In this document: positions 1-64,000 of the stretch, in pieces | How positions within the stretch are numbered: the stretch's first letter is position 1 | How the letters are laid out: each line of letters begins with the position of its first letter | NCBI GenBank assembly: GCA_021405325.1 | Contig: QWII01000072.1 | Span: 51,408 to 115,407 of the forward strand | Direction of reading: 5' to 3' | DNA length: 64,000 nt | Source: Caldilinea sp. CFX5 | Lineage (GTDB): Bacteria > Chloroflexota > Anaerolineae > Caldilineales > Caldilineaceae | Notes under the pieces: model-generated | The model's database searches: none | Told to the model about the DNA's origin: nothing | Seen by the model: the letters and a program-made list of their open reading frames with translations, nothing else | Position numbers and translations under genes: made by a program

Positions 1-410
1 AGACCGCGTTTCTCTTTGAAAATGACGGGCGTGCCGTCGCCGTGGTGCGCGCCGAGGCGGGTAAACCGGCGTGGCTCGCACGCGCTGCGCCACCCTACCA
101 ACAGTGGACCCACAAAACCCTGGATCGCGCGGTTGGCGGACCGCTGCTGGCGCGTTGGGGCGACCGCTATCTGGTAGGCGGACGCAAAAGCCTCAACAAA
201 CAAGCGCCGGTGACAGCCCTCTACTGGCTGGTGAATGACGAACTGGTCGAAGCGCTGGAACTACCCAGCGGCGGTGACACTTCCTACCCCGGCTTTGTGG
301 AAATCGCCCCCAATCGCGGCCTGCTCTCCTACTATTCCAGCCACGAAGGCAGCGGGACGAGTCTAGCGCCGTGTCATATTTATCTGGCGGAGTTAGTGCT
401 TGAAGACTGA
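1..410 (+). CDS. Sialidase-like (BNR-repeat) protein, 3' fragment
   Basis: The frame is open from the first base, so the true start lies off the left edge; 135 residues and the stop are visible. The C-terminus (PGFVEIAPNRGLLSYYSSHEG, then IYLAEL) resembles the last propeller blade of exo-alpha-sialidase/BNR-type hydrolase-like proteins, which are often encoded next to solute ABC transporters. No catalytic residues can be judged from this part. It precedes the permease gene by about 75 bp, a gap filled by an inverted repeat, so co-transcription is possible but unproven. The fold assignment is by pattern only. Confidence 0.5.
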   Translation, partial: TAFLFENDGRAVAVVRAEAGKPAWLARAAPPYQQWTHKTLDRAVGGPLLARWGDRYLVGGRKSLNKQAPVTALYWLVNDELVEALELPSGGDTSYPGFVEIAPNRGLLSYYSSHEGSGTSLAPCHIYLAELVLED

Positions 411-416
411 TTAGAT

Positions 417-470
417 GATTGGGTGATTAGGTCATTGCTGCCTACTGCCCAATAACCTAATCACCCAATC
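417..470. repeat. Intergenic inverted repeat
   Basis: GATTGGGTGATTAGGT (417-432) pairs with ACCTAATCACCCAATC (about 455-470), giving a 16-bp perfect stem. The left arm reads as 8-nt units (GATTAGAT, GATTGGGT, GATTAGGT). It fills the gap between the sialidase-like gene and the permease gene. There is no clear T-tract, so it is better called a palindromic repeat than a terminator. Confidence 0.75.
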
Positions 471-484
471 ACTAGGAACCAATT

Positions 485-1471
485 ATGTTGCTCTTTATCC
501 TACGTCGTATTCTCATCATGATTCCCACGCTGCTGGCGATTACGGTGGTTTCGTTTGTGATCATCGAGGCGCCGCCGGGGGATTTTATTGATGTGTATGT
601 TGATCGCATCACGGCGCAGCAACAGACGATTGACCCAAGCGAAGTGGAGGCGTTGCGCGCGCGCTATGGGTTGGGACAGCCGGGCTATGTGCGCTACTTC
701 CGCTGGTTGGGATCGATTTTGCAGGGTGACTTGGGGCGCTCGCTCGAATGGAATCAGCCCGTCACCAAGTTGATCGCCGACCGCTTGCCCTGGACGTTGA
801 CAATCTCGCTGCTCTCCTTTGTGCTGGTCTACCTGGTCAGTATCCCGATTGGCCTTTATTCGGCGACCAATCAATATTCGGCGCTGGATTATCTCTTTAG
901 CCTGATCGGCTTTATTGGGCTGGCGATCCCGAATTTTCTCTTTGCCCTCATTATCTTATGGCTCTATTTTCTAGCAACGGGCGATGTGGCAGTCGGTCTC
1001 TTCTCGGCGGAGTATCAAAATGCGCCGTGGAGCGTGGGCCGGGTGATCGATCTGCTCAAGCACATCTGGATGCCGGCGATCATTGTGGCGCTGGCCGGCA
1101 CCGCCGGGTTGATTCGGGTGGTGCGCGCCAATCTGTTGGATGAGCTACGCAAATCGTATGTCATGGTGGCCCGCTCCAAGGGGTTGTCCGAATCGAAGTT
1201 GCTCTATAAATACCCCTTGCGTACCGCCATGAATCCAGTCGCCAGCACCATCGGGTGGGCGCTGCCGGGGTTGGTTAATGGCGAATTGCTCACTTCGCTG
1301 GTCTTAGGGTTGCCGACGGTGGCGCCGCTCTTTGTTGGGGCGCTCATGAGCCAGGATATGTTTCTGGCCGGCAGCATCGTTTTGATTTTAAGCGCGCTCA
1401 CCCTGATCGGCACCTTGCTTTCCGACATTTTGCTCGCCTGGCTCGATCCGCGGATCCGCGAGGCGATCTAA
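485..1471 (+). CDS. Oligopeptide-type ABC transporter permease (DppB/OppB family)
   Basis: 328 residues, the usual length for the family. It starts with the typical cytoplasmic-edge helix (MLLFILRRILIMIPTLLAIT), followed by the periplasmic PPGDF segment, the conserved GLGQPGYVRYFRWL stretch and several membrane helices. The EAA-loop region (VVRANLLDELRKSYVMVARS, about residues 212-231) is the ATPase docking helix. It pairs with the DppC-like permease encoded next to form the membrane channel of a peptide or sugar-oligomer importer. Start ATG at 485; the preceding gap holds only a palindrome. First complete gene of an apparent five-gene transporter cluster. Confidence 0.92.
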   Translation: MLLFILRRILIMIPTLLAITVVSFVIIEAPPGDFIDVYVDRITAQQQTIDPSEVEALRARYGLGQPGYVRYFRWLGSILQGDLGRSLEWNQPVTKLIADRLPWTLTISLLSFVLVYLVSIPIGLYSATNQYSALDYLFSLIGFIGLAIPNFLFALIILWLYFLATGDVAVGLFSAEYQNAPWSVGRVIDLLKHIWMPAIIVALAGTAGLIRVVRANLLDELRKSYVMVARSKGLSESKLLYKYPLRTAMNPVASTIGWALPGLVNGELLTSLVLGLPTVAPLFVGALMSQDMFLAGSIVLILSALTLIGTLLSDILLAWLDPRIREAI

Positions 1472-1476
1472 GAGCC

Positions 1477-1577
1477 GGAACACAGAGAGCACAGAGAATG
1501 CACAGAGGACACAGCGTCAGACAATGCTTCGGTTTTTCTCTGGACTCTCTGCGCCGCCTCTGCGTACTCTGTGTCCC
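1477..1577. repeat. CACAGAG-type inverted repeat
   Basis: The left side has repeated CACAGAGA/GCACAGAG motifs and the right side has CTCTCTGCG/CTCTGTGTCC motifs. Together they can fold into one long imperfect hairpin between the two permease genes. Similar CACAGAG palindromes occur at 8687-8788 and 33889-33976. Confidence 0.7.
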
Positions 1578-1600
1578 AATAGTTTGTCATAGGGTTGATT

Positions 1601-2728
1601 ATGATTGCAGATGAACAACTGTTGCGTCCGCAAACGCAGCTCACAAAGAAAGATGAAAAGTTTCTGGTGGCTTCCCAGTGGCAATTGATCCGCTGGAAGT
1701 TTGCGCGCCATCGCGTGGCGGTCTTGTCGCTAGTGATTCTGATCATCTTCTATGTGGTCGCCGGCTTTGCCGAGTTTTTCGCACCCTATGCCGCCGATGA
1801 CTACGACATTGATTATGTCCTGGCCCCGCCCCAGCGTATTCATTGGGTTGATGAAGGGCGCTTCCGTCCCTTTGTCTATGGCTACACCGCCGAACTGGAC
1901 CCCAACACTTTCCGCACCACCTATAAGGTCGATGAGAGCCGCAAGTTTCCCCTGGCCTTTTGGGTCAAGGGAGAGCCGTACAATCTCTTGGGGTTTGCGG
2001 GGGAGCGCCGTCTGTTTGGCGTAGCCGAAGGCAAAGTTCATCTCCTTGGCGCCGATGACCGGGGGCGCGATCTCTTTTCACGCATTATCTATGGGGCGCG
2101 CATCTCCCTGTCGATTGGGTTGGTGGGCATTGCCATTAGTTCGTTGATCGGCGTGGTGATCGGCGGCATCTCCGGTTACTTTGGCGGCGCCATTGATATG
2201 ATCATCCAGCGCGTCATCGAGTTTATCCGCTCCATTCCCACCCTGCCGTTGTGGATGGCGCTGAGTGTGGCCCTGCCGCCGACCTGGAGTATTGTCCAAG
2301 CTTATTTTGGCCTTGTGATCATCCTCTCGCTGGTCGGCTGGACGGGGTTGGCGCGCGTGGTGCGCGGGAAGTTCTTGTCACTACGTGAGGAAGATTTTGT
2401 CATGGCGGCCCAACTCAACGGCGCCACCGAACGGATTATCATCTTCAAGCATCTGCTGCCCCTCTTCTACAGCCATGTCATCGCCTCGCTCACGCTAAGT
2501 GTGCCGGGCATGATCCTGGGGGAGACGGCACTCAGTTTTATCGGGTTGGGCTTGCAACCGCCGGCGGTCAGTTGGGGCGTGCTGCTCAAAGATTCGCAGA
2601 AGATTCGGGTGCTGGCCGAGGCGCCCTGGCTGCTGATTCCGGGGGTCTTTGTCATTATCGCCATTCTGGCCTTTAACTTTGTCGGCGATGGGCTGCGCGA
2701 TGCGGCAGATCCGTACGCGACGGTGTAG
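1601..2728 (+). CDS. Oligopeptide-type ABC transporter permease (DppC/OppC family)
   Basis: 375 residues from ATG 1601, chosen because AGGG lies 6 nt upstream; a TTG two codons earlier is the alternative. The N-terminal OppC helix is near residues 38-60, followed by a long periplasmic insert of about 90 residues (YTAELDPNTFRTTYKVDES region) typical of the longer OppC branch. The LGADDRGRDLFSRIIYGARI segment and the membrane core follow. The EAA-loop (FVMAAQLNGA) and the C-terminal NFVGDGLRDAADP signature are intact. Partner of the upstream permease. Confidence 0.92.
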   Translation: MIADEQLLRPQTQLTKKDEKFLVASQWQLIRWKFARHRVAVLSLVILIIFYVVAGFAEFFAPYAADDYDIDYVLAPPQRIHWVDEGRFRPFVYGYTAELDPNTFRTTYKVDESRKFPLAFWVKGEPYNLLGFAGERRLFGVAEGKVHLLGADDRGRDLFSRIIYGARISLSIGLVGIAISSLIGVVIGGISGYFGGAIDMIIQRVIEFIRSIPTLPLWMALSVALPPTWSIVQAYFGLVIILSLVGWTGLARVVRGKFLSLREEDFVMAAQLNGATERIIIFKHLLPLFYSHVIASLTLSVPGMILGETALSFIGLGLQPPAVSWGVLLKDSQKIRVLAEAPWLLIPGVFVIIAILAFNFVGDGLRDAADPYATV

Positions 2729-2729
2729 G

Positions 2730-2852
2730 GCTGTCAACGGATTCAGGGAACAGATTGAACGAATTATTGTCTGTAATCCGTTCTCAGCATGGCATCGTAG
2801 AACGGATTATGCGATGTATCCGCTCAATCCGCTCCCTGAATCCGCTGACAGC
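2730..2852. repeat. Long imperfect hairpin element
   Basis: Outer arms 2730-2761 and 2821-2852 are reverse complements with a few mismatches, and inner arms (GTAATCCGTTCT near 2772, AGAACGGATTAT near 2799) continue the pairing. The element fills nearly the whole gap between the permease and the first ATPase gene. An ORF reading through it is treated as spurious. Confidence 0.75.
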
Positions 2853-2869
2853 GTTGTGTCCCAAAACGA

Positions 2870-3877
2870 ATGAAAGTCACGATGACCGGTAACGACGTTT
2901 TACTCAATGTCAAAAATTTAACCACCCATTTCTTCTCCCGCGAAGGCGTCGTCAAAGCCGTCGATGGCGTCAGCTTTGCCGTGCGCCGGGGCGAGACCTT
3001 GGGCATTGCCGGCGAGAGCGGCTGTGGCAAGAGCGTTATGGCCCAGTCGATCCTGCGCATTGTGCCGGGCAACGGGCGCATTGTCGATGGCGAAATTTCG
3101 CTCTATCACAACAATGAGATCATCGACCTGGTCAAGCTCGACTGGCAAGGCCCGCAAATCCGCGCGATTCGCGGCGGCATTATCTCCATGGTCTTTCAGG
3201 AGCCGATGACTTCCTTTAGCATGAATTACACCATCGGCAACCAGATCAGCGAGGTGATCCGGCTACACCAACAGTGCAGCGAAAAGGAGGCGCGCCAACG
3301 GGCCATCGATATTCTGAGCAAAGTGGGGCTGCCCAAACCGGAACAGACGATCGACGCCTACCCCTTTGCCCTAAGCGGCGGGATGCGCCAACGGGCGATG
3401 ATCGCGATGGCGCTCTCCTGTCACCCCCGTCTCTTGATCGCCGACGAACCAACCACCGCGCTCGATGTGACGATCCAGGCCCAGGTGCTTGACCTGATGA
3501 AGGCGTTGCAGCGCGAGTTGGGCATGGCGCTCATTGTCATTACCCATGATCTGGCGGTTATTTCCGAGTTGTGCGACAGCGTGATGATCATGTATCTGGG
3601 GACGGATGTGGAGAGCGCCCCGGCGCAGGAGCTTTTTCGCAATCCCAAACACCCCTATACGATTGGGTTGCTCAGTTCCGTGCCCAAACTCGGCGCCGGC
3701 AAAACGCAGATTATCGAACCCATTCAAGGCACGGTGCCGACGCCCAGTGAACGCTCTAGCGGCTGTCCGTTCCACCCGCGCTGTCCGCAAGCGATCCAGG
3801 GGACATGCGATGTCCACTTCCCGCGCCAGGTGGAAGTGGGCGCCGGCCATACAGTGCGCTGTCATCTGTATCCATGA
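2870..3877 (+). CDS. ABC transporter ATP-binding protein (DppD/OppD family)
   Basis: 335 residues. Walker A GESGCGKS at about 48-55, Q-loop VFQEPMTS near 108-115, signature LSGGMRQR at 168-175, Walker B LLIADEPTTALD at 188-199 and switch His in ITHDLA. The C-terminal oligo/dipeptide-transporter extension carries the usual Cys-rich block (SGCPFHPRCPQ). It energises import with the next ATPase and the two permeases upstream. The start is ATG 2870; ATG 2882 is also possible. Confidence 0.93.
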   Translation: MKVTMTGNDVLLNVKNLTTHFFSREGVVKAVDGVSFAVRRGETLGIAGESGCGKSVMAQSILRIVPGNGRIVDGEISLYHNNEIIDLVKLDWQGPQIRAIRGGIISMVFQEPMTSFSMNYTIGNQISEVIRLHQQCSEKEARQRAIDILSKVGLPKPEQTIDAYPFALSGGMRQRAMIAMALSCHPRLLIADEPTTALDVTIQAQVLDLMKALQRELGMALIVITHDLAVISELCDSVMIMYLGTDVESAPAQELFRNPKHPYTIGLLSSVPKLGAGKTQIIEPIQGTVPTPSERSSGCPFHPRCPQAIQGTCDVHFPRQVEVGAGHTVRCHLYP

Positions 3878-3890
3878 TGTAACTATTCAG

Positions 3891-3920
3891 CCGGGAACGC
3901 CGCCATCCTTGGCGGCAGGC
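3891..3920. repeat. Family-2 REP-like palindrome (GGGAACGCCGCCATCC type)
   Basis: CCGGGAACGCCGCCATCCTTG then GGCGGCAGG forms a short GC-rich hairpin. It matches the palindrome family that recurs at 53.1, 53.4, 55.8, 59.9, 60.3 and 60.5 kb. Here it is intergenic, between the two ATPase genes. Confidence 0.55.
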
Positions 3921-3969
3921 GGCGGCAAAAATCGATGCCAGAATCGTTACTACGTAATTCAGTAAAGCC

Positions 3970-5013
3970 ATGATCAATCAAGACGCAATTGTTGAAGTGA
4001 AAGACCTGCATAAACACTTTCCTATCCAGCGCGGCTTTTTGCGCCGGGTAGTGGGGCAGGTGAAGGCCGTTGATAATGTTAGCTTCGCCGTGAAGCGGGG
4101 GGAAACGTTGGCTTTGGTGGGCGAAAGCGGCTGTGGCAAGACGACTACAGGTCGTTGCATTCTGCGCGCCATTGAGCCATCCGCCGGCAATATTCTCTTT
4201 CGCCCTACTGACGCTGAGTCCACTGTGGACTTGACCACGCTGGCCATCCCTGACCTGCGGCAGATGCAGCGGCACATGGGCATGATCTTTCAAGACCCCT
4301 ACTCGTCGCTCAACCCGCGCATGACGATTCTGGAGATTATCGGCGAACCATTTCTCAACCGGAAGCTAGTGACGCGCAAGCGTGAACTGGAAGAGCGGGT
4401 GGCGGAACTGCTCCAAAGCGTGCGGCTCGACCCCAGTTACATGCGCCGCTACCCCCATGCCTTTAGCGGCGGTCAGCGCCAGCGCATTGCCATTGCCCGC
4501 GCCCTGGCGCTCAACCCGCCTTTTGTCGTGGCCGATGAACCGGTCTCGGCGCTCGATGTGTCGGTGCAGGCGCAAATTTTGAGCCTGCTCAAGGAGTTGC
4601 AACGCGAACGCAACTTGACCTATCTCTTTGTCGCCCACAACCTGGCGGTGGTCGAGTATATCAGCGATCGGGTTGCGGTGATGTATGTCGGGCAGATTGT
4701 CGAACTGGGCGAGACGCAGCGGATCTTTGCCCAGCCCAAACATCCCTACACCGAAGCGTTGCTCTCCGCCGTCCCCGTGATCGAGACCGCGCACGGCCAC
4801 AAACGGGAACGCATTGTACTGGCCGGCGACATTGCCGATCCGGCCAATCGCCCCAGTGGTTGCTTCTTTCACCCCCGGTGCAGCTATGTGCAAGATCGCT
4901 GTCGCCGCGAAGAACCGCCCTTGGTGAATGTCGCCCAGACCGGCGAACAACCCCATTTCGCCCGCTGTCACTTTGCCGAGAGCCTGTCCTTAAAAGGCGT
5001 AACACCAAGCTAA
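3970..5013 (+). CDS. ABC transporter ATP-binding protein (DppF/OppF family)
   Basis: 347 residues. Walker A GESGCGKTT at about 51-59, Q-loop IFQDPYSSLNPRM (family hallmark), signature FSGGQRQR, Walker B VVADEPVSALD, and a C-terminal SGCFFHPRCSYVQDRC cysteine block. The Q-loop SSLNPR form identifies the F-type subunit that pairs with the D-type ATPase. The gene follows its partner by about 90 bp. All catalytic motifs are intact. Confidence 0.93.
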   Translation: MINQDAIVEVKDLHKHFPIQRGFLRRVVGQVKAVDNVSFAVKRGETLALVGESGCGKTTTGRCILRAIEPSAGNILFRPTDAESTVDLTTLAIPDLRQMQRHMGMIFQDPYSSLNPRMTILEIIGEPFLNRKLVTRKRELEERVAELLQSVRLDPSYMRRYPHAFSGGQRQRIAIARALALNPPFVVADEPVSALDVSVQAQILSLLKELQRERNLTYLFVAHNLAVVEYISDRVAVMYVGQIVELGETQRIFAQPKHPYTEALLSAVPVIETAHGHKRERIVLAGDIADPANRPSGCFFHPRCSYVQDRCRREEPPLVNVAQTGEQPHFARCHFAESLSLKGVTPS

Positions 5014-5021
5014 CCCGCCCC

Positions 5022-5093
5022 GTAGGGACGCTTGAGTTTAGGGTAGGAACATGGAAAAAATTCTCGAATTTCTTGAAACTCAGGCGTCCCTAC
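5022..5093. repeat. GTAGGGACG inverted repeat
   Basis: GTAGGGACGCTTGAGTTT (5022-5039) and AAACTCAGGCGTCCCTAC (5076-5093) pair with one mismatch. It lies between the ATPase gene and the binding-protein gene. A GTAGGGGCG hairpin of the same style is at 44724-44755. Confidence 0.75.
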
Positions 5094-5164
5094 AGGACTG
5101 GTGAAGATCCTGATCATCGTATGTAATTCATGTTTTGGAGAGCAGATCAACAGGAGGCTACGAG

Positions 5165-7243
5165 ATGAAAACAACGCTGTTTCGTGTACTGAGTTTGCTC
5201 GTGATACTGACCATGCTGGTCAGCGCGTGCGCCGCTCCCGCCGGGCCGGCGGCCAGCGAGGGGGGCGGTGAGCAGGCCGCCGCTCCCGCCGGTGAGCAAC
5301 AAGCGGCGGCTCCGGCCGGCGCTATTCTCACCGACAAGCCGGCCGACGCCGGTGAGCGCCCGGTGCAGGCCGATCTGTACAATTCGCCGGCTGAGTATGA
5401 AGCGGCCACCGGCGAAAAGATCGCCGCATTTGGCGAGGCGCCCGAACTAGCCGAGGCCGTCGCTAAGGGCGACTTGCCCCCGGTAGCCGAACGGTTGCCG
5501 GCAGAACCGATTGTCGTCAAGCCGGAGGAGGCCATCGGCAAGTATGGCGGCGCCCTACGCATGGCGATCACCGGCCAGAACGAAAAGACCAACGAGGTCG
5601 GCACCTGGTGGTCGATGGAGCCGCTGACCATTCACTCGCCCAAAGGGGTGATTGTCCCCAATGTCGCCACCAGTTGGGAATGGTCAGAGGATTACAAGAC
5701 CCTCACCCTCAAGCTGCGCGAAGGCATCAAGTGGAGCGACGGCGTCCCCTTCACCGCCGACGACATCATGTTCTGGTGGCAAGATGTGGTGCTGAACACC
5801 GATCTGACGCCAACACCTCATACGCTGTTAACTCGTGGCGGGCAAGTGGCGGAATTGACCAAAATTGACGATTACACCATTCAATTCGCCTTTGCCGAAC
5901 CCTATGCCCTCTTCACCACCTATCTGGGCAGTTGGGGCTTTCCACGCGCCGACCCGACCAGCCACCCCAAGCACTACCTGACCAAGTTCCACCCCAACTA
6001 CACCGACGCCGCCGAACTTGAGAAGGCGATGAAAGAACAGAGCTTTGACACCTGGGTCGATTTCTTCAGGAATCAGAGCGCCGTCACCAACCCGGAGAAG
6101 CCAACGATTGCCGCCTGGATCCCCCAGGAGTGGCCGCCGCAGCCGCTCCAGATCCACAAGCGCAACCCCTATTACTGGAAAGTGGACAGCGCCGGCAATC
6201 AACTGCCTTATATCGGTGAAATTCAAAGCACCCGCACCGCCGACCGCCAGGCCACCTTGCTCAAGACCATTGCCGGCGATCTCGACTTTGCGCGCATGGG
6301 CAGCATCGACCTGCCGCTCATGACCGATAACAAGGAGCAGGGCAACTATCGCTTCGCCTATGCCGACTGGATGCCCAATGCCTTCTGTAACATCATGTTT
6401 AACTACGATAGTCCGGAAGCGGCCAAAAAGACACTCTACAACGACGTGCGCTTCCGTCAGGCGCTTTCGGTGGCGATCAACCGGGAAGAGATTATCAAGC
6501 TCTTCTACAAAGGGGGCGTCTTCGCCTCACAGGTCGCCCCCTTGCGCGGCGAGCCGTACCACGGCGAATCCGATCTCTTCCAATCCTACGCCCAATTTGA
6601 CCCTGAGGTGGCGAATCAAATGCTCGACGAACTGGGTCTCACGGCGCGCGACGCCGAAGGCTTCCGCCTGGCCCCGGACGGCAGCGAACTGTTGCTCATT
6701 GTCTATGTCAATACCTCCTGGCCGGCTGAATGTCCGGAGGTGATGGAAGTGGTGCGCGGCTACTGGGAAGAGATCGGCATCAAGGCCACAATCACCCCGG
6801 AAGCCGGCGAATTGTGGGGGACGCGTCACAACGCCGGTGAACATGATATGGCCGTGCGTGGCGCACACTTTGGCGGCGGTCCTGTCCACCCGACGCTCAA
6901 CGGCAATACCTTTGCCCTCAGCGGTTGGCAATGGGCGCCGCAATGGGCCAAGTGGCTGGACACCCAGGGCGCCGAAGGTTCTGAACCGCCGGATGATGTC
7001 AAGCGCATTCGCGAAATTCGCGAACTGGTGATGGGTGAACCGGATGAAGCCAAACGCACGGCGATGTTGCAAGAGGTCTTTGAGATTCACATGAAGAACC
7101 TCTGGTCGGTTGGCATTGTGGTCGATGACCCCAAGTTCGGCCAGTTGACCGTCGTCCACAACCGGCTGCGCAATGTCGTCACCTGGTCCATCGCCGGCGA
7201 GTGGTATCCAGCGGTGCCGGCGCAGTGGTTTATTAATGAATGA
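5165..7243 (+). CDS. ABC transporter substrate-binding lipoprotein (SBP_bac_5 family)
   Basis: 692 residues from ATG 5165, which has AGGAGG 8 nt upstream; an in-frame upstream TTG is rejected. Signal peptide with lipobox LVSAC (Cys about 22), then a low-complexity Ala/Gly/Glu linker. The family 5 core follows: TSWEWSEDYKTLTLKLREGI, then SDGVPFTADDIMFWW, and later VRFRQALSVAINREEII. Family 5 proteins bind peptides, nickel or oligosaccharides. It is longer than the typical 530-600 residues, as in the group found in sugar-oligomer loci. Likely the receptor for the transporter encoded just upstream; the oxidoreductase downstream hints at a sugar-derived ligand. Confidence 0.9.
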   Translation: MKTTLFRVLSLLVILTMLVSACAAPAGPAASEGGGEQAAAPAGEQQAAAPAGAILTDKPADAGERPVQADLYNSPAEYEAATGEKIAAFGEAPELAEAVAKGDLPPVAERLPAEPIVVKPEEAIGKYGGALRMAITGQNEKTNEVGTWWSMEPLTIHSPKGVIVPNVATSWEWSEDYKTLTLKLREGIKWSDGVPFTADDIMFWWQDVVLNTDLTPTPHTLLTRGGQVAELTKIDDYTIQFAFAEPYALFTTYLGSWGFPRADPTSHPKHYLTKFHPNYTDAAELEKAMKEQSFDTWVDFFRNQSAVTNPEKPTIAAWIPQEWPPQPLQIHKRNPYYWKVDSAGNQLPYIGEIQSTRTADRQATLLKTIAGDLDFARMGSIDLPLMTDNKEQGNYRFAYADWMPNAFCNIMFNYDSPEAAKKTLYNDVRFRQALSVAINREEIIKLFYKGGVFASQVAPLRGEPYHGESDLFQSYAQFDPEVANQMLDELGLTARDAEGFRLAPDGSELLLIVYVNTSWPAECPEVMEVVRGYWEEIGIKATITPEAGELWGTRHNAGEHDMAVRGAHFGGGPVHPTLNGNTFALSGWQWAPQWAKWLDTQGAEGSEPPDDVKRIREIRELVMGEPDEAKRTAMLQEVFEIHMKNLWSVGIVVDDPKFGQLTVVHNRLRNVVTWSIAGEWYPAVPAQWFINE

Positions 7244-7323
7244 CAGGTAAACAGGTAAACAGGTAGACAGGGAATTGTCACCTGTTTACCTGTCTACCTG
7301 TCTACCTGTCTACCTGTCTACCA
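7243..7323. repeat. ACAGGTA/TACCTGT octamer-periodic inverted repeat
   Basis: The left arm repeats ACAGGTAA about three times; the right arm repeats CTGTCTAC/CTGTTTAC about five times. It spans the gap from the binding-protein stop to the oxidoreductase ribosome site. Confidence 0.75.
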
Positions 7324-7335
7324 GAAAGGTTTTGC

Positions 7336-8421
7336 ATGAAAACTTACCGCGCCGCGGTGATCGGCTGTAGCCGCATGGGTGGCTTTATTGATAACGAGGT
7401 GGTCGGTTCGCCTAAGGCGGCGTTGCCTTATTCGCACGCGGCAGGCTTTATGGCTTGCCCACGGACGGATCTGATCGCCTGTGCCGATCTGCGTACCGAT
7501 GTGATGGCGGAATTTGGCCGGCAATACAACATTCCGCCCGCCGGTCAATATACCGATTACCGGACGCTGATCGACCAGGAACGGCCCGACATGATCAGCA
7601 TTGCCACCCAACCCGAACAGCGCGCCGAGATTACGATTTATGCGGCGGAACATGGCGTCAAAGCCATCTATGCCGAAAAAGCAATGTCGGCGTCGTTGGG
7701 CGAAGCATACGACATGGTGGCGGCGCTGGAACGGCACGGCGTTTTTTTCAACCTGGGCACCAATCGCCGCTGGTCGGTGGCCTATGACCAGATGAAGGCG
7801 CTGGTCGATAGCGGTGAACTGGGCGCGCTCAAGACCGTGATTATCTACAACAATGGCACCCTCTTTAACACCGGCAGCCACTACATCGATCTGGTCATGC
7901 GGCTCAACAGCGACCAACCGGCGCTCTGGGCGCAGGGCAATCTACGCGCCAAAGATGAGATCTTTGATGGCGACATTCTGCACGAAGACCCGGTGGGCGA
8001 AGGGCTGATCTCTTTTGCCAACGGCGTCACCGGCTACCTGCTGGTCACGCCACGGGGCGGCGATATTGAAGTCATCTGCGAAAACGGCGCGCTTACCGCT
8101 TACAACGATGGCCTGGAATGGCACTTACGTCGCCGCGCCGCCAAAGAGACGCATGGTCACACGGGTCTGGTGACCGCGCCCTTTGCTGAACCGCCGATTG
8201 TCAGCAGTACCTTGCGGCTGATCGAAGACCTGGTTCACGCCCTCGACACTGGTGAACCGACCCGCGGCGGCCCACGCATTTCGCTTGCCAGCACCGAATT
8301 GATCTTTGCCCTGATCGAGTCGCACCGACGAGGTGGCGCCAAAGTGATGCTGCCGGTGCAAGAACGCGCCTTGCGTCTGCAACGGAGTCGCGGCCCCAAC
8401 AAACCGAAATATAGCGTATAA
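7336..8421 (+). CDS. Gfo/Idh/MocA family NAD(P)-dependent oxidoreductase
   Basis: 361 residues. The N-terminal Rossmann segment AAVIGCSRMGGFIDN (about 5-19) is the dinucleotide-binding loop. IYAEKAMSASLGEA (about 113-126) contains the family Glu-Lys motif, here EKA rather than EKP. The C-terminal half has the substrate domain with the GSHYIDLVMRL helix (about 179-189), holding the conserved His. These enzymes oxidise or reduce sugars, inositols and related compounds. Its place right after the transporter suggests it acts on the imported ligand; the actual substrate cannot be read from sequence. AGAAAGG precedes the ATG. Confidence 0.85.
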   Translation: MKTYRAAVIGCSRMGGFIDNEVVGSPKAALPYSHAAGFMACPRTDLIACADLRTDVMAEFGRQYNIPPAGQYTDYRTLIDQERPDMISIATQPEQRAEITIYAAEHGVKAIYAEKAMSASLGEAYDMVAALERHGVFFNLGTNRRWSVAYDQMKALVDSGELGALKTVIIYNNGTLFNTGSHYIDLVMRLNSDQPALWAQGNLRAKDEIFDGDILHEDPVGEGLISFANGVTGYLLVTPRGGDIEVICENGALTAYNDGLEWHLRRRAAKETHGHTGLVTAPFAEPPIVSSTLRLIEDLVHALDTGEPTRGGPRISLASTELIFALIESHRRGGAKVMLPVQERALRLQRSRGPNKPKYSV

Positions 8422-8431
8422 GGAGGGGTGA

Positions 8432-8662
8432 CTAGCTTGCCGCTTCGCCGATATAGCGAAAGCGGGGCATCGTCACCCCATCCACCACCACCTCTTCCAA
8501 AAACATGGTCAGGGGGCGAATCCAGAGATCGAAGTTGCCGTACAGGGTGCGGTAGACCACGTAGGCTTCTTCGGTCTCACTATGGCGCGCCACGCCGATC
8601 ACGTCGTACTCTTTGCCTTTGTAATGCCGATAGCGGCCGGTTGGGATTGTAGTCATCCGCAA
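8432..8662 (-). CDS. DUF1653 domain protein
   Basis: 76 residues. The family pattern is nearly complete: GRYRHYKGKEYDVIGVARHS, ETEEAYVVYRTLYG, LWIRPLTMF and PRFRYIG. DUF1653 proteins are short single-domain proteins of unknown function. ATG 8656 (MTTIPTG) is an alternative start two codons in. It is convergent with the oxidoreductase gene, only 10 bp apart. Confidence 0.85.
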   Translation of the reverse strand: MRMTTIPTGRYRHYKGKEYDVIGVARHSETEEAYVVYRTLYGNFDLWIRPLTMFLEEVVVDGVTMPRFRYIGEAAS

Positions 8663-8686
8663 ATCCTTTGCCTATTTTCAAAATTT

Positions 8687-8788
8687 GTAACTACCAAGGT
8701 ACACAGAGATCACCGAGAGGGTACAGAGTTTTTTCTCTTTGTTCTCTGTGGATTCTCCGTGCTCTCTGTGTAACGGCTTAGTAGTTAC
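8687..8788. repeat. CACAGAG-type inverted repeat
   Basis: Outer arms start GTAACTACC and end TTAGTAGTTAC; inner parts repeat ACACAGAGA and TCTCTGTG. Same style as 1477-1577. It fills the gap between DUF1653 and the deacetylase gene. Confidence 0.7.
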
Positions 8789-8790
8789 CC

Positions 8791-9546
8791 TCAAACGAAT
8801 TGTTCCTGATACTTCTGCACCCGCTGCGCAATCGTCGCCACCGGCGCCGTCCAGATGCGGTCGCGCTGGCGGGCGAGATAGGTGCATAGCTCTTCCAGAT
8901 CACCCTGCGCCACATGCAAATGGCCGTCATTCACGCCGTGAAAGGTCAGGATTGCCCAGCGGCCTTGCGCCGCCGCCTGTTCCGCCAGCCCCACCAACTC
9001 CGCCCCGGTCATCCGTTCACAGGGGGTTGACCAGAGATACCAGAGGTCACAATAACGGGGATCATTGGGCCGTTCCCCGCGCCCCCGCCCGGCGACACAA
9101 TGTTTTGCCACCACCGGCACATAGCTCTGCCGCGTCGCCCCGCGCCCGACAAAGGGCTGGTAACAGGTGTAGCCATAGGAAGTGGCCGTCTGTTCGGGGA
9201 TGACGGCGCTAATGCGGCGACCGGCTTCGACGATTTCTGCTTCAATGTCATCTAATGTCATCTCTTCCAGGCCGCGCCGACCGCTATCGGAGATGAAGGC
9301 GAAGTTTTTCGAGCAGGGGTGGCTGACGGTGTGGTTGCCGATCTCGTGACCGGTCAAGGCGGCGGCGCGCCAGGGTTGCAATTGCTCCTGGTAGTTTTCG
9401 CGCGGGTTGACATAAAAGGTGGCATGGAGGCCATACTTATCTAACAGGGGAAGCGCAATGTTTAATTGGGAAGGAACGCCGTCGTCAAAGGTTAAGGAAA
9501 GCGCGCCCTGACAAGCATTGGGCCACGGTGTCGTAAGAGCATTCAT
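8791..9546 (-). CDS. Polysaccharide deacetylase (NodB homology domain)
   Basis: 251 residues from ATG 9546, preferred because GAGG lies about 7 nt upstream; an ATG at 9606 would add 20 residues. Motif 1 LTFDDGVPSQ carries the paired Asp, and motif 2 GHEIGNHTVSHP gives the metal-binding H-x3-H. Both are expected for a carbohydrate esterase family 4 metal-dependent deacetylase. The ending ILTFHGVNDGHL is the C-terminal motif with the catalytic His region. No signal peptide is obvious, so it is probably cytoplasmic or acts on a soluble glycan. The divergent upstream gap shows no partner gene. Confidence 0.85.
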   Translation of the reverse strand: MNALTTPWPNACQGALSLTFDDGVPSQLNIALPLLDKYGLHATFYVNPRENYQEQLQPWRAAALTGHEIGNHTVSHPCSKNFAFISDSGRRGLEEMTLDDIEAEIVEAGRRISAVIPEQTATSYGYTCYQPFVGRGATRQSYVPVVAKHCVAGRGRGERPNDPRYCDLWYLWSTPCERMTGAELVGLAEQAAAQGRWAILTFHGVNDGHLHVAQGDLEELCTYLARQRDRIWTAPVATIAQRVQKYQEQFV

Positions 9547-9901
9547 AAAAGCGCCTCGGTTGGTTGAAAAGAGAAGTAGACAATGGGTAACGCGGTTGGT
9601 CGGCATCTACCCCGGTTATTATAGCGAGGATTGCGGCAAAAAGCCAACAGCTTTTCCAGAGGGTCTATTTCAACTTCAGCTCACGCTCCCAGTTCTGCCA
9701 TGGCGCCGCCGCGGCTAGTCAACTGACCAGGCGACAACTACCCAGATGCCTATGTGCGATAGAGGTAAGTTATGATAAAGTAAATCATCATTTCAACTTT
9801 TCCCCCTTTTAGTCAGGACCAGCGACAAACCCTATAGCCTCTGATCCGGATGACGTGTGTCAATTCCCTTGATGGGTGCCCAAACAAGTGGAGGTGGACC
9901 A
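9547..9901. other. Non-coding gap
   Basis: About 355 bp between divergent genes. It must hold both promoters, but no convincing -35/-10 pair, riboswitch or palindrome was recognised by eye. Confidence 0.5.
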
Positions 9902-10261
9902 ATGAAAATCGTACTGGATCGTGCTTACTGTAATGCGGCGCTCTCCTTTTGCGCCCGCTGTTCGGCCGCGTTTTTCCAGCATCCGTTAGGTACCGATCGG
10001 CCTTGTGTGGTCGATGTCATTGATGATGGTAACGATGAGTTACTGCACTTTGAAGTCAGGACTGACGGTCGTATCCTCGAATTCGATTTGACAAAGGAAT
10101 TGCAGGAAGGGTTAGCCCTCGAAGGGTGGGAATTTTTGGCCGATTTCGAACCTGGCTTTTTCCGCTATGGCGCGGCCCAACGCTGGCGCGACCTGGCGAA
10201 GTTACCCGTGGGACATCACCAACCAATTGATGCCACCAACGTCATGGCGGTAGCGCCATAG
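9902..10261 (+). CDS. Hypothetical protein
   Basis: 119 residues from ATG 9902, which has GGAGG 8 nt upstream; a longer in-frame reading from 9857 lacks a good ribosome site. Not recognised. The N-terminus contains a CARC motif (two Cys, about residues 17-20), followed by an acidic, beta-rich middle (VVDVIDDGNDELLHFEV) and an aromatic C-terminal part. No membrane segment. A single CxxC-type pair is not enough to call a metal site. It stands alone with its own downstream hairpin. Confidence 0.7.
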   Translation: MKIVLDRAYCNAALSFCARCSAAFFQHPLGTDRPCVVDVIDDGNDELLHFEVRTDGRILEFDLTKELQEGLALEGWEFLADFEPGFFRYGAAQRWRDLAKLPVGHHQPIDATNVMAVAP

Positions 10262-10301
10262 CCCGGCAGCATATTGAGCCGACTGGAACGACCTTGCGCG
10301 G

Positions 10302-10332
10302 CAAACCAGCTTTCTGGCAGAAAGCTGGTTTG
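10302..10332. terminator. Convergent-gene hairpin, probable terminator
   Basis: CAAACCAGCTTTC and GAAAGCTGGTTTG form a 13-bp perfect stem with a tiny loop. It sits between the end of the plus-strand hypothetical gene and the end of the minus-strand comEA gene, where it could serve both. No long T-tract. Confidence 0.6.
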
Positions 10333-10341
10333 TGGTTACAC

Positions 10342-11070
10342 TCATTGCACTGTCACCAGCGGCCGCAACTGTTCGAGGGTGCGCGCCCCAATGCCAGGCG
10401 CCCGTTCCAGATCATCCACCGTGGTATAGGGCCGGTTGGCAATGATGGCGGCTGCTTTGCTGGGGCCAATACCGGGCAATGATTCCAGGTCGGTGGCTGT
10501 GGCGGTGTTTAAATTAATCAGGCCGGCGCTTACACCGCTGCTTTGCTCACCAGCAGGGGCGCTGTCGGCGGCAACCCCGGAGACGCCGGTCGGCGGTTCC
10601 GGCGCGATATTGGCGGTTGTGGCAAGACTCGGCACATGCACCTGCGCCCCATCCCACAACGGTTCGGCCTGGTTGACAATGGCGGCGTTGGCTTCACCTG
10701 TAACCCCGCCGGCTGCGGTGATGGCGTCCGCGACCCGCGCCGTTGGTGACAGGCTGTAGATGCCGGTGCGCACAACGGCGCCGCTGACAAAGACAATGAT
10801 CGGCGCCGCCGTGGCGGTCGGCAATGGGGTGGCAGTCGGCGCGGCAGTCGGCGGCGGGTGGAGAACAATGGGGGGCGGATCAACGCGACGCAACAGCAGC
10901 GTGCTGCCGCCGACCAGCACCAGGGCGGTCAATAGGCCGAGCAAGTAGGAAAAGCCGTGGAAAACGGTTGTTGGTTGGGCGGTAGTGTTTTGTGCAATAG
11001 TTGGCGGCGCCGGGTTTGTTCCGACGATGAACAATGGATCTGTAGGGGCGGATGGCGTTGCCTGTTTCAT
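10342..11070 (-). CDS. comEA: ComEA-like DNA-binding competence protein
   Basis: 242 residues. One membrane helix (GFSYLLGLLTALVLVGGST, about 39-57), a Pro/Thr/Ala linker, then an SLBB-type segment (IIVFVSGAVVRTGIYSLSPT, about 91-110). The C-terminus has two helix-hairpin-helix units (LINLNTATATDLESLPGIG, then DDLERAPGIG). This anchor-SLBB-HhH order is that of ComEA, which binds incoming double-stranded DNA at the cell surface. No comEC or comF is visible nearby, so the gene stands alone here. The start at 11070 keeps the N-terminal cytoplasmic tail. Confidence 0.87.
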   Translation of the reverse strand: MKQATPSAPTDPLFIVGTNPAPPTIAQNTTAQPTTVFHGFSYLLGLLTALVLVGGSTLLLRRVDPPPIVLHPPPTAAPTATPLPTATAAPIIVFVSGAVVRTGIYSLSPTARVADAITAAGGVTGEANAAIVNQAEPLWDGAQVHVPSLATTANIAPEPPTGVSGVAADSAPAGEQSSGVSAGLINLNTATATDLESLPGIGPSKAAAIIANRPYTTVDDLERAPGIGARTLEQLRPLVTVQ

Positions 11071-11206
11071 AGCTTGTCTTCATGGTGTAGTTAATTGTAA
11101 GGTTGGTGAATGCCTCCATCGTAACAAAAAATAAAGCAGCGACAAGCTACAATTGACGGAACTTGGCGCTGCTGAATGTTGGGAGATTGGGAGATAAAGT
11201 GGTTGA

Positions 11207-11275
11207 GAGATAAAGAGATTGAGAGATTCAGAGATTGGGTAGGATAATCTCTGAATCTCTCAATCTCTTTATCTC
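11207..11275. repeat. GAGATT octamer-periodic perfect inverted repeat
   Basis: Two 30-nt arms (11207-11236 and 11246-11275) are perfect reverse complements around a 9-nt loop. Units read GAGATAAA, GAGATTGA, GAGATTCA, GAGATT. It lies between comEA and the dehydrogenase gene. Confidence 0.85.
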
Positions 11276-11282
11276 TATCACA

Positions 11283-12491
11283 TCACGGCGGATTTTGAAT
11301 GGACGCCGCTGCCGTCTGGCGAATCGCCAGTTGACCAAAGAGGACAAGCGCCTGGTCATCGTTCATGGGGTGGCTGAGACCGCCCCGCACATCGCGATAG
11401 TAGCGTTCCAGCGGCAGTTGTTTGGTCATGCTGGCGCCGCCGCCGACGCGCATACAGTGATCGACCGCTTCAATGGCGTTGTTGGTGGCGGTGAACTTGG
11501 CCGCAATGATGGTCGGGCTGAGTTCCAGGCGTTGATCGGGATGGCGTTCCCACAACGCGGCGCTGTGGTAGAGATGGGTTTCAGCCTGGTGGATCAAGAG
11601 TTCCGCTTGACCCAGCCGCCGTTGGATGCTTTCCAGTTCGGCAATTGGTTTGCCCAAGGCCGTTGGCGTCCGTTCTTGAGCATAGCGGGCCGCGGTTTGG
11701 AGCGCCGCCACCGCGACACCCAGATAAACCGCACTCACCCCTAGCGCGAACCAGGCGTTGGCCTTGCCCTTCTGGTGGGGCTTGTCGGTGGCGCCGCGGC
11801 CCAGGATATAGTGGTTGGGCACAGAGACATCGTGCAACAGAATATCATGGCTGCCGGTGGTGCGCATGCCCATGGCATCCCACGTTTCGACAATCTCTAT
11901 CGCCGGATTAGCCGGCACGAGAAAGCGGGCTACATCTTCGCTGCCGTCATCCAGAACGGCGGGAATGATCATATAGTCGAGGGTGGGACTCATGCTGGCA
12001 AAGTTTTTGCGGCCATTGAGCAACCAGGCCACTGGCTGATCGCCCCCTTCGTAGATGGGCTTGGCCCGTGTCTTCGGTTTGCCGCCGCGACTAGGGCTGC
12101 CTAGTTCCGGTTCGGTGGCGACGGAGTTGATCATCAGCCCCCGTTCCACGGCGTCGCGGCAAACCTGTGCCAGTAACGCTTCCGGCCAGCCGCCCGCCTC
12201 GAGTGCGCCGCCGATGGTTTGCATGTGCATGGTAACATTGAGCGCCGTGCTGCCGTCACCAATCGCCAGCGCCTCCATTGCCATCACGGTTTCCAGCAAG
12301 CCGGCGCCCCATCCGCCATAGGCTTCCGGGACAATCAAGGAGGGCAGACCGGCGGCGCGTACGTCGGCATAATTTTCAAAAGGAAAAGCGCCGGTACGGT
12401 CATACGCAGCGGCCCGTGCGGCAAAAGTAGCCGCCAGCTTTTGCGCAATGGCGATAAAGCGCTGCTGGCGTTCGGTGTAAGGGTAAAACAT
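11283..12491 (-). CDS. Acyl-CoA dehydrogenase-fold flavoprotein
   Basis: 402 residues. N-terminal helical domain with LPSLIVPEAYGGWGAGLLET, middle beta domain with MGMRTTGSHDILLHDVSVP, and C-terminal helices ending in VGGGASMTKQLPLERYYRD. This domain order is that of the acyl-CoA dehydrogenase superfamily, an FAD-binding fold. The overall look is also compatible with the DszC/flavin-monooxygenase branch, so the substrate and even the reaction (desaturation or oxygenation) are not settled. No adjacent thioesterase or electron-transfer flavoprotein genes. Monocistronic by context. Confidence 0.82.
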   Translation of the reverse strand: MFYPYTERQQRFIAIAQKLAATFAARAAAYDRTGAFPFENYADVRAAGLPSLIVPEAYGGWGAGLLETVMAMEALAIGDGSTALNVTMHMQTIGGALEAGGWPEALLAQVCRDAVERGLMINSVATEPELGSPSRGGKPKTRAKPIYEGGDQPVAWLLNGRKNFASMSPTLDYMIIPAVLDDGSEDVARFLVPANPAIEIVETWDAMGMRTTGSHDILLHDVSVPNHYILGRGATDKPHQKGKANAWFALGVSAVYLGVAVAALQTAARYAQERTPTALGKPIAELESIQRRLGQAELLIHQAETHLYHSAALWERHPDQRLELSPTIIAAKFTATNNAIEAVDHCMRVGGGASMTKQLPLERYYRDVRGGLSHPMNDDQALVLFGQLAIRQTAAASIQNPP

Positions 12492-12607
12492 AGGCGACTC
12501 CGCTTCGTCTGCGTCAGATACCTACCAAGTCCGCTCCCGCCGGATGTAGCTGGGAGCGGCGTCATTATGATCATTGTAGCACTCTTTACACTTCCCGCCT
12601 AATCTTT

Positions 12608-12636
12608 TTGGGGAACCGTGTCAACCGCAGTATAAT
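12608..12636 (+). promoter_or_regulatory. Candidate promoter of the sugar ABC operon
   Basis: TTGGGG (12608-12613), 17 nt, then a perfect TATAAT (12631-12636), about 75 nt before the ATPase start. The -10 is consensus, while the -35 matches only the leading TTG. Confidence 0.5.
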
Positions 12637-12712
12637 AGCCCCTATTGCGCCTCAATCGACAGGGCAGCCGTCCTGTTGAACCAGAAAACAACCAGGAATA
12701 GCCGCAACCGGC

Positions 12713-14203
12713 ATGACAACGCCAATTCTTGAAATGCGCGCCATCAGTAAGCGCTTTGATATGACACAAGCGCTGGATGGCGTTTCGCTGCAATTGTATC
12801 CAGGTGAGATCCAGGCGCTGCTGGGCGAAAATGGCGCCGGCAAATCTACGCTGATCAAGATCATGACCGGCATCTACACGCCGGACAGCGGCGCCATGCT
12901 GCTCGATGGTCGGCCCATCACCGTGCGCAGCCCGATTGAGGCGCAAGCGCACGGGCTCGCCGCCATCCACCAGGAGCCGATGATCTTTCCTGATCTCAAT
13001 GTGGCGGAGAATATCTTTATCAGCCATCGCAACCGCGGCCATATTTTGCGCTGGGGGCGGATGGTGCGCGAAGCCGAAGCCATTTTGCAGAAGCTCGACA
13101 TTCATCTGGATGTGCGCAGTTCGGCCCGTGGCTTGACGCTGGCGGCGCAACAGGCGGTGGAGATTGCCAAAGCCATTTCATTACAGGTGCGCGTCCTGAT
13201 CATGGACGAGCCGACCGCCTCGCTCTCCGCCCATGAAGTCGATCAACTCTTCAACCTGGCGACGACGTTGCGCGCACAAGGGGTCTCCATTCTCTTTATC
13301 AGCCACCGTATGGAGGAGGTTTTTCGGATTGCCGACCGCGTTACTGTGCTGCGCGACGGCAAATTGATCTCCTCCAAACCTAGGGCCGAAGTGACCATTG
13401 AAAGCGCCATTCGCGACATGGTCGGTCGCGACATGGGCGACTATTTCGCCAAGAGCCAGACAACCAAAGGCGCCGAGGTACTGGCCGTGCGCGACCTGGG
13501 CAAGAAGAATGTCTTCCATGACATCAATTTTGCGGTTCATGCCGGCGAAGTTTTGGGCTTTGCCGGTCTGGTCGGCGCGCGGCGCACTGATGTGGGGCTG
13601 GCGCTCTTTGGTATTGAACCGGCGGACAGCGGCACAATTTGGTTGGCTGGCCAGCCGGCACAGATTCGTTCACCACAGCAGGCGATGGGCTATGGCCTGG
13701 CCTATGTTACCGAGGATCGCCGCCAACTAGGCTTGACCATGCCCATGTCGATTGCCACCAACATTTCGCTGCCCATGTTGCATGAATATGTGACCAAACT
13801 GGGGCTGATCAAGCAGCGCATGGAAGTGGCGACGGCGGAACGTTATCGCGAACGCTTTGCCATTCGCGCCCCTTCGGTCAAAACCGAAGCGGGCAAACTC
13901 TCCGGCGGCAACCAACAAAAGGTGATGTTGAGTAAGTGGCTCAACACCCGCCCGCGTATCCTCATTCTCGATGAGCCAACCCGCGGTATTGATGTCGGCG
14001 CCAAGGCCGAAGTGCATCATCTGATCAATGAATTGGCGGCGCAAGGCATGGCCGTGATCCTGATCTCCTCCGACCTGCCGGAGGTGCTGGCCATGAGCGA
14101 CCGCATCCTGGTCATGCGCGAGGGGCGGCAAATGGGCATTTTTACCCGCGCAGAGGCCAACCAAGAGCGCATTTTGACCGCCATGATGGGGCAATCAACA
14201 TGA
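12713..14203 (+). CDS. Sugar ABC transporter ATPase (RbsA/MglA type, tandem domains)
   Basis: 496 residues with two fused ATPase domains. The first has Walker [10 protein letters not shown] (about 41-49) and Walker [13 protein letters not shown]. The second has a degenerate Walker A ([11 protein letters not shown]) but a canonical signature [15 protein letters not shown] and Walker [13 protein letters not shown], the asymmetric pattern normal for this family. It powers a carbohydrate importer with the two permeases that follow. It overlaps the next gene by 4 bp (ATGA), so translation is probably coupled. Confidence 0.93.
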
Positions 14204-15207
14204 ACTTTATCCGAAGGGTCTTGCGCCCGGAACAGATTCGTGAATTTAGCCTGGTGCTGTTGATTGCGCTGGCCGTCCTCTTCTTTGCTTCGCAGATTGA
14301 GGGTTACTATAGCGGGCGCACCTTTAACCGCATTGCCACCAGCGTGGCGATCCTCGTCGTTATGGCCGTCGGGCAGACGCTGGTGGTGTTGACCCGCAAT
14401 ATTGATCTGTCGGTCGGCTCGATTGTGGGCTGCACCGCCTATTTTGTCGGCGCGCAACTGGCGGTCTATAACCAGTGGTCGCCGGTGGTGGTGGTCTTGT
14501 TTGCCGTCTGTCTGGGCGCCGGGATGGGGCTGTTGAATGGGGTCTTGATCGCCTATGGCCGTGTGCCGTCGATCATTGCCACGTTGGGGACGCTGGCGAT
14601 CTATCGGTCGTTGCTGGTCAATTATTCGGACGCCAAGACCATCACCACCGATGCCCTGCCGGAGTGGCTGCTGGAACTGCCGCGCCGCGATTTTCTGACC
14701 TTTGGTGAAATTGACATTAAGTTTATGGTGGCGATGGCGTTGGTGGTCGTCATCCTTTTTCATCTGGTCGTCACTTACCTGCCCTATGGTCGACGGCTCT
14801 ACGCCATTGGCTCTAACCCCGAAGCGGCGCGCTTTGCCGGTTTGCCCGTCCAATCGACGCTGTTGGGGGCCTATGTCCTATGCGGCGCCCTCTGTGGGCT
14901 GGCCGGTTTTATGTTTCTGGCCCGCTTTGGCAACATCACGGTGGTGGCCGGCCAGGGGTTGGAGTTACAAGTGGTGGCGGCCGTGGTCGTCGGCGGCGTT
15001 AATATCTTTGGCGGCTCCGGCACCATGGTGGGCGCGCTGCTTGGCACGGTGCTGATCGCCACGCTGGAACAGAGTCTATTGCGCTGGGATCAGGTCAGCG
15101 AATTCTGGCGCGATGCCATTTTGGGCTTGCTCATCTTGCTGGCCGTGGCGTCGGATGCCGTCATCATCAATCGGCTGCGCAATTTCTGGGCACAGCAGAA
15201 GCAATAA
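14200..15207 (+). CDS. Sugar ABC transporter permease (RbsC family)
   Basis: 335 residues with 8-10 hydrophobic helices. The conserved [11 protein letters not shown] segment (about 67-77) and the C-terminal [18 protein letters not shown] motif (about 266-283) are hallmarks of ribose/rhamnose-type permeases. It starts inside the ATPase stop codon. A second, divergent permease follows, so this importer uses a heterodimeric channel. Confidence 0.92.
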
Positions 15208-15211
15208 ATTC

Positions 15212-15340
15212 GGTGATGCGGTGATGCGGTGATGCGGTGATGCGGTGATGCGGTGATGCGGTGATGCGGTGATGCGGTGATGCGGTGATGCGGTGATGCG
15301 GTGATTTCGACAAGCTCAATCACCGCATCACCCAATCACT
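15212..15340. repeat. GGTGATGC octamer tandem repeat with inverted tail
   Basis: Eleven exact copies of the 8-mer GGTGATGC run from 15212 to 15299, plus a partial copy. After a TTCGACAAGCTC loop the sequence returns as CAATCACCGCATCACC. It is the clearest example of the 8-nt-period palindromes in this genome and separates the two permease genes. Confidence 0.9.
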
Positions 15341-15380
15341 CTTCAGCGCGAGCCGCTTTACAAAAGTAGAGAAGAATGTT

Positions 15381-16355
15381 ATGACGCGTGTGTGGGAAGC
15401 AGTACGCCGGTGGGAGAGTCTGTTGGTGATCATTCTGGCGGCGGTGCTGGTGATCAATGTCAACCTCTCGCCCTATTACCTGCAATTGAATAACCAGATC
15501 AATCTGTTTCAATTGTCGATTGAGAAGATTATGATCGCACTGGTGATGACCCTGATCATCATCAACGCGGAGATCGATCTCTCCGTGGCATCGATCATGG
15601 GGTTGGCGGCTTGCATTCTGGCGGCCTTACATGAACAAGGGGTGTCGGTTGGGGTTGGCATTGCCGTGGCGTTGGCAGCAGGAGTACTCTGTGGCGCCTT
15701 TAACGGCTTTTGGATCGCCTATGTTGGTCTCCCTTCGTTGGCGGTGACCTTGGCCGGCTTGATCGGCTACCGCGGCGTGGCGCGCATTCTGTTAGAAGAT
15801 CGGTCCATTGGCGACTTTCCTGCGTGGTTTAATCGGCTAGGCCAGCAAGGGTTGATCGGCCCTTTTCCATTGGCACTGCTGCTCTTCGTGCTGTTATTGA
15901 TCCTGACCCTTATCGTCTTGCAATCCTCCGCCTTTGGCCGCTATATTTATGTAATCGGCAACAATCAGTCGGTGGCGACCTACTCCGGCGTCAATGTACG
16001 GCGGGTGAAGATGGCGCTCTTTATTGCCTCCGGCTTTGTTTCGGCGTTGGCCGGATTGCTGTTGGCGGCGCGGTTGGGGGCGGTGCGGGGCAATACGGGT
16101 GATGGTTTTGAATTGGATATTGTCACAATGGTATTGCTGGGGGGCGTTAGTATCTTTGGCGGCTCCGGCACTTTAACCGGCGTCTTTCTGTCGATTCTCA
16201 TCATCTTAAATTTGCGTAATGGCATGTCTCTGGTTAATATCACCGGAAACACCCAAACCGGCGTTATCGGTCTGCTGCTCATTCTCTCGGTGTTGCTCCC
16301 CAACGGGGCGCAAGGGCTGCGCACGTTGTTTAAACGGCGAGGGGGACACGGATAA
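15381..16355 (+). CDS. Sugar ABC transporter permease, second subunit
   Basis: 324 residues. Contains [14 protein letters not shown] (about 54-67), the partner motif to the first permease, and the C-terminal [18 protein letters not shown]. Distinct enough from the preceding permease to be a separate subunit rather than a duplicate. One ATPase, two permeases and one binding protein is the complement of rhamnose (RhaSTPQ) and AI-2 (LsrACDB) importers, whereas ribose systems have one permease. No dedicated kinase or isomerase is adjacent, so the ligand is open. Confidence 0.92.
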
Positions 16356-16458
16356 AGATGATTTGTTTGCTTCTATTCAGCCCTTGTACGATTTGCGTAG
16401 GCTGAGTAGTTTCCTTCCATTGTTTCACTCAATCGTTCAACCGATAAGGAGAGTCAAG

Positions 16459-17742
16459 ATGAATCAATTGCGTAAGCTCACTGCGCTCCTGCTGGTGACG
16501 GCCATGATGCTCTTTGTGCTGGCGGCCTGTGGCGGCGGCGAAGAAGAAGCCGCGCCGACCGAAGCGCCCGCCCCAACGGAAGCGCCAACCGAAGCGCCGA
16601 CTGAGGCCCCAACCGCAGCGCCCACGGAAGCCCCAGCCGCCTCTGAAGCAGTGACCACCACTGACACCGTGACGGCGACGGAAGCGGTCACCGCCACGGA
16701 AGCGGTCACCGCGACCGAAGGCGTCACCGCCACCGAAGCGACGACCGAAACGGCTGCCGCTGCCACTGGTGAGGCGATTGTGGCGAAGACCGGCGAACAG
16801 ATCAGCACCATTCTGCTGCCCAAGTTTGTCGGCATCGCCGTCTTTGATCAGGCCAACACCGGCGCGCAGGAAGCCGCCGCCGAATTGGGCGCGCCGGCTC
16901 CCGAATTCACCGGCCCCACGGCCGAAAACAGCGTCCAAGGCCAGATTGAAACTGTGACCGCGGCCACTACCCAAAAGGTGGCTGCGATCATGATCTCCAA
17001 CAATGCCGGCGACCAGATTGTGCCGGCGGCAAAGGCGGCGCAGGAGGCCGGTCTCACCGTCGTCACCTGGGATTCGCCCATTCCGACCGGTGAAGGCGAA
17101 GATGTCTTTGTGGCGCAGGTCGATTTCAACGAGATCGGCGTGGTCATGGCCGATATGACCCTCAGTATCCTGGGTGAAGCCGGCGGTGAATTCGCCATTC
17201 TTTCCGCCTCGCCGGATGCGGCTAACCAGAACGCCTGGATTGCCGCCTTCAACGAAGCGCTGAAAGATCCCAAGTATGCCAGTCTGAAGCTGGTCGATAC
17301 GGTCTACGGCAACGATCAATCAGAAGAAAGCTACAATCAGGCGCTGGCGTTGATCGACAAGCACCCGGATCTGAAGTTGATCATGGCGCCGACCTCGGTG
17401 GGTATCGTGGCCGCGGCGAAGGCGATGCAGGATGAAGAATTGTGCGATCAGGTCAAGGTGAGCGGTTTGGGCCTGCCCTCGGAAATGGTCTCCTATACCA
17501 TGAACGGCTGCGCCCCGGAATTTGCCCTCTGGAGCTTTGTCGATCTGGGCTATCTGACCTACTACACCACCTATCTGCTTGCCACTGGCCAAATGGAAGC
17601 GACCGAAGGCGTCACCTTTGAAGCCGGGCGCATGGGCGCCTACACCATCGAAAAAGACCCGACCCGCGAGAATGGGCTGCGCGTTTTGATGGGGCCGTTC
17701 ACAGTCTATAACAAGGACAATGTGGAAGCGGCGGCGAAATAA
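16459..17742 (+). CDS. Sugar-binding lipoprotein (periplasmic-binding-protein-like I family)
   Basis: 427 residues from ATG 16459, which has AAGGAGA just upstream; the frame is open far upstream but inside the permease gene. Lipobox VLAAC (Cys about 24), then about 70 residues of TEAPTEAP and VTATEA repeats forming a flexible tether. The binding domain has the PBP-I pattern: [44 protein letters not shown] and [19 protein letters not shown]. It resembles the rhamnose/AI-2 receptor group. Last gene of the operon, followed by a strong terminator. Confidence 0.9.
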
Positions 17743-17815
17743 CGTGATGCGTGTTGCGTGAACTGAATAAGTGATTGTTGCGGCAGTTGGTTAGCCGTGT
17801 AACACGGGGATACCT

Positions 17816-17850
17816 TAAAAAAAGGAGACGCACAGTGCGTCTCCTTTTTT
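17816..17850 (+). terminator. Rho-independent terminator of the sugar ABC operon
   Basis: AAAAAAGGAGACGCAC and GTGCGTCTCCTTTTTT form a strong stem, with T-tracts usable on both strands. It lies about 75 bp after the binding-protein stop and also before the end of the convergent small-peptide gene. Confidence 0.9.
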
Positions 17851-17909
17851 ATTGCGATGCTTGTACTGGGCTACCTTGATAGGGGAGAAGCGCGGCAGTG
17901 GTGGTTGCT

Positions 17910-18113
17910 CTACGTATTCCAACTCACCATGAATTCGCTGGGCGGTTTTATTGGCTCCGGCGTCGGCGTTGGCGTCGGGGTGGATGCAGAGGGCTGGGTA
18001 GAGTTGGCGCTTACCGTAAATGGCGCCAGGGTTGTTAACGCAAGCGCAGCCAGCAGAATGAGTTGGGCCAGACGACGTTTATACGCTTGTTTGTGGTTTG
18101 TTTGCTTACTCAT
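17910..18113 (-). CDS. Small secreted peptide, VSWNT family copy 1
   Basis: 67 residues from ATG 18113, chosen for the GAGAAAG site upstream and because it puts a basic n-region before the helix. Layout: n-region KQAYKRR, hydrophobic LAQLILLAALALTTLAPF, likely cleavage after SAN or VSA, a short Ser/Thr/Pro linker (TPTPTPTPEP), and the end FMVSWNT. The mature part is only about 30 residues. No known family recognised. A second gene of the same design lies 350 bp away with the same last five residues and a matching promoter. Confidence 0.65.
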   Translation of the reverse strand: MSKQTNHKQAYKRRLAQLILLAALALTTLAPFTVSANSTQPSASTPTPTPTPEPIKPPSEFMVSWNT

Positions 18114-18168
18114 AACTTTCTCTCTTTCTCTCATCAATAATGCCTTAGGATAGCTTGGGTTGCATCCC

Positions 18169-18212
18169 ATTATACCAGAGGAAAGAAGCGTTTTGTCTGA
18201 CAGATCCCTGTC
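18169..18212 (-). promoter_or_regulatory. Promoter/operator of VSWNT peptide copy 1
   Basis: On the minus strand: TAGACAGGGATCTGTCAGAC covering a -35-like CAGACA (18194-18199), a 19-nt spacer, then TATAAT (18169-18174). GACAG-GGAT-CTGTC is an inverted repeat. The arrangement, including the 19-nt spacer, is repeated before copy 2. Confidence 0.6.
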
Positions 18213-18400
18213 TAACCGGCGCATCACTCTGCAAAAGCTCTATGTGGAATGACGCAATCTACATTACTACGTTTTAACGAAAGCGTGGTACAACTACGGC
18301 TTGATGAAGGGTAGCGAATTGTTTCGGTAATCCTTGGAACTTGTCACGCCGGCGGCGATGACCTCCAGTTACCGCTTTATTTTCGTAACCTTCATAAAGC

Positions 18401-18453
18401 CGTTGAGGCGCCCAGGGGGCGTGCAATGGCGCCGCTCCCTGGGCGCCTCAACG
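18401..18453. repeat. Perfect 17-bp inverted repeat
   Basis: CGTTGAGGCGCCCAGGG (18401-18417) and CCCTGGGCGCCTCAACG (18437-18453) are exact reverse complements. It lies immediately downstream of the second VSWNT peptide gene (minus strand) and could end its transcript, although no T-tract follows. Confidence 0.8.
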
Positions 18454-18462
18454 ACAACTGGC

Positions 18463-18663
18463 TTATGTGTTCCAACTCACCTGGGGCTGCGCCGGTGGCT
18501 CTGGCGGTGGTTTAACAATGCCCGGCTGACCCGGTTTCGGCGGAATAGCGTTAGCATTGGCGATGAGGGGTGTCAAGTTGGTGAAAGCCAGCGCGATTGC
18601 CAGTAATAGCTTTGTATACTGTCCTTTGATTGACCGCTTCTGTTTTGTCGGTTGTTCCATCAT
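18463..18663 (-). CDS. Small secreted peptide, VSWNT family copy 2
   Basis: 66 residues. Basic n-region (KQKRSIKGQYTK), hydrophobic LLLAIALAFTNLTPLIA, probable cleavage after ANA, a Pro-rich linker (PPKPGQPGIVKPPPEPPAQP) and the end QVSWNT. Same length, architecture and last five residues as the neighbour at 17910-18113, so the two are almost certainly paralogues. The first two codons are both ATG. Function unknown; the shape fits a secreted signal, an adhesion tail or a bacteriocin-like precursor, and none of these can be chosen from sequence. Confidence 0.65.
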   Translation of the reverse strand: MMEQPTKQKRSIKGQYTKLLLAIALAFTNLTPLIANANAIPPKPGQPGIVKPPPEPPAQPQVSWNT

Positions 18664-18715
18664 TCTTCTCTCTTTCTGCCTATGATAAAACTAGGATTAG
18701 GATAGGCGCATTCTC

Positions 18716-18759
18716 ATTATAGCAAAAAAAGAGTGTCGTTTGTCTGACAAGAGGCTGTC
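18716..18759 (-). promoter_or_regulatory. Promoter/operator of VSWNT peptide copy 2
   Basis: On the minus strand: TAGACAGCCTCTTGTCAGAC covering CAGACA (18741-18746), 19 nt, then TATAAT (18716-18721). The AGACAG and TGTCAGACAAA blocks and the spacer length equal those of copy 1. A CTATCCTAA block is also shared just after both -10 boxes. Confidence 0.6.
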
Positions 18760-18894
18760 TATCGGAAGAATGGTTCCCCTCCGCTCGTTGTCGTATCTGC
18801 GGCGCGCCCGGATTGCCGCTAATCAGTGGCGAGGAGATGATTCATGGCAGCCATATCATCAACCTGGGTGTAGTAAAGACTTTAGTCTTCGTTC

Positions 18895-19773
18895 TTATAC
18901 TGCCAACTGCCAGTTAAACAGCGCCGCCGCCACCCACGTCGGCGGCGGCGCGTTGTAGAGACCGGTGGCATCGGTGTAGGTCAGATCCAAAATTTCGCCC
19001 TGCATCGGCCCGCGGAGATAGCGGAACACTTGACCGGCGTCGCGTGCGTCACTACGGGCGCGGACACAGTGTGTGTTGTAACCCCAATAGTCGCCTTCAG
19101 ACAAAATGGCGATGCCTTCTTCCAGCGTCTTGCGCGCTAGATCCAACCCGCCCGCCGCCGGCGCCAGCGACTCTTCCGGCTTCCACCCATAGCCCAGGCC
19201 ATGATGAAAAGCATCTGCCGTGGAGACGATCACGGCGTCTTCACAGAGGCGCGCCAGTTCGTCGATGCCGGGCAATTGGTCGGGCTTGCCGCCGGCCAGA
19301 TAAGGGTAGCGTTCGATCACTGTCGGCCCTTTGATACCGCGTCGTTTGGTCTCCGCCGCCCAGAAGTGGCGCCAACTGATCAGCACATGGTCATGTCGCC
19401 ACTCTTGTCGTTCGCCGTCGATGCCCGGCCCTTGAATGCCCCAGTAGATTTCATCGGACGGCGTGCCGCCATTCGCCACCCGAATGCGCGCCTGATCCAT
19501 TGCTTCGCCAAAGGCGTGCAACACGCTAATCACCACCACCCGCTCCGCACCACTGTCCAACGCTGCATTGACTGCTGCGGCGATCTGATGCCCACAATCC
19601 AAAACGCCGGCATGAGGAAAGACGACAACACCCCCAGCGCGCAAAGTTGGCGCTAGATCCCATTTTCGTGCTTCATCGAGTTGGCGGTAGGCGCCGGCTT
19701 CGCCCAGTTCGGCATGTTCGCGGGCGTAGAGGGCGTGGATTTGTTGGCGCAAGCGGATGCGGTCGGTGGTCAA
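18895..19773 (-). CDS. MEMO-like protein
   Basis: 292 residues. Three short matches to the MEMO/LigB-type fold: GVVVFPHAGVLDCGHQIAAA (about 48-67), VVISVLHAFG (about 80-89) and VIVSTADAFHHGLGYGWKP (about 184-202). The last resembles the SSDFSHYG-type motif of MEMO. In MEMO and extradiol dioxygenases these His and Asp positions bind metal. The usual AMMECR1 and radical-SAM partners of MEMO genes are absent here. It could also be a stand-alone LigB-superfamily hydrolase or dioxygenase. No signal peptide. Confidence 0.5.
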   Translation of the reverse strand: MTTDRIRLRQQIHALYAREHAELGEAGAYRQLDEARKWDLAPTLRAGGVVVFPHAGVLDCGHQIAAAVNAALDSGAERVVVISVLHAFGEAMDQARIRVANGGTPSDEIYWGIQGPGIDGERQEWRHDHVLISWRHFWAAETKRRGIKGPTVIERYPYLAGGKPDQLPGIDELARLCEDAVIVSTADAFHHGLGYGWKPEESLAPAAGGLDLARKTLEEGIAILSEGDYWGYNTHCVRARSDARDAGQVFRYLRGPMQGEILDLTYTDATGLYNAPPPTWVAAALFNWQLAV

Positions 19774-19803
19774 GGGTAGGCTCCTTTTGGCTGCGTGATA
19801 ATC

Positions 19804-20196
19804 TTATATGTATGGATTTGTCGCTGGGGTTTCCGTGGTACTGTTACGTACTTTTTGCACGGCTCTATGTAACGTTTCATTGGCGAAAGCACTCGCTAAA
19901 AACTCCAATTCGTCCAAAAATTGATCATTCTCCAACACAACAATATTACGCGCTTCGACTTCTTGTAGGAACTCATTGTATGAAATTCCAGCAAGTACAG
20001 CACCACCACGGAGATCAGTTTTGCGTTGCATGTATGCCTGTAATGCAATTTCTAAGTTTTGGGCGCGAATGCCATCTAACACCCATTTTTTCATCAACGC
20101 TGCTTCGGACATTCCAAACTTTGCGCTCAGGCGAGCAATTTCGTCTGATTCACTTGTTGATAATCGAATCGATTTAGTGATGGTTGTTTGACTCAT
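19804..20196 (-). CDS. Antitoxin, RHH plus UPF0175-like
   Basis: 130 residues from ATG 20196. N-terminal ribbon-helix-helix pattern (TITKSIRLSTSESDEIARLS, then MSEAALMKKWVLDGIR). The second half has the UPF0175 signature (LRGGAVLAGISYNEFLQEVE), typical of antitoxins paired with DUF3368 PIN toxins. It overlaps the toxin gene by 23 bp, with the toxin first. It would neutralise the toxin and bind the promoter palindrome at 20720-20740. AT-richer than its neighbours, consistent with mobile origin. The longer reading from 20274 lies inside the toxin gene and is not used. Confidence 0.75.
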   Translation of the reverse strand: MSQTTITKSIRLSTSESDEIARLSAKFGMSEAALMKKWVLDGIRAQNLEIALQAYMQRKTDLRGGAVLAGISYNEFLQEVEARNIVVLENDQFLDELEFLASAFANETLHRAVQKVRNSTTETPATNPYI

Positions 20197-20704
20197 TTTC
20201 CTCTCCGCGCTCTCTAGCAACTTCAGCAATCGTATGTGTAGCTTCAGCAATGAGGGTTGCACTGGTTGTGACACTTAGACGTTTGACAAAACCAGTAACT
20301 GCGTTCAACGTAATTATCCCTTCCGCGTACAAAAGAACACAGAAACCAGCTACACTTACGGCAGTAATACCTAATGACCGCGCATAAAACAGTGGGCGGG
20401 CATCGTTGGTTAATAAGACCCACTGCCGCTCTTTCGCTAGTGCAATCGCATGGGCTTCCCCCACACCAAAAAGCGTAAGTGGTTTTTGCGGCTCAATTTG
20501 TTGAAGCCGTCCATCCTCCTCAAAGACCATGAACAATATTGCCTGCGGATAGACCAGCGTTGTCTCTTTTGGATTGGTCGTAATAATTTCATTTCTTACC
20601 GCTTGACAGTAATGGACGCCAAAAAAGTTAAAAAGATAAGGGGCAACTCCTACTTGACTAGCATATGTCCAAAAAGAGGTATCTAATGACGCATTTAGAA
20701 TCAT
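20174..20704 (-). CDS. PIN-domain toxin (DUF3368-like)
   Basis: 176 residues. PIN-like acidic positions: NASLDTSFW near the N-terminus, FGVGEAHAIALAKE in the middle and LLTNDARPLFYA (about 98-109), the order of the metal-binding acids in PIN nucleases. Members cut RNA and act as toxins. The ATG at 20704 is only 9 nt after the -10 box, so the mRNA is probably leaderless or nearly so. Forms a toxin-first module with the downstream RHH/UPF0175 antitoxin. Confidence 0.72.
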   Translation of the reverse strand: MILNASLDTSFWTYASQVGVAPYLFNFFGVHYCQAVRNEIITTNPKETTLVYPQAILFMVFEEDGRLQQIEPQKPLTLFGVGEAHAIALAKERQWVLLTNDARPLFYARSLGITAVSVAGFCVLLYAEGIITLNAVTGFVKRLSVTTSATLIAEATHTIAEVARERGEENESNNHH

Positions 20705-20713
20705 AATGATTCT

Positions 20714-20742
20714 ATTGTAGACAGTATTATAGCGACTGTCAA
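20714..20742 (-). promoter_or_regulatory. Toxin-antitoxin promoter with palindromic operator
   Basis: On the minus strand TTGACA (20737-20742), exactly 17 nt, TACAAT (20714-20719). GACAGT (20720-20725) and ACTGTC (20735-20740) are perfect inverted arms lying within the spacer and -35 box, where a bound RHH antitoxin would block polymerase. Confidence 0.75.
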
Positions 20743-20765
20743 ACTGTTATGAAGGCAAAAGTTAC

Positions 20766-20814
20766 AAAAAATGCCGCCTGCCGTCAGAGTAAAATACTCT
20801 GACAGCAGGCGGCA
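20766..20814 (-). terminator. Rho-independent terminator of hsp20
   Basis: ATGCCGCCTGCCGTCAGAGT (20771-20790) pairs with 20795-20814 with one mismatch. Read on the minus strand the stem is followed by TTTTT. It lies about 40 bp after the hsp20 stop. Confidence 0.88.
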
Positions 20815-20856
20815 TTCACTTAGGCGGGCGATTGCCAGAAGACGCTACGCCGCCGC

Positions 20857-21315
20857 TTACTTGCTCTCGATCATCTTCTTGACTTCGATCCGCTTCGGCT
20901 TGACGGCTTCAGCCTTGGGCAGGGTCAGGGTCAGGACGCCATGCTCGTTGACCGCCTCGATCTTGTCGGCGTCAACGCTGTTGGGCAGGGCGATGCTGCG
21001 CATGAAGCTGCCAAAGCGGCGCTCGCGCAGGTGATAATTCTCTTCCTTGACCTCCTGCTCGTCCTTGGTCTCGCCCTTGATCGTCAACACATTGTCGGTC
21101 AGGGTAATCTCGACATCCTCCGGCTTGATCCCCGGCACCGACGCCTTGACGATATACTTGTCCTCCTGCTCAGCGACATCAAGGGCCAGGTTATAACCGT
21201 CGCCACGCCGCCAGAGGACCGGCATTTCGCCAAAGGGTTCGTCAAAGAAGCGATCCATCACTCGGCTCAAATTTGCCATCTCGCGGAAAGGTTCCCAGCG
21301 GGTTAAGGTTGTCAT
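20857..21315 (-). CDS. Hsp20/alpha-crystallin small heat shock protein
   Basis: 152 residues from ATG 21315, with GGAGG 7 nt upstream; an upstream ATG is rejected. N-terminal arm WEPFREMANLSRVMDRFFDE, alpha-crystallin domain (ALDVAEQEDKYIVKASVPGI through ENYHLRERRFGSFMRSIALP), and the C-terminal GVLTLTLPKAE. It is an ATP-independent holdase that keeps unfolding proteins soluble. The usual C-terminal IxI anchor is replaced by RIEVKKMIESK, where IEV may serve. No CIRCE element recognised upstream. Confidence 0.92.
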   Translation of the reverse strand: MTTLTRWEPFREMANLSRVMDRFFDEPFGEMPVLWRRGDGYNLALDVAEQEDKYIVKASVPGIKPEDVEITLTDNVLTIKGETKDEQEVKEENYHLRERRFGSFMRSIALPNSVDADKIEAVNEHGVLTLTLPKAEAVKPKRIEVKKMIESK

Positions 21316-21668
21316 AGTTTTACCTCCACTCATCAAAAGTCTTGTCAAGCACACACAATCTGCGCTATACTCACGCCGCAACCAGAACCGGGGCGTTGGC
21401 TTGCGGTTTCGTTTTACAATTTTAGTATACTGCGCGTCCGTCAGCGGAGCATTAGTGCGTTGTCTGAAATATATTCAAGCAATGTTAGAAAAATGTCTGT
21501 GATGTCATTGACCGTCGCATCGGTTAACTTGCCGCACTGTGGGAACAATTGCGGAGCGCGTTTCCGTCTGCATTACCAGATAATGTTGTCTCGCTTATAT
21601 ATCAAACCTGCCACTTGCGTATATTCAATCCTATTACATCAATACTGCCTACCCTGGAGGGGAATCCT
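21316..21668. other. Non-coding gap between divergent genes
   Basis: Carries the promoters of hsp20 (minus) and the PA14 lipoprotein (plus). AGTATACT at about 21422-21429 could serve as a -10 on either strand. Nothing else recognised. Confidence 0.4.
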
Positions 21669-24275
21669 ATGTACAGAAAAGCCCACCGGCTACGCTCCTG
21701 GTTTATTGCGCTGACTACTGTTCTTCTGCTTGCGACGGCCTGTGATCGTAACACTGGCGCTACGATGCAGCAGGCGCCTGAAACACCCCCAGCCGCCGAA
21801 CAGGGGCAAAGAGACGCAGCACCGCTGACCGTCCCGGAAAGCACCGCCGAGGCGGCCTTGCAAGCGGCCGTCGAGCAACTTCAATCCACGACGGAAGAGG
21901 AACCGGTCAGCGCGGCCGGTGGCGCCGAGGGGCGTTCCGGCGTCGGGCCGACCGCCACGGCGCCGGTGCTGAGTGAAGGCCCCTCCGCCACCATCAGCCC
22001 CAACGCCGGCAGCGCCAACACGCAGGTCACAGTGGCCGGCAGCGGTTTTCCGGCTAATACGCGGGTCGATGTCTACCTGGCGGGGTTAGTGCGCGCCAGC
22101 GCCGCCAGAGAAGCGCCGCGGAGCTATGCAAATACCACCACCGATCGCGACGGCAACTATCGCCTGACCTTTGCCATGCCGGCCACCTGGGCCAGCGGCG
22201 AGCCGCTGTTGACCGGGCGGTTGGCCGTTCTCGTCGCAACCCAGAATTTTGCCACGCGCGCCACGGTTTCCTTTGACTACATTGCGCCGACGGTGCAAAC
22301 ACCCACTGCGACCGCTGCGCCGCCCCAACCAACGCCCACCTTTACCGCAGCGCCACCGCCCATTCCAACGCCAACCGCCACCCCAGTCCCACCACCGGCG
22401 CAAAATCCCTTTGTCGAAGCCACACCGGCAGAGGGCAGTGCGAATACGCAAGTCACGCTGCGTGGCGGCGGCTTCCCGGCCAATACAACGGTTAACATTC
22501 ATTTAGGCACCTTTGATGCCCAGGTCGGCGGCAGTGGGGCGCCGGCGCGCTATGGCGCCGCGACCACTGATGCCAACGGCAATTTCACGCTCGCCATCAC
22601 CTTGCCGGCGCTTTGGCCCGATGGCACGGCGGTGGAAAGCGGGTTGCTGCTGATCTTTGTCGAGGCGAATAACTTTACGCAACAAGCCAGCGCCGTCTTT
22701 AATTACAGCACGCCGACGCCGACCCCCAGCAACAGCCCATCTGCGCGGGTGCAACCGGCGGCAGGCAGCGCCGGCACTCAGGTGACGGTGGAAGGCGGCG
22801 GCTTCCCGGCCAATACCCAACTCAATCTCTATCTCTCCGGTCTCGTCACCGGGCGTTCCGGCGCTGCCGCGGCGCCCAACAGCTATGCCACCGCCACGAC
22901 CGACGGCGCCGGCAACTATCGCCTGACCTTTACCATGCCCAGCAGTTGGCCAAATGAGCGCCCCATCCAGAATGGCCGCTTGGCGCTCCTGGTGGCGACC
23001 GCCGACTTTAGCGTGCGCGCCAGCGCCAGCTTTGACTATGTCGAGCCGACGCCCACCCCCCAGCCGGGGGTGGGCAGCACCCCCGGCTGGCGCGGCAGCT
23101 ACTATGCCAATCCGAATCTGCGCGACGAGCCGGTGTTGGTGCGCGAGGATGGGGCGATCCGCTTTAACTGGGGCAGCGGCAGCCCCGATCCCCTCCTGCC
23201 CAGCGATGAATTTAGCATCAGTTGGACACGCTCTGTGCAATTTGAGAGCGGCGCCTACCGCTTTGCCGTCGAGGCCGATGACGGGGTGCGCCTCTTTGTC
23301 GATGAGCGGCTGATCCTAGAAAGCTGGCAGGTTGGCTCCCAGCGTAGCCTCAGCATCGACTACCCGCTGACCGCCGGGCAACACACCATCCGGCTGGACT
23401 ACTTTGAAAATCAGGGGGAAGCGCTGGTCAACCTGCGCTGGAGCCGGCAAGATTTTGGCTGGCGCGGCAGTTATTATAACAACAGCGACCTCAGCGGTGC
23501 GCCGGTGCTGGAACGGTATGACTCGGCGCTCAACTTTACCTGGGGCAACGGCAGTCCTGACCCACGAGTCAACAACGACAACTTCTCCGCCCGCTGGAGC
23601 CGGCGCTTCGCGTTGGATGGCGGCGCCTATCGCTTGACGGCCAGCGCCGATGACGGCATCCGCGTTTGGGTGGACGAAGAATTGGTGCTGGATCAGTGGC
23701 AAAACAACGCCGGCATCCAAAATTTCACCACGGATCTTCATCTGGGTGGCGGCGACTATGAGGTGCGAGTCGAGTATTACGAGGCGACAGGCGATGCACG
23801 CGTACAGGTGCAGTTGGACGCCTTGACCGTCGCGCCGGCGCCCACCGCCACCCCCAACCCAAGCACGGGCAACATCCTCTTCGACGACGATCCGCGCAAC
23901 AACCGGCGCGGCGCCAATGCCTACTTCTGTAGCGGCTTTGAGTCGGAGTGTAACTTTGCCGGCTGTCCGCAAAACTACCGCCTGGTCTGGGGGCCATATT
24001 GTCGCGAAAGCGATTATCCCTATATCAAGCCGGGGTTGTACCGCGTCACCTTCCAGGGGACGGGGGATGTGCGCGCCGGCGCCACCGACTATGGCGCGAC
24101 GAATCAACTCTTTGGCTTCACCCAACAGACCTTGGAACTGCCGGGCAGTTTCACCTTCTGCTGGCCGGGGCGCCAAAGCGGTGGCTACGGCTTTGAGACC
24201 ATCGCCCAAAGCACGGGTGGTTATGCGTCGATTGACCGGATTACCATTGAGTATGTCGGCGAGGCGTGCCGGTAG
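21669..24275 (+). CDS. Large lipoprotein with IPT-like repeats and two PA14 domains
   Basis: 868 residues from ATG 21669 (GGAGGGG upstream). Lipobox LATAC (Cys about 25). Three roughly 110-residue repeats each contain a GSANTQVTV-type strand, GFPANT and a YRLTF or FTLAI strand, joined by Pro/Thr linkers (TPTATAAP type). Two PA14 modules follow (GWRGSYYANPNLRDEPVLVR, then GWRGSYYNNSDLSGAPVLER), each with the ADDGVR/ADDGIR and VDEELVLDQW-type core that binds carbohydrate in related proteins. The Cys-rich C-terminal region (CSGFESECNFAGC) is unassigned. Likely cell-surface, glycan-binding; no catalytic domain seen. Confidence 0.8.
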   Translation: MYRKAHRLRSWFIALTTVLLLATACDRNTGATMQQAPETPPAAEQGQRDAAPLTVPESTAEAALQAAVEQLQSTTEEEPVSAAGGAEGRSGVGPTATAPVLSEGPSATISPNAGSANTQVTVAGSGFPANTRVDVYLAGLVRASAAREAPRSYANTTTDRDGNYRLTFAMPATWASGEPLLTGRLAVLVATQNFATRATVSFDYIAPTVQTPTATAAPPQPTPTFTAAPPPIPTPTATPVPPPAQNPFVEATPAEGSANTQVTLRGGGFPANTTVNIHLGTFDAQVGGSGAPARYGAATTDANGNFTLAITLPALWPDGTAVESGLLLIFVEANNFTQQASAVFNYSTPTPTPSNSPSARVQPAAGSAGTQVTVEGGGFPANTQLNLYLSGLVTGRSGAAAAPNSYATATTDGAGNYRLTFTMPSSWPNERPIQNGRLALLVATADFSVRASASFDYVEPTPTPQPGVGSTPGWRGSYYANPNLRDEPVLVREDGAIRFNWGSGSPDPLLPSDEFSISWTRSVQFESGAYRFAVEADDGVRLFVDERLILESWQVGSQRSLSIDYPLTAGQHTIRLDYFENQGEALVNLRWSRQDFGWRGSYYNNSDLSGAPVLERYDSALNFTWGNGSPDPRVNNDNFSARWSRRFALDGGAYRLTASADDGIRVWVDEELVLDQWQNNAGIQNFTTDLHLGGGDYEVRVEYYEATGDARVQVQLDALTVAPAPTATPNPSTGNILFDDDPRNNRRGANAYFCSGFESECNFAGCPQNYRLVWGPYCRESDYPYIKPGLYRVTFQGTGDVRAGATDYGATNQLFGFTQQTLELPGSFTFCWPGRQSGGYGFETIAQSTGGYASIDRITIEYVGEACR

Positions 24276-24754
24276 GGGGACCAAACGGCAGGGAACGGCG
24301 ACGGCAACCAAGTAACCGTTGAGTTCCGTAATTTTGCCGTAGGGTATTGCATAATGCAAACAAATGGTGTAAGATAGATAGTGGTAGAATTTAGCCCGAT
24401 CACTATGCTGGTTGGTCTTGCTGTCACTGCCGCTCTTCACGAGCAGTACGCAGGCGAAGCCATTGATAGTTAGCGGTAGCAAGGTTGTATAATAGCTATT
24501 AACCCGCTCACAGCCGGTCCGTGACCGGCGTTGGGGCGCCGGTCACGGACCGGCTGTGAGCGGGTTAGCAGCTTGCTCACTATCTGGTGTTTCTTCGCTC
24601 TTTGTACAAGCTGAGAGGGCTAGATCGCAAAGTAACTCACCTTTACATGGCTAATCGTCTCCGTTGACGCTCTTCGACTGTTGCTCTCATTGTTGCCACC
24701 CCAAGCATCAACCGCGTGATTAGCAACAGACGTTCCTCCGAGGAGAGCAACTAT
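24276..24754. other. Non-coding gap with palindrome
   Basis: 479 bp. The only clear structure is the perfect inverted repeat at 24501-24566. TATAAT at 24488-24493 lies just before it; its -35 candidate TTGATA has a long 19-nt spacer, so a promoter for the protease gene is possible but weak. Confidence 0.5.
24501..24566. repeat. Perfect 30-bp inverted repeat (CCGGTCCGTGACCGG family)
   Basis: 24501-24530 and 24537-24566 are exact reverse complements around TTGGGG. The core GCCGGTCCGTGACCGG also occurs in the palindrome at 36246-36310, so the two are members of one dispersed family. Confidence 0.9.
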
Positions 24755-27355
24755 ATGTTTAAACGACTGTTCGTCCGCGTTGCACCATTGTTTCTTTTGG
24801 TTAGCCTGGTCGGCTGCCAACCACTAATCGTTGATACGCAACAGAAGCTTGTCGAGCCGGTTCAAATTGTCCTCCAGCCCGCCGCTACGACCGCAAAGCT
24901 TGCCACTGCTGACATTTTTGCGCGCATTTCCCCGTCGGTGGCTTTTATTGAAACACCAACCGGCACCGGCAGCGGCGTTTTGATCGAGCACGGGTATTTG
25001 CTCAGCAATGCGCATGTGGTCTGGCCCTTTGATAAAGTGCGTGTTGTCTTTCCCGATAAAACCGAGTATGTGGATGCGCCGGTCTATGCCTGGGACTTGA
25101 TGGCCGATCTGGCTTTGATTGGTCCACTGGATGTCAACCTGCCGTTTGTCCCGTTAGTGGATGGCAGCAATTTAGAGATCGGCAGCGACATTTATTTGAT
25201 CGGCTATCCGGCGGAGGTTGATGAATTTCCGCAACCGGCCATTACGACCGGTATTCTATCGCGTGTGCGCCAGTGGGATGCGATCAACTACCGCTTCTTT
25301 CAGGTTGATGCCACCACCGTTGGCGGTCAGAGCGGCGGCATTATGGTGACGCAGGCCGGCGATGTGGTGGGGGTCTCCACCTTCTACTACCGCAGCTTTG
25401 GTCTGGCCGGTTCAGTGGCGGACACCATTACCCGCATCAATGCCATGCTTGGCAACCCGACTGATGTCACGCTGGATATGCGGCAATTTAATACAGGGGC
25501 GAGTGCAACAACGCAGAGCGATACCTTGCAGGGCGATTGGGATTCGCGCCTCTATATTTTGAATGAACCCATTGACACGGAGGTTGAATTAAGCCTCGAA
25601 GGCTTTGGGAAGCCGCAACTGACCGTTCATACGCTCTCCGGCTATTTTATCGACGCCAGCGAAGCTGAGGCCGACACGCCGGTCGCCACTTTAAACTTTA
25701 CGGTGGAAGAGGAAGGTCTTTATGTCATTGAAGTCAAACAAGCTTCCCAAAACAAAAACAAATTTGCGCTAACCAGCTCCCACCCGCTTGCCCCGTACAT
25801 CGACCCTGACGATAACCGCACCGTCGCCATTGGCGACACGGTGGCAGCCAGCATGGATACCTCCAATGATGTTGACCATTACGAGCTGACGCTGAAAAAA
25901 GATGAAATTGTGCAGATCACGGTGGATGCGCTGGAAGTTGATCCCGAACTCACCTTGTCTTACCGCTCCAACAGTTTGGAAGAAGTGGTGAGCGATGACG
26001 ACAGTGGCGGCGGCATCTTTGGCAGCAACGCCCAACTGACCTACAAAGCGCCGGCGGATGACACCTATACCCTGGTAGTGCGCAACTATGATTATGGCAG
26101 TGTCGGCAGCTACTTCTTGACAGTTGCCGAAGCGGCGGCAGATGCGGAACTTACCGAACCCGCCGTCACCCGTGAGCTTTTTTCGACCGGCTACGGCCCG
26201 ATGACCTGGTTTAAAAGCGAAGAACACAACTTCGCCGTACTTTACCCTACCGTCTGGACAGAAGTGGACGGCAGTCGGTGCGCCCCTGGCGCCACGGCTT
26301 GTTACACTGGCCCTGGCGTCATCATCCTCACCGAGGAGGCTTTAGCGGCTTTACCCAAAAAGGAGCGCAATCGCACAGGGTATCTAACCCTGTTGCAGGA
26401 TAATATCAAGTTAAATCCGGCGGTTGAGTTAGAAGAAGTCAAAGAGATTGCAACCTTGCAAAAGTTAGCCGCCGACCAGCTTTCATTTACAACGCAGGCT
26501 GGCCGCGCCACCGGCAAGCGCTTTATCTATGTCGATGAAGAGCAGCAGGTTGCTTTCAGTGTTACCATCGTTCTGCCCACCGAAGCCTACGCCCTCTATG
26601 AGCCGATGATCACCTTCATCTTTGATTCCTTTAGAAACTGGAACACCAAAGAGCAAGAGTTGGACGCCGTCTACCATCTGGATCGCGCCTACCGTTTAAG
26701 CGCGACCAAAGAGTATGAAGGCGCCCGCGCGGCTTATGATCGCAGCATTGAGCTAGACGCCGAACTGGTTCAGGCCTACGCCGGGCGGGCGTGGATCAAC
26801 TACCGCCTGGGTGCGCATGAGCAGGCAATTGCCGATCTGGAACAAGCCATTCAGCTTGCCCCTGCGGATGACCGCTACTATAACGATGGCGCCATGCTGT
26901 ACTGGAATCTACAGCAGCACGAAGAAGCCCTGGACATGATTGATCAAGCAATTGAACTGGCGCCGGAGCAGGGGCATCATTACAACCAACGGGCGTTGAT
27001 CAAAAGCTTTCTCGGTGACTATGAGGGCGCCTTGGCCGATCTGGCCGAATATCAGGCGCTCAACGATGATGAGTTGCCGCCTTCCGCTCTTGACACGCGC
27101 GCCTTTGTCTACCTGATGATGGCGGATTTTGCCAAGGCCCAAGCCGATTATGAAGAGACCTACAGCAAGGATTTCCGCTCCCCCTATACGCTGTTAGGCG
27201 GCGGGATTGCCTACGCCAACCTCGGCGACGACGAACAGGCGCAAGCGCTGCTGGCGGAAGGGTTCAAAAAGTTGGAAGAAGCGGAAGTGGATCTGCCCGA
27301 CCCGCAACTCAGTGCGCTTATGGCCCGCGCCCAGGCCATCCTGGATGAGCAGTAA
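24755..27355 (+). CDS. Trypsin-like serine protease lipoprotein with PPC and TPR domains
   Basis: 866 residues from ATG 24755 (GAGGAG upstream). Lipobox LVGC (Cys 21). Trypsin-2 domain with a full triad: SNAHVV His about 87, DLMADLALI Asp about 118, GGQSGG Ser about 193. Next, a bacterial pre-peptidase C-terminal (PPC) domain (DTVAASMDTSNDVDHYELTL, ending in YTLVVRNYDYGSVGSYFLTV), a region starting SEEHNFAVLYPTVWTEV, and about five TPRs in the last 200 residues (AYDRSIELDAELVQAYAGRA type). Probably an extracytoplasmic DegP-like protease with its own scaffold. No PDZ domain seen. Confidence 0.85.
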   Translation: MFKRLFVRVAPLFLLVSLVGCQPLIVDTQQKLVEPVQIVLQPAATTAKLATADIFARISPSVAFIETPTGTGSGVLIEHGYLLSNAHVVWPFDKVRVVFPDKTEYVDAPVYAWDLMADLALIGPLDVNLPFVPLVDGSNLEIGSDIYLIGYPAEVDEFPQPAITTGILSRVRQWDAINYRFFQVDATTVGGQSGGIMVTQAGDVVGVSTFYYRSFGLAGSVADTITRINAMLGNPTDVTLDMRQFNTGASATTQSDTLQGDWDSRLYILNEPIDTEVELSLEGFGKPQLTVHTLSGYFIDASEAEADTPVATLNFTVEEEGLYVIEVKQASQNKNKFALTSSHPLAPYIDPDDNRTVAIGDTVAASMDTSNDVDHYELTLKKDEIVQITVDALEVDPELTLSYRSNSLEEVVSDDDSGGGIFGSNAQLTYKAPADDTYTLVVRNYDYGSVGSYFLTVAEAAADAELTEPAVTRELFSTGYGPMTWFKSEEHNFAVLYPTVWTEVDGSRCAPGATACYTGPGVIILTEEALAALPKKERNRTGYLTLLQDNIKLNPAVELEEVKEIATLQKLAADQLSFTTQAGRATGKRFIYVDEEQQVAFSVTIVLPTEAYALYEPMITFIFDSFRNWNTKEQELDAVYHLDRAYRLSATKEYEGARAAYDRSIELDAELVQAYAGRAWINYRLGAHEQAIADLEQAIQLAPADDRYYNDGAMLYWNLQQHEEALDMIDQAIELAPEQGHHYNQRALIKSFLGDYEGALADLAEYQALNDDELPPSALDTRAFVYLMMADFAKAQADYEETYSKDFRSPYTLLGGGIAYANLGDDEQAQALLAEGFKKLEEAEVDLPDPQLSALMARAQAILDEQ

Positions 27356-27389
27356 CGCTTTGTCGACGGAAACAGCCCTGGTTGCTTGT

Positions 27390-27440
27390 CCCCTGGCGCT
27401 AGCGAGATTTGGCAATAGGCTTGCTCGCTAGCGCCAGGGG
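27390..27440 (+). terminator. Perfect 17-bp hairpin after the protease gene
   Basis: CCCCTGGCGCTAGCGAG and CTCGCTAGCGCCAGGGG are exact reverse complements, followed by GGCTTCTTTATT. It sits between convergent genes and is plausible as a terminator or as one of the dispersed palindromes. Confidence 0.65.
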
Positions 27441-27473
27441 GCTTCTTTATTCAATTGAGCCACACATACTAAG

Positions 27474-30400
27474 CTACTGGCTCACATATGGCAGATAAAG
27501 TTGATTATTACTGCCCTTATCGTTCACCTGCCAGGTGTAAGAGGCGGGGGTTGGGTCAATGTTACCGGCAGCATCTACAGCACGCACTAGAAATGTGTGG
27601 CTACCAATGCCCAAACCGCTATATAGCTGTGGATTATTACACCTAACAAAGGCTGCCCCATCCAATGCACACGCAAAAGTCAGAAGATTGGATGGTGTGA
27701 TATCATCCGTGCCGCTAAAGATAAAGTTTGCCGTTGTGTTGTCGGTTGGATTGTTCGGGTGGCTGTCAATGTGGGTATCAGGCGGAAGATCGAACGGGCT
27801 GACAATCTGGACAGTTGTAGAAGTGCTGGCATTACCGCTTGAATTTGTAGCTGTTAGCGTAGCTGTATAGATACCAGGCGCAACATAAGTGTGAAGTTGA
27901 TGAGCGCCAACTCCTGTACTCCCATCGCCAAAATTCCATTCATAAGTCACATTTGTACCTGCGTTGACCGTAGCCGTGAAAGCAGTCGCATTGCCTAGTG
28001 GGGTGGGACTACTGTTCATAGCATGAGTTTGATCAATGGGAACATCCTGTACTATAATCTGGGTAGTTATTATTTGTTGGCTCACAGCATTTTGCACAGT
28101 TACACTCACCAACTGAACGCTCGGCACTGACCACGAAACATTGAGAGAATCGGAACGGCCACTTACACGTGTCACAAGTGCATGACCGCCTACCTGCCAA
28201 ATGTAGGTAAACGGCGCTGTCGCCGTGAGCGGCTGTACGGAAGCTGTCAAGGTATATGGCAGCCCTATGTATGCCACCGACGGTGCGACCAAGCTAATTT
28301 TGTTGATATTAACTGGGTTGAGTTCAACTCTGTATACAGTCAAGCTAGAGCGGTTTCCGACTCGATCATCGGCAAATGCGTATAACGCTTGATTAGCACC
28401 AGCAAAACGGACTGCCTGAGTGTAAACCTGGAAGTAAGTTCCATCCAGTGAGTAGTAGATTTTGTCCAAACCAGCTTTGTCATCTGAAGCTTGAATTTCT
28501 ATGTAAAGGTCGACACCATTAACTGATTCTGTAACTCGGATAGCTGGTGGACTTATGTCTTCAGCGAGAACTCCACTCACAACATGTGTTGGCACAATCA
28601 ATGAATCCAATTTCTCATCCCCATCACTGTCGAATTCAAGAGATTCAACGTTTGAGTCCGTAAATCGGAGTTGAACAATCGTGTTCACGGGAAGGGTAAC
28701 GTCGCGATAGCGAATGGCGTTAGTTGTGTTCTCATGGGTGCCTTTGCGAATCTCAATTAAAACTGGCCTGTCCATACTTTTTACAGTAAGCGTGTATGGA
28801 TTATTTACTGGCAAAATGGCCAAGAAGGAGTGTTCATTCATAGGGAAATAACTAACGCCAGCAACTTCATTAGCCATATAGGTATCACTTAATATCCCTG
28901 TGACGTTATCAGCGAAATCACTGATCAAACCTTGTTGTGTTCCAACCACTGTCACATAATATGCGTCAGTGGTTACCTCGTTTTGTATCAATGACTTCGC
29001 AGCAGGCTTTACGCCATAATCCGATTGATGTGTAAAGGGCGTAATTATCTTGAGTGATGAGTTTGCGCCCGTCTGACAGGATCCTGTACTCAAAATAGAT
29101 AGCACACAGTCCTGGACATCGCTATATTTAGTCATCCCTATATGGTCAGCCTGCTCATGACTCTTTGCATCAAATGAAGCATCAACCGGAGAGATAACTT
29201 TATACAAATATATATTCTCTCCAGGTGGGTATCTAGTTGCAGAGGTTCGCATGGCGCTCTCTATGGGCACTGTACCATCTCCAATAGTAGGTAGCGGTTT
29301 AACGATTTGCTCAGTACTACAGGCACTTAGCTGCGAACCCGGTCCTGTACTTGGATCGGACTTAGCGCATGTGGGTATAATAGCAAACTCTACGCCTCCC
29401 ATTGCCATAGCAATGCCTTGGCGTCCAACAAAGTGATGATACTCGACATCCCCTGTGGTCGTAGCATCCCAAATATCTTGTCCTGGTTGATCAGCATGAA
29501 ATCGACGACTATTTGTTCCTGGACAATATACAATCGGTTCTGAAGAGTTATCAGGACAATTCTCTAACTTGTGCGGCGCATAATTTTGGTTAACCCAACT
29601 CACCATTTCGTCGTAGGAGTAAGTTTTGACTGCTGTGTTCGCACCATATTCGCTCTGATATTCTCTCCATACAGTAAGAACAGGGTTTATGGGGGAGCGA
29701 GTTTGAAAATATGGTTCTGAGGGTAAAAGCTCATGCGCACCAGGAAAGTATTGTAATAATTTTTTTTGATTATCTCTTGATAAAATAAACCATCTTCGAC
29801 TTGGGGATCCAAAATCAATAAATGTAGGCTTAAAAAGCTCATCAAAAAAACTGCCTTGATCTAATACATGGAGCAATTTCGGCGCACCCCACCATGGTGT
29901 GCCGATTGTGATTACTCGCTTTACATGATGTTGTTCTGGATTATCGAGTATATAGCGGCGGGTAACAAGTCCACCCATACTATGGGCAACGATATTGACC
30001 TGTCCAATCCGTTGCATGCCATTTATATTATAGATTTGACGAATACAATCTACGTACTCTTTAAGTGCCTGGGCAGATTCTACATTGCTCTTGCGCCAAT
30101 CATAGGCAAATATAAACAGCGAAGGAACCGAACTTTGTTGAGTTGTATCACAATGGTCAGAGGTTCGGTCAGCAGGTAGATTGACAGTATATTCAGTAAA
30201 TCCTGCCCTCCTAAAAGCTTGAATTAGCGGAGCATAAAAATCCATGGTAGCGACCTGACGAATCGAATCTGTTGCTGTTACAATGTAGTTGGGACACACA
30301 TCATCACCTAGGCATGGAGCTAGGCTTAGAGCTTGTACAACCTCTTCTTGGTCGAGTAGTGCATATTGACTCAAGAGGATTCTAGGCCAAACTTGTACTG

Positions 30401-31904
30401 GTGGATCAAGCTTAATTTTACCAAATTCAAAATGTTCGTGTATTCCTTGTGATACTTCAAATAGCTCGCTGCCTGCTACACCCGGTACAAAAATGACCGG
30501 CTCAGGAACCGCTATTATCGCTGCAAGAATGGGCGAGATACTGTCTGACAAAGTAAGTGATATATTGTTGAGCGAGCGAAAATCAGGTGAAAAGGCTTCT
30601 GTCCCAGAGTCATCCTTTAGGGCAAACATAAATCCATCTTTCTGTGCTGACATTTGATAGTCGCCCAGTAATAAGCCGTCGAAGCGAAAAGTGCCATTTA
30701 ATAAGGTCGTTGTGGTTTGGGCGTTGCTTAAAGAAATAGTTACTTCCGCAAGCGGCACACCCTTACGCGTAACAACTTGCCCCTCAATAACTCCTGTACC
30801 ACCAGGATCCGATAGGCTTGTTAACCACGGTACATAGGTGACATGATCACTGACTCGATCACCCTGCCCAGATGGGTTATTTATATGTTGTGGCCCTGAT
30901 GCATGACCCCACCATGTATTGCGGGCATCGAGATCTGTTGACAAGAAGTCTGCTATGATCCCAAAATCCTGATTCCCTAAGATCGAATTGTGATCAAGCT
31001 GGGCAATGGATTCGGCAACGACGCCCACGCGGTTATTGGAAATCAAGTTGCGGGTAAGCGTGCCGGTGGTTTCTTTCAGTTGAATACCATACTCGTTGTT
31101 AATGATCGTACTGCTTGTACTGCTTATAATCGCTTTCTCTAGCAACAGCCCACTTCCATTGGCGCGCAGCACCGAATTGGTCATGGTAATTCGTTGATCG
31201 CTATAGGAATCTTCTGCCCCCTTCCACATGCCGGTCATGATTGCCGCCTGGCTCATGCTTATGATTTGACTGTTGGAGATCATTACGTTAGGCCCACCCA
31301 ACCCTACAGCATGGATGCCCACGCTGGCCGCCTGTAACGTCACATAGTCTAGGGTCAAAGTTGTACCTCCAGCCGCATACAGGGTAGGATAATAAGGGTT
31401 GGCATTCCTTTTGTAAGAATGAGTTCCTTCATCCCATCCTGGCGCATTGTCTGCAATCTCCTCTCCCGCATAGCGAATGATAGCGTACCTGAAATTTCCC
31501 ACACCGTTGATACAAATGCATTGCCAATCACCAGGTTGGGGAACTGTAGCGTTGCCGTCACCATTCACATCGCCGAGGGGCGTATCGTCATCTTTGATTG
31601 AGGTAAAATAGACAGGATGCTCGACAGTGCCACTGATAGTTAAAGTGCCATACACATTTAATCGTGAACCAGGTTGTACCTGAACAACAACATCAGGCTC
31701 AATTGTCAGCGAACCCCAGAGATTGATATCGCCAGACAGAATATATGGGTTGCCAGCGGGAATCCACACGGTTTCCCCATACATATTCCCACCTTTTATC
31801 TCGGTTGCGGCTGGCTTAGCTTGGGCTGATCCTAAAAACAAAAGCGTGAGAGCAAATACAACTGGCAGCGTAATGAAGTGAAGCAATCGAGGGCGCAAAA
31901 ACAT
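27474..31904 (-). CDS. Giant secreted beta-helix / lipase / PKD protein
   Basis: 1476 residues. Signal peptide ending near LGSAQA (about 29). Residues 30-370 form a right-handed beta-helix (TLTISGTVEHPVYFTSIKDD, GIHAVGLGGPNVMISNSQII). A carboxypeptidase-regulatory-like beta domain follows (VIEGQVVTRKGVPLAEVTIS). At about 470-780 lies an LCAT/lipase-type alpha/beta hydrolase: PVIFVPGVAGSELFEV, FAYDWRKS, and nucleophile elbow AHSMGG (Ser about 642). A PKD domain (YEWNFGDGSTGVG) is near 1330-1400. The end NQLYLPYVSQ resembles the short LP-x-V C-terminal tail seen on Chloroflexota secreted proteins. The central part is AT-richer than flanking genes, suggesting transfer. Confidence 0.82.
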   Translation of the reverse strand: MFLRPRLLHFITLPVVFALTLLFLGSAQAKPAATEIKGGNMYGETVWIPAGNPYILSGDINLWGSLTIEPDVVVQVQPGSRLNVYGTLTISGTVEHPVYFTSIKDDDTPLGDVNGDGNATVPQPGDWQCICINGVGNFRYAIIRYAGEEIADNAPGWDEGTHSYKRNANPYYPTLYAAGGTTLTLDYVTLQAASVGIHAVGLGGPNVMISNSQIISMSQAAIMTGMWKGAEDSYSDQRITMTNSVLRANGSGLLLEKAIISSTSSTIINNEYGIQLKETTGTLTRNLISNNRVGVVAESIAQLDHNSILGNQDFGIIADFLSTDLDARNTWWGHASGPQHINNPSGQGDRVSDHVTYVPWLTSLSDPGGTGVIEGQVVTRKGVPLAEVTISLSNAQTTTTLLNGTFRFDGLLLGDYQMSAQKDGFMFALKDDSGTEAFSPDFRSLNNISLTLSDSISPILAAIIAVPEPVIFVPGVAGSELFEVSQGIHEHFEFGKIKLDPPVQVWPRILLSQYALLDQEEVVQALSLAPCLGDDVCPNYIVTATDSIRQVATMDFYAPLIQAFRRAGFTEYTVNLPADRTSDHCDTTQQSSVPSLFIFAYDWRKSNVESAQALKEYVDCIRQIYNINGMQRIGQVNIVAHSMGGLVTRRYILDNPEQHHVKRVITIGTPWWGAPKLLHVLDQGSFFDELFKPTFIDFGSPSRRWFILSRDNQKKLLQYFPGAHELLPSEPYFQTRSPINPVLTVWREYQSEYGANTAVKTYSYDEMVSWVNQNYAPHKLENCPDNSSEPIVYCPGTNSRRFHADQPGQDIWDATTTGDVEYHHFVGRQGIAMAMGGVEFAIIPTCAKSDPSTGPGSQLSACSTEQIVKPLPTIGDGTVPIESAMRTSATRYPPGENIYLYKVISPVDASFDAKSHEQADHIGMTKYSDVQDCVLSILSTGSCQTGANSSLKIITPFTHQSDYGVKPAAKSLIQNEVTTDAYYVTVVGTQQGLISDFADNVTGILSDTYMANEVAGVSYFPMNEHSFLAILPVNNPYTLTVKSMDRPVLIEIRKGTHENTTNAIRYRDVTLPVNTIVQLRFTDSNVESLEFDSDGDEKLDSLIVPTHVVSGVLAEDISPPAIRVTESVNGVDLYIEIQASDDKAGLDKIYYSLDGTYFQVYTQAVRFAGANQALYAFADDRVGNRSSLTVYRVELNPVNINKISLVAPSVAYIGLPYTLTASVQPLTATAPFTYIWQVGGHALVTRVSGRSDSLNVSWSVPSVQLVSVTVQNAVSQQIITTQIIVQDVPIDQTHAMNSSPTPLGNATAFTATVNAGTNVTYEWNFGDGSTGVGAHQLHTYVAPGIYTATLTATNSSGNASTSTTVQIVSPFDLPPDTHIDSHPNNPTDNTTANFIFSGTDDITPSNLLTFACALDGAAFVRCNNPQLYSGLGIGSHTFLVRAVDAAGNIDPTPASYTWQVNDKGSNNQLYLPYVSQ

Positions 31905-32202
31905 AATAATCCCTCCCTATTCCAGGACAAAGTATAGTACAATTTTGCGGAATACAAATTAGATATATCTTTCGCAAAACAGATGCAGCTAAACAACAGG
32001 TTTATGCAATTGTGCGGGATCTTTTTGTGGGCAGCAGTGGAAAAATATGCAGCAATGGAGCTACCTTAACGTTTAGCAGTCACCTTACAATTTAGTATAG
32101 CAGATATTAAAGTTGTTGTCAAGAGATTTCACAAAGTATAAAGTTGGAGTCACTATTTTTCCTTAACTCTTCCTTTCATATTACCCACGCATCCGAACGA
32201 AC

Positions 32203-32275
32203 TAAGCGATATGCGATGGTAAAACGAGCAAAGTCTGGAACTCACCTAGGACAATGAGCCACCGCATATCGCTTA
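32203..32275. repeat. Inverted repeat TAAGCGATATGCGATGG
   Basis: The 17-nt arms 32203-32219 and 32259-32275 pair with one mismatch across a 39-nt loop. The sequence does not match the other palindrome families in the window. Confidence 0.75.
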
Positions 32276-32472
32276 TTGGCCGTAACTGAGAAGGCTATGG
32301 AAAATAAGCAGGCAAGTGAATCAGTAGAAAGCATATAACGAAGATAGCCAAGGTATAGGAGAGGTGTAAAGAAAAAGCAAGCACTAAAAGAGGGCGACAA
32401 GGTGAAGCACACAATAACAAGCAGATCGTCAAGATGGCGGGTTAAACCAAAAGCAATGATAAACAGGGTGCA

Positions 32473-32512
32473 GGGAAGAACACCAACGCCACAAAAGATC
32501 AGTGTTCTTCCC
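32473..32512. terminator. 11-bp perfect hairpin
   Basis: GGGAAGAACAC (32473-32483) and GTGTTCTTCCC (32502-32512). It lies about 55 bp beyond the aminotransferase stop on the minus strand, a position fitting a terminator, but without a T-run. Confidence 0.5.
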
Positions 32513-32566
32513 TATCTATGTACCTAAAGTCAAGTGGCCCTACGGGACAAGGTAGCCTAAACTGCT

Positions 32567-33829
32567 CTACCCATGCCGCTGCATGAACCGATACATTCGT
32601 TCCAGCGCCTTTTCAATGTTTTCCAAACTGGCGGCGTAGGCGCAGCGGACGTGACCTTCGCCACCATAGCCAAACGCGCTGCCGGGAATGACGGCAACCC
32701 GTTCTTCGCGCAGCAACAGTTCGCAAAACTCGTGTTCATTCATGCCGGTCTTGCGGACGCTGGGGAAGGCGTAGAAGGCCCCCTTCGGCTCGACACAATC
32801 CAGCCCCAACTCATTTAAGCCTTTGACAATCAGGCGACGGCGTTGGTCATAGCTGGCGACCATCTGCTCGACATAGCCTTCGGCGCGCGGATCGGTGAGC
32901 GCAACCAGGGCCGCCTCTTGCCCCATCGTCGGCGCCGACATGATCAGGTATTGGTGGATCTTGCGCATGGCGCCCAGCAGATCGGCCGGCCCCAGGGCAT
33001 AGCCCACGCGCCAGCCGGTCATGGCGTAGTCTTTGCTCATGCCGCCCAGGTGGACGGTGCGATCAACCATACCCGGCAGCGCGGCAAACATCACATGCTG
33101 GTGGTCGCCATAGACCAGCCGGTCGTAGATCTCGTCGGAGATGACAATCAGATCATGTTTTTCGGCAATGTGGGCAATTTTGAGCATCCCTTCCCGGTTC
33201 ATGACGGCGCCGGTCGGGTTGCTGGGGAAGCCGATGAGGAGCGCTTTGGTGCGGGGCGTGATCAAGGCTTCAATGGCGTCGGGGTCCACTTGAAAGTTGT
33301 TGTCGGCATAGGTGGGCAGATCGACCACTTCGCCGCCGGCCAGAATGACGCTGGCGGTGTAGCTGACAAAACAGGGTTGCGGCACAATCACTTCATCACC
33401 GGGGTCGAGGATCGCCTGCATGATCAGATACATCGCTTCGCTGACGCCGACGGTGATCAGCACCTCGGTCTCCGGGTTGTAGGCGGCGCCGCCATAGCGC
33501 TCGGCTAATTTCTGCACAACCGCCTGACGCAGTTCGAGCATCCCCGAATTGGAGGTATAGGCGGTGTTGCCCCGCTCCAGGCTCTCAATGCCGGCGCGCA
33601 AAATCGGTTCGGGCGTGACAAAATCCGGCTCGCCGATGCCCAGGCTGACGACATCATCCATCGTCGCCGCAATATCAAAATATTTGCGAATGCCCGACGG
33701 CGGCACCCGTTGCACCCGTTTGCTCAACCGGCTGTGATGCGCACGCAACAGCCGGTGCTGACCGTTCCCGTTCGGCGTCACCAAGTGTTCTTTCCCACCT
33801 GACGCTGGTGTTTGGATCAAGCTTTGCAT
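32567..33829 (-). CDS. PLP-dependent aminotransferase, class I/II
   Basis: 420 residues from ATG 33829 (GGGAG upstream). The family core begins at RLSKRVQRVPPSGIRKYFDI and SLGIGEPDFVTPEP. NPTGA (about 208-212), ISDEIYDRLVYG, and the Schiff-base Lys in GGMSKDYAMTGWRVGYA are all present, as is the C-terminal Arg region (VAVIPGSAFGYGGEGHVRCA). It belongs to fold-type I, aspartate-aminotransferase subgroup Ib, which transaminates aspartate or aromatic/other amino acids. The first 45 residues precede the usual family start and may include a non-conserved extension. Confidence 0.9.
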   Translation of the reverse strand: MQSLIQTPASGGKEHLVTPNGNGQHRLLRAHHSRLSKRVQRVPPSGIRKYFDIAATMDDVVSLGIGEPDFVTPEPILRAGIESLERGNTAYTSNSGMLELRQAVVQKLAERYGGAAYNPETEVLITVGVSEAMYLIMQAILDPGDEVIVPQPCFVSYTASVILAGGEVVDLPTYADNNFQVDPDAIEALITPRTKALLIGFPSNPTGAVMNREGMLKIAHIAEKHDLIVISDEIYDRLVYGDHQHVMFAALPGMVDRTVHLGGMSKDYAMTGWRVGYALGPADLLGAMRKIHQYLIMSAPTMGQEAALVALTDPRAEGYVEQMVASYDQRRRLIVKGLNELGLDCVEPKGAFYAFPSVRKTGMNEHEFCELLLREERVAVIPGSAFGYGGEGHVRCAYAASLENIEKALERMYRFMQRHG

Positions 33830-34369
33830 AAGACAATATCTCCCTACCCGTGTTGGGGTTTTATTCAGTTTGTGTGTAACGATTTTCGGTTCACAGAGCG
33901 ACACCGAGTTTGCGCAGAGCGACGCAGAGCAAAACTCTCTGTGGATCTCTGTGTCACCTCTGCGAACCGCTGTGAACGATTCTGCTGTAAATTGAGGACA
34001 AGGCTGGCATAGATCATGCCGGGGAGAGCCGATTGCAATCTACAATCCGACAGCGCTTGTAGATTGCCGGCGGCGTGCGACGGCTATGCCCCCAACGCCG
34101 AAGCCGGTAGCGCCGCGGCCAGGGGGAGTGTGTTGCGCTTGCCCTGAGCCGGGGGACCATTGGGCGCGAAGGGTGTGGCGTGTTGCGTGTTGCGTCATGG
34201 TGACAAGTCGAGCGCTAGTTCTACTTTGTTCGACAGCAAAAGGGTTGGGTTCGATGCGCAGTAGGAATGAGCGAAATGTTGTGCTGCGCGCTAGTGTACC
34301 ACACTCGTGGGGGGACGAACCTGCGTCTTTTGGCGTAAAAAGGCGGCTAATGGTAGTACGCATGATGCT
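33830..34369. other. Non-coding gap
   Basis: 540 bp between the aminotransferase start and the gatA end, both minus strand. It contains the CACAGAG palindrome and, probably, the aminotransferase promoter. ORFs crossing it show no family features. Confidence 0.5.
33889..33976. repeat. CACAGAG-type inverted repeat
   Basis: GTTCACAGAGCGACACC on the left and CTCTGTGTCACC ... CGCTGTGAAC on the right fold together. Same family style as 1477-1577 and 8687-8788. Confidence 0.7.
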
Positions 34370-35833
34370 TTATGTAAGTTCCGCCCGTTGCTTATGCCAG
34401 TCAGTACTTTGTTCGTAGGCGTAGGCGGCACGGAGCAATGGCGCTTCACCCAAGTGCGGCCCGACCAGTTGCAAACCAATGGGCAGCCGATTGCTGTCAA
34501 AACCACAAGGCACGCTGATGCCACAGATGCCGGCCACATTCATGCTGATGGTGAAGACATCGGTCAGATACATCGCCAGCGGGTCGGCGGTCTTTTCGCC
34601 AATGCGGAAGGCCGTCGAGGGCGAGACGGGACAGGCAATGAGATCCACGTCGGCAAAGACGCGCTCAAAATCTTGCTTGATCAGGGTGCGCACCTGTTGG
34701 GCTTTCAAATAGTAAGCGTCATAGTACCCGGCGCTGAGGGCGTAGGTGCCGAGCATAATGCGCCGCTTGACCTCCGGGCCAAAGCCTTGACCACGCGTCT
34801 GGCGGAAGTTGTCAAACATGCTATCGGCCTGAGCGCTATGACCAAAACGGACGCCATCATAGCGGCTCAGGTTGGCGCTGGCTTCGGCGGTCGCTACTAG
34901 ATAGTAGACCGGCAGCGCCTTGTCAGTGTTGGGCAGTGAAACCGGCACAATCTGCGCACCCAAGCTTTCTAACTGGGCAATCGCCGTCCGCACCGCCTGC
35001 TCCACTTCGGGTTGGATACCGGCAATAAAATATTCTTTGGGCAGACCGATGCGCAACCCGGCTACTGAGTCACTCAACGTCGCCCTGTAATCAGGGACAG
35101 GTGCATTGAGACAAGTGCTGTCCAGCGGATCAGCGCCGGCCATCACATGTAAGAGCAATGCCGCATCGCGCACATCTTTGGTCATGGGGCCGATTTGGTC
35201 GAGGCTACTGCCATAGGCGACCAGACCGTAGCGGCTAATGCGGCCATAGGATGGTTTCAAGCCGACAATGCCACAAAACGAAGCCGGCAAACGGACGCTG
35301 CCGCCGGTGTCGGTGCCAAGGGCGCCCAAGGCTGCCTGCGCCGCCACCGCCGCCGCCGACCCGCCGCTGCTGCCCCCCGGCACCCGTTCCAGGTGCCACG
35401 GGTTGCGGGTGACAAAATAGCCGCTGTTCTCATTGCTGGACCCCATGGCAAACTCGTCACAGTTGACCTTGCCCAGCATCACTGCGCCCGCCGCCTCCAG
35501 CCGTTTGACGGCAGTGGCGGTGTAAGGTGGTTTGAAGCCTTGCAGAATTTTGCTGCCGCAGGTTGTTTGTACACCGGCAGTCGCCAGCACATCTTTGATC
35601 GCCAACGGCACACCCAATAATGGCGCTTCTTCACCACGGGCGCGCCGTTCATCCGCCGCTTGGGCCTGGCTCAACGCAACTTCCCGTGTCACCGTCAAGT
35701 ACGCTTGCACTTGCGGATCAACGGCGTCAATGCGCGCCAACAGCGCGTTGGTCAGCTCAACAGCAGAAAACTCACCGGCGCGCATCCCGGTCAGCGCTTC
35801 GTGGATGGTCAGTTCGTGCAACAGTTTGGACAT
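34370..35833 (-). CDS. gatA: Asp-tRNA(Asn)/Glu-tRNA(Gln) amidotransferase subunit A
   Basis: 487 residues from ATG 35833; the frame is open upstream but only through a palindrome. Amidase-signature family with catalytic Lys in LAIKDV (about 77), [11 protein letters not shown] and [12 protein letters not shown] holding the cis-Ser and nucleophile Ser. Ends with [20 protein letters not shown] as usual for GatA. It releases ammonia from glutamine to amidate misacylated tRNA together with GatB and GatC. gatC lies directly upstream; gatB is not in the window. Confidence 0.95.
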
Positions 35834-35857
35834 GGTCAAAAGCTTTCGTAGTTGGTG

Positions 35858-35926
35858 CGTGATTTGTGCTGCGTGATTCGTTCCCTTCGACAGGCTCAGG
35901 GAACGAATCACGCAGCACAAATCACG
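35858..35926. repeat. Perfect 29-bp inverted repeat between gatC and gatA
   Basis: Arms 35858-35886 and 35898-35926 are exact reverse complements. The loop region TTCGACAGGCTCA resembles TTCGACAAGCTCAA in the loop of the 15.2-kb octamer repeat. The octamer-like unit GTGATTYG is visible. It fills the whole gatC-gatA gap. Confidence 0.9.
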
Positions 35927-36217
35927 TTACTCTTCAAAAACGGCGCGCACCCGGAAGAAGCCATCGGCACTGTCGGGGGCGTTGGCGAGCGCTTCGGCGT
36001 TGGTCAGCGAGGGTCGGGCCTCGTCGGCGCGCATGATGTTGGTTAAGGGCAAAATGTGCGGCGTCGGCGGTACGGTGCTGGTGTCCACCTGTTGCAACAG
36101 GGCGGCATAGTCCAGAATGGCCGAGAGTTGCTGCGTATACTGGACAATCTCTTCTTCGGTCAGCGCCAGCTTGGCTAACTCCGCCACATGGCGTACCTCG
36201 TCGGTGGTCAACTGCAT
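35927..36217 (-). CDS. gatC: Asp-tRNA(Asn)/Glu-tRNA(Gln) amidotransferase subunit C
   Basis: 96 residues from ATG 36217 with GGGAG 7 nt upstream. Canonical GatC: DEVRHVAELAKLALTEEEIV at the start, YTQQLSAILDYAALLQQVDT, then the tail with MRADEA and ADGFFRVRAVFEE. It is the small clamp that stabilises GatA-GatB. Transcribed before gatA with one palindrome between them. Upstream in-frame codons run through a different palindrome and are excluded. Confidence 0.95.
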   Translation of the reverse strand: MQLTTDEVRHVAELAKLALTEEEIVQYTQQLSAILDYAALLQQVDTSTVPPTPHILPLTNIMRADEARPSLTNAEALANAPDSADGFFRVRAVFEE

Positions 36218-36245
36218 GGGTGGCTCCCTTTGTATATTATCAGTA

Positions 36246-36310
36246 CCCCGCTCGTCGCCGGTCCGTGACCGGTACACCAAACGCCGGTCACGGACCGGCG
36301 ACGAGCGGGG
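36246..36310. repeat. Perfect 27-bp inverted repeat (CCGGTCCGTGACCGG family)
   Basis: 36246-36272 and 36284-36310 are exact reverse complements. It shares the GCCGGTCCGTGACCGG core with 24501-24566. It lies in the gatC 5' region. Confidence 0.9.
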
Positions 36311-36326
36311 AGCTTTGTGCATAAAA

Positions 36327-36356
36327 AAGCGTCGTGGTCTTCTCCCCACGACGCTT
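36327..36356 (-). terminator. Hairpin with T-tract upstream of gatC
   Basis: AAGCGTCGTGG (36327-36337) pairs with CCACGACGCTT (36346-36356); on the minus strand the stem runs into TTTTTT. It lies upstream of gatC on the same strand, so it either ends a separate short transcript or attenuates gatCA. Confidence 0.75.
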
Positions 36357-36380
36357 GACGGCTGCTTTGGCCCAATCAAA

Positions 36381-36407
36381 AACGCCGTGGCGTGCGCCCA
36401 CGGCGTT
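36381..36407 (-). terminator. Second hairpin with T-tract upstream of gatC
   Basis: AACGCCGTGG (36381-36390) pairs with CCACGGCGTT (36398-36407), followed on the minus strand by TTTTTGATTGG. It starts 15 nt after the stop of the small leader ORF at 36422-36511. Confidence 0.65.
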
Positions 36408-36421
36408 GGTCAACCAACCAC

Positions 36422-36511
36422 TTACCGGGACGCGCGTCTAGCTGCCGCTGCTGCACATGCTGCTGCGTAGAAGGCGCTATTCCCGTAGAAACAACAGGGT
36501 AAGTGGTACAT
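36422..36511 (-). CDS. Possible 29-residue leader peptide upstream of gatCA
   Basis: Short ATG-to-TAA frame reading MYHLPCCFYGN, then an Ala-rich run (YAAACAAAAARRASR). It ends just before two tandem T-tract hairpins, the layout of a transcription attenuator. There is no clear ribosome site; TATACC lies 9 nt before the ATG and would give a leaderless start. The residue bias (Ala) does not match the Gln/Asn pathway downstream, so the idea is tentative. It could equally be a non-coding RNA ending at these terminators. Confidence 0.3.
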   Translation of the reverse strand: MYHLPCCFYGNSAFYAAACAAAAARRASR

Positions 36512-36694
36512 GGTTGGTAAATCGGTATACTGAGCAAATCGAACGATTGATTACAACAAAGTTGATACAAAAAGTATAACGGGCGATGGCGCAGATGTCA
36601 AACTCAATGTGTCATTGATAAAAGAAGTTAGGCAACTTGCGATTGGGTGTAAAAGCAGCGATCAATGGCGGTGCGTTTTGCCCGTGTTTGTCAC

Positions 36695-36997
36695 CTACGC
36701 CAGTTGTGGAACGAGAGATGCCTTTTCTTTCCCCTGTGTGATAGGTCCTAGATTACTTATGGCAAGATGATAAAGAACATCTGGGCAAAAGTCAACATCG
36801 TTCGGCCAAACCAACGTCCCCGCCACCGGATCGACCGCAACTTGCTTAAAAAAGGCAATATCCTCTAAGGGTTGAAAGACACCGCCGCGGCCAACAACCT
36901 TTTGGCGAAAATCAATGATCCCTTCTTTCTCATCGGTGAAACGAAGCTTTAAACGATACCCATCTACATATGATACACTTTTTACTCTTGGTAACAT
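36695..36997 (-). CDS. DUF2442 domain protein
   Basis: 100 residues. DUF2442 pattern: VKSVSYVDGYRLKLRFTDEK, EGIIDF, then FFKQVAVDPVAGTLVWPND and VDFCPDVLYHLA. Members are usually encoded beside a DUF4160 gene, as here (11 bp apart), and such pairs are often suspected to be toxin-antitoxin-like. It would be the second partner of that pair. Lies in an AT-richer island of small genes (36.6-37.7 kb). Confidence 0.85.
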   Translation of the reverse strand: MLPRVKSVSYVDGYRLKLRFTDEKEGIIDFRQKVVGRGGVFQPLEDIAFFKQVAVDPVAGTLVWPNDVDFCPDVLYHLAISNLGPITQGKEKASLVPQLA

Positions 36998-37008
36998 CGT
37001 TCCAACTC

Positions 37009-37284
37009 CTATTTCAAGGGCGGAATTTTATGGGGTGGCTGATCCTTACGCATCAATTCCCAGTTTTCCAACAGAGCCTTTTGATGCAATGCCGCCCACT
37101 CCATCGCCAACCCTAACGCTCGCCCCGAAAGCCTGCCTTCAATCAACGCAAGGGGGGAAATACCGATTTGTCCTTCCTCTTCTCCGTAAATCGCATGAAA
37201 GTGAGGTGGGTTATGCTCATTGCCGTTTTTAGGGGTAACTGGCTTTATAGGCAATTGTAGTTGTCTTAGCTTTGCGTCACTCAA
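37009..37284 (-). CDS. DUF4160 domain protein, atypical N-terminus
   Basis: 91 residues. The HNPPHFHAIYGEEEGQIGI core is diagnostic for DUF4160. The usual N-terminus (MPTI-xxx-GI-x-I-x-MY before EHxPPHFH) is absent; instead the start reads MSDAKLRQLQLPIKPVTPKN. It may have been replaced at the junction with the gene upstream, which it overlaps by 4 bp (ATGA). Partner of the DUF2442 gene. Confidence 0.8.
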   Translation of the reverse strand: MSDAKLRQLQLPIKPVTPKNGNEHNPPHFHAIYGEEEGQIGISPLALIEGRLSGRALGLAMEWAALHQKALLENWELMRKDQPPHKIPPLK

Positions 37285-37592
37285 TCCTCACACAAATCGC
37301 TATACGAATCCCTTAATGAGTCAGCTTTATATAACCTAACTTCAAATTTATTCATATCGGGAAGGTGTTGAAACGGCCCAGATTGGTCATAGCTCCTAAA
37401 CTCTAGTTCCACTCTTTCATTATTTCCCACCTGATATAAAAAATTAATTTTCAACATAAGCCCTTGAGAATTATCCGTTTTGGAAAATCCAAGTTGTATA
37501 GCCTTATCCTCTACAAGCAAGTATTTCTTTGCCTTACATGCCTCTACCACCGATTTTTTAACTTCGGTGAAAACTGTCTCCGCATTGCTCAT
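37281..37592 (-). CDS. Hypothetical protein
   Basis: 103 residues from ATG 37592; an ATG eight codons upstream is possible. Not recognised. Sequence is alpha/beta-like with a Lys-rich N-terminal helix (FTEVKKSVVEACKAKKYLLV) and beta strands (LMLKINFLYQVG, RVELEFRSYD). No membrane segment or Cys pair. Overlap with the DUF4160 start implies translational coupling, so it may be a third member of that cassette. AT-rich compared with thrS next door. Confidence 0.7.
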   Translation of the reverse strand: MSNAETVFTEVKKSVVEACKAKKYLLVEDKAIQLGFSKTDNSQGLMLKINFLYQVGNNERVELEFRSYDQSGPFQHLPDMNKFEVRLYKADSLRDSYSDLCED

Positions 37593-37666
37593 TTTCTTAT
37601 TTCTTTCACTTATCAAATGAGGATTATTTACACAGCTATAGTGTTCCTATTTCAAACGTAGAGGCC

Positions 37667-37699
37667 AGACCCTAAGGGTTTCAGAAACCCTTAGGGTCT
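37667..37699. terminator. Perfect 15-bp hairpin downstream of thrS
   Basis: AGACCCTAAGGGTTT and AAACCCTTAGGGTCT with a 3-nt loop, 10 bp beyond the thrS stop on the minus strand. No long T-run, but the position fits termination. Confidence 0.7.
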
Positions 37700-37709
37700 T
37701 ATCCACTCC

Positions 37710-39536
<1,827 letters not shown>

Positions 39537-39670
39537 AATCGCTCTATCCTTACCAAAGAACTAGGATTTGTTAATCGTTGCTGTTGATATGATTTCAGGA
39601 AATAAAGGGGACAACCCCACGAGGTACCAATTGTGAATGCGCCTAATTATTGATAAATATATTTGAGCGC

Positions 39671-40015
39671 TTACCAAAATCGCTCAATCGCTCTTCTTGC
39701 CAGCGATACGACATCCAGTAGTGTTCCGGGCCGCAGTAATTCAAGAACCAGGACTGACAGCACATATATGGCTCCAAGTAGCATCCAAAATTGACGATTT
39801 GCGCGCTTTGCATCATCAACCACATCCTGAGGCGTCCTGTCAGTCTCGTGAACGACAGTTTGTGGCTTGTCTGCTGCCAGCATTCTACGAACATAATCCA
39901 TAAGTAAACCATATATCCAGTTAATTACAACTAGAATCACTGCTGTTATAACTGCACCAACAAGAAAGCCATTCCAGAAATCCTCTGACGGGGAATTTAG
40001 CACATTAGCCTCCAC
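39671..40015 (-). CDS. Hypothetical two-helix membrane protein
   Basis: 114 residues. Two predicted membrane spans, FLVGAVITAVILVVINWIYG (about 17-36) and WMLLGAIYVLSVLVLELL (about 77-94), separated by a charged loop (VVHETDRTPQDVVDDAKRAN). No family recognised. AT-richer than thrS. Divergent from the small gene at 40147. Confidence 0.65.
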   Translation of the reverse strand: MEANVLNSPSEDFWNGFLVGAVITAVILVVINWIYGLLMDYVRRMLAADKPQTVVHETDRTPQDVVDDAKRANRQFWMLLGAIYVLSVLVLELLRPGTLLDVVSLARRAIERFW

Positions 40016-40146
40016 GGATAAATCACAACAACTGCAAGATGCCGTTTACCCGCAAAACGTAAAAGTTTCCTTTAAAGTTTTGAAACAAGCTAAGATAGTA
40101 CTATAATTAGAACATTTGTTCCATTAATCAGTGAAATGGTCTACCT

Positions 40147-40545
40147 ATGATACACAATATTGATATTATTGATGCGATTGATGGTTGGATCGGCAAGTTG
40201 ACTCACGGTCCCATGCATCGTTTCGCATTTTCCAGGCTTGGCGCCTTTACTGGAGCCGAAGTTGAAATGCTGTTACGCCAGTACGGTGTTCGGATCTGGG
40301 CACGTGAGATAACCGATCCAAACGAAATAGCCTTTTGTGTTAAGCAACGACAAGCTGTTTGGGCTGAATATATTCTTTGCCGCGCTGGTGTTCCGCTTAC
40401 TACTGAGCTACTAGATCCACGCAACGAACAGTACCGCCAACGCCATATACCTGGCTCTATGCCGACCCCTTGGTCTGAGCACGGAATAGCTCCACACACT
40501 TTTGTTGATCATGTTGTTGACAAGTTATACCGCTGGCTAGGCTAA
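40147..40545 (+). CDS. Hypothetical protein
   Basis: 132 residues. Not recognised. Notable segments: a Met/Ile/Asp N-terminus (MIHNIDIIDAIDGWIGKLTH), VEMLLRQYGVRIWAREITDP, and FCVKQRQAVWAEYILCRAG. The VKQRQAVWAEY stretch recalls small proteins found in accessory regions, but no function can be assigned. Soluble, no signal peptide. It converges on the M20 peptidase gene. Confidence 0.6.
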   Translation: MIHNIDIIDAIDGWIGKLTHGPMHRFAFSRLGAFTGAEVEMLLRQYGVRIWAREITDPNEIAFCVKQRQAVWAEYILCRAGVPLTTELLDPRNEQYRQRHIPGSMPTPWSEHGIAPHTFVDHVVDKLYRWLG

Positions 40546-40567
40546 TCACCGAATCACCCATTGACTG

Positions 40568-41761
40568 CTACCCCTGCACCTCACCGGCCAGCCACAACGC
40601 CGACCACCACGTAATGCCCAGCAAATGTTTCATCCCGGTCGTCAGCAGCGATGGCGTGATCCACTCTTCCAGCCGGTGAGCATTGCCCCCCTCGGTGATG
40701 CCGATGCAAACCGACGGAATCCCGCGGCTGAGCGGGATGTTGGCGTCGGTGCTGCTGATGCGGAGTTGCGGGTTGGCGTCAAGGCCGTGGTAGGCCAGCG
40801 AACGAAAAGCGGCCTTGACCAACGGGTGATCATCGCCAATGGCGCCGCCGGGCCGGTCACCGATCACGGTAACTTCGACCTGAACCCCCTTCTGTTGCCA
40901 ACTGGCCGTCTGGTAGCGCGCGACGATGGCTAAGGTCTGGTTGACAATATTTTGCAGTGCGGCTTGCCCTTCACTCCGTAAATCCAATTCGAGCCAGGCG
41001 GATTGAGCAATCGTATTGACCGACGTGCCGCCACTCAAACGGCCAATGTTAAAGGTCGTGCGTGGTTCGCTCATTGGTTGCATCTGCACTAATTCGGCGG
41101 CCAACTGGGTTAAGACATGCAGAGCGCTGGCGGCGCCAAAATCGCTCCAACTATGGCCGCCGGGCGCTTTGGCAGTAATGCGATAGCGCCGCGAGCCTAA
41201 AGCGCGATGGACAACCCGTTTTAACCCCATGCCTTCCAAAACAATGCTGGCGCCAATCTGCGTTGCTAATCGATCCACGGCCGCCCGCATTCCCCGCAGA
41301 TCGCCCAGCCCTTCCTCGCCGGTGTTGGCGACAAACCAGATGTCAACCGGCGGGGGCGACGGCAGGTGGCGCAAGGTAGCGGCCAGCAACAGCAGCCCGG
41401 CAACGCCGGTCGAATTATCGCCAAGACCGGGGCCGTAGATCCGATCTTCCGCCTCCCGCACCTGCACGGTCAAATCAGTCTCGCTGGGAAAGACGGTGTC
41501 GGTATGGGCGCTGACCAGCAAGGCCGGATAGCTGTGTTGCCCAGGCAAACGGGCATAGACATTGTTGCGGGCATCGATAGTGATGTCGCACAAGCGTAAG
41601 CGCTGGAAATAGGCTTCAACCCAGGCGGCCCGGCGCGCTTCTTCATCGGTCGGTGCGGCGATTTGCTGGATCTGAATACAGAGGTCAATCAGCGCGCTTT
41701 TCTGTTGCTCGAAGGCTGCCATGGCGGTCAGCACTTCCGGGTAATTCTTTAACTCAACCAT
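40568..41761 (-). CDS. M20 family metallopeptidase under T-box control
   Basis: 397 residues from ATG 41761, the first codon after the T-box terminator; no strong ribosome site is visible. Metal-site motifs: SAHTDTVFP (His-x-Asp) and GPGLGDNSTG (bridging Asp), ANTGEEGLGDL (catalytic Glu and ligand Glu); dimerisation domain near residues 200-310. The family removes amino acids from peptides or N-acyl amino acids. The T-box ties its expression to an uncharged tRNA, so a role in freeing a scarce amino acid from peptides is plausible. Confidence 0.9.
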   Translation of the reverse strand: MVELKNYPEVLTAMAAFEQQKSALIDLCIQIQQIAAPTDEEARRAAWVEAYFQRLRLCDITIDARNNVYARLPGQHSYPALLVSAHTDTVFPSETDLTVQVREAEDRIYGPGLGDNSTGVAGLLLLAATLRHLPSPPPVDIWFVANTGEEGLGDLRGMRAAVDRLATQIGASIVLEGMGLKRVVHRALGSRRYRITAKAPGGHSWSDFGAASALHVLTQLAAELVQMQPMSEPRTTFNIGRLSGGTSVNTIAQSAWLELDLRSEGQAALQNIVNQTLAIVARYQTASWQQKGVQVEVTVIGDRPGGAIGDDHPLVKAAFRSLAYHGLDANPQLRISSTDANIPLSRGIPSVCIGITEGGNAHRLEEWITPSLLTTGMKHLLGITWWSALWLAGEVQG

Positions 41762-41774
41762 AATTTTTCGCCAA

Positions 41775-42040
41775 AACAAAAACGCCCCGTCCCGGCATGG
41801 GACGAAGCGTGTGGCTCGTGGTTCCACCCATGTTACCCTTGCGACAAGGGCCACTTGTGGCGCCGATAACGAGGCGAGCCGGGAAATGTTACTGGGTGAA
41901 TCTACTTCAGTGAAGTAGCTACTGTTGCCATTTCCGCTCTCAGGTGGTTTTCAGAAGCTTTTCTTGCAAAAACTTTCAGCCGTGGTCTTTGCTCTCTGAG
42001 AAGAATAGTGCTTCTTACTTGTCCTGATCAACGCAGTGGG
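41775..42040 (-). promoter_or_regulatory. T-box riboswitch
   Basis: Read on the minus strand: stem I with AGTAA and CAGAGAGC motifs and GCTGAAAG / CCACCTGAGAGCGGAAA; a stem III hairpin TACTTC-ACTGAAGTA near 41900-41917; the T-box TGGGTGGAACCACG (about 41817-41830); and a terminator stem ACGCTTCGTCCC / GGGACGGGGCGT (41782-41810) followed by TTTTTGTTTT. The T-box bulge should pair with an uncharged tRNA acceptor end and open the terminator. The specifier is uncertain; TGG (Trp) after GGAAA is one reading. Confidence 0.9.
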
Positions 42041-42047
42041 ATATAGG

Positions 42048-42104
42048 TGGGAAATACCGGACTTGAACCAGTGACTTCTACGAGGTTAACGTGGCGGCTT
42101 TCCC
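42048..42104 (-). other. tRNA-like fragment (T-arm and acceptor) in the T-box leader
   Basis: On the minus strand GGGAAAG can pair with ATTTCCC, and ACTGGTTCAAGTCCGGT forms a perfect T-arm with a normal TTCAAGT loop, followed by ATTTCCCACC. Only about 25 nt lie between acceptor and T-arm, enough for a poor anticodon-like hairpin but no D-arm. It lies between the promoter and stem I. It may be a tRNA pseudogene or a structure mimicking one. Confidence 0.4.
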
Positions 42105-42154
42105 CATAAAATCGTACCGGTAACGGGATACCGGAGATGACAGTATGTCCAAAT

Positions 42155-42183
42155 TATAGCACGGATGCGCTGGCTTGTCAAAT
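42155..42183 (-). promoter_or_regulatory. Consensus sigma-70 promoter driving the T-box leader
   Basis: On the minus strand TTGACA, a 17-nt spacer (AGCCAGCGCATCCGTGC) and TATAAT: both hexamers are perfect. It places the start of a roughly 375-nt leader near 42148. A CCGGTA...TACCGG hairpin (42117-42134) comes first in the transcript. Confidence 0.88.
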
Positions 42184-42255
42184 TGCGCTATCAGCTATTA
42201 TCGCTCTCAGTTCGCTGATTTACAAAGTGGTAAAAAAAGATAGCAAACTGAGGAG

Positions 42256-42447
42256 ATGATAGAACAAATCGAAAGAACCGAAAACGAACGTGTGGATGAT
42301 ATTCCGTTGCTGCTGGGGATGATAGAAATCTTCAATGTGAGAGTTACCTGTCAAACCAATTTTTGGAGCCTTGGCGCGCAATCCAGGGCAAAATTCCATT
42401 TGTTGTTTGACAGAGTTATCAGGCTATGTTATTGTAGGATAATATGA
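42256..42447 (+). pseudogene. Transposase N-terminal remnant (DUF4277-like, IS1634 type)
   Basis: 63 residues. The beginning, IERTENERVDDIPLLLGMIE, resembles the N-terminus of DUF4277-containing transposases (R-x-DDIPLLL-x-x-L). The resemblance ends after about 35 residues and the frame closes, so at most a fragment of an insertion sequence survives. The region (42.2-42.6 kb) is AT-richer than the genes around it. The match is short and could be chance. Confidence 0.35.
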
Positions 42448-42611
42448 CCTAAAAACTCTTGTTTATCAGACGTTTTTACTCCTGACCAGCAGTAGCTTCG
42501 TCAGGCCCATTGGAGTAAAAACTCATCTTTGCGCGCTTTGTGTTCTGCGGGGGTAGATTTTCATTGCTACCGCTGAACCCGGTTCGCAATACCTACTTAA
42601 AGAGGTTTTGC

Positions 42612-44720
42612 ATGATCGTTCCTGGTCGTTTTCGCGGTGAGCATACCATCTTTATGTCGCCGGAGTGGTTTCCCGGCGCCGGCGCCCAGTTTGATGCCCA
42701 CACCTATATCCGGCAACTGGCCGAGTCGCATGTGACGGCGGTTGAGTTCTACATCAAAGATCATTTCGGCATGGCCTACTATGACAGCAAGGTGGGCCAC
42801 AAATCTTCCCACATGCAGGGCGACTATCTGGCCGATCTGTGCGCTGCGGCCAAGGCATACAATGTCATGCTGCTGGCCTACTTCAGCGTCGGCTGGGATA
42901 ACTGGGCCTGTCAAGCTAATCCACACTGGAAAATGCGCAACATCCACGGCGAGGATGTGGTGGCCGGCCCCTGGACCTACCTCTGTTACAACACGCCCTA
43001 CCGCGAGTTTATGTTGGCCCAGCTTTACGAGATCGCCCAGTACGACGGCGTGGGCGCCTTCTGGTTGGACATCTTGCGCTTTCCGCAAAAGGGGTTACAG
43101 GCTTGTTTCTGCGATGGTTGCCGGGCTAAGTTCCGTGCTTCCGGTGAAGCCAATCTGCCCACCAACCTAGACTACCGCGACCCGCTCTTCCGGCGGTTCC
43201 AACGATTCCAGCAGCGCTGCCTGACCGGCTTTCTAAAAGATGTACGCAAGGTAACGGGCGCGATCCCCATCACCTTTAATGGCGTCGGCTTTTTGACCCC
43301 CAGGGAATGGAACGATCTCTGCGATTGGAACAATGTGGAGTCGCATGGGCCGGAGTATTTCGACCAGTCATACAAGGGGCGCTATCTGGCCGCCTTGCAG
43401 AAGCCGTGGGAGTTTCTGACCCCCGGCACCCATAGCAACTGGGCTTCCTGGACGACCAAACCGGCCGATGCGCTCAAATTGGAGCAGGCGCTGGCGATGA
43501 GCCAGTGCGGCATCTGCACCATCGGCGCCAACCCGGCGGTCAACGGCGATTTGCACCAGGAACGGGCCACCCTGCTTTACGAACGGCGCAACATGGCTGA
43601 GGTCATGGGCTTTGTCAAGGAGCGTGAGGAGTGGGTTGTCCATACGCGCCGCGTCGCCAATGTCGCGATCCTGCAAACGCTCTGCACTGATACGGCCATG
43701 TTCGGCGGACATCCCAACGCCGGGCTGGATCAGGATCTCTACCGCACCGTGCGTCGGAACGAGCCGCTGCAAGACTATCCTCGTGAGGTCATCCTCGAAG
43801 CGATGGGGCTGCACGGTGCGCTGCTTCCCACCGACACCCAGTATGAGATCATGAATGAATATTGTCTGCACCGACTGGCCGAGTTCGATACCGTGATCCT
43901 GCCGGACCAGCGCCATCTTAGCGCCGACGTGATAGCGGCGCTACGCACCTTTGTCACCGCTGGCGGCAATCTCATTGCCACCTACCAGACCACCCTGTTG
44001 GACAGCGATGGCCGGCAACTGGCGAATTTTGCCCTGGCCGATCTCTTTGGCGTCGATCTGATTGACCTGTCGCACTTTGCTATTCACTTTCTGGATCTGG
44101 TCGATGGGCCAATTGCGGCAGGGCCGTTGGACGCTGTATCGCGCATTGCGCAGGGGGCGGTGAAGGTGGAGCTTCACGCCGGCGTCGAGGTGCTGGCCTG
44201 GTTGCGCAACCCGGATTTTGAGACCTATCAGGTCGCTGATCTGGTGGGGCCGGAGGTGCGGCTGCCCCCCCTCTACCCCGCAGTGACAGCCCACCGCTAT
44301 GGCCGCGGGCGCGCCTACTTTATCGCATTGCCGCTGGGCCGCGAGCTATATGCGAACAAGAGCCATGTCGCCCGGCGGGTGTTGCAGAATCTGGTCGCAC
44401 TGGTGTCGCCCGGCGTTGTCCGCACGTCGAACCCCAAGCGCCTTGAGGTCAATGTGACCCGGCAGGCTGATCCCGGTCGCGCGCTGGTGCATCTGGTCAA
44501 TGTCTATTCCGACAAGCTGGAAGAACTGTGCGAGTGGGACGTGCTGCACAACATTACAGTACGATTGAGTCGCCAATTTCTGGAAACTGCGCGCGGCGGC
44601 CCCTGGTGGCATGTCTACCTGGCGCCAGGGCGGCGACCGGTCACGCTGCACGAGGCCGACGGTTGGCTGGAAGTGACGATCCCGCGGCTGGAACTGCATG
44701 AGATCATTGTCTTTGAATAG
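42612..44720 (+). CDS. GHL6-type glycoside hydrolase with trimerisation-like domain, copy 1
   Basis: 702 residues from ATG 42612 (AAAGAGG upstream). N-terminal alpha-amylase-like barrel of the hypothetical glycosyl hydrolase 6 kind: ESHVTAVEFYIKDHFGMAYY, LLAYFSVGWDNWA, LCYNTPYREFMLAQLYEIAQ and GAFWLDILRFPQ. The C-terminal half has a beta-galactosidase-trimerisation-like Rossmann segment (DTVILPDQRHLSADVIAALR) and beta domain. No signal peptide, so cytoplasmic. Paralogue of the gene at 48665-50785; both flank a transporter, so they likely process the imported glycoside. Catalytic acids not assigned. Confidence 0.8.
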   Translation: MIVPGRFRGEHTIFMSPEWFPGAGAQFDAHTYIRQLAESHVTAVEFYIKDHFGMAYYDSKVGHKSSHMQGDYLADLCAAAKAYNVMLLAYFSVGWDNWACQANPHWKMRNIHGEDVVAGPWTYLCYNTPYREFMLAQLYEIAQYDGVGAFWLDILRFPQKGLQACFCDGCRAKFRASGEANLPTNLDYRDPLFRRFQRFQQRCLTGFLKDVRKVTGAIPITFNGVGFLTPREWNDLCDWNNVESHGPEYFDQSYKGRYLAALQKPWEFLTPGTHSNWASWTTKPADALKLEQALAMSQCGICTIGANPAVNGDLHQERATLLYERRNMAEVMGFVKEREEWVVHTRRVANVAILQTLCTDTAMFGGHPNAGLDQDLYRTVRRNEPLQDYPREVILEAMGLHGALLPTDTQYEIMNEYCLHRLAEFDTVILPDQRHLSADVIAALRTFVTAGGNLIATYQTTLLDSDGRQLANFALADLFGVDLIDLSHFAIHFLDLVDGPIAAGPLDAVSRIAQGAVKVELHAGVEVLAWLRNPDFETYQVADLVGPEVRLPPLYPAVTAHRYGRGRAYFIALPLGRELYANKSHVARRVLQNLVALVSPGVVRTSNPKRLEVNVTRQADPGRALVHLVNVYSDKLEELCEWDVLHNITVRLSRQFLETARGGPWWHVYLAPGRRPVTLHEADGWLEVTIPRLELHEIIVFE

Positions 44721-44723
44721 TTC

Positions 44724-44755
44724 CGTAGGGGCGTACTCTTGCGGTCGCCCCTACG
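44724..44755. repeat. GTAGGGGCG hairpin
   Basis: CGTAGGGGCG (44724-44733) pairs with CGCCCCTACG (44746-44755). Short intergenic hairpin, similar in style to 5022-5093. Confidence 0.7.
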
Positions 44756-44796
44756 ATCAAACCGCAACACAACCAAAGATCAGAAAGGAAATTACC

Positions 44797-46419
44797 ATGA
44801 TCCGTCGTTTCATCATCCTGCTCCATCTGCTGCTTGTCATGGGGCTGCTGACGGCCTGTGCGGTGGCGCCGACCGGCGCCACTTCCGCACCGGCGAGCGC
44901 GGATACCGGCACAACGGCCACCGCTGGACAAGCGGCTGAACCCCGGCGGGGCGGCACGTTAGTGGTGGGTCTGCAACAGAGCCTCCAGACGCTCGACCCC
45001 CAATCTACCACGGCGCACCCCACGCCCCATGTCGCCTTGACCATCTGGGAAGGGCTGTTTGCCTATGGCAAGGACTTTGAACCAGTGCCCGAATTGGCCG
45101 AATCGTGGTCCGCGTCGGAAGACCAAAAGACCTGGACGATTACGATCCGCCAGGGGGTCAAATTTCACAACGGCAAGGAATTGACCGCCGAGGATGTCAA
45201 GGCGTCGCTGGAGCGCTGGCTCACTGTCTCGCCGCGCGCTGCCGGTCTCAAGATCCTGACCGGGATTGCGGTTGTCGATCCCTATACAGTCGAGTTGAGT
45301 TTCAGCGAGCCAATCGGCGACATTCTGCGCCGTCTGCTGGCCGACGACGGCTCCAAAGCGGTCATTATGCCCAAGGAGATTGCCGAAGCTTCGCCCCAGG
45401 GCGATCTCACCGAGATTGTGGGAACAGGACCCTATAAATTTGTGGAATACCGGCCTGATGAACTGGTGAAGGTCGTCCGCTATGAAGAGTACCAGCCGCT
45501 GGACACCCCATCCAACTACCAGGGCGGCAAGAAGAATGCCTATGTCGATGAGATCATCTTCCAGATTGTGCCGGAAGCGTCAACCCGTGTCGCCGGGCTG
45601 GAACAGGGCGATCTCCACATCATCGTCGGCCTGCCGGAGACCGAGTTTGGCTGGATGAAGGAAGATGAGCGGATGGAGCCGGTTGTGCTGTTGCCGCCGG
45701 CCTATCTCTGGATGTTCTTTAACCATAAGCAAGGGCCGTTGACCAATCTCAAACTGCGCCAGGCGATCATGGCTGCGCTGGACATGGAGACGGTGCTGAA
45801 GCAGGTCAAGTCCGATCCGGCCATGTGGCAGGCGTTCGGCGGTCTTTTCCCCTCGACTTCCGTCTATTCGACAGCGGCTGGTTCCGAGGAGATCTACAAC
45901 CAGAAGAACCCGGCGAAGGCCAAAGAATTGCTGGCAGAGGCGGGGTACAACAATGAACCCATTCGCATCCTGACCTTGCAGACCGAGGAAGCCTTATACC
46001 GGGCCAGCGTGGCGATTGACGAGCAGTTGAAAGCCGCCGGCTTCAACAGCGAACTGCTCGTCTTTGATCTCGCCACTTGGGTGGCCAAACGGGCCGAGCC
46101 GACCGAGTTTGAGTTCTTTATCACCGGCGGCCCCAATACCAACCCGCTCAACTTTGCCACCCCCTTTGGCGGCTCGTTCCCCGGCTGGTATAGCTCCGAG
46201 CGCGCCAGCGCCATCTTTGCCAAAATGCGCATCGCCAAGACCGACGAAGAGTTGAAGAGCCTGGTCGCCGACCTCCAACAGGTGGTCTATGAAGATCTGG
46301 CTATTGGTCATATCGGCTTCCAGCACCAGTTGCTGGCAATGAGCGCCAAAGTGCAAGACCCCGGCGGCACACTGCCCCTCGGCGTCCCGACCTTGCATAA
46401 CATCTGGCTGGCAGAGTAG
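44797..46419 (+). CDS. ABC transporter substrate-binding lipoprotein (SBP_bac_5 family)
   Basis: 540 residues from ATG 44797 (AAAGGAA upstream). Lipobox LLTAC (Cys 21). Family 5 landmarks: RRGGTLVVGLQQSLQTLDPQ, ELAESWSASEDQKTWTITIR, FHNGKELTAEDVKASLERWL, VGTGPYKFVEYRPDELVKVV and LKLRQAIMAALDMETVL. Shorter than the first such protein in this window, close to the dipeptide/glutathione-binding standard. Position between two glycoside hydrolase genes suggests an oligosaccharide or glycoside ligand. Confidence 0.92.
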   Translation: MIRRFIILLHLLLVMGLLTACAVAPTGATSAPASADTGTTATAGQAAEPRRGGTLVVGLQQSLQTLDPQSTTAHPTPHVALTIWEGLFAYGKDFEPVPELAESWSASEDQKTWTITIRQGVKFHNGKELTAEDVKASLERWLTVSPRAAGLKILTGIAVVDPYTVELSFSEPIGDILRRLLADDGSKAVIMPKEIAEASPQGDLTEIVGTGPYKFVEYRPDELVKVVRYEEYQPLDTPSNYQGGKKNAYVDEIIFQIVPEASTRVAGLEQGDLHIIVGLPETEFGWMKEDERMEPVVLLPPAYLWMFFNHKQGPLTNLKLRQAIMAALDMETVLKQVKSDPAMWQAFGGLFPSTSVYSTAAGSEEIYNQKNPAKAKELLAEAGYNNEPIRILTLQTEEALYRASVAIDEQLKAAGFNSELLVFDLATWVAKRAEPTEFEFFITGGPNTNPLNFATPFGGSFPGWYSSERASAIFAKMRIAKTDEELKSLVADLQQVVYEDLAIGHIGFQHQLLAMSAKVQDPGGTLPLGVPTLHNIWLAE

Positions 46420-46421
46420 GT

Positions 46422-46540
46422 AGGATGACAAGGTGACAAGGTGACAAGGTGAAGAAGCAAACGCGATGACTATGTCCTCCGGCGGGAGTCCTCCAGGCGC
46501 AGTCATCTTGTCACCTTGTCACCTTGTCATCTTGTCACCT
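46422..46540. repeat. GTGACAAG octamer-periodic inverted repeat
   Basis: GTGACAAG is repeated three times on the left; CTTGTCAC/CTTGTCAT is repeated four times on the right; an inner GATGAC...GTCATC pair lies between. It fills the gap between the binding-protein and permease genes. Confidence 0.8.
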
Positions 46541-46560
46541 GAACGTGAGGGGGTGAGACT

Positions 46561-47505
46561 ATGGCGGCGTATGCGTTGCGCCGATTGTTACAGACCATTC
46601 CGGCGCTGTTTATCGTCGTGACCATCATCTTCATCCTGACCCATGTGGTGCCGGGCGACCCGGTCGGCATCCTGCTTGGTCCCTTTGCCGACTTGGATCG
46701 GATCGCGGAGACCAGGGAGCGCATGGGGCTGGATCGACCGGTGGTGGTTCAGTATTTTGACTGGCTGGCAAACGCCGTGCGCGGCGATTTTGGCGACTCC
46801 TTCTTTCTGGATCGGTCGGTCGCCCAGGCGATCCGCGAGACCTTTCCCGTCACCCTCAGCCTGGCTGTCCTCTCGATTACGCTGACCATTTTGCTGGCGG
46901 TGCCGCTGGGTATTATTGCGGCGCTCAAACGGAACAGCCTGACCGCCCACACCACCATGATCTTTTCCGTGCTGGGCATCTCCATCCCAGACTTCTGGCT
47001 GGGCTTTCTCTTGATCATGCTTTTTGCCGTCAACCTGGGCTGGCTGCCGACCTTTGGCTATAAGCCCTTGAGCGAGGGCGTCTTGCCCTGGCTGCGCTAT
47101 TTGGCCCTGCCCGTCCTGACCATCAGCCTTGCCCAAATGGCGTTGGTGGCGCGCATGACCAGGGCCGGCATGTTGGAGGTGCTGGAAAAAGATTATGTAC
47201 GCACCGCCCGCGCCAAAGGGTTGCCCGCGGTGCGGGTGGTTCTGATCCATGCCCTGCGCAATGCCCTGGTTTCGATCCTCACGGTGATCGGCCTCAGCTT
47301 TGCCATTTCGCTCGGCGGCGCCTTGATTGTGGAGACGGTCTTTGCCCTGCCCGGCATGGGACGACTGGTCGTTTCTGCCGCCACCCGCCGCGATTATCCG
47401 GTGATCCAAGGGGTGGTCGTCTACCTGGCGCTGGTCTACATGCTGGTGAACTTTTTGATCGACATTGCTTATGGGTGGGTCAATCCACGCATTCGTTATG
47501 AATAG
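46561..47505 (+). CDS. Dipeptide-type ABC transporter permease (DppB family)
   Basis: 314 residues. Starts MAAYALRRLLQTIPALFIVV; GDP after HVVP, then MGLDRPVVVQYFDWLANAVR, six membrane helices, the EAA-loop RAGMLEVLEKDYVRTARAKG and the C-terminal FALPGMGRLVVSAATRRDYP. GAGGGGG precedes ATG 46561. First of two permeases of an importer whose ATPase genes are not in this cluster. Confidence 0.93.
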   Translation: MAAYALRRLLQTIPALFIVVTIIFILTHVVPGDPVGILLGPFADLDRIAETRERMGLDRPVVVQYFDWLANAVRGDFGDSFFLDRSVAQAIRETFPVTLSLAVLSITLTILLAVPLGIIAALKRNSLTAHTTMIFSVLGISIPDFWLGFLLIMLFAVNLGWLPTFGYKPLSEGVLPWLRYLALPVLTISLAQMALVARMTRAGMLEVLEKDYVRTARAKGLPAVRVVLIHALRNALVSILTVIGLSFAISLGGALIVETVFALPGMGRLVVSAATRRDYPVIQGVVVYLALVYMLVNFLIDIAYGWVNPRIRYE

Positions 47506-47506
47506 G

Positions 47507-47699
47507 ACCCCCTCCTAACCTCCCCCTGATATACGAATAGGGTAACTACTCACCCCCTCCTAACCTCCCCCTGATATACGAATAGGGTAACTACTCACCC
47601 CCTCCTAACCTCCCCCTGATAAGGGGAGGAACGGTCGAGCGTACCACAGTTCCCTCCCTTCTCAGGGGAGGGTTAGGGAGGGGTGAGTAGTTACCGAAT
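47507..47699. repeat. 45-bp direct repeats followed by inverted copy
   Basis: The unit beginning ACCCCCTCCTAACCTCCCCC occurs at 47507, 47552 and 47597 (period 45, third copy partial). The reverse complement (GGGGAGG...TTAGGGAGGGG then TGAGTAGTTAC) follows at about 47660-47699. It fills the gap between the two permease genes, so translational coupling is unlikely. Confidence 0.85.
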
Positions 47700-47713
47700 A
47701 GGAAGGATTGCCC

Positions 47714-48622
47714 GTGGCGACTGTCTCGCATGTGCAACAAGGGCTGACTGCCCCGCAAACAATGGTGGACGAAGCGCCGTGGCGACGAAATCTGCGCGCC
47801 GCGCGCCGCAACCGTCTGCTGATCCTCGGCTTGGTGGTCCTCATCCCCATTGTGTTGATGGCGCTCTGTGCGCCCCTGCTGGCCACCCACGATCCGCTCA
47901 AGTCCGACGCCGCCCGCCGCTTTGCACCGCCTTCGGCTGAGAACATCTTTGGGACAGATGACTTTGGGCGCGATGTCTACAGCCGGGTCATCTATGGGGC
48001 GCGCATTTCGTTGCGTGTTGGCCTGCTGACCGCCCTGGCCGCCTCGTTGGCCGGCGTTGCGGTCGGCGCGCTGGCCGGCTACTATGCGCTGGCCGATACG
48101 ATCCTGATGCGGACAATGGAGGGGCTGATGGCTTTTCCCGGTGTGCTGCTGGCGATTGTGGTCATGGCGGCGCTGGGGCCGGCGGAGTCGAATGTGGTCG
48201 TTGCCATGAGCCTGGTCTACACCCCGCGCATTGCGCGCCTGGTGCGGGCGGTGGTGCTAGAGATCAAGGTGATGGAGTATGTCGAAGCCGCCAAAGCGCT
48301 GGGGGTGCGCGACCGGCGCATCTTGCTACGCCACATTCTGCCCAACAGCCTCTCGCCGTTGCTGGTGCAGATCACCTTTTGCTTTGCCTGGGCCGTGTTG
48401 GTGGAGGCCGGTCTCTCTTTTGTGGGGCTTGGCACACCGCCGCCGGCGCCCAGTTGGGGCACCTCGCTGGCCGATGGGCGCACCTATGTGCGCACGGCGC
48501 CCTGGTTGCTCTTCTTCCCCGGCGTGATGATCTCGTTGACGGTACTCAGTTTTAACTTGCTGGGCGATGGGCTGCGCGACCTGCTCGACCCGCGTATGCG
48601 CAACATTCAAAACAACGCCTGA
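47714..48622 (+). CDS. Dipeptide-type ABC transporter permease (DppC family)
   Basis: 302 residues from GTG 47714, preferred because AGGAAGG lies 7 nt upstream; a TTG two codons earlier is too close to that site. FGTDDFGRDVYSRVIYGARI (family signature), membrane helices, EAA-loop YVEAAKALGVRDRRI and C-terminal FNLLGDGLRDLLDPRMR. Lacks the long periplasmic insert of the other DppC-like protein in this window. Partner of the permease just upstream. Confidence 0.92.
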   Translation: MATVSHVQQGLTAPQTMVDEAPWRRNLRAARRNRLLILGLVVLIPIVLMALCAPLLATHDPLKSDAARRFAPPSAENIFGTDDFGRDVYSRVIYGARISLRVGLLTALAASLAGVAVGALAGYYALADTILMRTMEGLMAFPGVLLAIVVMAALGPAESNVVVAMSLVYTPRIARLVRAVVLEIKVMEYVEAAKALGVRDRRILLRHILPNSLSPLLVQITFCFAWAVLVEAGLSFVGLGTPPPAPSWGTSLADGRTYVRTAPWLLFFPGVMISLTVLSFNLLGDGLRDLLDPRMRNIQNNA

Positions 48623-48664
48623 CCCGGCTTCAGCCCAAAACGCACAAGAAAGGATGCAGAGAAG

Positions 48665-50785
48665 ATGATCATTCCGGGCGAGTATCGGGGCGAACATTGT
48701 ATTTTGGTCGCTCCCGAATGGTATGACGGCGCCGCCGCTGAACTAAACGCCGAAACGTATCTCCAAGCGCTGGCGGACTCCCATGTCACCGCGCTGCAAA
48801 TATACATTAAGGATCATCATGGCGTCGCCTACTATCAGACCAAGATGGGCAAGCGCTCCGCTTATATGAAGGGGGATCTGTTGGCCGAACTGGTCAAGGC
48901 GGCCAAATCCCGTAACATCCAACTGCTGGCCTACTATAGCGTCGGCTGGGACAACTGGATGGCGGAACGTAACCCCGATTGGGTCATGCGCACGCCGGAG
49001 GGGGAGCCGGTCAAGATTGGCTTCTGGACCTATCTCTGCTACAACACGCCGTACCGGGAGTTTATGCTGGCGCAGTTGCATGAAATGGCCCAGTACCAGG
49101 TCGATGCGCTCTGGCTGGACATTTTGCGCTATCCGCAGATGGGCTTCCACGCTTGTTTCTGTGCGGGCTGTCGGGCCAAGTTTCTGGCTGCCGGGGCAGC
49201 GGAGATGCCTACGCGTATCAACTATCGCGACCCGGCCTACCGGCGCTATGTGCGCTTTCTGCAACATACGGTCACTTCGTTTCTGGAAGAGATTCGCCTG
49301 GCCGTCGGCCCAACCCCCTTCACCTTCAACGGGCTTGGCTTTCTGACGCCAAAGGAATGGAACGACCGCTGTGACTGGCACAATGTCGAGAGCCACGCCC
49401 CGGAGCATGTCGATCAATCGTTTAAGAGCCGCTATCTGGCCGGTCTGCGCCGACCGTGGGAGATTCTGACGCCGGGCACGGCCGTTGGCTGGAGTTCCTG
49501 GACGGCAAAACCCGCCGACACCATGAAATTGGAGCTAGCCATCACGGCCAGTCACGGCGGGACGGCAACCATTGGCGCCAACCCACCGATTGGCGGCGAC
49601 ACGGCGCGCCCCGATTCCACCATGGCCGCGCAACGACGCGCCTTGGGTGAAGCCTATGGTTGGCTCAAGGAACGCGCACCCTGGCTGGGCGCCACCCCGC
49701 AACGCCTTGGCAATGTCGCCATTTTACAGTCGATTAGCACCGAAGTGAGCCTCTTTGGCGGCCATGCCAACCCTGGTCTGGATCAGGATGTTTTTCGCTC
49801 GGCCAAGCTGGGCGAACCGCTGGAAGCCTACCCGCGTGAGGTCATTCTCGATGCCCTGGGCTTTCACGGCAGCCTGCTGCCCACCGACACCCAGTATGAG
49901 ATCATCAACGAATACAGCATCGACCGGCTTGCCGCCTTTGACCTGGTCATTCTCCCCGATCAACGCTACCTGACCCCGGAAGTAGCCGAAAAGCTGCGCA
50001 CTTTTGTCAGCAACGGCGGCAACCTCATCGCCACCCATCGCACTGCCCTTTACAACGAAGCCGGGGAGATGGCGCCGAATTTTGCCCTCGCCGATCTCTT
50101 TGGCATCGATTATCTCGATCTCTCTCATTTCGACGTACACTACCTGGACATGGCAGGGCGACCGCTGGCAACCCTGTTGCATGAAAGCGTGACGCCGGCC
50201 CGCCAACCCGCCGTGAAAGTCAAGGCGCACGCCGACACGGCGATCCTGGCCACCTTGCGCTGGCCCGATTCCCAACGGTCGCCGAGCCGTTTCTACTTTC
50301 ATGAGGCCAGCGGCCCCGATCACCGGACGCCGGCGCTCTATCCGGCGATGACGGCCAGGAACTATGGGCGAGGGCGCGCCATCTACATTGCCGTCCCCCT
50401 GGGGCGGGAATATTTCGTCTACAAGAGCTACACCGCGGCGCAGATCATCCGCACCTTGACGGCGCAGAACTCACGCCCGGTCGCCACCACCAGCCACCCG
50501 CGTCGCGTCGAGATGACCCTGGTGCGTCAGGCCGAGACAGGGCGGCTGGTGGTTCACCTGGTCAACCATTATACCAATGAGATTGAGCCGTTTCGGGCGT
50601 CTGATGGCATCGAGCGGCTGCAACTTTCGTGGGACAAGGCATACCTGCTGGCTTGCAAGGGCGGCCCGTGGCAACAAGTCTATCTGGCGCCGGGGGGTGA
50701 GCCGCTCACCGTTACCGAGCGCGATGGCCGCTGTGAAATCGAGGTCAGTCGTTTGGATATTCATGCCATGGTCGTCTTTGAGTAG
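48665..50785 (+). CDS. GHL6-type glycoside hydrolase, copy 2
   Basis: 706 residues, same length and architecture as the gene at 42612. Shared landmarks include ADSHVTALQIYIKDHHGVAY, LLAYYSVGWDNWM, LCYNTPYREFMLAQLHEMAQ, ALWLDILRYPQMGFHACFC, SLFGGHANPGLDQDVF and the ending RLDIHAMVVFE. The high similarity along the full length makes duplication followed by divergence the simplest reading. Differences cluster in the second half. Cytoplasmic. ATG 48665 follows AAAGGATG closely. Last gene of the apparent operon. Confidence 0.8.
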   Translation: MIIPGEYRGEHCILVAPEWYDGAAAELNAETYLQALADSHVTALQIYIKDHHGVAYYQTKMGKRSAYMKGDLLAELVKAAKSRNIQLLAYYSVGWDNWMAERNPDWVMRTPEGEPVKIGFWTYLCYNTPYREFMLAQLHEMAQYQVDALWLDILRYPQMGFHACFCAGCRAKFLAAGAAEMPTRINYRDPAYRRYVRFLQHTVTSFLEEIRLAVGPTPFTFNGLGFLTPKEWNDRCDWHNVESHAPEHVDQSFKSRYLAGLRRPWEILTPGTAVGWSSWTAKPADTMKLELAITASHGGTATIGANPPIGGDTARPDSTMAAQRRALGEAYGWLKERAPWLGATPQRLGNVAILQSISTEVSLFGGHANPGLDQDVFRSAKLGEPLEAYPREVILDALGFHGSLLPTDTQYEIINEYSIDRLAAFDLVILPDQRYLTPEVAEKLRTFVSNGGNLIATHRTALYNEAGEMAPNFALADLFGIDYLDLSHFDVHYLDMAGRPLATLLHESVTPARQPAVKVKAHADTAILATLRWPDSQRSPSRFYFHEASGPDHRTPALYPAMTARNYGRGRAIYIAVPLGREYFVYKSYTAAQIIRTLTAQNSRPVATTSHPRRVEMTLVRQAETGRLVVHLVNHYTNEIEPFRASDGIERLQLSWDKAYLLACKGGPWQQVYLAPGGEPLTVTERDGRCEIEVSRLDIHAMVVFE

Positions 50786-50884
50786 CTGTAATTGACTAAT
50801 GCAGGTTACGAAAATAAACCGGTAATTATCTCGTAGGCGCCTAGAAGGCCGCTGCCCCTTGTGATCGGGGCCTGTCCCGTGGCG

Positions 50885-52288
50885 CTATCCTTTGGGCAGG
50901 GTGAAGGTAAAGCGCGCCCCTTGCCCAAGTGTGCTTTCGGCCCAGATTTGGCCGCCGTGCGCTTCAATAATTTCCCGACAGATGGTCAGGCCCAGCCCCA
51001 TCCCCTGTTTCTCCGGCGTCCGTCTTTCATCGCCACGGTAGAACTGTTGAAAGAGATAGGGCATCTCATGGGGCGCAATGCCGATGCCGGTATCCGCCAC
51101 CGTGACCCAAACCGCGTCCCGCTGCTCGGCGGCCTGGATGGTGATCGCGCCGCCACGGGGGGTAAATTTGAGGGCATTGTCCAGGAGATTGGTCAACACC
51201 TGGATCAACCGATCTTCATCGACGTTGACCAGGGGCAAGCGCTCCGGGACTTTCAGGGTGAGCGTCACCCCCAGTTGGGCGGCAACCGGTTCAGAGTTCG
51301 TAACGCTGGCCTGCATCAGACGCGCCAGCGCAAGCCAGGAACGCTTGACCTGTAACGGTTTGAGACCGCGCCGTTGGACATCGTGCAAGGCGCCGATCAA
51401 CCGTTCCAACCGCACCACTTCCTCCGCCATGCCGGTTAACAAGGGTGTGCGCATGACGTCATCCTCGGCGGCGCCGTCCAGCAAGGTTTCTACGGCGGCG
51501 CGCATCCCGGTAAGCGGGCGGGCCAGTTCATGCACCACGGCGGCCAGTTGTTGGCGGCGCGCCAGCCGCGCTTCTTCCAGCCGAGCCGCCATTTGGTTAA
51601 TATTTTGCGCCAGCATCCCCACCTCGTCCGCGCGCACCAGCTCCGCCCGCACCTGATAGTCGCCGCCGGCAATTGCCTGGACGCGTTCACTCAGGAGACG
51701 CAGAGGCCGCGTAATGGTGAGCGCCAGCCCCGCCCCTAAGCCTAAGCCCAGCAGCACCGTCAGCGCCACCCCGCCCAAGATGATCCGCCACATTTGACTG
51801 AATTGACGACGCATATCGGCCACTTCATACGACAAGCGCAGCGCTCCGGTGGTCACACCGGCCTCTTGGATCGGCATCACCACATAGATCACTTCGGTGG
51901 TAAAGCCGGGGCCAATCCCTTGCACTACGGCGCCTTGCAGCGCCTGGGTGATCGCCGGGTCTGGATAGGGGAGGCCGATACGGTCGGCATCCTCCGGCCG
52001 CGTCGAAGCCAATACGACGCTGCGCTTAGATAAGAGCAGGACGCGGGCGTCGGTTTTACGCGCAATATCCGTTGCAAAACGTTGGGCGGCCAACGGGTCT
52101 TCGACCAGCGTAGGATCCGCTGCGACCTGATCATAGAGCAGGCGCGCCTGTTGGGCCAGTTGTTGAAGCAATTTGGGGGTCAAGAAACTTTCCAGCGAAT
52201 AGAGCAGGTATAAGCCCAGGAGCGGCATCAAGAGGAGAATCGGCAGCACATTGCTCAAGGCCAGTTGCAGCCGCAAACTACGCAGCAT
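50885..52288 (-). CDS. Sensor histidine kinase
   Basis: 467 residues. Membrane helix at about 12-32, extracellular sensor region of about 135 residues (VAADPTLVEDPLAAQRFATD), second helix at about 168-191, HAMP (TRPLRLLSERVQAIAGGDYQ), HisKA with phospho-acceptor His about 253 in VVHELARPLTG, and an ATPase domain with N box (LTNLLDNALKF), G1 (VADTGIGI) and G2 (GMGLGLTICREII). The H-box reads HELARPL rather than HELRTPL. Overlaps the response-regulator gene by 11 bp, so the two form one unit with the regulator first. Confidence 0.92.
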   Translation of the reverse strand: MLRSLRLQLALSNVLPILLLMPLLGLYLLYSLESFLTPKLLQQLAQQARLLYDQVAADPTLVEDPLAAQRFATDIARKTDARVLLLSKRSVVLASTRPEDADRIGLPYPDPAITQALQGAVVQGIGPGFTTEVIYVVMPIQEAGVTTGALRLSYEVADMRRQFSQMWRIILGGVALTVLLGLGLGAGLALTITRPLRLLSERVQAIAGGDYQVRAELVRADEVGMLAQNINQMAARLEEARLARRQQLAAVVHELARPLTGMRAAVETLLDGAAEDDVMRTPLLTGMAEEVVRLERLIGALHDVQRRGLKPLQVKRSWLALARLMQASVTNSEPVAAQLGVTLTLKVPERLPLVNVDEDRLIQVLTNLLDNALKFTPRGGAITIQAAEQRDAVWVTVADTGIGIAPHEMPYLFQQFYRGDERRTPEKQGMGLGLTICREIIEAHGGQIWAESTLGQGARFTFTLPKG

Positions 52289-52985
52289 TGGCGGCAGTCC
52301 TTACCACAAACTTATAGCCTACGCCGCGCACCGTTTGAATGTACCGTGGGCGGCGTGGATCTTCCTCAATCAATTCGCGCAACCAGCCCATGTGGACATA
52401 GAGCACCTGAACCGCACCGGCAAACTCCTCACCCCACACGGCATCGAGCAGATAACTCGTGGGGAGGACGGCGCCGGCATTGCTCATCAGCAGCCGGAGG
52501 AGTGCAAACTCTTTCGGCGGCAAGTTGACCGGCTGTGCGCGCACGAGGACTTCGTGGGCGCGCGGGTCAAGTGTAATGTCGCCGACAACCAGCGGCGCAT
52601 CGACGGCAGCAACCGGCGCCCGCGTCACCCGCCGTAAGACCACGCGGATCCGGGCCAGCAGTTCGCGCATCCCAAAGGGTTTGGTAATGTAATCTTCTGC
52701 GCCCAACTCCAACCCGATGACGACATCGGTTTCCTGGTCACGTGCGGTCAGAAAGATAATCGGCGTGGCTAACTCCCGGTGCAGCGTGCGGGCGATATCC
52801 AGCCCATTGGCATCGGGCAACCCAATATCGAGTAAGAGGAGATCCGGTCGATCCGTGCGCGCTGCACTGATGCCCGCCAGCCCATTGTCCGCCGTAGCTA
52901 CTGTATAGCCCTCCCGCTCCAGTTGATACTTCAGACTACGCCGCAGGAGAGCATCATCCTCTACCACTAAAATTTTCGTTATCAT
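52278..52985 (-). CDS. OmpR/PhoB-type response regulator
   Basis: 235 residues from ATG 52985. Receiver domain with acidic pair VEDD (about 8-11), phospho-acceptor Asp about 53 (LLLLDIGLPDANG), Thr/Lys switch positions (IIFLTARD, YITKPF). C-terminal winged-helix with LPPKEFALLRLLMSNAGAVL and YIQTVRGVGYKF. Works with the kinase encoded immediately downstream. Its target genes are not evident; the defence-type genes upstream are on the same strand but separated by a hairpin. Confidence 0.93.
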   Translation of the reverse strand: MITKILVVEDDALLRRSLKYQLEREGYTVATADNGLAGISAARTDRPDLLLLDIGLPDANGLDIARTLHRELATPIIFLTARDQETDVVIGLELGAEDYITKPFGMRELLARIRVVLRRVTRAPVAAVDAPLVVGDITLDPRAHEVLVRAQPVNLPPKEFALLRLLMSNAGAVLPTSYLLDAVWGEEFAGAVQVLYVHMGWLRELIEEDPRRPRYIQTVRGVGYKFVVRTAANAA

Positions 52986-53123
52986 TGTCTTGACGATCCA
53001 TTGTCTGCAAGCCTTTTGCCGGCAAGCCGTCCCCATTACACCCTATCCGAGATGGGTTGGGGCAACCGTAACCAAGCATACAGGGCGGTGCAGATTGGCG
53101 ACAGGCGCTGGTCGTAGGCATCG

Positions 53124-53158
53124 TCTGGGAGCGCCGCCATCCTGGCGGCGCTCCCAGA
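53124..53158. repeat. Family-2 REP-like perfect palindrome
   Basis: TCTGGGAGCGCCGCC (53124-53138) and GGCGGCGCTCCCAGA (53144-53158), loop ATCCT. It lies 5 bp past the stop of the DUF499 gene and may double as a transcript end. Founder example of the family that also lies inside the coding regions upstream. Confidence 0.85.
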
Positions 53159-53162
53159 TCAT

Positions 53163-56100
53163 TTACTCGGTCTCAAATCCCTGCGTGATAAATTTTAATG
53201 TGCGGCTATTCTCCGTCACGGTACGCACAACCTGATCCGGCGCACCACTTGGAATCTCCGCTTCAATTTCCAGCGTTACCTTGACCTTAGCCCCCACCAG
53301 GCCGGCCAGATGGGCAATCACCTCGGCGGCAATGTTCCCTGCTTCCATGCCGACGCGTGTTGGATTCAGGTTCACTGTTCCATAAAAACGCTTTGGCACC
53401 GCCGGGCCGGCAGGGATGCCGGCGCTCCCAGGGGTGCTTCCGGGAACGCCGGCATCCCTGCCGGCTGGACTTTTCCCTGGAATCGCTGTTTCGGGTGTAC
53501 GCGGGACGCCAACTTGCTCAATGGTGTGACCATTGTTCGTTACCGCGGTTGTGCTGGCGGCGGCAACAGCCGCTGTGGTCACTGCCGCCTCGGCCTCCTG
53601 TTGTTTAAGCGCTGCCGCCGGACGCACCAGCAATCCATGCTGATTATCAGCGGTGATATTGAGGTGTTGTCCGCTACGCAAGCCACGATAGCGCCCACTA
53701 TCGGCGTCAAAGCTGTCGGCATAGGCAAAGGATTCCTGCGGCCACAAGAGCAGCCCCAGCCCTTCCCGCACCGCTGCCAACAACACACTGGCATCACGCA
53801 GGCGGGGCAAGTAGGGATATTGGGCAAAGTCCTCGATCAACTGCTTGATCGACACGGCGTCACCCCGCCACAGCGGCACACGATCCATCTCCTGGCGCAA
53901 CACCGTGCCGGCCAGCGCCGTCGCCAAGAGGTCATCATTGCGCAGCTTCTTGCTGGCGCGCACGGCCAGGGCATCCTGACCGGTCAGCCGTGCAACCTGC
54001 CATTCAACCGGCTTCTGGGGTGCGTGCTGAATCGGCGTTAAGAGCCACTGGTACGCTTCCGGCAGGCGCGCCGTCACCGCACCGTCGGCGCTGTGGCGTT
54101 GGGTCTCGGCCTGTTTCACCTGATGGGGCGAAAGATCGAGCAGATCTTTGTCATCCAGGATCGACGCCCAGGCCAGATAGCGGCGCAGCGCCTCATCCAG
54201 ATCTTGCAGCCGCGCCTTGTCAACCGCCAGAAAGACCAGCGTATTGCGGAAGAGCCGCGGCGCATGGCCCCGACTCTCCAAGATCGCCTTGGCCGCCTGT
54301 TCGGCGGGATTGTTCGGCTCTTTGCTGTAGGGATGCTCACTGCCTAGCACCACCAGCCGGGCATCGAGATCATCGGCCACGTCGCTGCTGCTTTGGGGCA
54401 GCGGATGCACCCGGCTGAAATCCCCTTTGCGGCTCTCCTTGAGATCGGCGCGCACCCGCTTGTCCAGTTCACGGAGGACGGCATCGGCGTCGCGCTTCAG
54501 TTGTTCGGCCCGATCTTCGGCCAGTTTGGTTACGGTGGGCTGGGTGGAATACCAGTAGCGGGGACCATCCTGGTAGAGATAGGTGGCCGCCGTCGCCAGC
54601 CGGCGCAGGGCATCGCCAAAGACCGCCGGCGATTCGCCCGGCATGACACAGCCCAGCTTGACCCGCCGATCTTCCAGACCCCGATTGGCCGCCGTGGCCG
54701 TGGGCGCAGAGCCAAGATAGATGGTGCGCGCCACCCGGCGGGTGGCGGCATATTTACCCAGATTCGGCACTTCGCCATCAATGCGCAGGGGCAGGGCATT
54801 TGGCCCATCGACATCTTTTTCCAAGACCGGCACCCAGTTGTCGGAAAGGTAGCGGGTCAACTCAAATTGGACGCGCGGGTCATCAATGGCGATGTTGGCC
54901 GGCAGGATGAGCGGGTTGCGATCCCCCTTCTCCCACAAGCTATGGATTACGGCGGCCATGAGGCGCAGCACCCCGCGCGTGCGCTGGAATTTCACCAGCG
55001 TTGACCAGTCGGTGTAGAGGCGGTCAAAGACTTCGGGGTGGATGGGATAGGCGGCGCGCAGCCGTTTTTCATAGTCACTGTCGCGACATTCGGGGGGAAA
55101 CTCCTGATGCTGGGTGCGGTAGAGATCATAGAAGGCGCGGGCGACGGTGTCGCGCGCCAGAAATTGACTCTGCTCAATCAGCGGTTCAAAGAGCCGCCGC
55201 CGCACAATCTCAAAGCCCTCTTCGGCGCTGGCTGGTCGCCACGAGGCTTCGACCCGGCCAATGGCGTTGCGCAAGCGATCGAGCGCGGCGCGTCCTCGTT
55301 CGCCGCCTACTTCCACATCATCGCCGCCGGTATGGGTGGAGCGGGTATGGGGCGAACCGGCGGTGTCCGAAGCGGGCAGACTGATGACCAGCAGACAGGC
55401 TTGGGCCAGCTTGGCCGACTCGGTGAGCGCCTGGGCAAAGGTAAAGTGGGTCTCAAAAGCGCCGGCGGGCAGCAGGTGCTGATCATGGAGTTGACGGGCA
55501 TAGGCCACCCACTCATCGATCAGAATCAAGACCGGGCCATAGGCGTTGAACAACTCGCGCAGCACATCGCCCGGACTGGTGGCATGTTCATCATCGGCCT
55601 GGATGCGGCTAAAGGCCCGTTTGGCTTCACTCAGGCCGCCGGCCGCAAAGCCCAACTGCCAGGCCAACTCCCCCCACAAGGTGCGCACCACCGTCCCATC
55701 GGCCTTGACACTCGGATTGCCCGGCGAAATCTTATTGCCTACTAATACGACGCGGCGAACAGCCGGCAGGATGCCGGCGCTCCCGGTGGCGTCCCTGGGA
55801 GCGCCGGCATCCTGCCGGCTGTTCGCTTCTTTCAACACCCCTTCAATGCCCAGCAACTCCGTCGGCTTCACCCCCGAAAAGAGATGATAGAGCGCCAACA
55901 TCGAGTGGGTTTTGCCGCCGCCAAAGTTGGTCTGCAACTGCACCACCGGGTCGCCCCCCTGGCCGGTCAAGCGCTGCACGGCATTGACCAGCAGTCCTTG
56001 CAAACTTTCGGTGAGATAGGTGCGCCGGAAAAATTCCACCGGGTTGCGATACTCGTCGCTGCCCTCGCCCAGATGGACCTGCCAGAGATCGGCGGCAAAT

Positions 56101-56666
56101 TCGGCCTGTTGATAGCGCCCGCTGGCGACATCGCGGTGTGGATTGACCACCTCGCGCCAGGGCTTGAGCGCGCCGGTCACCTGGCTTTCAATGGCCGTGC
56201 CGGCGCTACGCCGTTTTTCGTTGCGCACCTGTTCATCAAAGCGCACGCGCAGCAGCTCCATCTTGAGCTTTTCCACCTCATCCCCCTGAGGCGCGGCAAT
56301 GGCGCTGAGCAGGCGACCGGCCGAGTCGAGGGCGCGATAGGCGTTGTCGGTGGAGAAGGCTTCTTGATGCGCCCACTTGTTGCGCACCTCGCGCAATTCG
56401 CTGACCAACGAGCGTTCGGCATGGCCCAAGGTCTTGCGGAAGACCTCATTCCACTGATCCCACATCATGCGCAGCAGCAGCGCAATGTCCAGGTGGGGTT
56501 CGGCCTGCCCTTCGGGCCAGCTCAGTTCATTGCGCCAGGTGGCGGTGACCTGGGTGATCCAATATTTGCCATATTGGGCGCTCAACTCGCGCTCGACAAA
56601 GGGGCGCAACCCCTCCTTGAGCAGATCCATGGCCCGCCCGACCCGGTCATAATTCGTTATCGCCAT
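53163..56666 (-). CDS. DUF499 ATPase with N-terminal Swt1-like HEPN domain
   Basis: 1167 residues from ATG 56666 (GAGGTG upstream). Residues 1-110 match Swt1-type HEPN (NYDRVGRAMDLLKEGLRPFV) and keep the R-x4-H motif RNKWAH (about 95-100) of HEPN RNases. The DUF499 ATPase follows: Walker A NFGGGKTHS (about 247-255) and Walker B LILIDEW (about 380-386). In-frame palindromic insertions add a SRQDAGAPRDATGSAG segment (about 283-300) and a SPAGRDAGVPGS...GSAGIPAG segment near the C-terminus. DUF499 proteins pair with DUF1156 methylases in predicted anti-phage loci. Separated from its methylase partner by a RAYT and REP arrays. Confidence 0.85.
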   Translation of the reverse strand: MAITNYDRVGRAMDLLKEGLRPFVERELSAQYGKYWITQVTATWRNELSWPEGQAEPHLDIALLLRMMWDQWNEVFRKTLGHAERSLVSELREVRNKWAHQEAFSTDNAYRALDSAGRLLSAIAAPQGDEVEKLKMELLRVRFDEQVRNEKRRSAGTAIESQVTGALKPWREVVNPHRDVASGRYQQAEFAADLWQVHLGEGSDEYRNPVEFFRRTYLTESLQGLLVNAVQRLTGQGGDPVVQLQTNFGGGKTHSMLALYHLFSGVKPTELLGIEGVLKEANSRQDAGAPRDATGSAGILPAVRRVVLVGNKISPGNPSVKADGTVVRTLWGELAWQLGFAAGGLSEAKRAFSRIQADDEHATSPGDVLRELFNAYGPVLILIDEWVAYARQLHDQHLLPAGAFETHFTFAQALTESAKLAQACLLVISLPASDTAGSPHTRSTHTGGDDVEVGGERGRAALDRLRNAIGRVEASWRPASAEEGFEIVRRRLFEPLIEQSQFLARDTVARAFYDLYRTQHQEFPPECRDSDYEKRLRAAYPIHPEVFDRLYTDWSTLVKFQRTRGVLRLMAAVIHSLWEKGDRNPLILPANIAIDDPRVQFELTRYLSDNWVPVLEKDVDGPNALPLRIDGEVPNLGKYAATRRVARTIYLGSAPTATAANRGLEDRRVKLGCVMPGESPAVFGDALRRLATAATYLYQDGPRYWYSTQPTVTKLAEDRAEQLKRDADAVLRELDKRVRADLKESRKGDFSRVHPLPQSSSDVADDLDARLVVLGSEHPYSKEPNNPAEQAAKAILESRGHAPRLFRNTLVFLAVDKARLQDLDEALRRYLAWASILDDKDLLDLSPHQVKQAETQRHSADGAVTARLPEAYQWLLTPIQHAPQKPVEWQVARLTGQDALAVRASKKLRNDDLLATALAGTVLRQEMDRVPLWRGDAVSIKQLIEDFAQYPYLPRLRDASVLLAAVREGLGLLLWPQESFAYADSFDADSGRYRGLRSGQHLNITADNQHGLLVRPAAALKQQEAEAAVTTAAVAAASTTAVTNNGHTIEQVGVPRTPETAIPGKSPAGRDAGVPGSTPGSAGIPAGPAVPKRFYGTVNLNPTRVGMEAGNIAAEVIAHLAGLVGAKVKVTLEIEAEIPSGAPDQVVRTVTENSRTLKFITQGFETE
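53406..53466. repeat. Family-2 palindrome inside the DUF499 gene (3' part)
   Basis: GCCGGCAGGGATGCCGGCGC near the left and GCCGGCATCCCTGCCGGC on the right form an inverted pair flanking AGGGGTGCTTCCGG. It is in frame and encodes AGRDAGVPGS and GSAGIPAG in a linker before the C-terminal domain. Confidence 0.85.
55755..55826. repeat. Family-2 palindrome inside the DUF499 gene (ATPase domain)
   Basis: Perfect 30-bp arms (55755-55784 and 55797-55826) around a 12-nt loop. In frame; it encodes the NSRQDAGAPRDATGSAGILP insertion between the Walker A region and the strand RRVVLVGNKISPG. Confidence 0.92.
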
Positions 56667-56707
56667 CAAAACACCTCACTTCATTCTCACTTCATACAAG
56701 CACACCC

Positions 56708-56928
56708 GTAGGTCATCGCCTCCGGCGTGACAGCCTCTGTAGGTCACCGCCTCCGGCGTGACAGCCTCTGTAGGTCACCGCCTCCGGCGTGACAGCTTCT
56801 GTAGGTCATCGCCTCCGGCGTGACAGCTTCTGTAGGTCATCGCCTCCGGCGTGACAGCCTCTGTAGGTCACCGCCTCCGGCGTGACAGCTTCACAAACAC
56901 CCGTAGCTCATCGCCTCCGGCATGACAC
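56708..56928. repeat. REP array upstream of RAYT gene end (31-bp period)
   Basis: Six tandem elements start with GTAG at 56708, 56739, 56770, 56801, 56832 and 56863 (period 31), with a diverged seventh at 56903. Each reads GTAG followed by GTCA-t-CGCC-TCC-GGCG-TGAC, a hairpin with one bulged base. This GTAG-plus-bulged-hairpin form is that of REPs recognised by RAYT enzymes. Confidence 0.92.
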
Positions 56929-56947
56929 AATTCATCCAACAACCTTC

Positions 56948-57469
56948 TCACTCCACATCGCCAATCTGGCAAGCCGTAAGTGCATCAGGCAACGACCACC
57001 CCCACCCATCAGGGTAAGCCCCCCGTTGTTTCCAAGTCAGAAAACTACTATGCGGCCAATCTTCGGGACGGGTGACATACCCATGCTTCACCGGGTTATA
57101 ATGGATATAATGGAGATGGTTCGCAAAGTCCTCTTCATCCCGGATAATGTGGTCATAGAAACGTTTCTGCCAAAACTTCATGCTGCCGGTAATCCCCAGT
57201 CGCTGTTTATAACTATAGGTAAAATAGGACTTGGCGGAATGCATGATTTGACTGAAATTACTGGCGCCGGTTGGCCGCAGCAACAGATGCATATGATCCC
57301 AGAGAAAAACATAGCCAATCATGTCAAAAGGATGCAGTTTTTGGGTGTTGCGTAGCGTTGACCGAAAGAGTTCCAAGTAAGTTTCATTCGCAAAGATCGG
57401 TTCGCGCAAGTTGACAACGTTGGTGATGAAGACAATCGCATTGGGTATATAATAACGCCGAAAATTCAT
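56948..57469 (-). CDS. REP-associated tyrosine transposase (RAYT, Y1 family)
   Basis: 173 residues. HMH (His59, His61, in LWDHMHLLLRP) is the HUH-type metal motif. FWQKRFYDHIIRDEEDF (about 99-115) and HYIHYNPVKHGYVTRPEDWP (about 120-139) are RAYT signatures; a conserved Tyr in this region would attack DNA. RAYTs are single-copy, domesticated relatives of IS200/IS605 transposases that act on REP hairpins with a 5' GTAG. Here the gene is flanked on both sides by such elements. Intact, with the full family length. It separates the DUF499 and DUF1156 genes. Confidence 0.93.
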   Translation of the reverse strand: MNFRRYYIPNAIVFITNVVNLREPIFANETYLELFRSTLRNTQKLHPFDMIGYVFLWDHMHLLLRPTGASNFSQIMHSAKSYFTYSYKQRLGITGSMKFWQKRFYDHIIRDEEDFANHLHYIHYNPVKHGYVTRPEDWPHSSFLTWKQRGAYPDGWGWSLPDALTACQIGDVE

Positions 57470-57504
57470 GAATTATCATTCCAATTCCATTGGTTGTCAC
57501 ACCC

Positions 57505-57934
57505 GTAGGTCATCGCCTCCGGCGTGACAAGTTTGCATTAGCACATCGATTTGTCACACCCGTAGGTCATCGCCTCCGGCGTGACACGTTTGCATTAACG
57601 CATCGATTTGTCACGCCCGTAGGTCATCGCCTCCGGCGTGACACGTTTGCATTAACGCATCGGTTTGTCACACCCGTAGGTCATCGCCTTTGGCGTGACA
57701 CGTTTGCATTAGCACATCGGTTTGTCACGCCCGTAGGTCATCGCCTCTGGCGTGACAAGTTTGCATTAACGCATCGATTTGTCACGCCCGTAGGTCATCG
57801 CCTCCGGCGTGACAAGTTTGGATTAACACATCGATTTGTCACGCCGGAGGCGATGACCTACCATGAAGCTGTCACGCCGGAGGCGATGACCTACGGGTGT
57901 TTGTGAAGCTGTCACGCCGGAGGCGATGACCTAC
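57505..57934. repeat. REP array on the other side of the RAYT gene (57-bp period)
   Basis: Six direct REPs with GTAG at 57505, 57562, 57619, 57676, 57733 and 57790 (exact period 57, because the TTTGCATTARC spacers are repeated too), then three inverted copies ending CTAC at 57861, 57894 and 57934. The last inverted GTAG supplies the TAG stop codon of the DUF1156 gene. The array is open in one frame by virtue of 57 = 3 x 19. Confidence 0.93.
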
Positions 57935-60915
57935 GCAAACAAACGCGGTTGTTCGGCTGCAGAGGGCGTCGCCTGTTTGGCCTCTTCCGCCAGGTGCAGG
58001 ATCTCCGGCCAGCTTTGGACGAGGCTGTTGTAGGCCAGCGCTTCCTGCGCCCGTTTGCGCCGTTCACAGAGGGTGTAGAGGCGGTAGGCCAGTTCACGGG
58101 CCGTTTCGGCGCGACTGCCCAAACCGGCCGCCAATGCCGCCGCCGCCCCTTCGCCGCCGGTATCCAGGGCGCGAATCAGGTGGTGAACCATCTCCCAGAC
58201 GGTGAGGCGGGCGTCGGTGGCGGGGTTCCAGTCGGCGGGCAGTTCGGCGGGACGCAGGAGGCGCACTCGTCCGGCCCGCGAGAGTACCAGCCCAGCCTCG
58301 ACCAAGCCTTGCATGGCGGTGTTCTTGGCTTTGGAGAGCGTTTCGGCGTCGCCAAAGGGGCCGTCGTTAAAGCCAAATTGTTCAAACCAGGCCAGCGCCC
58401 AGCGGCTGTCGGCGTCAAAATCGCCCTCCTGTTCGGCCAGCACTTCGTCCAGCGTCTGGTTGATCAGCGCCAGCGCCTCGCGCACGGAGAGGGCGCGACC
58501 GGCGGCGTCCAGCACTTTGGCGTAGCGGGTGTAGACCGCCATGCCGGGGCCAATCGCCGCCTGCGCCAGATCGACCGGCGCAATGTTGCCCCGCTGGAGA
58601 TGGGTGAGGGCGGTGGGCAGTTCCGCCCGCAGCGCACTGAGAAATTCGCGACGGGTGGCGGTGGGGGCGGTGGCGGGGCGTGGGCGACAGACGAGGATGA
58701 TGCTGGAGGCGAGAGCATTGTTACCGCTCCCGATCATGCGATTGCCGAGTTCGGTGCGCATCGGCCAAGTACCGCTCAATACAAGTCCAGCTTGAATAAC
58801 AGCCTCGAGAAAAGTTTCCCAGCCAGTAGAGGATGTGCCTGCACTTGCAGTCTCGGCTTGTTTGAAGGCATAGTAGATAGTTATAGGGAAATGTGGGTGT
58901 ACTTGTTCTGCCAAACGTTGCATGGCACGTGTCATACCATCAAGGAAAAAAGCCTCAGCTTCTAGTTTACTGCCATGACGATAAGGGGTTGCTATAAGTT
59001 CTTCAGCTTTAGGGGTAGCTAATGTAGAAAACACATTCGGTAAAATTGTTCGTAAACTACGGCGGAGCCATACGTAGAAGAAATCTGAGAGATCTGCGTA
59101 GCCTATATTATCGTAATAGGGTGGATCAGTAGAAACGATTTTATCTTTTGATATCCTTTGTACCGTTGCATCAACCTGTTCAGCTATGCCGAAGGTTGAA
59201 CCGTAACCACTTGCAACACCCTCAATACTTTCGGCTGTCCATTCTGCTGCCCCTGCAAAACTACCAGTACCATCGAGTAATGTATTTAATTCGGCAAAAT
59301 CCCAGGTCATAGGTATACTCTGCCGTGCAAATGTATTGCGTGTAGAATCTCTATCAGTAAACCACGTACAAATAGTTGAGCCTCTGTCTGCTAGCTTCGA
59401 CATTGAAAACGCTAAATACACCGCTACCGCATCCGCATACGCCGTTATGCCAACGCCACCAGCAGCAAGCTCGCGGTCATCGGCACTGGAAGCGCCGGCT
59501 TCCAGCTGGCTGCCGTCAGGATGACGGCGCTCCCAGGCTTGGGCATCGCGTAACACCTGCGCCCGCGCTTCCTGCACCAGATCGGAGAAGGTGGTTAATG
59601 CCACAAGTTGGCGCGGGGTGAAGAGGTCGCCAAACTTGGTAAGCCCGTAACTTAGTGTCCAGAAATTCCTGGGATCATCTGGTAACGGCGTTTCTGGCTT
59701 CCATGTTGGTTCTGCTGTTTGCGCAATGGCTTCCATCTCCGATGTAGGTGAAAGATAAATCCGTCCGCGCTCACCCTCGGTAACAATGGCCATCAGGCGC
59801 GTTCCCATACGACCAGCGACACCTTCAGCCTTGATATAATCACCGGAAATTGGTGCACCAGACATAACACAGCGGAAATTTGCCCCTCGCGCCAACTTGG
59901 TGCCGTCCTTGGCCGTTTCTGGTGGCCTGGGAGCGCCGGCATCCCTGCCGGCAGTTTTAACGACAAAACGATAGCGATCCCCCGCAATCACCGGCTCCAC
60001 CCACGCTTCCTTGCCCGTTTTGGTCGAGAGCATAAACGTAGACGCCAGCGGCACATCAACATGAGCAAAGGCGGGGTTGGGGCTTTTCACCGTGCGCGCC
60101 CAGAGCCAGGCAATGACGGTCAAATTTTGGATTTTAGATTTTGGATTTGCGATTTCGCTGGGGGTGGCGTGACGCCAGGCGCCGTCGGCTTCTTGGATAG
60201 CGGCGACGGTGGGGTAGAGGTGGCCGATGCGCTTTTCGGCTTCGTCGCGCATCCACTGGCCGTAATAGCGCACATCGGCGGCCAACCCCTGCGCGCCGCG
60301 CCATGTTTGAGGAATGAGCCTGGGCGCGCCACCGGGAGCGCCGCCATCCCTGGCGGCAGGGTTGACCGGCGGACGACCGGCAAATTTGGGCGGAATTTCA
60401 ATCATCGCCTTGTTGATCAAAACCGCCACCGGGTTGAGATCGCTGGCGTAACTTTCCAATCCCAAACGCTGCGCTTCCAAGGGTAACGAGCCGCCGCCGG
60501 CAAAGGGATCGTGAAAGGCGGGCAGTTTGTCGGGGTCGAAGAGGTGGGCCGGCAGGGATGCCGGCGCTCCCAGGGCGCAAGTGCGACGCCAGCTTTGCCA
60601 GATTTCGTCGCGGGCTTGTTGGAGGATGGTTTCATTGGTTGTGTTTTCCCAGAGCACCAATTGTTCGATCAGGCGGAAGAGTCGTTGGCGTTCCTGTTCC
60701 TGGGCCTCGGCGGTGGGGAAAAGGTCGGGGTGGCTGGAGGGGTCATCGACCAGTTGGGCAAAGATTACGGCGCGGGCAGCGGCCAGCGGTCGGCGCGCCC
60801 ACCACAAATGCAAGGTGGACGGGTGGCCGTGGCGGATCGACTTTTCACGGGCGCTGGCCGCGTTAATGGCATCCAGGGGGAGGGCGACTTCGATGAGTTT
60901 TTTGGGTTGGTTCAT
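57931..60915 (-). CDS. DUF1156 DNA methyltransferase
   Basis: 994 residues. N-terminal DUF1156 hallmark ([20 protein letters not shown], about 27-46). SAM-binding motif [13 protein letters not shown] (136-148) with SDLNPVA; catalytic DPPY (STDPPYYDN) near residue 597, the arrangement of amino-methyltransferases. In-frame family-2 palindromes encode LGAPASLP (~115), [12 protein letters not shown] (~187) and AGRDAGAP further on. The segment 58.79-59.45 kb is visibly AT-richer than the rest of the gene. Its TAG stop belongs to a REP. It likely modifies host DNA for the DUF499 partner. Confidence 0.87.
59925..59956. repeat. Family-2 palindrome inside the methylase gene (1)
   Basis: CCTGGGAGCGCCGGCATCCC then TGCCGGCAG. 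In frame; encodes [11 protein letters not shown]. Confidence 0.82.
60327..60361. repeat. Family-2 palindrome inside the methylase gene (2)
   Basis: GCGCCACCGGGAGCGCCGCC, then ATCCCTGGCGGCAGGG. In frame; encodes [13 protein letters not shown] in the loop after the SDLNPVA motif. Confidence 0.78.
60549..60580. repeat. Family-2 palindrome inside the methylase gene (3)
   Basis: GCCGGCAGGGATGCCGGCGC then TCCCAGGGCGC, opposite orientation to the two copies above. In frame; encodes [12 protein letters not shown] just before the SAM-binding motif. Confidence 0.8.
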
Positions 60916-60933
60916 AAATTTTAGCTATACTCG

Positions 60934-60971
60934 AATTGCGTTTAACGAAATGAATTGCGTCGAAATTGCGT
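60934..60971. promoter_or_regulatory. AATTGCGT direct repeats at the methylase promoter
   Basis: AATTGCGT at 60934, 60953 and 60964, within 20-55 bp upstream of the methylase ATG (minus strand). They would overlap a promoter there, so they look like operator sites. Confidence 0.5.
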
Positions 60972-61040
60972 ATTGTCGTACAGATAGTCTGCTGTCGCGT
61001 CAGTCCCACTCACCCTTTGCGCAAGTGGTTATCAACGTAA

Positions 61041-61100
61041 ATGCGCAAACAATGCGCAAATAAATGCGCAAACAATGCGTAACTCTTTGGCACATGCGCA
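61041..61100. promoter_or_regulatory. ATGCGCA iteron-like repeats upstream of the methylase gene
   Basis: ATGCGCA at 61041, 61052 and 61064, ATGCGT at 61075, and ATGCGCA again at 61094, next to a poly-T. The 11-12-nt spacing is one helical turn, as for a multimeric DNA-binding protein. It lies between the AlbA_2/HTH gene stop and the methylase start. Confidence 0.55.
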
Positions 61101-61109
61101 TTTTTTAAT

Positions 61110-62741
61110 CTAAGCGTTCTTCTGTTCCAAATACCAAAGCCCCCCGCGATTCTTACCAGCTAACCGGATTCTTCCTTCATCACGCAATTCGGTCAGGTAG
61201 AGTTGGATGGTGCGTCTGGCAACATGGGGCAGAACTAGTTGTAATTCATCTAAAGCACAACCATCAGGGGCGCGATATTCCAAATGTTTTACCAACAGCT
61301 CTTTGTTGGTCAATCGATCCAAGCCTTTCCGCCGTGTATAGGTAGCCGGTTGCCCTAGCGCATCATAGAGTGAACGAGAGAGAATATAATTTGCGCTGCG
61401 ACCACGACCAATTGTTTCAATAATACCCAAGTTAACCAGGCGTTTGAGCATGGGGCGTAAGTTTTCCGGCACGGTTCGTTCATGATGGATAGAATCGAGA
61501 ATCAAAAAATCATGGGTAGAAAAGCTTTGCAACTGTGCCTGTCCAATTCGCTCCAAAAAGCGAATAAAGGCCGGATTGCCCACCGTGCCATGCAGGGTCA
61601 GCCGCACATCATAGGCCGAAGTGCCTTGAAAATCGGGCAGCGGTTTACTCTGTCGAATACTGCGCTCAAACATCAGATTCATACCCTGACCCGATCGTTC
61701 AACCAGACCGCATTTGGCATAGGCTTCGGCCAGGCGGCGATTGCGCGGGTTTTGCTGATCGAGGATATTCTCCGTGGTCACCCCAGCAGGAAAGCCACCA
61801 GGGCTAACTACCTCCAAACGGCGGGCATACTGACGGACAAAGACCGAGCCGCCCAGTCGGTAATCACGATGGCAGACCGCATTGAGCACCGCCTCGCGAA
61901 TCACGGCTTCATCAAAGGTGGCAATCTCAAAGCGGAAAAGGCCATCCTGGTAGCTCTGCCGGTCATTGCGCAGGTTGATCCGTTCCCAGAGCAGATCATG
62001 AAAGAGCAGAAAGCCCAGGCGATACTCGGCCCGATCCTGCGCCGGCCCGGAGGCTTCCGAAGATCGATATTCAAAGATCACTTCCGCTTGTCCCAGCAAT
62101 CGCCCCAGCGCACGATGGGTGCCAAAAAGGAGCAGGGCCGCATAGGTAATGCCCCCGTCCACCAATAATTCGGCATCGGTCAGCAACTGTTCGTCGCTTA
62201 GGGTCAGCAAGCGTTGGTTGTTCGTCCTTTTGGCCCACAAGGAACGAAAGAGATCGATGGCGGCTGGATCCAGATCAGTGGGGCGCGCTTGCCCGCAGAT
62301 CTCCGCCGAAAAGTCACTATCGATTTCGGCATAAATCTGCCGCAACTGTTCATCGTTCATGCCCAGTAACGCGTCCCCTGCGCGCATCCAAAAGACACCT
62401 TTGTCGTTCCAGGCCGATCCGCGCAAACGTGCCGGGACGTGAACAATGAGTACACGTTGCTGCCCCTGATGAAAATACTCTTCCACCGGGATTCTGCGCT
62501 GTAGCCGATCATAAAGACCGGCCTCCGTCCGCCCCGGTTCGGCAAAGGCTTGTGTCCCCACCACTGTTCGTGGCCGCCTATCGGTTACGCCAAAGAGAAT
62601 CTTGCCGCCGCCCTCATTGGCTAAGGCCACACAGTACCGCACCAGTTCATCAAAATGGAAGTTGCTCTTTGCTTCTTTAAATTCGATCCGTGTACCCTCG
62701 GCGGCTGCCAGGTATGCCTGAAATTGTTCCGGTGTTGTCAT
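61110..62741 (-). CDS. AlbA_2 / HATPase_c_4 helix-turn-helix protein
   Basis: 543 residues. N-terminal AlbA_2 (Schlafen-type) domain: GTRIEFKEAKSNF, ANEGGGKILFGVTDRRP, and FHQGQQRVLIVHVPA. Middle GHKL-like ATPase segment with EAVIREAVLNAVCHRDY (about 279-295) and the C-terminal winged-helix-like region (DELQLVLPHVARRTIQLYLT). Such proteins are described as ATP-dependent DNA-binding or transcriptional regulators and recur in defence islands. Lies between the C2H2 gene (54 bp) and the methylase gene, same strand; likely regulator or effector of the cassette. Confidence 0.85.
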   Translation of the reverse strand: MTTPEQFQAYLAAAEGTRIEFKEAKSNFHFDELVRYCVALANEGGGKILFGVTDRRPRTVVGTQAFAEPGRTEAGLYDRLQRRIPVEEYFHQGQQRVLIVHVPARLRGSAWNDKGVFWMRAGDALLGMNDEQLRQIYAEIDSDFSAEICGQARPTDLDPAAIDLFRSLWAKRTNNQRLLTLSDEQLLTDAELLVDGGITYAALLLFGTHRALGRLLGQAEVIFEYRSSEASGPAQDRAEYRLGFLLFHDLLWERINLRNDRQSYQDGLFRFEIATFDEAVIREAVLNAVCHRDYRLGGSVFVRQYARRLEVVSPGGFPAGVTTENILDQQNPRNRRLAEAYAKCGLVERSGQGMNLMFERSIRQSKPLPDFQGTSAYDVRLTLHGTVGNPAFIRFLERIGQAQLQSFSTHDFLILDSIHHERTVPENLRPMLKRLVNLGIIETIGRGRSANYILSRSLYDALGQPATYTRRKGLDRLTNKELLVKHLEYRAPDGCALDELQLVLPHVARRTIQLYLTELRDEGRIRLAGKNRGGLWYLEQKNA

Positions 62742-62795
62742 GAAGGAATCAGTTCTCTCGTTAGTAGTTTAGTGGAATCGTTAAACACGCGCAAG

Positions 62796-63710
62796 TTAAT
62801 CAGTATCAGCATCATCGCTATAATCATCATACAGTGGCAAAGAGCCAAAGCGGCCATTCCCTTCACGGCGCGAAAGACCCACGTATTTGTCACCAAAGCG
62901 GCTTTCGTGAAAGGCTTGCTCAAACTCAGCCAGTTGCTGTTGCCTCGTTGTTGATTGCCGCTGTGATTGCTCATTTTGTTGCGGCGTCTTCTGTTTTACA
63001 ACCTTCGCCTCATGCGCTTGTGATGCATGTGTTGGATGAACCTTGCGCAGATGTTTTGCTAACCGCCGTTCACCAACAGCCACACCACAAACTGGACATG
63101 CGGTGAGCGGCTGGCTTGTCTTACCTGACTTGGCTGGCATTGCCGAACGCGTTTTCGTCGATGATTTACCAGATTTCGATTGTACATCCAGTTTGCCATG
63201 TGCATGTTTCATATGCCGCTTGATGTTTTCAGGTTGAAGCAGAACATGACAGTGTGGACAGACTATCTGTTTTGGTTTTGGTTGATGCATCTTGACGATG
63301 TGACGCTGGAGCCGATGCGCGTCCATGATTGCACCGCACTCGTTGCATTTTACCTTCCCTATAGAAAATCCTTCCCTGGGATTGAGCGATGGACTGGGAG
63401 AGTTGTGCGGTGACGGCATATTATCCATTGATGACTTTGGCATGAGAATCTTCACAGGGGGTAAATGCAGAGGATCTAGGTAACCCGCCGGCGTTGATTC
63501 TGGAATTTCATCGAGTTTGGGTGACGATACAGAAGGCGTTACATGGCTGTCCTTCTTGTTATCTTCTTGACCCACAGGGTTTGTTGCCTTGACGCCTATG
63601 TCGGTCAAGGCGTCGTTATTGACTGATCCCGTGCCACTTATATAGCCAAACTCATCCATCACATAATATGTATAATCATCGGGCTTTTGTTGTTTCTTGC
63701 GTTTCGTCAT
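62796..63710 (-). CDS. Bacterial protein with three C2H2-like zinc fingers
   Basis: 304 residues. Three evenly built fingers, each C-x2-C-x11-H-x4-H: Cys122/125-His137/142 (KCNECGAIMDAHRLQRHIVK), Cys151/154-His166/171 (CPHCHVLLQPENIKRHMKHA), Cys205/208-His220/225 (CPVCGVAVGERRLAKHLRKV). They are separated by Ser/Lys-rich linkers; the first 120 residues are disordered-looking and the last 80 Gln/Arg-rich, ending in an acidic DDYSDDADTD tail. Multi-finger C2H2 proteins are uncommon in bacteria. No match to Ros/MucR (single finger). First gene of the minus-strand defence-like cassette. Confidence 0.7.
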   Translation of the reverse strand: MTKRKKQQKPDDYTYYVMDEFGYISGTGSVNNDALTDIGVKATNPVGQEDNKKDSHVTPSVSSPKLDEIPESTPAGYLDPLHLPPVKILMPKSSMDNMPSPHNSPSPSLNPREGFSIGKVKCNECGAIMDAHRLQRHIVKMHQPKPKQIVCPHCHVLLQPENIKRHMKHAHGKLDVQSKSGKSSTKTRSAMPAKSGKTSQPLTACPVCGVAVGERRLAKHLRKVHPTHASQAHEAKVVKQKTPQQNEQSQRQSTTRQQQLAEFEQAFHESRFGDKYVGLSRREGNGRFGSLPLYDDYSDDADTD

Positions 63711-63786
63711 CGTCCCTCCAAGCCATAACTTATTTACAGAAAGCTCACACAGTCTTATCGTAATCGTCGTACAAGGGCCGTATAAC

Positions 63787-64000
63787 GTAGGTCAGCGCCT
63801 CCGGCGTGACAGGTTCATTAATCGGTTTGTCATGCCGGAGGCGCTGACCTACTTCTTGGCACCTGTCACGTCGGAGGCGCTGACCTACTTCTTGGCACCT
63901 GTCACGTCGGAGGCGCTGACCTACTTCTTGACACCTGTCACGCCGGAGGCGCTGACCTACTTCTTGACACCTGTCACGCCGGAGGCGCTGACCTACTTCT
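63787..64000. repeat. REP variant array running off the right edge (36-bp period)
   Basis: One direct element with GTAG at 63787, then five inverted ones ending CTAC at 63852, 63888, 63924, 63960 and 63996 (period 36). The hairpin differs from the 57-kb REPs by G for T at the bulge (GTCA-g-CGCC-TCC-GGCG-TGAC). It continues past the window. Confidence 0.9.

Follow-up and report, generated by a model that had tools for sequence, protein, structure and literature searches.

A probable Hma (Type-1 BREX-related) defence locus with a Schlafen RNase-like accessory gene, most likely cut by the edge of a 64-kb window of Caldilinea sp. CFX5 DNA

The right-hand part of the window, i.e. the whole 64,000-nucleotide stretch of Caldilinea sp. 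CFX5 DNA that was analysed, contains four genes and a RAYT (REP-associated tyrosine transposase), all encoded on the minus strand (Table 1). Read from right to left, these are a three-finger C2H2-like gene, an AlbA_2/HATPase_c_4 gene, a DUF1156 methylase gene, the RAYT, and a gene for a HEPN-DUF499 ATPase. The initial annotation of this DNA had named the same genes on one strand, and the open reading frames and Pfam confirm every one of them at these coordinates.

Table 1. Features at the locus and their positions in the window.
Feature	Position	Strand	Evidence
ORF reading as histidine kinase, downstream of HmaC	52288-50885	-	Its sequence
Response regulator, downstream of HmaC	53036-52278	-	Pfam
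HmaC, fusion of a Swt1-like HEPN domain (residues 12-124) and a DUF499 AAA+ ATPase	53163..56669	-	Pfam, PADLOC, motifs
REP repeat array between HmaC and the RAYT, 7 units	56708..56924	.	22-mer search
RAYT, between HmaB and HmaC	56948..57469	-	NCBIfam, motifs
REP repeat array between the RAYT and HmaB, 9 units, of which the last touches the HmaB end	57505..57934	.	22-mer search
HmaB, DUF1156 DNA methyltransferase, predicted N6-adenine	57931..60915	-	Pfam, PADLOC, motifs
AT-rich spacer, 22-nt direct repeat with AATGCGCAAA units	60916..61109	.	Repeat, promoter and terminator scans
Schlafen (AlbA_2) RNase-like domain and HATPase_c_4, predicted accessory effector	61110..62741	-	Pfam, conserved residues
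Orphan C2H2-like protein with three fingers and a conserved GRFGSLPLYDDY tail	62796..63710	-	Pfam, alignment
REP units up to the window edge and short frame ending RPLYDDYDKTV	63745..64000	.	ORF list, 22-mer search

The ATPase and the methylase can be assigned to a known system. The ATPase matches the Pfam families HEPN_Swt1 (2.1e-41) and DUF499 (4.3e-24), and its residues 167-1166 cover nearly the whole PADLOC profile PDLC00662 (1114 bits), which identifies it as HmaC. The methylase matches DUF1156 (2e-32) and, over residues 2-982, nearly the whole of PDLC00660 (1502 bits), which identifies it as HmaB. These assignments support the proposal of the initial annotation that this is a defence locus of the helicase-methylase-ATPase type. 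The Hma system was named by PADLOC in 2021 (PMC8565338); in 2026 it was renamed Type-1 BREX-related (BR), in a paper (Nucleic Acids Research, PMC12839542) passages of which also describe the HEPN fusion and a Schlafen-kinase-wHTH accessory. The antiphage equivalogs of NCBIfam for this pair of domains (NF042962 and NF042963) were not reached by either protein, HmaC scoring 158.6 against a cut-off of 1200 for the DUF499 model and HmaB 104.7 against 1000 for the DUF1156 model; the two equivalogs, whose cut-offs lie far above the scores of the window's proteins, may describe another subtype. HmaB carries the motifs FAGGG (residue 138) and DPPY (residue 597), the latter of which we take to be a sign of an N6-adenine methylase. 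PADLOC's later library labels it a DNA-adenine methylase; the published term was m5C methyltransferase in the 2021 PADLOC paper (PMC8565338), and is N6-methylase for proteins of this type in the sections concerned of the 2026 paper (PMC12839542).

The catalytic motifs of HmaC, namely RNKWAH in the HEPN domain, the Walker A motif GGGKT, and the Walker B motif, are all conserved. A protein search with HmaC matched at least 7999 proteins, and we examined 120 among the matches listed, the window's own included. According to precomputed domain assignments, each of these 120 combines HEPN_Swt1 with DUF499. The HEPN motif RNxWAH is retained in 119 of the 120 (the exception, P0102, has Q in place of H), Walker A in all 120, and Walker B in 119. 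The initial annotation had suggested the HEPN domain as the effector of the system, and this near-invariance of the motif leaves a role as an RNase effector plausible. Solved structures gave no match to HmaC in a profile search (E ≤ 0.01) or to HmaB with phmmer (E ≤ 0.1).

The AlbA_2 gene encodes a Schlafen-like protein with Pfam matches to HATPase_c_4 (1.9e-14) and SLFN_AlbA_2 (1.9e-12; 48.2 bits against a cut-off of 25.3). Among the matches listed for this protein, residues E15 and E20 are present in 120 of 120, its own sequence included, while D54 is present in 114 and replaced by N in the other 6. The spacing of the two glutamates, E-x4-E, equals that of E205 and E210 in mammalian SLFN13, for which RNase activity has been shown and for which the variants E205A and E210A are reported as inactive in passages of a published study (PMC5862951). 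Judged by motif spacing, E15, E20, and D54 would thus correspond to E205, E210, and D248 of SLFN13, and the protein is predicted to have RNase activity. In its domain content the gene fits the Schlafen-kinase-wHTH accessory as outlined in parts of the 2026 paper (PMC12839542), and by analogy with that architecture a wHTH presumably forms the C-terminal end, where Pfam gave no match. PADLOC returned only weak matches for this protein, all to Argonaute-associated models and with 30.9 bits at best.

The initial annotation held that its four-gene island would be called into doubt if the AlbA_2 and C2H2 genes did not accompany the methylase-ATPase pair elsewhere. For the AlbA_2 gene they do occur together: in the best 80 of a larger set of loci encoding HmaC relatives, the Schlafen family is found at 53% identity or higher in 5, with weak matches of only 49-58 bits in five more. 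In samples of genomes from three phyla, the family was detected (E ≤ 1e-120) in 2 of 400, 6 of 396, and 8 of 395 genomes. Two of these 16 matches were already anchor genomes; the remaining 14 loci comprise 3 with Type-1 genes, 3 with more distant BR-like genes, and 8 in which no Hma-like genes were seen in the stretches examined, one of the latter being located on a contig of 3.5 kb. In all three BR-like loci, the HmaB-like and HmaC-like genes flank the Schlafen gene. A Pfam scan of 9 neighbouring ORFs from 6 of the 8 loci without Hma-like genes revealed type I R-M genes adjoining the Schlafen gene, or within ~2 kb of it, in three cases. No match to the Schlafen protein was found on plasmids at E 1e-80.

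This distribution raises the question of whether the Schlafen-ATPase gene works in defence on its own, as a mere neighbour of Hma, a reading that is compatible with the best explanation of the core and that we regard as possible, if somewhat doubtful. It draws on loci in which the family occurs in the absence of Hma genes, three of them with type I R-M genes nearby, and on a tree of 21 Schlafen members in which contexts are mixed and well-supported branches require the Type-1 label to change at least 4 times. In this tree, 168 of 500 shuffles of the labels need as few changes as the real ones (one locus was left out of the context groups), and co-inheritance of the Schlafen gene with Hma is not supported. 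However, in seven of the nine Type-1 loci that carry the window's Schlafen family, the gene shares 4 bp with the end of HmaA, which is a sign of co-expression; among these seven, HmaC lies past the contig end in one and the HmaA frame is partial in two, while the two other loci have further ORFs between HmaA and the Schlafen gene. The 2026 survey likewise reports, in the passages concerned, that in 1017 taxa or more the accessory is found in close linkage with BREX/BR core loci (PMC12839542). A travelling accessory, the Schlafen family accompanies R-M-like systems of several kinds, namely Type-1 Hma, type I R-M, and further BR-like loci.

The protein lacking from the picture is HmaA, the helicase of Hma/Type-1 BR systems, which is of the SNF2 type and usually has a C-terminal nuclease. 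Its role in phage defence has been confirmed experimentally according to a study cited in a passage of the 2026 paper (PMC12839542). The initial annotation had noted that no helicase was visible, and indeed tblastn with four HmaA queries gave a best E of 0.13 within the 64-kb window, which rules out a helicase of this kind elsewhere in it. Little can be concluded from the observation of the initial annotation, since only 3,085 bp lie between HmaB and the window edge upstream of it. To place HmaA in relatives, we built a model from four of the 80 HmaC loci, in two of which PADLOC confirms HmaA (1708 and 1689 bits), and applied it to those 47 loci in which the sequence upstream of HmaC extends for 8.5 kb or more; in the remaining 33 it is shorter. 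HmaA was found upstream on the same strand in 42 of the 47, and HmaB in 44. One of the loci with HmaA comes from a Litorilinea MAG, whose HmaC is 78% identical to that of the window (PADLOC score of its HmaA, 1667.5 bits); Pfam recognizes SNF2 and a C-terminal NOV_C domain both in this HmaA and in the higher-scoring of the two PADLOC-confirmed model proteins. The gap between HmaA and HmaB has a median of 1,963 bp and exceeds 3,085 bp, which is all that the window offers upstream, in 12 of 43 loci, so that the window cannot show the helicase to be missing. A position downstream of HmaC is ruled out as well, since the response regulator and then the histidine kinase-like ORF follow there on the same strand; across the 80 loci, only one HmaA-like match downstream of HmaC scores above 100 bits; it is weak (165 bits) and belongs to a locus that also has HmaA upstream.

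The nine Type-1 loci with the window's Schlafen family all have HmaA upstream of the Schlafen gene. The gene order of the window, Schlafen-HmaB-HmaC, is that of these nine loci minus the first gene, HmaA. The Schlafen gene is thus no substitute for the helicase, and the proposal that the AlbA_2 and C2H2 genes stand in for it is not supported, the Schlafen family having HmaA on one side and HmaB on the other in all 9 comparable loci. The missing helicase is most likely a window-edge effect, and we consider it very likely that the window has captured the 3' portion of an R-M-like defence operon of the Type-1 BREX-related (Hma) kind, with HmaA expected beyond base 64000. A true helicase-less Hma variant, in which HmaB and HmaC would act with the Schlafen protein (and perhaps a C2H2 sensor) and the RNase domains would be the sole effectors, is by comparison improbable. 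It could appeal to the lack of such a helicase in 64 kb, to the AlbA_2 and C2H2 genes occupying the expected helicase end, and to the 5 of 47 relatives in which HmaA was not found in the DNA stretches examined (two of these also lack HmaB, and in another HmaB is located ~9 kb upstream, where the stretch ends). However, it runs counter to the presence of HmaA in 42 of the 47 relatives and in all nine Type-1 loci with the window's Schlafen family, and the upstream sequence available is shorter than 12 of the 43 known gaps.

The elements that separate the genes of the window were also analysed. The RAYT matches Pfam Y1_Tnp (1.6e-08) and NCBIfam NF047646 (141.7 bits against a cut-off of 80), and has the motifs HMH and Y-x2-YNP. 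A search with a 22-mer allowing up to 4 substitutions located 23 REP-like units in the window, 22 of them between 56,708 and the right edge, in groups of 7, 9, and 6 (at the edge). HmaB and HmaC are 1,262 bp apart, a distance explained by the RAYT and its arrays; such spacing is not exceptional, as 27 of 64 relatives show over 400 bp at this junction. Of the 80 HmaC loci, 6 contain RAYT-like stretches, which in three loci, that of the Litorilinea MAG among them, are situated between HmaB and HmaC. More generally, the HmaA-HmaB and HmaB-HmaC junctions take varied cargo. In a Pfam scan of 10 ORFs from each junction, a part of those found, AAA_21/AAA_15 ATPases were identified in nine loci, with a weaker match in another, and single loci have a GmrSD restriction enzyme, a DUF4062 and HATPase_c_4 protein, a dual-OB protein, a protein kinase, and a RAYT; the ORFs of two further loci gave no Pfam match. 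The RAYT is not part of the defence system and, together with the REP arrays and the C2H2 gene, represents insertions into, or neighbours of, the Hma locus.

The AT-rich spacer between the Schlafen gene and HmaB could possibly be a promoter, an operator, or a weak terminator. Of the unit AATGCGCAAA, which is part of its direct repeat, only the clustering of the three exact copies stands out; the unit is not enriched in the window when up to 1 mismatch is allowed (7 found versus 8.69 expected). Two terminator-like hairpins lie between the two genes; relative to shuffles, the region has 6 terminator-like matches versus 12.3 expected, as well as 11 promoter-like matches versus 5.9 expected, and the scans yielded nothing decisive. 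Given these hairpins, the RAYT splitting HmaB from HmaC, and the C2H2 gene breaking up the 4-bp overlap that is usual elsewhere, transcription may not yield a single mRNA here. A decaying locus, i.e. an operon broken by RAYT/REP insertion and C2H2 acquisition and no longer working, nevertheless seems a slim prospect: the RAYT and REP arrays do separate HmaB from HmaC, and REP units are also present upstream of the C2H2 gene, but the reading frames of the Hma locus are open across the full domain length with their catalytic motifs retained, and an HmaB-HmaC gap of this size is nothing unusual.

The C2H2 gene stands between the Schlafen gene and the expected HmaA. Its product matches zf-Di19 in Pfam (1.7e-07) and displays three C-x2-C...H...H units by eye. 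The second part of the initial expectation fails here, as the gene was found in 0 of the 80 HmaC loci (tblastn, E 1e-5). A search of a protein collection, which sees only relatives sharing exact 5-residue words, yielded 12 relatives at E ≤ 1e-3 and two weaker ones, the protein itself excluded; across 15 aligned members, conservation is higher in the tail RE..GRFGSLPLYDDY than in the fingers. The gene was found in 0 of 46 genomes from the order of the Litorilinea MAG, in a search without a positive control, and a profile gave 7 weak matches in 301 genomes of the phylum, the only tail-aligning one of which proved on inspection to have no tail motif. Viral contigs contained 40 stretches fitting the search pattern and no relative, and no mention of the tail letter strings was found in the literature. 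Its composition differs from that of HmaC, with a G+C content of 0.48 (0.449 at third positions) compared to 0.624 (0.725). The loci and genomes searched revealed no link between the C2H2 gene and Hma, and it is probably a passenger that is not part of the system. The short frame ending RPLYDDYDKTV upstream of it is perhaps what is left of another gene sharing this tail, a reading that is tentative, because blastn gave no meaningful match indicative of a duplication at the DNA level. A helicase-free variant in which the methylase and the HEPN-ATPase act via HEPN and Schlafen RNA cleavage only, with the C2H2-tail protein as sensor or adaptor, is likewise improbable.

For the Hma operon as we picture it, with HmaA presumed to lie further along the contig, the order would be HmaA helicase-nuclease (expected beyond 64000), Schlafen accessory, HmaB methylase, and HmaC HEPN-ATPase. 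Following the published model, HmaB would mark self DNA by N6-adenine methylation, and the DUF499 ATPase together with the SNF2 helicase-nuclease would recognize and degrade unmodified DNA. The HEPN domain of HmaC and, separately, the Schlafen protein might provide a second line of RNase activity, halting the infected cell if restriction is unsuccessful. All of these activities are predicted ones, extrapolated from gene identity, motif conservation, and gene order in relatives, which were observed directly.

The Hma core with an added Schlafen RNase-like gene is most of an already known anti-virus system, and as the helicase most likely follows shortly beyond the window edge, there is little out of the ordinary about the locus. 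The tempting reading as a variant without helicase is thereby corrected to what is most likely a window-edge effect. What our analysis adds is that a Schlafen family shared among R-M-like systems recurs at the HmaA-HmaB junction, and this recurrence at restriction loci offers a testable case for Schlafen proteins guarding restriction systems.

Several known systems can be compared with the locus. Type-3 BREX has homologous counterparts of the three core proteins according to a passage of the 2026 paper (PMC12839542); the window's ATPase, in contrast, has no Pfam match to DUF6079 (BrxC-type ATPase) and matches DUF499 and HEPN_Swt1 only. A survey of HEPN proteins from 2013 (PMC3710099), older than the names Hma and BR, describes in part of its text a fusion of a Swt1-like HEPN domain to a DUF499 ATPase in R-M operons with an SNF2 helicase. 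From those passages, nothing essential distinguishes the window's protein from the Ava_2192-type HEPN(Swt1/Abi2)-AAA+(DUF499) proteins, which have the same fusion and the same R-M context. With the published Schlafen accessory, the window's gene shares the domain order as far as compared, the position near the core, and the acidic residues; RNase activity has been shown for the mammalian SLFN13 and is predicted for the window's family. Compared to Hma/Type-1 BR systems, the window differs in the C2H2 gene upstream of the Schlafen gene and in the RAYT and REP arrays between HmaB and HmaC (the passages searched in PMC12839542 mention neither C2H2 nor RAYT), as well as in having no HmaA within its limits. 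Common to both, as far as the sections concerned of that paper describe them, are the DUF499 ATPase with an N-terminal HEPN domain, a fusion ascribed there to a subset of Type-1 BR systems, the DUF1156 N6-methylase, the order of HmaB and HmaC, and the Schlafen gene next to the core.

The C2H2-like finger protein of the window (62796–63710, minus strand) and its relatives P0242–P0255 belong to a rare family in which the C-terminal tail is strongly conserved as GRFGSLPLYDDYG(D/E)E; two members carry the variant GRFGSHPSHDGF instead. No Pfam family matched the tail of the window protein in a Pfam scan, and a text search with the tail letter strings returned no match in the collection of papers covered. 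A nearby frame may be what is left of another gene sharing this tail.

Nearly all of the REP units found in the window (22 of 23) fall in two dense tracts, and the RAYT flanked by one of them looks intact. RAYT-like stretches likewise separate the methylase HmaB from the ATPase HmaC in three other genomes, with weak matches of 43–58 bits, one of them confirmed by Pfam. A 22-nt direct repeat in the AT-rich spacer that precedes HmaB contains three exact AATGCGCAAA units and is accompanied by terminator-like hairpins; this region is a possible operator or attenuator.

Coordinates of the tail-like frame, repeats and RAYT-like stretches
Feature	Locus	Position	Strand	Remark
Frame ending RPLYDDYDKTV	window	63745–63790	−	beside REP units
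22-nt direct repeat	window	61038–61082		AT-rich gap upstream of HmaB
Dense REP units	window	56708–57934		flanking RAYT
Dense REP units	window	63787–64000		right window edge
RAYT-like stretch	L001	9471–9776		between HmaB and HmaC
RAYT-like stretch	L021	3103–3648		between HmaB and HmaC; Pfam-confirmed
RAYT-like stretch	L044	9301–9675		between HmaB and HmaC

At the junction of the helicase gene hmaA and hmaB, five loci of HmaC relatives (L023, L027, L028, L030 and L051) carry an ORF of ~1400 residues, and the one scanned, that of L023, has a weak Pfam match to a Sacsin domain. Outside Hma, the Schlafen family of the window also occurs in three loci (L166, L169 and L172) where its neighbors are type I restriction–modification genes rather than Hma genes.
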